32,406 bases of DNA from Bacteroidaceae bacterium. GTDB lineage: Bacteria; Bacteroidota; Bacteroidia; Bacteroidales; Bacteroidaceae. The stretch is from assembly GCA_017472635.1 (NCBI GenBank), contig JAFUPU010000038.1:1-32406 (forward strand). The letters run 5' to 3'. Of this stretch, positions 1 through 32,406 are shown piece after piece. Within the stretch, counting starts at the first letter, position 1. Every line of letters begins with the position of its first letter. A program made the position numbers and the translations under genes. The notes beneath the pieces were generated by a model. It ran no database searches. It was not told where the DNA came from and saw only the letters and a list, made by a program, of their open reading frames with translations.

Positions 1-351
1 ATATAATATATATAATAAAATATATTTACACATAACTATCCTGTAATAACAGAAAACAAGTGTCCAAAATTAATTGTCACGAATTGTCACGTCACGCTTT
101 TTGTGCCCCTCCCATCGTCTGTCGGAGTCGTTTCATCCGAGAAAGTCCGTCACATTTTTTGCTCCTACCTCTCAAAAAATTTTTCTCCGTGCACCAAAAA
201 AAATCCACAGGCAATACCCCCTCGAAACCCTCCTTAAAAATTTTTGAGCCATCCCCCTTTGCTGTACAGATTATTTTTCTTATATTTGCAAAATCAATAG
301 ATTTACAGAGTAGATAAACAATAAAATATCCGTACATAACATAATTATAAC
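1..351. other. Gene-free AT-rich region ahead of the four-helix-bundle pseudogene
   Basis: I see no credible gene here. The first 35 bases are almost pure A/T. A 10-bp unit, AATTGTCACG, is directly repeated at 72-81 and 82-91. A near-perfect inverted pair of A/T blocks lies at 171-184 and 236-248. The only clear functional signal is the promoter at 258-288. The two open frames crossing this stretch have low-complexity translations unlike any family I know. Confidence 0.6.
258..288 (+). promoter_or_regulatory. Bacteroidetes-type promoter
   Basis: TTTG at 258-261, a 19-bp spacer and TATATTTG at 281-288 match the Bacteroides -33/-7 pattern (TTTG, about 19 bp, TAnnTTTG). It lies about 64 bp upstream of the ATG at 352 and would drive the broken four-helix-bundle gene. 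Confidence 0.6.
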
Positions 352-912
352 ATGGATGAAGACAAGGAGTTCCTACGGCAGGACAACGATTACCGCACAT
401 TGAAAGCATTCCAAAAGCGGAGTGCATCTACGATGTAACCTATTACTTTGCGCATACGTTTCTGAAACCGGGCGACCGCACCATTGACCAGATGATACAG
501 GCGGCACGCTCGGGCAAGCAGAATCTGGCGGAGGGAAATATTGACGGAGTGACGTCGCGCGAAATGGAAATAAAGCTGACAAATGTCAACCGCGCTTCGC
601 TTCACGAACTGTTGCTCGATTATGAAGATTTCCTGCGTGTGCGCGGTCTTGAGCAGTGGGCTTTCGACGACCCCCGATGTGTGCAGACGCGTGCTTTCTG
701 CAAGGCACATCTCGACTCGGCCATCTACCGCGAGAAGGTGAAGGAACGCTCGGCAGAAACCATTGCCAACATAGCCATCACCCTCATCCACCAGTGCGAC
801 GTGCTCATCCGCGGTCTTATCGAATGGCAGAAGCGCAACTTCAAAGAGAAGGGCGCATCAAAGAGGAGAGATGTACCGCGCCCGCAAGGATTGGATGAAG
901 CGGAACGGGTGA
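352..912 (+). pseudogene. Four-helix-bundle (S23/Avd-like, 'suffix domain') protein, frameshifted
   Basis: The ATG at 352 opens a frame that stops after about 28 codons. The family-like protein resumes in another frame just after the A-run at 413-416 and reads on as ECIYDVTYYFAHTFLKPGDR, then AARSGKQNLAEGN and later helices. One extra A at 413-416 would restore a single frame. Near the 3' end the sense frame seems to shift twice more. At about 851 it moves to a frame reading GRIKEE, and at about 868 to one reading MYRARKDWMKRNG that stops at 910-912. Each shift fits loss of one base. With those repairs the gene ends 13 bp before the convergent nucleotidyltransferase instead of overlapping it. 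Known family: small helical-bundle proteins related to S23 intervening-sequence and Avd proteins, with no settled function. The A-run shift is clear; the two 3' shifts are inferred. Decay or sequencing error are both possible. Confidence 0.7.
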
Positions 913-925
913 GCCCCATTATCCA

Positions 926-1660
926 TCATTTGCCGAACTTCTCGCAGGCTTCGTGGTAGGTGTCGAGTGAGCCTATATCAAAACGTCCGGCACTCATGCG
1001 CCATGCATGCATGGGGGTGTGGTCCACCATATAATGTGCCAAATTTCCGGGTGCATCTTTGCCACAACCGTTTTCTACACTGTGACGCACCCAATCAAGG
1101 TCGTGCTTGAGATAGATGTAAAAAGGTGGAACTGCCCAATGACTCTTGGGCACCTGAGGCTTCTCTTCCATGCCCAACACGCGCATCTCCGCATCGACCT
1201 CGATGACACCGGTGCGTTGAAGTTTTTCAACACTCGGTTGCTCGTGACACATGATGCAACTGGTGTTTTTGGCTTTGGCAAAATCCACAAACTCGCGGAA
1301 AGAGAAGAAGAGCAGGTTGTCAGCTGCTACGACCAACAAATCATCGTCGATATGCAGTTTTTCCAAAGCAAACAGGAGGTCACATACGGCACCCAGGCGC
1401 GTCTCGTTGGTCTCGGTGCCATCGTCGACGATTGTCACGGGCTTGGCATAGTGCTGGTTGGATGCCCACTCTTGGAAGATAGGGGCAAACTTGTGGTTGG
1501 TAATGATGATGTGTTCGTCAATCTCAGGGATGGTGTCTATATCATCCAACATACGTCCCAAGATGGTGTTATCGCCTATCTGAAGGAGGGGCTTTGGGAA
1601 ATTGCGGGTCAATTCGCCCAATCGGGTGGCATAACCGGCTGCTATAACTATATTTTTCAT
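926..1660 (-). CDS. Sugar-nucleotide-type nucleotidyltransferase (NTP_transferase family)
   Basis: A 244-residue protein of the RmlA/GlmU-like nucleotidyltransferase fold, which transfers NMP from an NTP to a sugar phosphate or similar phosphorylated acceptor. The N-terminal signature is at residues 7-25 (AAGYATRLGELT followed by PKPLL), with the conserved Arg and Lys. Other landmarks are VVAADNLLFF (about 108-117), where the family usually has a metal-binding Asp, and the late GRFDIGSLDTYHEA segment. There is no C-terminal acyltransferase-like domain, so it is a single-domain enzyme. The start is the ATG at 1658-1660, about 25 bp after its own TAnnTTTG promoter. It is transcribed away from fbp. 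The substrate cannot be told from sequence; LPS, capsule or phospholipid head-group precursors are all possible. Confidence 0.82.
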   Translation of the reverse strand: MKNIVIAAGYATRLGELTRNFPKPLLQIGDNTILGRMLDDIDTIPEIDEHIIITNHKFAPIFQEWASNQHYAKPVTIVDDGTETNETRLGAVCDLLFALEKLHIDDDLLVVAADNLLFFSFREFVDFAKAKNTSCIMCHEQPSVEKLQRTGVIEVDAEMRVLGMEEKPQVPKSHWAVPPFYIYLKHDLDWVRHSVENGCGKDAPGNLAHYMVDHTPMHAWRMSAGRFDIGSLDTYHEACEKFGK

Positions 1661-1685
1661 CAGAATCTTTTTTTAAGTTCGGGTG

Positions 1686-1717
1686 CAAAGATATATCTTT
1701 TATTTCATTTGCCCAAA
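1686..1717 (-). promoter_or_regulatory. Promoter for the nucleotidyltransferase gene
   Basis: On the minus strand TTTG (1714-1717), a 20-bp spacer and TATCTTTG (1686-1693) fit the Bacteroides promoter pattern. It sits about 26 bp upstream of the start codon. Confidence 0.65.
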
Positions 1718-1777
1718 GATTTTGAATTTATCTGCCTCTTTTTGCCCTTGATGACAAAAAAACAGTTTTTCTTACTC

Positions 1778-1806
1778 TTTGTTTTCTGAAATTATGTGTA
1801 CCTTTG
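1778..1806 (+). promoter_or_regulatory. Promoter for fbp
   Basis: TTTG at 1778-1781, a 17-bp spacer and an exact TACCTTTG at 1799-1806. Transcription would begin at about 1812, so the upstream in-frame ATGs at 1779 and 1794 are excluded and the fbp start falls at 1830. Confidence 0.65.
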
Positions 1807-1829
1807 CAAAACAGAAAATAGTCGATAGC

Positions 1830-3827
1830 ATGAATACCTATAACAACATTACTGCTGAAGAGATTGAAAAAGACATGCGCTATCTGCAACTGTTGGCACA
1901 AAACTTCCCGACCATAGCAGAGGCAAGCACTGAAATCATCAATCTGCAAGCCATATTAAACCTGCCCAAGGGGACAGAGCACTTCCTTGCCGACCTGCAT
2001 GGTGAATATGAAGCATTCTTGCATGTGTTGAAGAATGCATCGGGGTCAATCAAGCGTAAAATCAACGAGATATTCGGCAATACGTTGCGCGAGAGCGAGA
2101 AGAAAGAGCTGTGCACACTCATCTATTACCCCGAGCAGAAGCTGGAGCTGGTGAAAAGCATGGAAGATGACTTGGAAGACTGGTATCTGATTACCTTGAA
2201 CAACCTGGTGAAAGTGTGCCAAAGCGTATCGTCCAAATATTCACGCTCGAAAGTGCAGAAGGCGTTGCCCAAAGAGTTCTCTTACATCATACAAGAGCTT
2301 CTGCACGAGTCTTCAGTAGACCCCAACAAGTATGCATACATCAATGTCATCATCAGTTCAATCATAGAGACCCGACGGGCTGACGACTTCATCATCGCCC
2401 TGTGCAACCTGATACAACAGCTGACCATCGACCGGCTGCACATCGTAGGCGACATCTACGACCGCGGACCCGGCGCACACATCATCATGGACACGTTGTG
2501 CGACTATCATCACTTCGACATCCAATGGGGCAACCACGACATCCTGTGGATGGGGGCTGCTGCCGGCAACGAGGCTTGTATGGCAAATGTGCTGAGAATG
2601 TGCTTGCGCTACGGCAACCTGGCAACCCTCGAGGACGGATACGGCATCAACCTCATGCCCTTAGCGGCATTTGCCATGGAGACGTATGCCGAAGACCCCT
2701 GCACCCTGTTCGGGCCAAAGATTGACGAGAATGACACCCAACACAGTGCAAAGACACGCCGGCTGATGGCACAGATGCACAAGGCCATCTGCATCATCCA
2801 GTTCAAGTTAGAGGCTGCCATCATTGCACGGCGCCCGGACTTCGACATGGATGACCGACGCCTGTTGCACCACATCGATTTCGAGCGGATGGTGTTCATG
2901 TCGGGCGGAAAAGAGTATGAGATGAACGACACGTTCTTCCCCACAATAGACCCGCAGGCACCCTACCGGCTAAGTGCCGAAGAGCAAGAGCTGATGGACA
3001 AAATCAGCCACTCATTCATGGTCAGCGAAAAGCTGAAAAAGCACATGCGGTGCATGCTGAAAAACGGGTGCATGTACAACATCTGCAACTCAAACCTCCT
3101 GTTTCATGCCTCCATCCCCCTGAATGCCGACGGCACGCTGAAAGATGTGCTGATCAACGGAAAATACTATAAGGGAAAAGCCCTGTTGGAGAAGGTGGGA
3201 CAGACCATCAGAGCTGCATTCAACGAAGATATCGAGCCCGAAGAGAGGCTGTTCGCACGCGACTACATCTGGTACCTGTGGTGTGGAAAAGATGCCGCAG
3301 CTTTCGACAAAGACAAAATGTCGACCTTTGAACGCTACTTCATCAAAGACAAAGAGCTGCATAAAGAGACTAAGGGATACTACTACAGCTTGCGCGACAA
3401 CGAGGCGGTGGTGGACATGATATTGGACGAATTCGGCGTAGAGGGCAAACACCGCCATATCATCAACGGACACGTGCCGGTGAAGACGCTGAAAGGCGAA
3501 CAACCCATCAAAGCCAACGGCAAGTTGCTGGTGATTGACGGAGGGTTCTCAAAAGCATACCAACCCGAGACGGGCATTGCCGGATATACCTTGGTATACC
3601 ACTCGAGAGGCATGCAGCTGGTGCAACACGAGCCTTTCACCTCTACCCAAAAGGCTATAGAGGAGGGACAAGACATCAAGTCGACAACGTTCATCGTCGA
3701 AACCAACCAACAACGCATCATGGTGAGAGACACCGATGAAGGAAAGATTCTGGAAAAACAGATTACAGACTTGAAACGTCTGTTGGTGGCTTATCGGAGA
3801 GGATTCATAAAAGAACGGGGAAAATAA
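1830..3827 (+). CDS. fbp: Fructose-1,6-bisphosphatase, class III
   Basis: Hydrolyses fructose 1,6-bisphosphate to fructose 6-phosphate in gluconeogenesis; cytosolic. The protein is 665 residues when started at MNTYNNI, a usual length for the class III (Firmicutes/Bacteroidetes, COG3855) family. The calcineurin-type metallophosphoesterase core is visible: GDIYDRGPG, then WGNHDILWMGAAAGN, and later INGHVPVKTLKGEQP with DGGFSKAYQ near the C terminus, which supply the metal ligands and phosphate-binding residues. The start at 1830 is preferred because the promoter -7 element lies at 1799-1806, inside the longer open frame. The gene is probably monocistronic, ending in the terminator at 3872-3918. 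I see no truncation or unusual codons. Confidence 0.95.
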   Translation: MNTYNNITAEEIEKDMRYLQLLAQNFPTIAEASTEIINLQAILNLPKGTEHFLADLHGEYEAFLHVLKNASGSIKRKINEIFGNTLRESEKKELCTLIYYPEQKLELVKSMEDDLEDWYLITLNNLVKVCQSVSSKYSRSKVQKALPKEFSYIIQELLHESSVDPNKYAYINVIISSIIETRRADDFIIALCNLIQQLTIDRLHIVGDIYDRGPGAHIIMDTLCDYHHFDIQWGNHDILWMGAAAGNEACMANVLRMCLRYGNLATLEDGYGINLMPLAAFAMETYAEDPCTLFGPKIDENDTQHSAKTRRLMAQMHKAICIIQFKLEAAIIARRPDFDMDDRRLLHHIDFERMVFMSGGKEYEMNDTFFPTIDPQAPYRLSAEEQELMDKISHSFMVSEKLKKHMRCMLKNGCMYNICNSNLLFHASIPLNADGTLKDVLINGKYYKGKALLEKVGQTIRAAFNEDIEPEERLFARDYIWYLWCGKDAAAFDKDKMSTFERYFIKDKELHKETKGYYYSLRDNEAVVDMILDEFGVEGKHRHIINGHVPVKTLKGEQPIKANGKLLVIDGGFSKAYQPETGIAGYTLVYHSRGMQLVQHEPFTSTQKAIEEGQDIKSTTFIVETNQQRIMVRDTDEGKILEKQITDLKRLLVAYRRGFIKERGK

Positions 3828-3871
3828 GCAAGCCCATTACAGAGGGGTTACCCTACAAAACATTAGGCAGG

Positions 3872-3918
3872 GTCTCTTTGTTATATCTCCACATATATAA
3901 CGAAGAGACTCTTTTTTT
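3872..3918 (+). terminator. Strong intrinsic terminator after fbp, abutting the cbpA start codon
   Basis: A 15-bp stem (3872-3886 with 3895-3909, one G-T wobble), an 8-nt loop, then seven T's at 3912-3918. The T-tract ends exactly where the next gene's ATG begins (3919), leaving no room for a separate leader after the hairpin. Confidence 0.85.
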
Positions 3919-4794
3919 ATGGCATATATCGACTATTACCGGACGTTAGGCATAAACAAGGATGCCACGCAAGCCGAAATCAAAAAAGCGTATCGGAAGC
4001 TCGCACGCAAGTATCACCCCGACCTCCACCCTAATGACGAATCGGCGAAGGCAAAATTCCAAGAGATAAACGAAGCCAATGAAGTATTGAGCGACCCTGA
4101 AAAGCGCAAGAAATATGACGAATATGGCGAACACTGGAAGTATGCCGAGGAGATGAAATCACGCACACGACAGGGCACCTACGAGGCTGAAGGCGGATTC
4201 AACAGGGAGAATTGGGACGAGGGGTCCTTTGTGGATTTTGATGACTTTCTGGAGCAATTGTTAGGACACCGCGGATTCAAACGTGCCAACAACAGGCAAC
4301 GGGGAGAAGACTACCAAGCAACCATGGAGGTGACCCTGCGCGAAGCGGCACAAACCCATAAGCGCATCATCCAAGTAAACGGGCATGACCTGCGCATCAC
4401 CATCCCGGCAGGTATTGCCGACGGACAACGCATCAGATTGCGCCAACAAGGCGGAAAGGGAGTGAACGGAGGAGAGGCAGGCGACCTTTACATCACATTC
4501 AAGATTGTGGAAGACCCTCAGTTCACACGCCAAGGAGATGACCTCTACACCAACGTGGTGATAGACTTGAAGAGCGCCTTGTTAGGAGGTGAGACCATCA
4601 TCGAGACGTTGACGGGCAAGATTAAGCTGAAGATTACCCCCATAGTGCAACCCGGCAATAAGGTGCGTCTGAAGGGCAAAGGATTCCCCCGCTACAAGCG
4701 AGAGGGCGAGTATGGCGACCTCATTGTCACCTATCAGCTGAAACTCCCTACGGCCATCACCGATGAGCTGAAACGAGAAATATCGAAGCTATAG
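3919..4794 (+). CDS. cbpA: CbpA-like DnaJ-family co-chaperone without zinc finger
   Basis: A 291-residue type II J-protein. The J domain is at about residues 4-70, with HPD at 33-35 for stimulating DnaK ATPase. A short Gly/acidic linker ([16 protein letters not shown]) follows, then two DnaJ C-terminal beta domains (about 125-285: [38 protein letters not shown]). The Cys-rich zinc finger of true DnaJ is absent, as in CbpA. The start is fixed by alignment of the J domain ([12 protein letters not shown]) and lies directly on the T-tract of the fbp terminator. No TAnnTTTG is evident upstream, so expression may depend on read-through from fbp or on an unrecognised promoter. Function in general proteostasis or nucleoid binding is inferred from the family. 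Confidence 0.9.
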
Positions 4795-4825
4795 CACCGC
4801 CCGCCAACCATGCGCAGAGGCTTGC

Positions 4826-4842
4826 TTCGGAGAGTCTCCGAA
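4826..4842. other. Short perfect palindrome in the cbpA/pheS convergent region
   Basis: Seven to eight base pairs (TTCGGAG / CTCCGAA) around a 1-3 nt centre. No T-run follows on either strand, so it is not a classical terminator. It could still end or stabilise the 3' end of the cbpA transcript. Confidence 0.4.
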
Positions 4843-4860
4843 AAGTAAAGAAAAAAGAAA

Positions 4861-4905
4861 GTGTGCCAATATTCACATTGTATACAACAAGGAATAATGA
4901 CACAC
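4861..4905. other. Nested imperfect palindrome between cbpA and pheS
   Basis: Arms 4861-4874 and 4892-4905 can pair at 12 of 14 positions. The loop holds a perfect 10-bp palindrome, TTGTATACAA (4878-4887). It lies between two convergent genes, where a bidirectional terminator or protein site would fit, but there is no strong T-tract. Confidence 0.4.
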
Positions 4906-4967
4906 CTCACTTATCTGAATTTATAATAAAAATATATTACAATTTATCGAGAGATTTCACCCTGGCA

Positions 4968-5987
4968 TCAGTTGGCTGCCTCAAACTCTTTGAGGAAACG
5001 TACATCGTTTTCAGAGAACATACGCAAATCCTTTACCTGATACTTCAAGTTGGTGATACGCTCGATACCCATACCAAGCGCATATCCTGAATAGATTTTG
5101 CTATCAATGCCATTTGCCTCCAACACATTGGGGTCTACCATACCGCATCCCAAAATTTCTACCCAGCCGGTGTGTTTACAGAAGGCACATCCCTTTCCGC
5201 CACAAATGTTACAACTGATATCCATCTCGGCAGAAGGCTCGGTAAAGGGGAAATAAGAGGGGCGCAGACGTATCTTGGTGTCATTGCCGAACATCTCTTT
5301 GGCAAAAAGCAAGAGCACCTGCTTGAGGTCGGTGAACGACACATTCTTGTCGACATAAAGCGCCTCTACCTGATGGAAGAAACAGTGCGCACGATAGCTG
5401 ATGGCTTCGTTGCGGTATACGCGACCCGGACAGATGATGCGGATGGGAGGTTGTGACACTTCCATCACCCGACTCTGCACCGACGAGGTGTGTGTGCGAA
5501 GTATGATATCGGGGTGTGCCTCGATAAAGAATGTATCCTGCATGTCGCGTGCCGGATGGTCTTCGGCAAAGTTCATCGACGAGAAGACATGCCAATCATC
5601 TTCCACCTCGGGACCCTCAGCCAACGAGAAGCCCAAACGGGCAAAGATGTCGACAATTTCATTCTTCACGATAGAAAGAGGATGACGTGTACCCACCCCT
5701 ATCGGATAAGCGGTGCGAGTAAGATCCAACTCATTGCTACCTGTATCTTGATTGGCAAAAGCCTCTTTCAACTCGTTGATGCGGTCTTGCGCTTTTGTCT
5801 TCAGTTGGTTCAGTTTCATACCCACCTCTTTCTTCTGTTCGGCAGGCACATTACGGAAGTCTGCCATCAACTCGTTGATAGCACCCTTTTTACTCAAATA
5901 TTTGATACGAAGCGCTTCCAAAGCTTCTGCATTATCGGCATGCAAGTTCTCCACTTCAGCCAGGAGTTGTTCGATTTTTGTTATCAT
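4968..5987 (-). CDS. pheS: Phenylalanyl-tRNA synthetase alpha subunit
   Basis: Charges tRNA-Phe as part of the alpha2beta2 PheST enzyme. The protein is complete at 339 residues. The N-terminal coiled coil (about 1-80) precedes the class II catalytic core: RHPLSIVKNEI, then FHQVEALYVD, RPSYFPFTEPS, and motif 3 GYALGMGIER at 301-310. A C-x2-C-x4-C-x2-C cluster (Cys 259, 262, 267, 270) occurs at the position where many bacterial PheS proteins carry one. pheT is not next to it, so the two subunits are encoded apart here; the neighbours are a J-protein (convergent) and a glycosyltransferase. An exact TAACTTTG lies upstream. Confidence 0.96.
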   Translation of the reverse strand: MITKIEQLLAEVENLHADNAEALEALRIKYLSKKGAINELMADFRNVPAEQKKEVGMKLNQLKTKAQDRINELKEAFANQDTGSNELDLTRTAYPIGVGTRHPLSIVKNEIVDIFARLGFSLAEGPEVEDDWHVFSSMNFAEDHPARDMQDTFFIEAHPDIILRTHTSSVQSRVMEVSQPPIRIICPGRVYRNEAISYRAHCFFHQVEALYVDKNVSFTDLKQVLLLFAKEMFGNDTKIRLRPSYFPFTEPSAEMDISCNICGGKGCAFCKHTGWVEILGCGMVDPNVLEANGIDSKIYSGYALGMGIERITNLKYQVKDLRMFSENDVRFLKEFEAAN

Positions 5988-6027
5988 TCAGCTATTGATA
6001 TTTGTTCGATTCATTAAAAAGTGGGTG

Positions 6028-6035
6028 CAAAGTTA
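6028..6035 (-). promoter_or_regulatory. Candidate -7 element for pheS
   Basis: TAACTTTG on the minus strand matches TAnnTTTG about 40 bp before the pheS ATG. I found no convincing upstream TTG box at the right spacing. Confidence 0.45.
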
Positions 6036-6082
6036 ACTATTAAAACTGAAAAAGCGCTTATGCCCTTGTTTAATTTTTCGTT

Positions 6083-6976
6083 TTACCCCTTATTTCTTTG
6101 CAACAAACAGGCATAATACCCCAATTTATAGAGTGCGAAAAGCGTCAAATTGGGAGATTTTCCAAGCAAATTGCGCCTCAACAATGGTGCAAAAAGCCTG
6201 AACAGAGGAGGCAGCATCCCATGCAATGCCCAGCGCCTGAGTTGCTGATGTTTGTCGACCAGGCGCGAATGAAAGTGTATGCCCCGTTGTTGCAGATGCA
6301 CCAATGTACACAAAGCCGTCTCTGTCTTCCTCAAAAAAGTCAGATTATCCTCTAACCCGAGGTGTATCAACGGATTGTCAAAATGAAAAACAGGGATGTC
6401 ACGTCGCTTCAACTCTTCGCCAAAAAGTGTATCTTCATATCCGTACTCTTTGCAATTCTCATCAAAACGGATATCCATAAACACCTCACGCCTTATGGCA
6501 AAGCAAAAAGTGGTAAAACAGGCATAAGGATGTTTGCTACGCTCACTTGCCGCCCGGTGGAGGTCAGCCTCTTTTTCGTAGGTGTAACGCAACGTCACAT
6601 CGGGGTGTGGCAATGCATCAGGATGGCGCAACCCTCCACACACAACCGGTGCCTGTCGGATGGCATCCAAGTATCGGAGAAGAAAATCGGGATTCGTCAC
6701 CTGTGCATCGCAATCCATAAAGAGCAAGACTTCGCCCTTTGCCTCCATGGCAAGCCAATTGCGGATAGAGGCACGCCCCCTATTGCAGGGCATCACCTCA
6801 AAACGGCAATGCGGGAGGCTGTTTATCTGTTGATTGGCACTAACAGAGGCGTCAGTAGAGGCATCATCGGCAACAATGATTTCATATGCATGCCCTGTCT
6901 GACCCGCCTGTTCAACCAACGCACACACCAGAGCTGTACATTCACGATTGTATGTCGGTATCAGTATAGAAAGCAT
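6083..6976 (-). CDS. Family 2 glycosyltransferase
   Basis: A 297-residue GT2 (GT-A fold) enzyme transferring a sugar from a nucleotide sugar. It opens directly with the Rossmann-like strand MLSILIPTYNRE. ADDASTD (36-42) and the DxD motif DCD (88-90) bind the nucleotide and metal. FCFAIRREVF and GYEDTLFGEELKRR (about 155-190) match the second half of the GT2 fold with the usual acidic catalytic region. The C terminus carries a basic, partly hydrophobic tail without an obvious membrane segment, so it is likely cytosolic or peripheral. Acceptor and donor are unknown. It stands alone between pheS (same strand, 95 bp away) and the divergent DUF5686 gene. It is not part of a visible polysaccharide cluster. 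Confidence 0.85.
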   Translation of the reverse strand: MLSILIPTYNRECTALVCALVEQAGQTGHAYEIIVADDASTDASVSANQQINSLPHCRFEVMPCNRGRASIRNWLAMEAKGEVLLFMDCDAQVTNPDFLLRYLDAIRQAPVVCGGLRHPDALPHPDVTLRYTYEKEADLHRAASERSKHPYACFTTFCFAIRREVFMDIRFDENCKEYGYEDTLFGEELKRRDIPVFHFDNPLIHLGLEDNLTFLRKTETALCTLVHLQQRGIHFHSRLVDKHQQLRRWALHGMLPPLFRLFAPLLRRNLLGKSPNLTLFALYKLGYYACLLQRNKG

Positions 6977-7111
6977 AAAGCTTCATTTCAAAATTGCTAA
7001 AAGCGGAAACATTTCGTTTAAATTCTTTGTTTGAAACGTAGATATGGCTCGAATATTGTTCAAAAAGGTTAATAAGCATCCCGTTTTTTCGAAAGATTGC
7101 CCGTTAATATT

Positions 7112-7119
7112 TACCTTTG
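7112..7119 (+). promoter_or_regulatory. Candidate -7 element for the DUF5686 gene
   Basis: An exact TACCTTTG lies 30 bp before the ATG at 7150. The upstream box is weak. Confidence 0.5.
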
Positions 7120-7149
7120 CCACCGAAATTGTAAGGATAGAGATAATTC

Positions 7150-9726
7150 ATGGTTTTTAAGAGAGCGTTTTTTTGCCTTCTCACGTTGTTGGGTATAACC
7201 ACAAACATGCAAGCACAAATAGAGGGTTTTGTCACCGACTCGTTGAGCAACGAGCCCATCTCTTTTGTGCAGGTATACTACGAAGGTACGACCATCGGCA
7301 CTCAAACTGACGAAAGGGGGTATTACTCACTGCCCTTACCGACCGGCAACAGAGGGGCAAAGCTCATATTCTCGTCCATCGAATATACTCACAAATGGGT
7401 GTGGATAGCTCCGAACACCTCCCCTAAGCGCATCAACATGAAGCTACGCGAAGAGCCTGTCATTTTAAAAGAAGTGACGGTAAAATCGAGAGGCAAATAT
7501 TCAAGGAAAAACAATCCGGCGGTAGAGCTCATGCGCAAGGTCATTGCCAACAAGAAGTTCAGCGACTTGAGGAAGCACGACTTTTACAGTTACTACGGAT
7601 ACAGAAAGATGACCACTTCGTTAGACAACCTCACGCCCCAATCGTTGGAAGAGGGATTGTTCAAAAGCATGCCTTTCTTGAAGAATCAACTTGAAGTTGA
7701 CCCTGTCACCCACCGCATGATTTTGCCCATACTGGTAGATGAAACCGTCACCCGCTATCTTTACCGCCGCAATCCTGAAACAGAGAAAAACCTTATCTTA
7801 GGAAAGAAAAATGAAGGCATAAACGAATTGTTGAGCGTAGGAGAAGGCATTGCACCGGTCATACAAGACATGTTTGGCGACATCAACATCTTTGATGACG
7901 ACATATCCTTGCTTGAAAAACGCTTCATCAGCCCGATTTCTTCGCGAGGAGCCATCTCTTTTTACCAATACTACATTATGGACACCGTGCGGATTGAACA
8001 AGACAGCTGCATCCACCTGACCTTTGTGCCACAAAACAGCCAGGATTTCGGATTCATCGGACATCTTTACATCATGGCTGACTCGACTTATCAGGTGCGG
8101 AAGTGTGCTATGAGCCTACCACAAAACACGGGTATAAACTTTGTGGATGAAATAGAGATTTTACAAGACTTCCAACTATTGCCCGACGGAAGATGGGGAC
8201 TGAAGACTGATGACATGCGCATCAACCTGTCGGTAGTAAAAGCCCTACAGGCATTTCAAGTACAGCGTGTGACACGCTATTACGACTACTCATTCGAGGC
8301 ATTGGACGAGGCTCTGTTCAAGCGCAAACTGAAAGAAGAGGTGCATGCCGATGCACAAATTCAAGATGATGTGTTTTGGGCGCAACACCGAATGACTCCA
8401 CTCACCAAGAAAGAGGCAAACATCAAGCGCTTTGTCAGCGACATCAAAAACATGCCCGGATACAAATACATCATATTTTGCGCCAAAGCACTGATAGAGA
8501 ATTTCGTCGAAACAGGCACCGAAACACGTCCCAGCAAATTTGACTTTGGTCCGATGAACACCATCGTTTCCGGCAACTACATAGACGGATTGCGTTTGCG
8601 CGTAAGTGGCAAAACAACCGCTGCGCTGAACCCACACCTGTTTTTCAATGGATATCTGGCTTACGGGGTCAAAGACAGCCGTTTCAAGTATAAAGGAGAA
8701 TTAGAATATTCCTTCGCCAAAAAGCGCCGCCTGCCCTTTGAATTTCCACGCCGTTCGGTTGCCTTGTCACACCAATACGACGTCATGTCGCCCTCAGACA
8801 AATACCTTTCAACCGACAAAGACAACATGTTCTTATCGGTCAAGGCAAGCACCGTCGACCAACTTTCTTTCATGCGCAAAACCATTTTCACCTACTGTTA
8901 TGAGTATGACAACTCTTTCTCAACCAAACTGGAGTTGCGCCACATAAACGATCGCCCGGTAGGAGAACTCGCCTACATCCGCAATGATAACACAGGAGCA
9001 AATCGCGTCAACGACATCACCCTGTCTGAAATAGCCTTAAGCCTGCGCTATGCCCCCGGGGAGAGTTACATCAACTCAAAGCAAGGACGCATGGAGATAA
9101 ACAACAATGCGCCCGTGTTCACCCTCAGTCACACCTGGGGCATAAAGGGAGTATTAGGAGGAGACTATGACTACCATGCTACAGAGATAGGTATATACAA
9201 GCGCTTTTGGCTCTCGTCCTACGGACGCATCAACACCTACCTGAAAGCCGGAGCCGTATGGGACAAGGTTCCTTTCCCGCTCTTGTCTTTTCCGCCCTCA
9301 AACCAATCTTACATCATGCAGAGAAACGCATTTCACCTCATGAATAACATGGAGTTTCTCAATGACAGATATGCTTCAATTGACATCACCTGCGAGCTGA
9401 ACGGAGTATTGCTCAACCGCATCCCGCTAATCAAGAAGTTGAAGTGGCGCGAGGTTTTCGGCATACGTGCCTTGTATGGAAGCCTGACAGACAAGAACAA
9501 CCCCTATGCGAACCCAAACGATGGAGAACTTTTCTTGTTTCCCCAACGTGACGGACAAGCCACCAGTTTCGTCATGGACAGAGATGTACCTTACGTCGAA
9601 TATCACGTGGGAGTACATAACGTGTTCAAGATATTGCAAATTGAATACTTCCGTCGGCTCACCTATCTTGATGCCCCCAACATTGACAAAGACGGCATCC
9701 GTTTGATGTTGCAATTCAAGTTCTGA
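7150..9726 (+). CDS. DUF5686 / carboxypeptidase-regulatory-like outer-membrane protein
   Basis: An 858-residue exported protein. A signal peptide (about 1-22, ending MQA|Q) is followed by a carboxypeptidase-regulatory-like beta-sandwich (about 24-100: IEGFVTDSLSNEPISFVQVY, GYYSLPLPTG), as found at the N terminus of SusC-type and related outer-membrane proteins. After that comes the long DUF5686 region. The second half (about 480-858) is rich in alternating aromatic and polar strands and ends in LMLQFKF, the terminal-Phe pattern of an outer-membrane beta-barrel. The biological role is not established. The N-terminal domain resembles TonB-dependent receptors, but I see no plug domain. It stands alone with its own promoter and no co-directional neighbour within 100 bp. 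Confidence 0.85.
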   Translation: MVFKRAFFCLLTLLGITTNMQAQIEGFVTDSLSNEPISFVQVYYEGTTIGTQTDERGYYSLPLPTGNRGAKLIFSSIEYTHKWVWIAPNTSPKRINMKLREEPVILKEVTVKSRGKYSRKNNPAVELMRKVIANKKFSDLRKHDFYSYYGYRKMTTSLDNLTPQSLEEGLFKSMPFLKNQLEVDPVTHRMILPILVDETVTRYLYRRNPETEKNLILGKKNEGINELLSVGEGIAPVIQDMFGDINIFDDDISLLEKRFISPISSRGAISFYQYYIMDTVRIEQDSCIHLTFVPQNSQDFGFIGHLYIMADSTYQVRKCAMSLPQNTGINFVDEIEILQDFQLLPDGRWGLKTDDMRINLSVVKALQAFQVQRVTRYYDYSFEALDEALFKRKLKEEVHADAQIQDDVFWAQHRMTPLTKKEANIKRFVSDIKNMPGYKYIIFCAKALIENFVETGTETRPSKFDFGPMNTIVSGNYIDGLRLRVSGKTTAALNPHLFFNGYLAYGVKDSRFKYKGELEYSFAKKRRLPFEFPRRSVALSHQYDVMSPSDKYLSTDKDNMFLSVKASTVDQLSFMRKTIFTYCYEYDNSFSTKLELRHINDRPVGELAYIRNDNTGANRVNDITLSEIALSLRYAPGESYINSKQGRMEINNNAPVFTLSHTWGIKGVLGGDYDYHATEIGIYKRFWLSSYGRINTYLKAGAVWDKVPFPLLSFPPSNQSYIMQRNAFHLMNNMEFLNDRYASIDITCELNGVLLNRIPLIKKLKWREVFGIRALYGSLTDKNNPYANPNDGELFLFPQRDGQATSFVMDRDVPYVEYHVGVHNVFKILQIEYFRRLTYLDAPNIDKDGIRLMLQFKF

Positions 9727-9803
9727 TTTTAACCGGGCATTTATTATTTGTCCAATTGCAACAAAATCTTCATCTCATACACTATATTTCGCGGATTTTT
9801 ATG

Positions 9804-9811
9804 TAAGTTTG
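9804..9811 (+). promoter_or_regulatory. Candidate -7 element for the rarA operon
   Basis: An exact TAAGTTTG lies 28 bp before the rarA ATG (9840). No good upstream box was found. Confidence 0.5.
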
Positions 9812-9839
9812 CACCCGCAAACAAAAGAATAGAGAGGAA

Positions 9840-11114
9840 ATGGGACAACCATTGGCAGAGCGTTTAAGACCGAAAACGCTGGATGAATACATCGGTCAAA
9901 AACATTTGGTCGGGCAAGGTGCCGTACTACGCAAGATGATTGATGCCGGACACATATCTTCATTTATCTTATGGGGACCTCCGGGTGTGGGGAAAACCAC
10001 ATTGGCACAAATCATAGCCCACAAGCTCGACACACCTTTCTTCACCCTGAGTGCCGTCACTTCGGGGGTGAAAGATGTACGCGAAGTGATAGAAAAAGCA
10101 CAAAGCAGCCGATTCTTTTCACTTGCAAGCCCTATCCTTTTTATCGATGAGATACACCGTTTCAGCAAGTCTCAACAAGACTCCCTCTTAGGTGCCGTTG
10201 AAAAGGGAACGGTGACCTTAATCGGAGCCACTACTGAAAACCCCTCGTTTGAAGTGATCCGCCCCCTGCTTTCGAGGTGCCAACTCTATGTATTAAAATC
10301 ATTGGAGAAAGACGATTTGTTGGAACTGTTGCAACGAGCCGTCACCACCGATGAGCAATTGAAACACCGACACGTACAATTGAAAGAGACCGATGCCCTA
10401 CTCCGCTATTCAGGAGGTGATGCCCGCAAATTGCTCAACATCCTCGAGCTGGTGGTCGATGCCGATTCAGAAACGGAAGTCACCATCACTGACGAAAAAG
10501 TGGTTGAACGCTTACAACAAAACCCTCTCGCTTACGACAAAGGAGGTGAGTTGCACTATGACATCATCTCGGCTTTCATCAAATCTATCCGCGGAAGCGA
10601 CCCTGATGGTGCTCTTTATTGGCTGGCACGCATGATTGAGGGAGGAGAAGACCCCGCTTTCATTGCACGCCGGCTGGTCATCTCAGCAGCAGAAGACATC
10701 GGTTTGGCAAACCCCAATGCACTGTTGCTCGCCAATGCGGCTTTCGACACCATCATGAAAATCGGATGGCCTGAAGGACGCATACCTTTAGCTGAAGCCA
10801 CCGTATACCTTGCCACCAGCCCAAAGAGCAACTCTGCCTACATGGGCATCAATGCTGCCATTGAAACAGTGCGTGCTACCGGCAATTGCCCCGTCCCTCT
10901 GCATCTGCGCAATGCACCCACCAAACTAATGAAGCAACTCGGCTATGGCAAGGACTACAAGTATGCCCACGCCTATGAGGGGCACTTTGTAGAGCAGCAA
11001 TTCTTGCCCGATGAGCTGAAAGATGCACAATTTTGGATGCCACAAGACAATCCGGCTGAATCCAAACTGAAAGAACGGATGAAAACATTGTGGAAAGACA
11101 AAAATTACGAATGA
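9840..11114 (+). CDS. rarA: Replication-associated recombination protein RarA (MgsA), AAA+ ATPase
   Basis: A clamp-loader-like AAA+ ATPase (424 residues) that acts at stalled replication forks. It shows Walker A GPPGVGKT (46-53), Walker B ILFIDEIHR (99-107), sensor-1 region LIGATTENPSFEV, the Arg finger region PLLSRC, and the C-terminal tetramerisation segment (GGEDPAFIARRLVISAAEDIGLANPNAL and MGINAAIETV). It is complete and of normal length. It is followed after 30 bp by a dehydrogenase and then a membrane protein on the same strand, so all three may share the TAAGTTTG promoter. They share no obvious pathway. Confidence 0.95.
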   Translation: MGQPLAERLRPKTLDEYIGQKHLVGQGAVLRKMIDAGHISSFILWGPPGVGKTTLAQIIAHKLDTPFFTLSAVTSGVKDVREVIEKAQSSRFFSLASPILFIDEIHRFSKSQQDSLLGAVEKGTVTLIGATTENPSFEVIRPLLSRCQLYVLKSLEKDDLLELLQRAVTTDEQLKHRHVQLKETDALLRYSGGDARKLLNILELVVDADSETEVTITDEKVVERLQQNPLAYDKGGELHYDIISAFIKSIRGSDPDGALYWLARMIEGGEDPAFIARRLVISAAEDIGLANPNALLLANAAFDTIMKIGWPEGRIPLAEATVYLATSPKSNSAYMGINAAIETVRATGNCPVPLHLRNAPTKLMKQLGYGKDYKYAHAYEGHFVEQQFLPDELKDAQFWMPQDNPAESKLKERMKTLWKDKNYE

Positions 11115-11144
11115 ATTTAAAGAAGGAAAAACGATAGGACGAAA

Positions 11145-12101
11145 ATGAAGATTGTTGTACTTGACGGATTTGCCGCTAACCCCGGTGACCTTTCGTGGAA
11201 AGAAATGGAGGCATTAGGTGAATGTGTGATCTATGAGCGTACTTCACCCGAAGAATTGTTGATGCGGGCACAAGATGCCGACGTGTTAATGACTAACAAG
11301 GTTGTAATTAACGCCCAAGCAATAGAGCAACTCACCTGTTTGAAATACATCGGTGTATTTGCTACCGGATACAATGTGGTTGACATCGAAGCTGCCCGTC
11401 GCAAAGGTATCATCGTGACAAACATACCTGCATACAGCACTGACTCGGTAGCACAAATGGCTTTTGCACACTTGCTCAACATCACCCAACAGGTCGGACA
11501 CTATGCACAAGCAAACCAACAGGGGCGTTGGTGCAACCAAACCGACTTCTGCTATTGGGACATGCCTTTGCTCGAACTTGCCGGCAAACAGATGGGCATA
11601 GTGGGATTAGGGAATACAGGCATGGCTACCGCCCGCATAGCCTTGGCTTTTGGCATGAAAGTATGCGCTTATACATCCAAAGATTCCCAATCACTTCCGA
11701 CTGGCATAGAAAAGATGTCGTTGGATGAATTGTTTGCCTCATCAGATGTCGTAAGCCTGCATTGTCCGCTTAACGAAGAGACCTATGAGATTGTCAATGC
11801 CGAAAGATTACACACAATGAAACCTTCAGCCATACTCATCAACACAGGACGCGGACAACTGGTCAACGAGCAAGATTTGGCTGATGCCTTGAATGGACAC
11901 CACATCTATGCCGCAGGTTTGGACGTACTTTCGCAAGAGCCTCCAACAAATGACAACCCTTTATTGAGTGCCCGCAATTGCTTCATCACTCCACATATCG
12001 CATGGGCTACATCCGAAGCACGCACCCGACTAATGAAGACGGCTGTGTATAACCTCAAGCAATTTCTTGCAGGAACTCCGGTCAACAATGTAGCACAATA
12101 A
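11145..12101 (+). CDS. D-2-hydroxyacid dehydrogenase (glycerate dehydrogenase / hydroxypyruvate reductase-like)
   Basis: A 318-residue NAD(P)-dependent D-isomer 2-hydroxyacid dehydrogenase. The nucleotide-binding loop is GLGNTG (154-159). The catalytic triad is visible as Arg236 (INTGRGQLV), Glu265 (SQEPP) and His284 (TPHIAWAT). Overall it is closest in my recognition to the hydroxypyruvate reductase / glycerate dehydrogenase branch, but substrate assignment within this family by sequence alone is unreliable. The start ATG at 11145 follows rarA by 30 bp, and the TRIC-like gene begins 12 bp after its stop, suggesting co-transcription. Confidence 0.85.
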   Translation: MKIVVLDGFAANPGDLSWKEMEALGECVIYERTSPEELLMRAQDADVLMTNKVVINAQAIEQLTCLKYIGVFATGYNVVDIEAARRKGIIVTNIPAYSTDSVAQMAFAHLLNITQQVGHYAQANQQGRWCNQTDFCYWDMPLLELAGKQMGIVGLGNTGMATARIALAFGMKVCAYTSKDSQSLPTGIEKMSLDELFASSDVVSLHCPLNEETYEIVNAERLHTMKPSAILINTGRGQLVNEQDLADALNGHHIYAAGLDVLSQEPPTNDNPLLSARNCFITPHIAWATSEARTRLMKTAVYNLKQFLAGTPVNNVAQ

Positions 12102-12113
12102 AAAAACATACTC

Positions 12114-12749
12114 ATGACTACGATTGCTTTCCCCAGTTTCATGGAGATTCTCGATTTTATCGGGACTTTTGCATTTGCCATCAGTGGTATCCGTTTGGCT
12201 TCAGCCAAGCGTTTTGACCTGTTTGGAGCTTATGTGGTAGGGGTTGTAACGGCCATTGGCGGAGGTACACTGCGCGACTTGATGTTGGGTGTCACGCCTA
12301 TTTGGATGACCAACCCCATGTATCTCATCTGCTCGGGTATAGCCTTGTTGTGGGTTATACTTTTCGGCAAACGGTTGATAAACCAGCAAATCACTTTCTT
12401 TATTTTCGACACGATAGGTCTTGCCCTTTTCACCGTAGTAGGTGTTGAAAAGACACTCGACCTTGGATTTCCCTTATGGGTTGCGGTCATAATGGGTACC
12501 ATTACAGGTGCCGCCGGAGGTGTCTTTCGCGACGTATTCATCAACGAAATACCATTGATTTTCCGCAAAGAGATTTATGCATTGGCATGCGTCATCGGTG
12601 GTTTGTGTTATGGACTTTGCGCATGGCTGGGTGTCGACGTTATCATCAACGAGTGTATCAGCGGTGCCTGCGTATTCATCGTACGCATATTGGCGGTAAA
12701 ATATCACCTGGGATTACCTATTTTGAAAGGGGAGGACGACACCGAATAG
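12114..12749 (+). CDS. TRIC-family (UPF0126) cation channel-like membrane protein
   Basis: A 211-residue inner-membrane protein with about seven hydrophobic segments arranged as two repeats. Each repeat carries the family glycine motif: GGGTLRD (49-55) and GAAGGVFRD (132-140). Prokaryotic TRIC homologues form trimeric channels for monovalent cations; the physiological role in bacteria is uncertain. It is the last gene of the presumed rarA operon, with its stop only 2 bp from the stop of the convergent DUF5103 gene. No terminator fits in the gap, so the two transcripts must overlap. Confidence 0.85.
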   Translation: MTTIAFPSFMEILDFIGTFAFAISGIRLASAKRFDLFGAYVVGVVTAIGGGTLRDLMLGVTPIWMTNPMYLICSGIALLWVILFGKRLINQQITFFIFDTIGLALFTVVGVEKTLDLGFPLWVAVIMGTITGAAGGVFRDVFINEIPLIFRKEIYALACVIGGLCYGLCAWLGVDVIINECISGACVFIVRILAVKYHLGLPILKGEDDTE

Positions 12750-12751
12750 TC

Positions 12752-14035
12752 TCACTCTCCCTGTGTGAATTTGACTTGCTGCATCCCCACCAGTTGGTCA
12801 TACCTTCCACCAAACGGACGGTGATAGACAAGCACCAGGTATTCGTTTTCTGTTTCATAGAAATTACCTGCGGCAGGTGCTGTTTCTCCTTGCGTTGCCC
12901 CTTCAGGCACATAAAGATAGAGCCAGTTGTAGGCTCCTTGTTTCAACAATTGTATGCTTTCATAAGCTTTCTCTTGTTCGTTGTAAGTCATGGCAAATTC
13001 GGGAGTAAAGCCGCCATAGGTGAATGCTCCGTTCAGGTAAAAATCACCCGCCAACAAGGGCTTTTCATAGTCAAGGGTGAAGTGCACGAACAGATAATCT
13101 GCCTCAGTATCGTTGTCTTGCGCCATGTCATAACGGATAAGGTAGCGTCCATCTTGGTCTTCGTCATAGCTATACACCAACCGGGGTTGGTCAGGATAGA
13201 GCATGGCATGATAATAGGGGTCGAAATAGAGAATGCGTTCAACTCCTTGGGTTGCATAATGGACGTTGATTATTTCAAACCTCCGATACTCATTACCCGC
13301 ATCAAAAATCAGCTTCCGATTATGCACATATTGCAGTTGGTTAGGCAAGATGTAAGTCGGTTGCAAATCGGTCACCACATTGTCTGTCCTTAGATTTTGA
13401 TAGACCCTCACTTTGAACTCACTTTGTGGTGCCACTACATTCATCGCCTGATAGTTGATATTGAAACTCACCTGTTGGTGACTTTCGTTGGTGTCGATAT
13501 CGGTATTGCTTGTCACCGTGGCACTCACTCCTACTTTAGGGGTGATGACCGAAAAACAGGCTTGTGCCACCAATTTGCCCTCACCATCTCCCTCTTCGTC
13601 ATCATCGTTGTTGTAGATGTCTACCCGATAATTTCCGGGCAACAACAAATTTGCTTCGGCATTGGGAAGTTCAAATCGATAATGAGTGTAGAGCATCGTT
13701 GTGTTCAACGAATTCTGGAAATCTTCTATGACGTTATCGTTAAATCCCGACAAATAGTCTGTCTCAAACAAATCGCTGGGTGTCCAGTCGGCATTACAAT
13801 GTACAATTTTATAGGTATAGCGATGATATTCATGCGTCAGCTCGTCAAACGAGATTTCCACATACTCGTCTCCTCCCAATCCGATGACAGGTGGTGCCAT
13901 CCAATTACCGTTTGCCACCACTTGCAGAGTCTTGACCAATGGGGTCAATACTTTGTTTTGTTGTGCCTTGGCAGGTACGGCAACACAACAAAGCGCCATT
14001 GCCGCCCATATTACATATAAAACTTGTCTTTTCAT
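12752..14035 (-). CDS. DUF5103 domain protein, exported
   Basis: A 427-residue protein with a signal peptide (about 1-24, ending PAKA|Q). The remainder is beta-rich and lacks membrane segments, so it is probably periplasmic or surface exposed. It matches the DUF5103 family as I recognise it from the N-terminal LQVVANGNWMAPPVIGLGG region and the LYVPEGATQGETAPAAGNFYETENEYLVLVYHRP region near the end. The function is unknown. It carries an acidic loop (NNDDDEEGDGEG). It lies 77 bp downstream of uvrB on the same strand. No clear promoter is visible in that gap, so read-through from uvrB is possible. Confidence 0.8.
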   Translation of the reverse strand: MKRQVLYVIWAAMALCCVAVPAKAQQNKVLTPLVKTLQVVANGNWMAPPVIGLGGDEYVEISFDELTHEYHRYTYKIVHCNADWTPSDLFETDYLSGFNDNVIEDFQNSLNTTMLYTHYRFELPNAEANLLLPGNYRVDIYNNDDDEEGDGEGKLVAQACFSVITPKVGVSATVTSNTDIDTNESHQQVSFNINYQAMNVVAPQSEFKVRVYQNLRTDNVVTDLQPTYILPNQLQYVHNRKLIFDAGNEYRRFEIINVHYATQGVERILYFDPYYHAMLYPDQPRLVYSYDEDQDGRYLIRYDMAQDNDTEADYLFVHFTLDYEKPLLAGDFYLNGAFTYGGFTPEFAMTYNEQEKAYESIQLLKQGAYNWLYLYVPEGATQGETAPAAGNFYETENEYLVLVYHRPFGGRYDQLVGMQQVKFTQGE

Positions 14036-14112
14036 TTCTTGCTATATATTTTTTCGGTTGCTATCATTTCATGCCTTTTAGAAACAACTCTTTTGGGAAA
14101 AAAGATTAGTCG

Positions 14113-16146
14113 TCAGACTTTCTTTTCTAAAATCTCCTGCAATTTCAGCAATTCATCTCTATACTGGGCTGCCTCTATAAAGTCAAGGCGTTTAGCAGCT
14201 TCGGTCATCAGCTTGCGTGTACGTTCGATGCTCTTTTCCAGTTGTCCTCGCGACATATATTCGACTATAGGGTCGGCTGCAAGGGTCGGTACTTGCACCT
14301 GTTCGCCATAGTTTTTCACTCCCTTCGTCTCCTCTTGCTTTGAGTTTCCTGCACTGATGAGGTCAGTCATCTTCCTATCTTTCTTTATCTGCTTGGGGGT
14401 AATTCCGTTTGCCTCATTATATGCCAATTGCTTTTCTCTTCTACGGTTGGTTTCGTTGATGGTAAGTTGCATGCTCTCTGTTATCTTATCCGCATACATA
14501 ATCACCTTTCCGTTGATATTTCTTGCCGCACGCCCTGCCGTTTGAGTAAGCGACCGATGACTTCTCAAGAAGCCCTCTTTATCAGCGTCCAATATAGCCA
14601 CTAACGAAACTTCGGGCAGGTCTAACCCTTCGCGCAAAAGGTTTACACCCACCAACACGTCATAAAGCCCGGCACGCAAATCATCCATTATCTTTACGCG
14701 TTCAAGTGTGTCCACGTCAGAGTGTATGTAGTTGCACCGTACATCATGGTCGAGCAGGTATTCGGTCAGCTCTTCTGCCATGCGCTTCGTCAGGGTTGTC
14801 ACCAACACACGCTCTTCCCTCTCGACCCGTTGTTGAATCTCTTCCATCAGGTCGTCTATCTGATTTTCGCTGGGTCGCATCTCTATCACGGGATCAAGCA
14901 ACCCGGTTGGTCGTATCACCTGCTCTACTATCACTCCTTCGCTACGCACCAGTTCATAATCGGCGGGTGTTGCACTCACGTAGATGGTTTGCGGAGTCAG
15001 TGCCTCAAACTCTTCAAACTTTAACGGGCGATTATCCATAGCTGCAGGCAATCTGAAGCCATACTCTACCAGGTTTACTTTCCGTGCATGGTCACCTCCA
15101 TACATAGCCCTTATCTGAGGAACGCTCACGTGACTCTCATCTATTATCAACAAAAAATCTTTGGGGAAGAAATCTAATAGGCAATAGGGACGGCTTCCTG
15201 CCTGACGCCCATCGAAATAGCGGGAATAGTTCTCTATGCCTGAGCAATGCCCTAACTCGCGTATCATCTCCATATCATAGGTCACCCGCTCATGCAAGCG
15301 CTTTGCTTCAAACTCCTTACCCATTTCGCGGAAATAAGCCTCTTGCAGCGTCAAGTCATCTTCTATCTGGTGAATAGCACGAAGGGTACTCTCCTTGGTG
15401 GTCATAAAAAGGTTGGCTGGATAAATCTTATACTCGTCAAACTCGCCCAACTTCATGCCTGATACGGCATCCACCTCTTCTATAGCATCAATCTCGTCAT
15501 CCCAAAAGACCACCCTCAACAGGTTATCGGCATACGCCAAATAGATGTCTACCGTATCTCCCTTTACCCTGAAGTTTCCACGCTCAAAACTGACATCGTT
15601 GCGCATGTATAGCGAGTCTACCAACCTGCGGAGCAACACATTACGATCGAGCAACATGCCTCGTTTTACCTCGATGACATTGTTGTAGAAGTCTGCAGGA
15701 TTGCCCATACCATAGATGCACGATACAGACGAAACCACCACCACATCTTTCCTTCCCGAAAGGAGCGAAGAAGTTGCTGCCAAACGCAATTTGTCTATCT
15801 CATCATTGATAGCCAAATCTTTTTCTATATAGGTGTCGCTGCTGGGCAGATAAGCCTCGGGCTGATAATAGTCATAGTATGAGACATAATACTCTACCGC
15901 ATTATGGGGAAAAAAGCTTTTGAACTCACCATAGAGTTGTGCCGCCAACGTTTTGTTATGGCTCAGCACCAAAGTGGGTTTCTGTATGTTTTTGATGACA
16001 TTGGCTATGGTAAAAGTCTTACCCGACCCTGTCACTCCCAACAACGTCTGTGCAGGCACCCCCTGCCTCACCCCTTCAGTGAGTTGGGAAATGGCTTCCG
16101 GCTGGTCACCCATTGGCTCATAGTCTGAGATAAGTTCGAAATCCAT
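14113..16146 (-). CDS. uvrB: UvrABC excinuclease subunit B
   Basis: The damage-verifying subunit of nucleotide excision repair, which loads with UvrA and recruits UvrC. It is complete at 677 residues. It shows Walker A GVTGSGKT (37-44), the damage-probing beta-hairpin region ([16 protein letters not shown], about 86-101), motif II DESHVS, motif V/VI region [15 protein letters not shown] and QTAGRAARN, and the C-terminal UVR domain (about 637-672) that contacts UvrC. No uvrA or uvrC is nearby. It is divergent from bamD. The minus-strand upstream region lacks a perfect TAnnTTTG; TAATTTTA at 16181-16188 is the nearest. Confidence 0.97.
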
Positions 16147-16250
16147 ACGAAAAAATCCTCTTTTTTTTGAAAACAGGGTGTAAAATTACGCATAAAATCG
16201 CAAGAGAAGCTAACTTATAAGTTATTTTTGCATTAAAAAACATCGATTAA

Positions 16251-16281
16251 TTGTATAATTCGCTGGATATCCGTAAATTTG
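16251..16281 (+). promoter_or_regulatory. Promoter for bamD-rpoZ-DUF4293
   Basis: TTG at 16251-16253, a 20-bp spacer and an exact TAAATTTG at 16274-16281. The bamD ATG follows 21 bp later. Confidence 0.65.
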
Positions 16282-16301
16282 CACCATTATTTTGATTTGA
16301 A

Positions 16302-17141
16302 ATGAAAAAAACAATAGGAATATACCTCACGGCACTGCTCCTTTTCAGTGCTTGCAGCAATTACAATACACTGCTCAAAAGCACCGATTACGAGTACAAA
16401 TACGAAGCCGCCAAAGAGTATTACATCTCTGGCAAATACAGCAAAGCTGCCTCATTACTTGAAGAACTGATAGCCATCATGAAGGGGACCGACAAAGGCG
16501 AAGAGTCACTCTACATGCTTGGTATGTGCTATTATGGTATGGGCGACTACCAAACGGCTTCACACTATTTCGTCACCTACTACAAAAACTATCCACAAGG
16601 CATCTACACCGAAGAAGCACGCTTCCATAGCAGAAAGACGCTCTATTTCGATGTACCCGAACCAAGGCTCGACCAAAGCTCTACAATAAAGGCTATCCAA
16701 GAGCTGCAACTGTTCATGGAGTACTATCCGCAAAGTACACGTAAGGCTGAAATTCAAAAAATGCTTTTCGAGTTGCAAGACAATCTCGTGAAAAAAGAGT
16801 ATGAGTCTGCATTGCTTTATTACAAACTCGGTCCCTATTTCCTTAATAGTGGTTCAAACGGAGGAAACAACTACACCTCATGCATCGTCACCGCACAAAA
16901 TGCTTTGCAAGACTATCCCTACACAAGTCTGCGCGAAGAACTTTCTGTGCTTATACTCAGAGCACGATACCAAATGGCATTGCAGAGCGTTGAAGAGAAG
17001 AAGCTCGAACGATTGCGTGAAACTATCGACGAATATTATGCCTTCAAGAACGAATTTCCACAAAGCAAACATACCAAAGAGGTGGAAGACATCATGAAGG
17101 ATGTAAGCCGGTTAGAAGAAAAATTGGCAAACAAAAGATAA
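16302..17141 (+). CDS. bamD: Outer-membrane assembly lipoprotein BamD
   Basis: A TPR-type lipoprotein of the BAM complex, which folds beta-barrel proteins into the outer membrane. The protein is 279 residues. The signal peptide ends in a lipobox (LFSAC, lipidated Cys18). TPR-like helical pairs span about 30-270, including YKYEAAKEYYISGKYSKAAS, LYMLGMCYYGMGDYQTASHY and the conserved TEEARFHSRKTLYFDVPEP stretch. It heads a three-gene run with the omega subunit and DUF4293 proteins, the usual Bacteroidetes arrangement, under the TAAATTTG promoter. Confidence 0.9.
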   Translation: MKKTIGIYLTALLLFSACSNYNTLLKSTDYEYKYEAAKEYYISGKYSKAASLLEELIAIMKGTDKGEESLYMLGMCYYGMGDYQTASHYFVTYYKNYPQGIYTEEARFHSRKTLYFDVPEPRLDQSSTIKAIQELQLFMEYYPQSTRKAEIQKMLFELQDNLVKKEYESALLYYKLGPYFLNSGSNGGNNYTSCIVTAQNALQDYPYTSLREELSVLILRARYQMALQSVEEKKLERLRETIDEYYAFKNEFPQSKHTKEVEDIMKDVSRLEEKLANKR

Positions 17142-17182
17142 ATCAAGAAAAGAAAAAACAACTAAATAAAAACCGAAAAATT

Positions 17183-17527
17183 ATGGATTACAAAAAGACA
17201 AATGCTCCTACCAACACCGTCACACGTGACCTGATGGACTTGTGCGAAGACACCGGAAACATCTATGAAACCGTAGCCATCATCGGCAAACGCGCCAACC
17301 AGATTTCGCAAGAGATGAAGGGAGAACTCTCTAAAAAGTTGCAAGAGTTTGCATCATTCAACGATAACCTCGAAGAGGTATTCGAGAACCGCGAACAGAT
17401 TGAAATCTCACGTTTCTACGAAAAACTTCCCAAAGCCACTCTCATAGCTGCACAGGAGTATAGCGAACACAAGGTTTACTTCCGCAACCCTGCCAAAGAG
17501 AAAGACAAACTCCAAAACAACCTTTAA
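17183..17527 (+). CDS. rpoZ: RNA polymerase omega subunit (Bacteroidetes type)
   Basis: A 114-residue Rpb6/omega-like protein, larger and more divergent than the E. coli form. Omega helps fold and hold the beta' subunit. The family segment is NIYETVAIIGKRANQISQEM (about 27-46), the counterpart of the conserved N-terminal omega helices. The C terminus ends HKVYFRNPAKEKDKLQNNL. It lies between bamD (41 bp upstream) and the DUF4293 gene (18 bp downstream), and this synteny supports the call. Confidence 0.85.
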   Translation: MDYKKTNAPTNTVTRDLMDLCEDTGNIYETVAIIGKRANQISQEMKGELSKKLQEFASFNDNLEEVFENREQIEISRFYEKLPKATLIAAQEYSEHKVYFRNPAKEKDKLQNNL

Positions 17528-17545
17528 CAGAGGAGGGAGGAGACA

Positions 17546-18046
17546 ATGAAGAAACTCTCTCAACGTATCTTTTTGATTCTTGCCACCGCACTGATGGTCA
17601 CCAGTTCGTTGAGCACGCTGGCTATATTCAAGGCTCCTGTCACCCAAGGGGGTGCACTTGCCGACTATCAGCTGAGCAGCACCAGTCTCGTACAAGCAGG
17701 TGTCGACACCCCCATCAGCAATGCCCCTTGGGCACTGATGGTATTGGCAGTGGTGATTGCCATGGTGTCCCTTTTCACCTTGCTGCTCACTTTCTATCAA
17801 AACTATGAGCTGCAAAAACGATCGACCCTATTCAACACCATCGTTACGGTGGGTTATCTGATTACTTATGGAGGATATTTCCTCTACTACCAACATGCGT
17901 TGGACGCCATCAGCTCATCACTGACATGGTGGGGAGTAGCCGCTCCGGTAGTCACCCTCATCCTGCTCGGCATGACACTCAACTCCATCCGCCGTACAGA
18001 AGCAGCCGTATTGCGCGAAGCAAACTCTTTCCGCTTCCGGGATTGA
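17546..18046 (+). CDS. DUF4293 four-helix inner-membrane protein
   Basis: A 166-residue integral membrane protein with four hydrophobic segments at about 7-28, 61-83, 96-113 and 124-143. The tail is short, charged and cytosolic (RRTEAAVLREANSFRFRD). It matches the DUF4293 family, which has no assigned function and usually follows rpoZ in this phylum. It is the last gene of the bamD operon, and a strong terminator lies 45 bp downstream. Confidence 0.82.
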   Translation: MKKLSQRIFLILATALMVTSSLSTLAIFKAPVTQGGALADYQLSSTSLVQAGVDTPISNAPWALMVLAVVIAMVSLFTLLLTFYQNYELQKRSTLFNTIVTVGYLITYGGYFLYYQHALDAISSSLTWWGVAAPVVTLILLGMTLNSIRRTEAAVLREANSFRFRD

Positions 18047-18091
18047 TGGGGGTACGCACCGTAAAACAGCATCATTTTTTTATAAAGTTAT

Positions 18092-18132
18092 TCTCTTCCT
18101 TCTCTACATAGAGGGGGAAGAGATTGTTTTTT
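18092..18132 (+). terminator. Intrinsic terminator after the bamD-rpoZ-DUF4293 operon
   Basis: A 14-bp stem (18092-18105 with 18110-18123, including two G-T pairs), a 4-nt loop ACAT and a TTGTTTTTT tract. It separates the core operon from the TPR-TIR cassette. Confidence 0.85.
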
Positions 18133-18196
18133 AAAAGAATTAATCACTCCATTTTACTTTTCTTTCATCAAAAGTTTATCAGAAGATTTTTTTTAC

Positions 18197-18204
18197 TACT
18201 TTTG
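18197..18204 (+). promoter_or_regulatory. Candidate -7 element for the TPR-TIR operon
   Basis: An exact TACTTTTG lies 28 bp before the TPR gene's ATG (18233). A weak GTTT box sits about 19 bp upstream. It follows directly after the previous operon's terminator, so the cassette appears to have its own transcription unit. Confidence 0.55.
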
Positions 18205-18232
18205 TACCCATCAACGTTAGTGATTTCTATCT

Positions 18233-20905
18233 ATGCAAAAATTCCTCACCATCTCAGTAACGCTATGCATGGCTGTCAGCCTTCTGGCTCAAAACCAACA
18301 GGCCATCGTGAAGACGCGAGGCAAACTCGATGACAATGGCAATGTGATTCCCGGACGTGGCTTGTCCGGAGCTTTTGTGAAAATTCGGGACGGCAATACG
18401 CACGAGAGCAAGGCGGAGGGGCTGTTGTCCTTTCCCGTACCGGGCGGCAAGTACTCCATCGAAAAGGTGACCTATGTGGACAACACGTCGCAGGAGCAGT
18501 ACCAATTGGTGGACATGGACGAATTGGGACGCTTTTTCAATTACTCCCCCACTCCCAAAGATATTCTGGTGACCACACAGTATGAAATAAACGAGGACCG
18601 CTTGGACGAGGAGATGCGTGCCCGCGAAGTGCTGATGAAAAACTATCGCAAGCGGCAGGAGGAAATCAAGCAGTTGCAGGCTGCCAACCAAATCAGCCGG
18701 GAAGAGGCACAGCGGCTCCGTCAACAACTGGTCGATGCTCAGGCCAACGAGGAAAAGCTCGTCAGCGACATGGCTGAACGTTATGCCAAGATGGATTTCG
18801 ACCGCATGAGTGACTTCGACCGCAGGTTTGCCCACTTCATCCGCTCGGGACAATTGGTGCGTGCCGACTCGCTCCTCCGCACCCAAGGGGATGTGTTTGC
18901 CATGGAAGACACGCTGCGGATGATACGTGAGGAGAATGCGGCAGGGCGAGAAATTATTGCCGACAAGGAGGCATCGCTGGCCCGCGACAAGACCGTACAG
19001 GCACAGAACGAAGCGTATGAAAAACAGCTGTTAGAGAAGATAGCGGACAACTTCTATAAGCGTTACGAAATCTTCTCGCAACAGTTTCTGCACGATTCTG
19101 CCGCCTTCTATTTGGAGCGACGCGCTCTGTTGGATACCACAAGGGTGGAGTGGCAGAATGAGGCAGGGATATATCTTGACGAGAATTTGGCTGATTATGG
19201 AAAAGCCCTATTCTATTATCAACGCAGTTTGCGCAATGCGAGGAAGCAATATGGTGAGCATAGTGAATGGGTAGCCACCAGTCTGAACAATATAGGTTAT
19301 GTTTACTCCTCTCAGGGAGAATATGACCAAGCATTGTCACATTACGAGGGAGCCTTGAAGATTAATCGGTCACTCTTTGGAGAGAACCATCCCGATGTAG
19401 CCAGCAGTCTGAACAATATAGGTTTGGTTTACTCCTCTCAGGGTGAATATGCACAGGCATTGTCACATTGCGAGAGAGCCTTGAAGATTTGGCGGGCTAT
19501 CTTTGGAGAGAACCATCCCGATGTAGCTATGAGTCTGAACAATATAGGTTCGGTTTACAATTCTCTGGGTGAATATGCTCAGGCATTGTCACATCACGAA
19601 GAAGCCTTGAAGATTCAGCGGGCTGTCTTCGGGGAGAACCATCCCAATGTAGCCTACAGCCTGAACAATATAGGTACAGTTTACTCCTCTCAGGGCAACT
19701 ATGCCCAAGCGTTGTCACATTACGAGGGAGCCTTGAAGATTTTTCGGGCTGTCTTTGGAGAGAACCATCCCGATGTGGTCACCTGTCTGAACAATATAGG
19801 TACAGTTTACTCCTCTCAAGGAGAATATGCACAGGCATTGTCACATCACGAGGAAGCCTTGAAGATTTGGCGGGCTGTCTTTGGAGAGAACCATCCCGAT
19901 GTAGCTATGAGTCTGAACAATATAGGTTATGTTTACAATTCTCTGGGTGAATATGCACAGGCATTGTCCTATTTTAAGGAAGCCTTGAAGATTGATCGGT
20001 CAATCTTTGGGGAGAGCCATCCTAAGGTAGCCACCACTCTGAACAATATAGGTTCAGTCTACGAATCTCAAGGTAACTATGCCCAGGCATTGTCACTTCA
20101 CAAGGAAGCCTTGAAGATTAAGCGGTCAATCTTTGGGGAGAACCATCCCGATGTAGCCACCACTCTGAACAATATAGGTAATGTTTACAATTCTCAGGGC
20201 AACTATGCCCAAGCATTGTCCTATTACGAGGAAGCTTTGAAGATTCGGCGGGCATTCTTTGGGGAGAATCATCCCAATGTTGCCACCTGTCTGAGCGATA
20301 TAGGTTTAGTCTACGGATATCAAGGTAACTATGCCCAGGCATTGTCACTTCACAAGGAAGCTTTGAAGATTCAGCGGGCTGTCTTTGGAGAGAATCATCC
20401 CAATGTAGCCACCTGTCTGAACAATATAGGTTTGGTTTACTTCTCTCAGGGAGAATATGCACAGGCATTGTCACTTCACAAGGAAGCCTTGAAGATTTTG
20501 CGGGCTGTCGTTGGAGATAACCATCCCAATGTAGCCACCACTCTGAACAATATAGGTTTTATTAACTATTCTCAGGGTGAATATTTGAAAGTGAAAACAG
20601 AATATGTGTTTACAGCCACGATAATTGGTGGCGATACTCCCGCAGCAAAACAAGGTTTGGCAGGTGAGTATTTGTTGTTGGAATTTGCGGATTGGAACCA
20701 GGATTGTTCAATGAATCTGTTTGATAAGAATTCGGAACTGAAAGGAAAACCCAAATCTTTACTATTAATGAAAGAGGGTGTGATAAAGCGATACGATTTC
20801 GAAAATACAATCGGTGCAGGATTGGGGCTGAAGTATGTAGGAAAAAAAGAGAGACAGCTGGTGAATGACGCTTATCGTAAATGGAAGAATGAAAATGAAC
20901 AATAA
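18233..20905 (+). CDS. Exported TPR-array protein, partner of the TIR protein
   Basis: An 890-residue predicted periplasmic protein. Order of parts: signal peptide (1-20, ending LLAQ); a carboxypeptidase-regulatory-like beta-sandwich (about 24-85, with RGLSGAFVKIRDG and FPVPGGKYSIEKV); a charged coiled coil (about 125-190); a helical linker; and ten consecutive 42-residue kinesin-light-chain-type TPRs from residue 347 to 766 plus a partial eleventh. Each TPR reads roughly LNNIGxVYxSQGEYAQALSH then EALKIxRAxFGENHP. A C-terminal domain of about 100 residues (GEYLLLEFADW, ENTIGAGLGLKYVGKKE) is not one I can name. The Cys at position 12 does not form a lipobox, so it is probably soluble. It overlaps the TIR gene by 11-17 bp, implying translational coupling. 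Such arrays usually bind peptides or proteins; a sensor or scaffold role is inference. Confidence 0.85.
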   Translation: MQKFLTISVTLCMAVSLLAQNQQAIVKTRGKLDDNGNVIPGRGLSGAFVKIRDGNTHESKAEGLLSFPVPGGKYSIEKVTYVDNTSQEQYQLVDMDELGRFFNYSPTPKDILVTTQYEINEDRLDEEMRAREVLMKNYRKRQEEIKQLQAANQISREEAQRLRQQLVDAQANEEKLVSDMAERYAKMDFDRMSDFDRRFAHFIRSGQLVRADSLLRTQGDVFAMEDTLRMIREENAAGREIIADKEASLARDKTVQAQNEAYEKQLLEKIADNFYKRYEIFSQQFLHDSAAFYLERRALLDTTRVEWQNEAGIYLDENLADYGKALFYYQRSLRNARKQYGEHSEWVATSLNNIGYVYSSQGEYDQALSHYEGALKINRSLFGENHPDVASSLNNIGLVYSSQGEYAQALSHCERALKIWRAIFGENHPDVAMSLNNIGSVYNSLGEYAQALSHHEEALKIQRAVFGENHPNVAYSLNNIGTVYSSQGNYAQALSHYEGALKIFRAVFGENHPDVVTCLNNIGTVYSSQGEYAQALSHHEEALKIWRAVFGENHPDVAMSLNNIGYVYNSLGEYAQALSYFKEALKIDRSIFGESHPKVATTLNNIGSVYESQGNYAQALSLHKEALKIKRSIFGENHPDVATTLNNIGNVYNSQGNYAQALSYYEEALKIRRAFFGENHPNVATCLSDIGLVYGYQGNYAQALSLHKEALKIQRAVFGENHPNVATCLNNIGLVYFSQGEYAQALSLHKEALKILRAVVGDNHPNVATTLNNIGFINYSQGEYLKVKTEYVFTATIIGGDTPAAKQGLAGEYLLLEFADWNQDCSMNLFDKNSELKGKPKSLLLMKEGVIKRYDFENTIGAGLGLKYVGKKERQLVNDAYRKWKNENEQ
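19271..20592 (+). repeat. Ten tandem 126-bp repeats encoding TPRs, plus a partial eleventh
   Basis: Units begin at 19271 and recur every 126 bp, with the tenth ending at 20530 and a degenerate eleventh to about 20592. Long stretches such as CTGAACAATATAGGT and GAGAACCATCCC recur almost unchanged. The period is a whole number of codons, so unit gain or loss keeps the frame. Confidence 0.95.
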
Positions 20906-22043
20906 TACCACTACTTACAAATATTTCGCCTTCATCAGCTACAACCAGAAGGACACGAAGTGGGGCAGACGGTTACAGCGCAAGTTGGAATCGTACAAGA
21001 TGCCTGCCACGCTGTGCAGCGAACGGGGATGGGAACGGAAACCGATACAGCCCGTGTTCTTTGCCCCCTATGAGATACAGCCCGGGGACTTGGACGAGGA
21101 GCTGAAGGCAAGGTTACGGGCATCGCAAAACCTGATAGTGGTATGCTCGGCACAGTCGGCACAGTCGGACTGGGTGGGCAAGGAGATTCGCTATTTCCAT
21201 AGCCTCGGAAGGGCAGACCGCATCTATTTCTTCATCATAGACGGGGTACCCAACAGTGGCGACGAGGAGACGGAGTGTTACAACCCGGTTATCAAGGAAC
21301 TGGGGTTGGACGGGTACTTGGGGGTGAACATCCACGAACAGGTGTTCCGCAGTGCCTACCTGAACAGGGAACGCGCCTATGTGCAACTGGTGACCAAACT
21401 GTTGGGTGTGGAGTTCGACTCCATCTGGCAACGCCACCGGAGACAGCTGATAGAGAAGGCTGCCGCATGGTGTGTGGGCACAGTGATGGTGCTTTCGGCT
21501 CTATACGGTGCATGGGACATGAACCGTCCGGTAGACGTGCGTGTAGGGCTTCGGGAGACCTCTGCCGCAAACGCATCGTTGCCGCCATTGCGGGACGTGA
21601 AGGTGACCCTCACACTTGACAATGACAAGATAACCAAAGTCATCAGCAACCTTAACCACACAGCCATATTCCCCAACATCCCACGAAAAGAGTTTGGAAG
21701 GAAGGTGAGAGTGACGGTCACTGATTCGCTGAACCTGTACAACAGGACAGACACCACATTGCTACTCACCGACCGCATCACCCTGAACATTTGCCGAAAC
21801 CCTCGCCAATATGGCTCCGTAAAGTTCCGGCTCATCGACAGCAAGAGCTACCGACCGGTTCCCCACTGCGACATAGTGATAGAGGGCATAGAAGGAGTGA
21901 CTGACGAAAACGGCAATGCAAGCATCACCATCCCCCTGCCCAGACAAAAGACAAAATACCACATCCGGGCAGACGTAGAACTTGAGGATAGCATCTGCAA
22001 CGGAGCATACGATGAAGACGGCTTTGTGATTTTCACCCGATAA
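20889..22043 (+). CDS. Membrane-anchored TIR-domain protein with periplasmic beta-sandwich
   Basis: A 384-residue protein with three parts. The N-terminal TIR domain (about 10-165) has strand A YKYFAFISYNQKD, then LIVVCSAQSAQSDWVGKEI. The DWVxKE segment matches the helix that carries the catalytic glutamate in NAD-cleaving TIRs such as SARM1; here it is Glu99. One transmembrane helix (about 190-209) follows the basic run QRHRRQ, so the TIR domain should face the cytosol. The rest is a beta-rich, presumably periplasmic region with carboxypeptidase-regulatory-like features (GVTDENGNASITI). The start is either 20889 (MKMNNN) or 20895 (MNNN), both inside the end of the TPR gene; an ATG at 20865 lies deeper in that gene and is less likely. 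NADase activity and a defence or signalling role are inferred from the family. Confidence 0.82.
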   Translation: MKMNNNTTTYKYFAFISYNQKDTKWGRRLQRKLESYKMPATLCSERGWERKPIQPVFFAPYEIQPGDLDEELKARLRASQNLIVVCSAQSAQSDWVGKEIRYFHSLGRADRIYFFIIDGVPNSGDEETECYNPVIKELGLDGYLGVNIHEQVFRSAYLNRERAYVQLVTKLLGVEFDSIWQRHRRQLIEKAAAWCVGTVMVLSALYGAWDMNRPVDVRVGLRETSAANASLPPLRDVKVTLTLDNDKITKVISNLNHTAIFPNIPRKEFGRKVRVTVTDSLNLYNRTDTTLLLTDRITLNICRNPRQYGSVKFRLIDSKSYRPVPHCDIVIEGIEGVTDENGNASITIPLPRQKTKYHIRADVELEDSICNGAYDEDGFVIFTR

Positions 22044-22091
22044 AAAATGGGAAGGGAATTGCCGGGTTCGTAAAGCTTCTGCCCCAATAAA

Positions 22092-22193
22092 AAGTGGCAG
22101 GACTCGGAGCGTTCTGTTGCAGGACTCACTCTCTTCTGTTGCAGGACTCACTCTCACCAATTGCAGGACTCATGTGGCTGAGTCCTGCAACAG
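22092..22193. repeat. Four 22-bp tandem units followed by an inverted copy
   Basis: The core GCAGGACTC recurs at 22097, 22119, 22141 and 22163, exactly 22 bp apart. Units two and three are identical over CTGTTGCAGGACTCACTCTC. An inverted copy, TGAGTCCTGCAACAG, at 22179-22193 can pair perfectly with the fourth unit (12 bp, 6-nt loop) or with the second or third unit (15 bp). No T-tract follows. Confidence 0.85.
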
Positions 22194-22304
22194 ACGAAGC
22201 TATGTCCAGGAGATTTTTTCAAATAGCGAGGATATAATTGAGAAAATCGAGCACCCAATCAGCCTTGCGGAAAGTTCATTCCGTAAACGTCTCATTCCAT
22301 GTTA

Positions 22305-22708
22305 GATAGAGGTGAAATGAGACATTTGTTATATCCGTTGCTACAAAATTGACATTCTCATTCCTCTCTCTCTACTTGTATTCACATCACCTCATTCCGC
22401 TCGTTTCATTTCACCCGTATCGCGCTATATAACAAACGGTTACGGGTGAAATGAGATACTTTCATCCTTCTTCCACGCCCTTCAACCACTTTAATGGCAC
22501 GCGGATGACGCAGATTATTATATTTTCCAAACTCCTCAACCTTCCAACCTTTCAACTGCGCGAGGCACTTTCTTTCACCCGTAACTGACTGTAGAACAGC
22601 AGAAAACAGGTGAAGGGAGGAGGTGAGAATAGAAACTCCAGTGAAGAGAGGATGAAACAGTCTCCTTTCACCTGCAAAAAACTGAAGTACAGTCGGATAG
22701 AGGTGAAA
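22305..22708. repeat. Cluster of GGTGAAA / TTTCACC direct and inverted repeats
   Basis: GGTGAAA occurs at 22311, 22445 and 22702. Its complement TTTCACC occurs at 22409, 22573 and 22666, and GGTGAAG at 22609. Longer matches include GATAGAGGTGAAA at 22305 and 22696, GGTGAAATGAGA at 22311 and 22445, and a 14-bp perfect inverted repeat, 22406-22419 with 22441-22454, around a 21-nt loop. Confidence 0.7.
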
Positions 22709-22802
22709 CGGAAGGGATGAATAAAGAAACAAACATGATGGGGAGGGAAGAGAAACCAAAAATAAGATATGATGGGTCAGTACCAGTGATTCAGATAGGC
22801 AC

Positions 22803-22831
22803 AAAAAAAAGAAGGTTGTCTCCCGACAACC
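22803..22831 (-). terminator. Intrinsic terminator of the small-RNA candidate
   Basis: On the minus strand a 7-bp stem GGTTGTC / GACAACC (22831-22814) with a GGGA loop, then TTC and eight T's. The strand bias of the T-tract shows that it serves minus-strand transcription. Confidence 0.8.
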
Positions 22832-22870
22832 AATCTTCCATTAACCTTAAATCTAATACCATGAAAAACA
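22803..22870 (-). ncRNA. Candidate small RNA of about 65 nt
   Basis: A well-formed promoter at 22876-22906 and an intrinsic terminator at 22803-22831 bracket about 65 nt of minus-strand sequence with no gene downstream. The transcript would start near 22870 and end in the T-tract. An ATG at 22860-22862 opens 23 codons (MVLDLRLMEDWL onwards), but that frame runs through the terminator and stops only at 22791, past the T-tract, so translation of the whole frame is unlikely. I have an impression that similar elements recur in Bacteroides genomes but cannot verify this here. Confidence 0.5.
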
Positions 22871-22875
22871 CGGTG

Positions 22876-22906
22876 CAAAGGTAGTACTTTTCTCCGAATG
22901 TACAAT
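22876..22906 (-). promoter_or_regulatory. Promoter for the small-RNA candidate
   Basis: Minus-strand TTG box at 22903-22905, exactly 19 bp, then TACCTTTG at 22876-22883. This is one of the best-formed Bacteroides-type promoters in the window, and it points away from any annotated gene. Confidence 0.65.
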
Positions 22907-22968
22907 AACTATCCGTTGAAAAGCCATACTTTTTAACTTTATTTAAAACAAACGCAACTATAACGGAG

Positions 22969-24153
22969 TTATTCGACATAGAGCACCAGCCCTTTGAGGT
23001 ATTCTCCCTCGGGGTGATAGATATTCACCGGGTGGTCGGCTGGTTGGGTCAGTTGATGCAGAATACGCACACGACGTCCACTCATTGCTGCAGCAGTAAA
23101 CACCGCTGTGCGAAAATGGTCCTTAGTGACCACCTGCGAGCATGAGAAGGTGAACAAGATTCCACCGGGCTTGATTTTTTCGAATGCCTTGGCATTGAGT
23201 TTCCGGTATCCCTGAAGGGCGTTGCGAAGCGCATCCTTGTGCTTGGCAAAAGCCGGTGGGTCGAGGATAATAAGGTCGTACTGGTCGCCCATGCGGTCGA
23301 GGTATTTGAAGGCATCTTCGGCGTATGCCGTATGACGCGGGTCGCCCGGGAAATTGAGTTCGACATTGCGGTTGGTAAGGTCGATAGCCTTTGCCGAGCT
23401 GTCAACCGAATGGACGAGCTTGGCGCCTCCGCGCATGGCATAAAACGAGAATCCGCCGGTATAGCAGAACATATTCAACACCGATCGTCCTTGGGCATAG
23501 CGTTCGAGCAACGAACGGTTTTCGCGCTGATCGACAAAGAAACCTGTTTTCTGCCCCTTCAACCAGTCAACATGAAACTTCAATCCATACTCAGTTGCCA
23601 CATTGTCGGGACTTCCTCCTACGATGAAACCATTTTCTTGTCCTAAATCGGCTTTATAAGGCAGCGTCGTCTCTGACTTGTAGTAGATATTTTCAATCAC
23701 TCCCTGCATCACTTCAGCCAATGCCTGAGCAATCTGCATACGGCATACGTGCATACCCACAGAGTGTGCCTGCAAAACAGCCGTCTTTCCGTATACGTCA
23801 ATAACCAAGCCGGGCAAGTTATCACCTTCACCGTGCACCAAACGATAGGTATTGTTGTCGGCACGTGTTGCCACACCTATGGCGCGACGCATTTCGTAAG
23901 CAACGGATAAGCGACGGTGCCAAAAGGCGGCATCAATCGGCTCATCGGCAAACGAAAGCACCCTTACGGCAATGCTGCCTATTTGGAAATGTCCGACGGC
24001 TATAAACTCGTTTTTCGAGGTCAGCACTCTCACCACTTCACCCTCTTCCGGTTCTCCTTCGATGTGGTGGATAGCTCCCGAGAATATCCACGGGTGGAAG
24101 CGCTTCAACGACTCCTCTTTCCCCGCTTTCAAATGCACATTCAAATATTTCAT
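22969..24153 (-). CDS. rlmI: Class I rRNA large-subunit methyltransferase, RlmI-like
   Basis: A 394-residue SAM-dependent methyltransferase of the RlmI/YccW (m5C, 23S rRNA) type. It has an N-terminal PUA-like RNA-binding domain (about 1-75, HPWIFSGAIHHIEGEPEEGE), a linker, and a Rossmann methyltransferase domain with the SAM-binding motif VLNMFCYTGGFSFYAM and acidic residue VHSVDSS. The catalytic-region motif DPPAFAKHKDAL is typical, and a Ser-Cys-Ser (FTFSCSQ) follows. It is downstream of the exonuclease and DUF5063 genes on the same strand, with an 82-bp gap to the exonuclease. The exact target base is inferred from the family only. Confidence 0.88.
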   Translation of the reverse strand: MKYLNVHLKAGKEESLKRFHPWIFSGAIHHIEGEPEEGEVVRVLTSKNEFIAVGHFQIGSIAVRVLSFADEPIDAAFWHRRLSVAYEMRRAIGVATRADNNTYRLVHGEGDNLPGLVIDVYGKTAVLQAHSVGMHVCRMQIAQALAEVMQGVIENIYYKSETTLPYKADLGQENGFIVGGSPDNVATEYGLKFHVDWLKGQKTGFFVDQRENRSLLERYAQGRSVLNMFCYTGGFSFYAMRGGAKLVHSVDSSAKAIDLTNRNVELNFPGDPRHTAYAEDAFKYLDRMGDQYDLIILDPPAFAKHKDALRNALQGYRKLNAKAFEKIKPGGILFTFSCSQVVTKDHFRTAVFTAAAMSGRRVRILHQLTQPADHPVNIYHPEGEYLKGLVLYVE

Positions 24154-24235
24154 AGTGTCAATGTAGTTTTCTTATCTAAAAAGCACTGAAGTTATCTCTT
24201 CAATCAGTTTGTTATCATCCGACCTTTTCGCAAGT

Positions 24236-24874
24236 TCACCCCGCAACCGACTCTTCTTCGTCCAAAGACTCTATCACATAGTCGCCCGTTTCCTTCAAGT
24301 CATTCATCCGATTGTATATCATCACACATGCCCAGGCATCGGTGGCTGCATAAATTTTCTGTTTGTCGGTCAATACGTCGACCTCCCAATTGCTCAGTCG
24401 CTGTGCCTTAGAGATTTTTTGTCCGAAGAAGATTGCATATACTTTTTGCAGGCTCAACTCTTTTATGCCCATTTCTTTCACCAAGTGCTGAAGGTCAACC
24501 ATGCCACCCGGAATAAAATCGGTACGCCTGCGCAAAACAGTAAAGTCGTCTTTCAACGAAAGTCCGACCTTTACCACTTGCTCACTCTCGAGAAAGCGTT
24601 TGATGGCAGGACAAATTCCAATAACATTCAATCTGAAAAGAAAACAGGTATCTAACGTTGATACTTGCAAGAGTGCTACCTTGTTGACAACTCCTCGCGT
24701 AAAAGAGGGACGTGTTTCTGTATCAATACCCACCAGAGGTTGTGCCATCAGGTAATCTACGGCTTTGTTTGCCTCCAACTCGCTCTGTACAACAATAATG
24801 CGTCCGCTGAATGCTACGGGCAACATCAGAGATAGTTCTTTTTTATCTATTCGGGATTTTAATGTTACCATCAT
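24236..24874 (-). CDS. 3'-5' exonuclease domain protein (DEDDy family)
   Basis: A 212-residue protein with only the DnaQ-like 3'-5' exonuclease fold. The four metal-binding acidic residues of the DEDDy class are visible: D51 and E53 (GIDTETRP), D109/D110 (SLKDDFTVL), and D179 with Tyr175 (YAATDAW). There is no polymerase or HRDC domain, so RNA or DNA processing is possible. The start overlaps the DUF5063 stop by 3-4 bp (cat at 24872-24874, or the next codon), so the two are translationally coupled. Confidence 0.87.
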   Translation of the reverse strand: MMVTLKSRIDKKELSLMLPVAFSGRIIVVQSELEANKAVDYLMAQPLVGIDTETRPSFTRGVVNKVALLQVSTLDTCFLFRLNVIGICPAIKRFLESEQVVKVGLSLKDDFTVLRRRTDFIPGGMVDLQHLVKEMGIKELSLQKVYAIFFGQKISKAQRLSNWEVDVLTDKQKIYAATDAWACVMIYNRMNDLKETGDYVIESLDEEESVAG

Positions 24875-25455
24875 ACTAACCAGTCGGCATTTTCATCATC
24901 CATCATTTCATGCTCGTCACCCGCTTCATCGGCAGTGGCTTCTAACGTATACTTCACACAATGCAAGGCACGCATGGTATTTACCAACGTCTGTCCCCAA
25001 TAGAGGGCAAAATGCTCGCGACAAAGGGCGAGTGCATCGTGCATCGTTTCATCGAAACCGAGTTTGAATACACTCACAAAGTCTTTGACATCCTGGTAAA
25101 TGTCTGCCAAGTCTTCTGAAATACGCCGGGTGATGGGAGTATCGCTATATACCATATCCTGAAGGAAGACTTCAAGGTAATCGTCATGTTCAGCCATCAG
25201 AGAAGCCAACGAGTATCGCAAACACTCGTAATCTTCCTCCGTTACAAAGGTTTCGGGCAGGGTTTCGCTCTCAACCTCGCAAGCAGGCAACATAGAAGCT
25301 TTGATATATAACAAGGGCAGAATTTTCAAGATTGTATCTACAAATTCGCGGCGCTGGAGACGCTCTGTACGTTCAAGAAATGCACAAAATTCAGCAGCTA
25401 CGGTCACAAACTCAACCGTATCTCTGTTAAATATGACGGGTTCTTTATCTTCCAT
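24871..25455 (-). CDS. DUF5063 protein
   Basis: A 194-residue acidic, helical, soluble protein without signal peptide, matching DUF5063 as I recall it (FVTVAAEFCAFLERTE near the start, HFALYWGQTLVNTMRALH near the end). No function is assigned to the family. It heads the minus-strand unit DUF5063 - exonuclease - rlmI, whose tight packing suggests a link to RNA processing or modification. It has an exact TAnnTTTG promoter element and is divergent from ftsK. Confidence 0.8.
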   Translation of the reverse strand: MEDKEPVIFNRDTVEFVTVAAEFCAFLERTERLQRREFVDTILKILPLLYIKASMLPACEVESETLPETFVTEEDYECLRYSLASLMAEHDDYLEVFLQDMVYSDTPITRRISEDLADIYQDVKDFVSVFKLGFDETMHDALALCREHFALYWGQTLVNTMRALHCVKYTLEATADEAGDEHEMMDDENADWLV

Positions 25456-25473
25456 AATTTCTGTTTAAAGGTG

Positions 25474-25481
25474 CAAAGGTA
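25474..25481 (-). promoter_or_regulatory. Candidate -7 element for the DUF5063 operon
   Basis: TACCTTTG on the minus strand, about 20 bp before the DUF5063 ATG. The upstream box is uncertain because the nearest TTG/TTTG matches are at 14 and 23 bp. Confidence 0.5.
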
Positions 25482-25525
25482 GAAAAAAAAAGGAGCAATT
25501 CGACCAAAAGTTCGCAAAATCATAT

Positions 25526-25533
25526 TAAATTTG
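25526..25533 (+). promoter_or_regulatory. Candidate -7 element for ftsK
   Basis: An exact TAAATTTG lies 26 bp before the ftsK ATG. It is back-to-back with the DUF5063 promoter in a 104-bp divergent region. No clear upstream box was seen. Confidence 0.5.
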
Positions 25534-25559
25534 CAGCTGGTTACTAAAATTGAACTGTC

Positions 25560-28010
25560 ATGGCGAAGAAAAAACAAGAAAAAGTGAGCGCAAAACCCCA
25601 AAAAGAGCCCAATAAATTCATCCAAATGCTGACTAACCCCAAAAAGAATGAGGTGGTGCAATTTGTCACAGGTCTGCTGTGTGTATTCATGGCATTTTAC
25701 CTGTTGATAACCTTTGTATCCTTCTTGACTACCGGTGCTGCCGACCATAGCATATTGGAAGCACCTGAAGCACACGACATGGGCATGAATACAGACATAC
25801 AAAACCACTCGGGGGTGCAGGGAAGCTTGATAGCCAATTTCTTGATTAATGGTTGCTTCGGACTTGCCTCGTTTTTCATCGTCATATTCTTGGGAGTAGC
25901 GGGTTTGAAGCTGATGCGTGCTTACAATATTGTACTCACCAAATGGTTTTTCTGCTGCTCGTTGCTGCTCATCTGGTTTTCTATAGCTTTGGGATTTCTG
26001 TTTGAAGGGACCTTTGACAAATCACACATCTACCCCGGAGGAATGCACGGACACAATGTGAGCCTATGGCTCGAATCACAAATCGGAACTCCGGGCGTAT
26101 GCCTGTTGCTGCTTGCCGTAGCCATCCTGTTCGCCATCTACCTGAGCCGCGAAACCATGAACCTGATAAGACGCATATTGCACCCCGAAATTTCGTTGGA
26201 GAGATGGAAACGGACAAAGGGCACATCAAACAAAGAAGAGCCCTTACCGGCTGAACAAGAGGAGGATACCAGTCAAGAGATAGAACTGACAATAGAGACT
26301 CAAGAAGAAGAGGAAAAAGAGAACGACGAAGTGAAACAACTCGCCGTAGAGATACCTTTGGATACGGATGACACTCCACAAGAGGAAGAAGCTGATGCCG
26401 AACAAACGGAACAAGAAGAGAAAGAGATTGAGATGATAGTTGAAGAAGGAGGAACCGAAGAGGATGAAGCATATCAAGGTCCTGATTTAGAACCATACAA
26501 CCCCAAATTAGACCTGGAGAACTACCACTATCCCACCCTCGACCTGTTGAAGAAGTATGACAACATAGCTCCTTCAGTAAGCAGTGAAGAGTTGAATGCC
26601 AACAAAGATCGCATTATAGAGGTGCTACTCAACTTCGGGGTGAAAATTGCCTCTATCAAAGCGACTGTAGGACCTACCATCACCCTTTACGAGATTACGC
26701 CGGCACCGGGCATACGCATTGCAAAAATACGTAACCTGGAAAACGACATTGCACTGAGCCTCTCGGCATTGGGTATACGTATCATTGCGCCAATCCCGGG
26801 AAAAGGTACCATCGGTATCGAAGTGCCAAACAAAAATCCGCGCATCGTATCGATGGAGTCAATCATTGCCAGCAAAAAATACCAAGAGAGCGAGTTGGAA
26901 TTGCCCGTTGCCGTAGGAAAAACCATCAGTAACGAAGTATACATGTTTGATTTGGCAAAAGCTCCTCACCTGCTTGTTGCCGGTGCTACAGGTATGGGTA
27001 AATCTGTCGGACTAAACGCCATCGTAACTTCTTTGCTATACAAGAAACATCCGGCAGAACTGAAATTTGTTATCATCGACCCCAAAAAAGTGGAGTTCAG
27101 CATCTATGCCCCTATCGAGAATCATTTCCTTGCCAAACTTCCTGACGGAGACGACGCCATCATTACCGATGTTAAAAAAGTGGTCATGACACTGAACTCG
27201 CTATGTGTAGAAATGGACACTCGATATGACCTGCTGAAAAGTGCCGGTGCACGTAACATCAAAGAATACAACAACAAATTCATAGAGCGCAAACTGAACC
27301 CTGAAAAAGGACACAAATACCTGCCCTACATTGTAGTCATCGTTGACGAGTTTGGCGACCTGATAATGACCGCCGGCAAAGAGGTGGAACTCCCTATTGC
27401 ACGTATCGCCCAATTGGCACGTGCCGTAGGTATACACATGATTATTGCGACCCAACGCCCAACAACAAACATCATCACCGGAACCATCAAAGCAAACTTC
27501 CCGGCGCGTATGGCTTTCCGCACCTCATCTATGATTGACTCACGCACCATCCTCGACCGACCGGGTGCCAACCAATTGATAGGCAAGGGCGATATGCTGT
27601 ACTTGCAAGGTCAAGACCCGGTGCGTGTACAATGCGCTTTCGTGGATACACCCGAGGTCGAACAAATAGTAAGCCACATCAGCACCCAACAAAGCTATCT
27701 CAGTGCATTCATGCTGCCCGAACCACCCGTCGAAGGCGGTGAAGGAGGAGGCGGAGGTGCCGCTGACGTTGACATGAACCGACTCGACCCGATGATACGC
27801 GAAGCTGCCAAACTCATCATCATACACCAACAGGGCTCAACCTCGCTGATACAACGCAAGTTCTCTATCGGATACAACCGGGCCGGACGCATCATGGACC
27901 AATTGGAACGGATAGGAGTAGTAGGACCGGCACAAGGCAGTAAGCCACGTGACGTACTCTGTCAGACTGAAATTGATTTAGACCTGATAATGAGTAATCT
28001 CCCTTCGTAA
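25560..28010 (+). CDS. ftsK: DNA translocase FtsK/SpoIIIE
   Basis: A septum-associated DNA pump that clears and aligns the chromosome terminus at division. The protein is 816 residues. About four membrane segments lie within residues 35-205 and anchor it. A strongly acidic Glu-rich linker (about 225-310) joins them to the motor. The motor has Walker A GATGMGKS (475-482), Walker B VIVDEFGDL (about 595-603) and the IIATQRPTTN segment. A Gly-rich hinge (GGEGGGGGA) leads to the winged-helix gamma domain (about 740-805, AKLIIIHQQGSTSLIQRKF), which reads polar DNA motifs. The linker is short relative to E. coli FtsK, as is common in this phylum. It heads the run ftsK - lolA-like - trxB - ptb - buk. 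Confidence 0.95.
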   Translation: MAKKKQEKVSAKPQKEPNKFIQMLTNPKKNEVVQFVTGLLCVFMAFYLLITFVSFLTTGAADHSILEAPEAHDMGMNTDIQNHSGVQGSLIANFLINGCFGLASFFIVIFLGVAGLKLMRAYNIVLTKWFFCCSLLLIWFSIALGFLFEGTFDKSHIYPGGMHGHNVSLWLESQIGTPGVCLLLLAVAILFAIYLSRETMNLIRRILHPEISLERWKRTKGTSNKEEPLPAEQEEDTSQEIELTIETQEEEEKENDEVKQLAVEIPLDTDDTPQEEEADAEQTEQEEKEIEMIVEEGGTEEDEAYQGPDLEPYNPKLDLENYHYPTLDLLKKYDNIAPSVSSEELNANKDRIIEVLLNFGVKIASIKATVGPTITLYEITPAPGIRIAKIRNLENDIALSLSALGIRIIAPIPGKGTIGIEVPNKNPRIVSMESIIASKKYQESELELPVAVGKTISNEVYMFDLAKAPHLLVAGATGMGKSVGLNAIVTSLLYKKHPAELKFVIIDPKKVEFSIYAPIENHFLAKLPDGDDAIITDVKKVVMTLNSLCVEMDTRYDLLKSAGARNIKEYNNKFIERKLNPEKGHKYLPYIVVIVDEFGDLIMTAGKEVELPIARIAQLARAVGIHMIIATQRPTTNIITGTIKANFPARMAFRTSSMIDSRTILDRPGANQLIGKGDMLYLQGQDPVRVQCAFVDTPEVEQIVSHISTQQSYLSAFMLPEPPVEGGEGGGGGAADVDMNRLDPMIREAAKLIIIHQQGSTSLIQRKFSIGYNRAGRIMDQLERIGVVGPAQGSKPRDVLCQTEIDLDLIMSNLPS

Positions 28011-28048
28011 GAAAAACAAACCGACAAACAAAACCCGTAGAAAAAAAG

Positions 28049-28699
28049 ATGAAAAGATATATAGGAGTCATTTTCACCCTGCTTATATGTAGCCTACCTT
28101 ACACGGCAACCGCACAAAAAGAGGCTAAAGCCAAACAGATATTAGACAAGACGGCAGAGGCTTTTAAAAAAGCAGCCCCTCTGAGCGCCGATTTCACCTT
28201 AACGGTATGGAACCACGGAAGCCCGCAAAACGAAACAAGTGGAACCATCGTGCTAAAGGGAGAAATGTTTCATCTTACCACTCCATCAGTCATTACTTGG
28301 TTTAACGGAGAAACCCAATGGAGTTATTTGCCCGCCAACGAAGAGGTGAACATCAGCCAACCTACCGAAGAAGAGTTGCAAAACATAAACCCCTACTCGT
28401 TTGTTAAACTATACCGGAAAGGATATGACTACCGGCTGGGTGACAAGACTTCATACAAAGGGAAAGCCATTCACGAAATAAGGCTTACGGCTGAAAACGA
28501 CAAGTCCCCCTTTAGTGAAGTGACCTTGTATATCACCCAAGCCGACCTGCTTCCCCTCTATCTGAAGGTGAAAGAACAAGGCGGAGGATACAACACCATC
28601 GATATCCGCCAATGCCAGCAAAGAGTGAACGCAAACGAAAAAGACTTTGAGTTTGACAAGAAGAAACATCCCCATGCCGAGGTAATAGACCTCCGGTAA
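28049..28699 (+). CDS. LolA-like outer-membrane lipoprotein carrier
   Basis: A 216-residue periplasmic protein with a signal peptide (1-22, ending TATA|Q). It has a LolA-type half-barrel pattern (LSADFTLTVWNHG, GTIVLKGEMFHLTTPSVITWFNGETQWSY), so it probably shuttles lipoproteins from the inner to the outer membrane. The match is clear over the N-terminal 130 residues and weaker after that. It begins 38 bp after ftsK, which puts it in the same transcription unit; the ftsK-lolA neighbourhood is also seen in proteobacteria. Confidence 0.82.
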   Translation: MKRYIGVIFTLLICSLPYTATAQKEAKAKQILDKTAEAFKKAAPLSADFTLTVWNHGSPQNETSGTIVLKGEMFHLTTPSVITWFNGETQWSYLPANEEVNISQPTEEELQNINPYSFVKLYRKGYDYRLGDKTSYKGKAIHEIRLTAENDKSPFSEVTLYITQADLLPLYLKVKEQGGGYNTIDIRQCQQRVNANEKDFEFDKKKHPHAEVIDLR

Positions 28700-28798
28700 G
28701 AAAAAAACAAGCAGCCTCATCAGATTTATATATAATAAAGAGGCAAAAAGAGATATAAAAAAAGAATTAGGGAAAAAACAAAATAAAGAAAAAAACGT

Positions 28799-29740
28799 AT
28801 GACAGAAAGAGTCAGATGCCTGATTATAGGTTCAGGACCAGCCGGATACACGGCTGCTATTTACACGGGACGTGCTAACCTTAACCCCGTATTGTATGAG
28901 GGAATACAACCCGGAGGTCAGTTGACCATCACCACCGAAGTAGAAAATTTCCCCGGTTATCCCGAAGGTATCGGAGGCACTGAGCTGATGGACGACCTGC
29001 GCAAACAAGCCGAAAGATTTGGTGTCGACATCCGACAAGGTATCGCCACCCAAGCCGACCTCAGCAAAGCGCCTTATAAAATCACGATAGACGATGACAA
29101 AATTATCGAAGCCGATACCGTCATCATCTCCACCGGTGCCACCGCCAAATACTTGGGACTCGACGATGAAAAAAAATATGCCGGCATGGGAGTCAGCGCT
29201 TGTGCCACATGCGACGGATTCTTTTACCGCAAAAAGGTTGTAGCCGTGGTAGGTGGAGGAGACACCGCGTGTGAAGAAGCCATCTACCTTGCCGGATTAG
29301 CTAACAAAGTATATTTAATAGTACGCAAGCCTTATCTGCGGGCAAGCCAAATCATGCAAGACCGCGTATTGAGTAATCCGAAGATTGAAGTTCTCTTCGA
29401 GCACAACACCTTAGGACTCTTCGGTGAAGACGGAGTAGAAGGCGCTCACGTGGTAAAGCGTTTGGGAGAAGCTGATGAAGAACGATACGATATAGCCATT
29501 GACGGATTTTTCCTTGCTATTGGTCACAAGCCAAACTCCGACATTTTCAAAGAATGGATTGACACCGACGAAGTTGGATACATCATCACCGAAGGAGCTA
29601 CTCCACGTACCAAAGTTCCTGGTGTGTTCGCCGCCGGTGACGTGGCTGATCCACATTACCGCCAAGCCATCACCGCGGCTGCCAGTGGATGTAAAGCCGC
29701 CATTGAAGCTGAACGCTACCTCTCAGAGCACAATCTCTAA
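28799..29740 (+). CDS. trxB: Thioredoxin reductase
   Basis: A 313-residue NADPH-dependent flavoprotein that reduces thioredoxin. It shows the FAD-binding motif GSGPAGY (11-17), the redox-active CATC (135-138) and the NADPH-binding motif GGGDTACEE (152-160). The C-terminal FAD motif is GVFAAGDVADPHYRQ. It is of standard length. An AT-rich 99-bp leader separates it from the lolA-like gene. I saw no TAnnTTTG there, so it may be read from upstream. Cytosolic thiol redox control is the known role. Confidence 0.96.
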   Translation: MTERVRCLIIGSGPAGYTAAIYTGRANLNPVLYEGIQPGGQLTITTEVENFPGYPEGIGGTELMDDLRKQAERFGVDIRQGIATQADLSKAPYKITIDDDKIIEADTVIISTGATAKYLGLDDEKKYAGMGVSACATCDGFFYRKKVVAVVGGGDTACEEAIYLAGLANKVYLIVRKPYLRASQIMQDRVLSNPKIEVLFEHNTLGLFGEDGVEGAHVVKRLGEADEERYDIAIDGFFLAIGHKPNSDIFKEWIDTDEVGYIITEGATPRTKVPGVFAAGDVADPHYRQAITAAASGCKAAIEAERYLSEHNL

Positions 29741-29780
29741 GAATAACGAAAGCCTGATGTAAGACCAATCTGACATGTAG

Positions 29781-30689
29781 ATGAGCACCATTCAAAATTT
29801 CGACCAGCTGATTAACAGCCTTCATAAAAGGCAAATCCACAAAAAGGTAGCAGTAGTATGTCCACACGACCCGCATACCGAATATGTAATCACCCGTAGT
29901 TTAAGAGAGGGGATTGCCGAATTTCTGCTTTTCACAACCACCGAACACTTGACATACGTCGAGCGCATAAAGATGCTTTTCCCTGAACAGGTAGAGATAC
30001 GTTTGGCTACAGATGGTGACGATGCCGCCCGCCTCGGAGTAACCGCTGTAAGGGAAGGCGAAGCAGGTGTGTTAATGAAAGGGACACTCAACACCGACAA
30101 TCTGCTTCGTGCCGTTTTGGACAAGCAGCACGGATTACTTCCACCGGGGAAGACGCTCAGTCACCTGACGGTAGCACAATTACCGGGATACAACAAAGTA
30201 TTGTTTTTCTCCGACGTTGCGGTTATCCCCCGCCCTACCCTCGAACAATATCAGGCAATACTCGACTACGACCTGAAGATATGCCGCCACTTGGGAATCG
30301 AAGAGCCACGGGTAGCCTTGATTCATTGCACCGAAAAAACCAATGAGAAATTTCCTCATACCGTCAGCTATGCCGCACTAAAGCAACAAGCCATTGAAGG
30401 AAGATACGGAAAAACATACATAGACGGGCCTATGGATGTGAAGACCGCATGCGACCACCATAGTGCCGAGGTCAAAGGGATTAGTTCACCCGTTACCGGA
30501 CAAGCCGACCTGCTCATCTTCCCCAATATCGAGGCGGGAAATACATTCTACAAAACCGTTTCACTCTTTGGACAAGCCGATATGGCAGGCATACTCACAG
30601 GCACCCTTGCACCGGTAGTCGTCTCCTCACGGGCTGACTCCAACGAATCAAAATATTACAGTCTGATATTGGCTTGCATTTGTGAATAA
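29781..30689 (+). CDS. ptb: Phosphate butyryltransferase
   Basis: Converts butyryl-CoA (or branched-chain acyl-CoA) plus phosphate to the acyl phosphate. The protein is 302 residues. Family segments include VLMKGTLNTDNLLRAVL and VDGPM-type IDGPMDVKTACDHHSA, with SRADSNESKYYSL at the C terminus, as in the Ptb/Pta group. Assignment to Ptb rather than phosphate acetyltransferase rests on length and on the following butyrate kinase gene, 35 bp downstream. The pair would generate ATP by substrate-level phosphorylation. Whether the substrate is butyrate, isobutyrate or isovalerate cannot be told. Confidence 0.88.
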   Translation: MSTIQNFDQLINSLHKRQIHKKVAVVCPHDPHTEYVITRSLREGIAEFLLFTTTEHLTYVERIKMLFPEQVEIRLATDGDDAARLGVTAVREGEAGVLMKGTLNTDNLLRAVLDKQHGLLPPGKTLSHLTVAQLPGYNKVLFFSDVAVIPRPTLEQYQAILDYDLKICRHLGIEEPRVALIHCTEKTNEKFPHTVSYAALKQQAIEGRYGKTYIDGPMDVKTACDHHSAEVKGISSPVTGQADLLIFPNIEAGNTFYKTVSLFGQADMAGILTGTLAPVVVSSRADSNESKYYSLILACICE

Positions 30690-30724
30690 ACATCATCACC
30701 AAACCCGTCAAAACAAAACTACCC

Positions 30725-31783
30725 TTGAAGATATTAGTCATCAACCCCGGCTCTACCTCAACCAAACTGGCTCTATATGAAGATGAAAAGCCAATATGGA
30801 TAGCCGGAGCACACCATCCAGCCAAAGAACTGGCTCAGTTTCACCATGTAAACGAGCAATATGAATACCGCAAACAATTTGTATTAAACCAACTGAACCG
30901 TGGAGGCATCCCTTTAGAGTTTGATGCCATCATTGCACGGGGAGGGCTGCTCAAACCAACCCCCAGCGGGGTCTATGCCATCAATGAGCAGATGAAATAC
31001 GACCTGATACATAGCCAACTCGAACATGCCTGCAACTTAGGCGGACTCATAGCACAAGAATTGGCATCCGAAATCGGATGTCCGGCATATATCGCCGACC
31101 CTGAGGTGGTAGACGAGTTACAACCCGTAGCACGCATCACAGGCATACCCGGCATCGAACGCATCTCCATTTTCCATGCGCTGAATAGCAAAGCCGTATC
31201 GCGCCGGTATGCCAAATCCATCGGACGACGTTACGAAGAGCTGAACCTGATAGTGGCACACTTGGGAGGAGGCATCTCGGTGGGAGCACACCGCCAAGGA
31301 CAAGTCATTGATGTCAACAATGCACTCAATGGCGATGGTCCCTTCACACCCGAACGGGCAGGTACCGTCCCTGCCGACCAACTTGCCGAGCTGTGTTTTA
31401 GCGGTAAATACACACTGAAACAAATCAAACGCATGCTCAACGGCAAGGGAGGACTGACGGCACATTTAGGGAACAACGACATGATAACGATTGCAGCCAA
31501 AGCAGCCGATGGCGAAGAGCCTTACAAAAGTGTGCTCGATGCCATGCTCTACACCATAGCCAAACAAGTGGGTGCAATGTATGTCACCCTATTGGGAAAA
31601 TGCGATGCCATCATCCTAACCGGAGGCATTGTGCATAGCGACTATTGCGCTGCTGAACTGAAAAAACAAATCGAATATCTTGCTCCCATCGTGCTGATGC
31701 CCGGTGAAGATGAATTGGGTTCATTGGCATTTAATGCCCTCGGAGCCTTACGTGGTGAATTACCCCTGCAGGTCTACGCGTAA
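30725..31783 (+). CDS. buk: Butyrate kinase
   Basis: Transfers phosphate from butyryl phosphate (or a branched-chain homologue) to ADP. The protein is 352 residues in the acetokinase/ASKHA fold: phosphate-1 loop NPGSTSTK (6-13), VAHLGGGISVGAH and ILTGGIVHSD. The open frame begins with TTG at 30725. No in-frame ATG exists between it and the upstream stop at 30683-30685, and the family-typical N terminus MKILVINPGSTSTK aligns exactly when TTG is read as Met. Last gene of the ftsK-buk run. Confidence 0.92.
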   Translation: MKILVINPGSTSTKLALYEDEKPIWIAGAHHPAKELAQFHHVNEQYEYRKQFVLNQLNRGGIPLEFDAIIARGGLLKPTPSGVYAINEQMKYDLIHSQLEHACNLGGLIAQELASEIGCPAYIADPEVVDELQPVARITGIPGIERISIFHALNSKAVSRRYAKSIGRRYEELNLIVAHLGGGISVGAHRQGQVIDVNNALNGDGPFTPERAGTVPADQLAELCFSGKYTLKQIKRMLNGKGGLTAHLGNNDMITIAAKAADGEEPYKSVLDAMLYTIAKQVGAMYVTLLGKCDAIILTGGIVHSDYCAAELKKQIEYLAPIVLMPGEDELGSLAFNALGALRGELPLQVYA

Positions 31784-31874
31784 TTATGAGTGGAAAAGCC
31801 CAAGCCAATACGCTCCATATTTATAACAAGGAGATACTCCGACGGATAAGAGCTAAAAGGTTATTATAAAGTAA

Positions 31875-31920
31875 AGAGAGAGGACGTGTCTACATCAATT
31901 CATAGACACGTCCTCTCTCT
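31875..31920. terminator. Perfect 18-bp hairpin between convergent buk and rseP, possible bidirectional terminator
   Basis: Arms 31875-31892 and 31903-31920 pair without mismatch around a 10-nt loop. On the minus strand the exit side is T-rich (TTTACTTTATAATAACC). On the plus strand it is only moderately T-rich. The position between convergent genes fits termination of both. Confidence 0.7.
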
Positions 31921-31988
31921 CTTATAGAATCTGTTTCTTCTGGCAAAGCCATTCAGTATGAATGGATGTTACTCAAAAACATATTGTG

Positions 31989-32406
31989 CTAAAATGCGAA
32001 CCTTATAAGGTCATTAAGGTTTGCCCAAATCAACAGAGCAAACAACAACACCAGACCAATCATTTGCGCCCGTTCCATAAACTTCTCACTGGGCTTACGG
32101 CGAGTTATCACCTCATAGAGCAAGAAAAACACATGTCCGCCATCCAATGCCGGTATGGGCAGAATGTTCATTACTGCAAGTATGATAGAGAGGAAAGCGG
32201 TCATCTTCCAAAAGAGATACCAATTCCATTGGGCGGGGAAGATGCGACCGATAGTACCAAATCCACCCAAGCTGTTAACTCCCTCTTTGGTGAATACATA
32301 TTTCATATCAGACACATATCCCTTCAACACATTCAATCCATAGTTGATTACTGCCGGGAAAGAGGCGAAAAATCCATAATCAAGCTTTGTATATTCATAT
32401 CCCAAC
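31989..32406 (-). CDS. rseP: RseP-type site-2 metalloprotease, C-terminal part (runs off the window)
   Basis: The last 138 or so codons of an intramembrane zinc protease. The visible part holds the conserved LDG motif region (MNILPIPALDGGH), which supplies the third zinc ligand, and the final membrane helices. The HExxH motif and PDZ domains lie beyond the window edge. No true start is visible; the TTG at 32403-32405 is internal to the protein. Site-2 proteases of this type cut membrane-bound anti-sigma factors or remnant signal peptides. The exact substrate here is unknown. Confidence 0.85.
   Translation of the reverse strand, partial: LGYEYTKLDYGFFASFPAVINYGLNVLKGYVSDMKYVFTKEGVNSLGGFGTIGRIFPAQWNWYLFWKMTAFLSIILAVMNILPIPALDGGHVFFLLYEVITRRKPSEKFMERAQMIGLVLLFALLIWANLNDLIRFAF

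Follow-up and report, generated by a model that had tools for sequence, protein, structure and literature searches.

A conserved gene pair for a secreted TPR protein and a membrane TIR protein in gut bacteria, with linkage to RyR-domain and channel-type genes

What a secreted repeat protein and a membrane-anchored TIR protein might accomplish together is the question raised by two overlapping genes in the window, the whole 32,406-nucleotide stretch of Bacteroidaceae DNA analyzed here. The initial annotation read the pair as an envelope sensor coupled to a cytosolic NADase. The two open reading frames that it named, 18233–20905 (890 aa) and 20865–22043 (392 aa), are borne out, as is its overlap of 11–17 bp. 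The second frame holds three in-frame ATGs (20865, 20889, and 20895); the last yields an overlap of 11 bp and the middle one 17 bp, while a start at the first would extend it to 41 bp. Upstream of the pair lies TACTTTTG, which fits TAnnTTTG, the Bacteroides -7 box consensus. The terminator-like hairpin in Table 1 is weak as sole evidence, since the consensus scan found seven such sites against 4.7 expected in shuffles. Judging by their translations, the neighbors of the pair in the window look like housekeeping genes, and neither a RyR gene nor a channel gene occurs in the window.

Table 1. Features of the TPR–TIR locus (positions in the window)
Feature	Position	Strand	Basis
Hairpin resembling an intrinsic terminator, between the DUF4293 and TPR genes	18092..18123	+	Consensus scan; 14-pair stem, T-rich tail
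TACTTTTG, fits Bacteroides -7 box (TAnnTTTG)	18197..18204	+	Read from sequence
Gene 1, secreted TPR partner, 890 aa	18233..20905	+	ORF; Pfam TPR_12 2.3e-212
Signal peptide without lipobox Cys	18233..18289	+	Translation inspected
N-domain: weakly CarboxypepD_reg-like beta domain, then a helical stretch, probably coiled-coil	18290..19237	+	Homologs, alignment
Repeat array, ten full and one incomplete kinesin-light-chain-type TPR units of 42 aa each	19262..20584	+	
C-terminal domain without Pfam match	20558..20902	+	TPR-type partners of 11 of 80 loci
Gene 2, TIR–TM–beta-sandwich protein, 382 aa from ATG 20895	20895..22043	+	ORF, Pfam
Cytosolic TIR domain (predicted side; outer limits approximate)	20919..21434	+	Pfam TIR_2, ThsB_TIR
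Codon of putative catalytic Glu (WVGKE)	21183..21185	+	Conserved without exception in the 78 aligned relatives
Predicted single transmembrane helix, N-in (limits approximate)	21447..21521	+	Hydropathy, positive-inside count
Predicted periplasmic beta-sandwich tail	21522..22040	+	Sub-threshold beta-sandwich match; conserved in family A3

The repeat array of the first gene is highly regular. Eleven unit starts are spaced exactly 42 aa apart, with the final unit incomplete; the DNA units are 76% identical on average, and Tandem Repeats Finder reports 10.4 copies of 126 bp with 82% matches. The ten TPRs originally counted are thus a fair description. The N-domain is the family marker of the TPR partner, with homologs in seven other genomes of 301, and its iterated profile is matched by 120 proteins across the 80 loci described below. 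CarboxypepD_reg was sub-threshold in both N-domain relatives scanned (n = 2). The 11 loci with the C-terminal domain include L125, L131, L142, and L147, and this domain shows 60% identity across 100 residues in genome G134. The proposal that both proteins carry beta-sandwiches gains weak support from a family-versus-family profile comparison (34% probability, P = 4e-4, over 34 columns).

The product of the second gene exceeds the Pfam cut-offs for both TIR_2 (2.7e-10; 41.2 bits against 28) and ThsB_TIR (9.4e-8; 32.8 bits against 21.2), and the best PDB match of the family's TIR profile is TLR2, at a weak E-value of 0.0026. Relatives of this protein numbered 364, of which 80 named ones were kept. 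All loci counts rest on these 80, while Glu conservation, topology, and the TIR tree were computed on 78 aligned relatives. The residue annotated as Glu99 corresponds to E107 in the longest reading of the gene and E97 in the shortest. W93 and E97, the latter four residues after the Trp, are invariant (78 of 78), which argues against a non-catalytic TIR, although a single Glu does not establish activity; residues of this kind have a role in catalytic NADase TIRs. A single hydrophobic segment follows the TIR domain; in the window's protein its mean hydropathy is 1.57, the lowest among the 78. Lys and Arg in the 15 residues before the segment outnumber those after it in all 78 proteins, though by only 3 to 2 in the window's own. 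The TIR domain is therefore predicted by the positive-inside rule to be cytosolic, as the initial annotation supposed, and the tail extracytoplasmic.

The TPR and TIR genes are a conserved pair. In 67 of the 80 loci a same-strand partner with the N-domain and TPRs is found no more than 300 bp away; an adjacent partner is missing in the other 13, six of which have none anywhere in the locus. Among 301 family genomes, all eight with the TPR N-domain fall among the nine with a full-length TIR protein. Pairing, Glu, and predicted topology agree with the initial annotation, and none of its three refuting conditions came true. A setting in a defense island is not supported, given few PADLOC matches among 93 near neighbors and the housekeeping-like surroundings in the window. 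RyR and channel genes, treated below, were missing from the initial model. At 1e-10, ten PADLOC families were matched among the 93 flanking proteins (a raw count with no background rate), nine by one protein each and caspase by four. PrsW protease, MscS, CHAT (6 of 80 loci), caspase (a domain found in 4 of the 93 flanking proteins), and a second TIR occur at some TIR loci.

Several other settings were considered and set aside. For example, eight plasmid records match the TIR part alone, none over more than 80% of the query, and phage records gave zero matches. The FxSxx/FxsC RiPP system falls below its cut-offs, at 289.5 bits against 300 for the TPR match and 12.8 against 130 for FxsC. In the rlmI-side flank of 14 genus relatives (2.5–6.2 kb each) the pair occurs in none; this is no clean empty site, because the rlmI flank varies between genomes and the bamD and DUF4293 genes are also absent there.

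The related loci do suggest an output. RyR-domain (PF02026) proteins are encoded at 22 of the 80 loci, and of the 23 RyR matches, 12 are separated from the TIR gene by no more than 60 bp. At 37 loci there are channel-type proteins or subunits (E below 1e-20), a count that includes subunits and partial frames, and 25 loci encode a full-length (>650 aa) channel-type protein, 11 of family A and 14 of family B. Taken together, RyR genes or RCK-type channel-type genes with RyR-like tails are present at 45 of the 80 loci and neither at 35; where the sequence extends 5 kb or more to either side (53 loci), 33 carry one or the other. Contiguous four-gene arrangements recur in two orders: channel–TPR–TIR–RyR (L131, L142, and L147) and channel–RyR–TIR–TPR (L128, L145, and L137). 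At L126 the order is channel–RyR–TIR, and the sequence stops short of any TPR gene.

These same loci supplied the profile seeds for channel, PrsW, MscS, and CHAT, and the counts in the 301 family genomes are separate. There, RyR is found in 8 of 9 genomes with a full-length TIR protein versus 32 of 292 others (p = 4e-7), the channel in 9 of 9 versus 31 of 292 (p = 6e-9), and of the 40 genomes with RyR, 29 also have the channel (p = 2e-22), Fisher p-values that are inflated by the phylogenetic non-independence of the genomes. Four of 25 TIR-bearing genomes have neither. RyR is not tied solely to this TIR family, since 22 of the 276 genomes that lack the family have RyR as well. On the TIR tree, the label "RyR or channel-type present" (43 of 78 rows) requires 21 changes, whereas shuffles need 25.8 on average and 16 of 500 get down to 21; the linkage is scattered over the tree with only mild clustering.

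The window's own genome carries both candidate output genes on a different contig. Its RyR gene scores 126.7 bits, against a PF02026 cut-off of 27.4, and lies 48 bp before a gene for a 945-aa candidate channel with a Slo-like RCK domain. Since this RyR/channel pair sits on another contig of a metagenome-assembled genome (MAG) that is 65% complete, bin contamination is possible. In the test of MAG membership for contig C113, its nadE-like protein was 57–62% identical to genus relatives, the corresponding values being 85–90% for rlmI and 58–65% for another window gene, and GC content was 46.2% versus 46.9%, values that leave the assignment of C113 to this MAG a provisional one.

The RyR proteins retain the residues expected of a ligand-binding domain. 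According to a 2026 preprint (PMC13232231), RyDEP, a phage RyR protein, binds 2'/3'cADPR through H75, W78, H100, and D117. The linked bacterial proteins have counterparts at identical spacing (H29, W32, H54, and D71); H29, W32, and D71 are present in 24 of 24 aligned proteins and H54 in at least 90%. The same preprint describes RyDEP as a glycosidase with an H/D catalytic dyad, both residues of which are invariant in the 24, and reports that none of the other RyDEP homologs tested degraded the signal, although 6 of 8 bound it (PMC13232231). Conserved residues are hence no proof of hydrolysis.

The tails of the channel-type proteins appear to be related to the same domain. Profile comparison with RyR gives P = 4e-6 for each of the two channel families, versus 0.16 for the TIR family as a control, and the tails keep the H, W, H, and D, each invariant or in at least 90%. 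Pfam RyR stays below its cut-off in every scanned channel protein (best 23.1 bits versus 27.4), and the similarity would be one of remote homology as seen by profile comparison alone. The MscS-linked subunit does not match RyR significantly when compared directly (P = 0.075); its match to the second half of family B is strong (P = 5e-25). The family-B profile finds its best PDB matches, at marginal E-values, in CASTOR/DMI1 and, for the C-terminus, in ryanodine receptors. Slo-like_RCK is above cut-off in two scanned members, that of the window's own genome (1.5e-8) and that of L122, and other scanned channel-type members have NAD-binding, sub-threshold, or no Pfam matches. With the pore judged by eye from hydrophobic segments, an RCK-gated channel is a candidate assignment.

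The recurrence of RyR proteins and of channel-type proteins with RyR-like tails points away from mere depletion of NAD and toward signaling via an NAD-derived nucleotide. The reading favored here, with modest confidence, is that an envelope event acts through the TPR protein on the TIR protein, whose cADPR-type signal reaches RyR domains and gates a channel. The pair would form the input half of a membrane signaling circuit. The periplasmic TPR protein may sense or bind an envelope-side ligand via its repeat array and act on the TIR protein's periplasmic sandwich, the signal crossing the single transmembrane helix. Cytosolic TIR domains would then assemble and convert NAD+ to a cyclic-ADP-ribose-type nucleotide. 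In the output half, made up of RyR-domain proteins, that nucleotide would gate the RyR-like tails of RCK-type channels, and an open channel would change the ion permeability of the membrane. The small stand-alone RyR protein might buffer or hydrolyze the signal in the manner of related phage proteins. For the window's genome, action in trans is proposed, since the RyR protein and 945-aa channel of the output half are encoded on a separate contig. The presumed benefit to the cell is a response to phage or envelope stress.

One alternative is a plain suicide device in which the TPR protein detects damage to the envelope or adsorbing phage and the TIR protein simply depletes NAD+, with RyR and channel genes as bystanders or independent genes. 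The invariant Glu would suit such a device, as would the 35 loci without RyR or channel-type genes, and some bacterial TIRs, SpbK among them, are NADases acting via abortive infection. However, bystanders would hardly be expected to crowd within 60 bp of the TIR gene, to recur with it in two four-gene orders, or to show so strong an association across 301 genomes, and near neighbors are otherwise seldom defense-like; this reading is considered unlikely.

Less likely still is that RyR is an eraser or antidote lowering the TIR signal, with the channel a separate stress valve and caspase, CHAT, and others the main effectors. The invariant H/D dyad and the caspase and CHAT genes speak for it, but the other RyDEP homologs tested in the preprint failed to degrade the signal, though 6 of 8 bound it (PMC13232231), and the channel tails too keep the four ligand residues. 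As a further alternative, the TIR domain might be a non-enzymatic scaffold that clusters membrane proteins as Toll adaptors do, the pair being an envelope-stress or adhesion complex. TPRs are protein-interaction modules, and Toll-like receptors give the TIR profile its best PDB matches, though weak ones. Against this improbable reading stand the invariant W93 and E97, and the linkage to RyR, a cADPR-isomer-binding domain type, is hard to account for without a nucleotide.

The proposed circuit resembles Thoeris in its TIR domain with conserved Glu, in the ThsB_TIR match, and in weak PADLOC ThsB matches. Many relatives also adjoin genes for a cADPR-isomer-binding domain type, reminiscent of Thoeris 2'/3'cADPR signaling. 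Thoeris ThsB is soluble and cytosolic, whereas the TIR protein here is predicted to be anchored in the membrane and to carry an ectodomain in the periplasm, and its TPR partner is secreted; one transmembrane segment and an extracytoplasmic tail are assigned by sequence rule in 78 of 78. In Thoeris the adjacent effector is of the ThsA type, with SIR2/SLOG or a Macro sensor; no ThsA model was matched among the 93 flanking proteins of relatives (PADLOC, 1e-10), and the candidate reader here is instead a RyR domain and the candidate effector a channel. The RyR proteins share Pfam family, ligand residues, and spacing with RyDEP and other phage RyR proteins (PMC13232231). In contrast to phage RyDEP, their genes are bacterial and adjoin the TIR gene itself, so RyR would be part of a circuit and not a viral countermeasure.

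Family-B proteins match the RCK region of CASTOR/DMI1 (E = 0.0055–0.0089) and, in the two Slo-like_RCK members, resemble Slo-type channels; what sets them apart from both is their bacterial origin, the linked TIR, and a C-terminal tail that resembles RyR. Animal Toll-like receptors share the arrangement predicted here, in which one transmembrane segment joins a domain outside the cell to a TIR in the cytosol. The TIR here is N-terminal, however, the ectodomain is small, and the TPR partner is separate; the likeness does not imply shared ancestry of the whole arrangement. The RyR repeat domain is also common to animal cADPR–ryanodine receptor calcium release. A 2025 survey by Yirmiya et al. reportedly covers bacterial TIR genes with diverse effectors. 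Its systems may overlap with the present family, some relatives of which likewise have caspase and CHAT genes nearby. A broader claim is advanced only tentatively, and we rather doubt it in full: that in Bacteroidales a periplasmic TPR sensor, a TIR protein, its cADPR-type product, RyR-domain channels, and a RyR eraser form a receptor-to-channel circuit that would be the bacterial counterpart, and possibly the source, of both Toll-like topology and cADPR–ryanodine-receptor signaling.

Most of the bacterial TIR systems investigated to date are soluble and detect phage inside the cell. The carriers of the two-gene receptor are gut bacteria, and their TIR family would place its sensor outside the inner membrane while being linked genetically to RyR domains. 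A long open question, whether cADPR-type signals have their natural receptors in RyR domains, could be put to a direct test in this family, as could the question of whether nucleotides made by bacterial TIRs open ion channels. If the circuit is real, it suggests an alarm in which a signal from outside is turned into a small molecule and the small molecule into an open channel.

Two genes only lie between housekeeping flanks in the window, as judged from inspected translations. Gene 1 encodes a secreted TPR protein of 890 aa whose C-terminal domain is without a Pfam match, and gene 2 encodes the TIR protein. The overlap of 11–17 bp that the initial annotation gave for them was borne out by ORF reading. 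Since a terminator-like hairpin and what we take to be a box of the TAnnTTTG-type consensus precede gene 1, the pair is probably a separate transcription unit. It is accessory, being found beside rlmI in 0 of 14 genus relatives, though the rlmI flank is rearranged among genomes. A block with several TTGCAGGACTCA copies, recognized by eye, follows the TIR gene and includes an inverted copy (arms of 16–19 nt, 95–100% complementarity). The window is a single contig (C104) of a 2.14-Mb MAG that is 65% complete and, judging by its relatives, probably comes from a Bacteroidales member of Bacteroidaceae/Prevotella type.

Features of the window, of a second contig of the same MAG (C113, locus L153) and of loci of TIR relatives (other L numbers)
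Feature	Contig or locus	Position	Details
Left neighbours	C104		uvrB, BamD-like lipoprotein, DUF4293 (by Pfam)
Gene 1, TPR partner	C104	18233–20905 (+)	signal peptide (by eye), N-domain, TPR units, C-terminal domain
Gene 2	C104	20889 or 20895 (ATG) to 22043	TIR, one TM helix, predicted beta-sandwich
Repeat block	C104	22095–22200	3′ of TIR gene
Right neighbours	C104		RlmI-like methyltransferase, DUF5063 (by Pfam), ftsK, trxB
Gene run	C113	1846–8169	nadE-like, hisB-like, RyR and RCK channel-type genes in succession, one strand
RyR gene	C113	4996–5283	sole copy; 48 bp before channel-type gene
Channel-type gene	C113	5332–8169	945 aa
MscS-type gene and RCK-like subunit	L098	6632–8664
MscS-type gene and RCK-like subunit	L106, L117, L151, L079, L100, L107, L132
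Short N-domain paralog	L057	10047–11006	adjoins TIR gene
Short N-domain paralog	L055	3983–4954	adjoins TIR gene
Short N-domain paralog	L058	11154–12122	beside TIR gene
Short N-domain paralog	L060	12128–13087	beside TIR gene
Secreted-looking protein, ~500 aa	L108	6277–7785	directly upstream of TIR gene
Secreted-looking protein, ~500 aa	L111	6429–7940	directly upstream of TIR gene

The two genes also occur together elsewhere, in line with the cassette first proposed. Relatives of the TIR protein were found at 1e-10 in 25 of 301 genomes of the family, and the full-length form (at least 46% identity) in nine, own genome counted. The N-domain that marks the TPR partner occurs in eight of the 301, every one within these nine; in the ninth (G087), the contig start cuts the TPR ORF, 16 bp before the TIR gene. 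At order level, six of 295 genomes match at 1e-60, again with the own genome counted. A scan of named genomes yielded 364 relatives, the best 80 of which form the locus set used here; by their labels, nearly all of these belong to Bacteroidota MAGs from gut or rumen, and one belongs to Lachnospiraceae, possibly through mislabelling. Of these best 80, 67 have an N-domain or TPR frame in the same orientation as the TIR gene and no more than 300 bp from it, 74 have such a frame anywhere in the locus, and six have none.

Seventy-eight TIR proteins were aligned, namely that of the window and those of 77 of the 80 loci (three were left out, an overlapping frame having been picked there). Within 15 residues on either side of the TM helix, Lys/Arg are more numerous before than after it in 78/78 (means 4.8 vs 1.3), with a small margin of 3 vs 2 in the window protein, whose TM hydropathy is the lowest of the 78. 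Because of this excess, the TIR domain should lie in the cytosol and the tail in the periplasm, on the same side as the secreted TPR protein, as initially drawn. Glu97 (the putative catalytic Glu, Glu99 of the initial annotation; numbered here from the ATG at 20895) and Trp93 are invariant in 78/78.

The array of gene 1 comprises 42-residue TPR units, ten complete, as counted previously, and one partial, with a mean DNA identity of 76% over all eleven. Most positions of the unit are near-invariant and variation is greatest at, for example, 13, 16, 27, 28 and 35, a pattern that would fit an expanded scaffold whose binding face can change. Since 35 of the 80 loci hold at least two N-domain/TPR frames (two in 20, three in 12, four in 2, six in 1), a single TIR may serve several TPR partners. 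The short N-domain paralogs at four loci (~320 aa, no TPR array) are possibly regulator or decoy subunits. In another relative (G134), contig ends cut the TPR-partner genes of L068, L069, L070 and L071 (contigs C9, C13, C4 and C30), two of which begin with identical residues; the assembly may have been broken there by recombining copies or by paralogs that are nearly identical. At L108 and L111, the TPR partner is further off; the secreted-looking proteins there resemble by eye the BspA-type LRR proteins, five of which occur in the flank set described below, and LRR sensors may thus replace TPR sensors.

Proteins of ~97 residues adjoining the TIR gene in various relatives are RyR-domain proteins (PF02026; E 4e-36 at L125). 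A six-frame profile search of the 80 loci (1.16 Mb) gave 23 RyR matches in 22 loci, 12 of the 23 within 60 bp of the TIR gene. Large proteins that end in a RyR-like domain are likewise present and fall into family A (e.g., L131, L093) and family B (e.g., L145, L128). Full-length channel-type proteins (>650 aa) occur in 25/80 loci (family A in 11, family B in 14). With subunits and partial frames counted, a channel-type protein (<1e-20) is found in 37/80, either this or a RyR protein in 45/80, and a channel-type or RyR protein in 33 of the 53 loci that extend 5 kb or more to either side. The four-gene order is channel-TPR-TIR-RyR in L131, L142 and L147 and channel-RyR-TIR-TPR in L128, L145 and L137; L126 follows the second order but is cut before a TPR gene. 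At the level of sequence, the TPR-TIR pairing, the TIR topology and the linkage to RyR and channel genes are shown. Eight of the 80 loci have an MscS-type channel, and each of these eight abuts a frame of 344–431 residues that is related to the latter half of family B. This looks as if different pores could be combined with one constant gating half; together, channel and frame could form a split, nucleotide-gated mechanosensitive-type channel.

In the scanned channel-type proteins, the Pfam RyR model stayed below its cut-off (best 23.1 vs 27.4 bits; several without a match). Profile comparison with 24 RyR proteins gave P 4e-6 for family A and P 4e-6 for family B, against 0.16 for the TIR family as control; the MscS-linked subunit had no direct match to the RyR profile (P 0.075). 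A PDB profile search with family B returned CASTOR, DMI1 and, C-terminally, ryanodine receptors at marginal E values (0.0055–0.071), and the own-genome channel-type protein has a Slo-like RCK domain above cut-off. According to a May 2026 preprint (PMC13232231), phage RyR-domain proteins bind 2′cADPR and 3′cADPR, two with nanomolar constants, one hydrolyses both, and the ligand contacts are H75, W78, H100 and D117; TIR-linked bacterial RyR genes are not mentioned in the passages covered. The RyR proteins of the own genome and of TIR loci have counterparts of these residues at identical spacing (+3, +25, +42), with H29, W32 and D71 invariant in 24/24 and H54 at least 90% conserved. The channel tails keep H..W and the 17-residue H-to-D spacing, each residue being invariant or at least 90% conserved.

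RyR and family B each occur in 40 of the 301 family genomes. By p values that ignore kinship and so overstate the association, RyR is associated with the full-length TIR form (8/9 genomes vs 32/292 others, p 4e-7), as is the channel (9/9 vs 31/292, p 6e-9), and the two occur together in 29/301 (p 2e-22). Among all 25 TIR genomes, RyR is present in 18, the channel in 17 and neither in four; RyR is also present in 22 of the 276 genomes lacking the TIR family. In the family genomes, a RyR place lies within 5 kb of 17 of 47 channel places. Of 38 TIR places there, 9 have RyR and 7 the channel within 15 kb, so that separation of the two halves is commoner than in the 80 loci. The own genome has its input half (TPR-TIR) on C104 and its output half (RyR-channel), downstream of genes reading as nadE and hisB, on C113 of an incomplete MAG in which a binning error is possible; the two halves may act together.

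A defence-island setting, raised in the initial annotation, is not supported by the flanks. The flank set comprised 93 near non-system neighbours, with no more than one taken from each side of the 53 full-context loci and with genes excluded if they had <110 or >900 aa or lay at a contig end. PADLOC at 1e-10 matched ten families in it, caspase in four proteins and the other nine in one each. Pfam matched 63 families, and among the 25 listed none occurs in more than 5/93: LRR_5 in five, caspase in four and TIR in four, the remainder being largely ordinary metabolic, translation or uncharacterised. Plasmid records yielded no near-full-length homolog and phage records none; these results and the sparse flank matches speak against a classical defence island, and the window's neighbours read as housekeeping. 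The TPR-TIR-RyR circuit would work like Thoeris, but its front end and the type of its reader would both be new. It is not classed as Thoeris because no ThsA was seen in the flank set and the TIR is a membrane protein. No description of a TPR-TIR-RyR/channel system was found in the titles and abstract openings of the open-licence matches listed or in passages of PMC7159879, a scope that does not extend to the closest survey preprint (Yirmiya 2025) or to Burroughs 2015.

We infer the enzyme activity of the TIR, the ligand, the channel gating and the purpose of the system, and lean slightly towards a single circuit. In it, an envelope event would act on the TPR sensor and this on the TIR receptor, which would make a cADPR-type nucleotide that gates the RyR-bearing channel, while the free RyR protein would buffer or erase the signal. 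Further genes at the 80 loci include CHAT (in six) and PrsW (in eight), as well as caspase and extra TIR genes. The PrsW-type intramembrane protease gene follows the TIR gene at a distance of no more than 100 bp in L089, L099, L102, L132, L133 and L143, hinting at a proteolytic output. The presence of caspase, CHAT, PrsW and extra TIR genes suggests a receptor-circuit family having several outputs.
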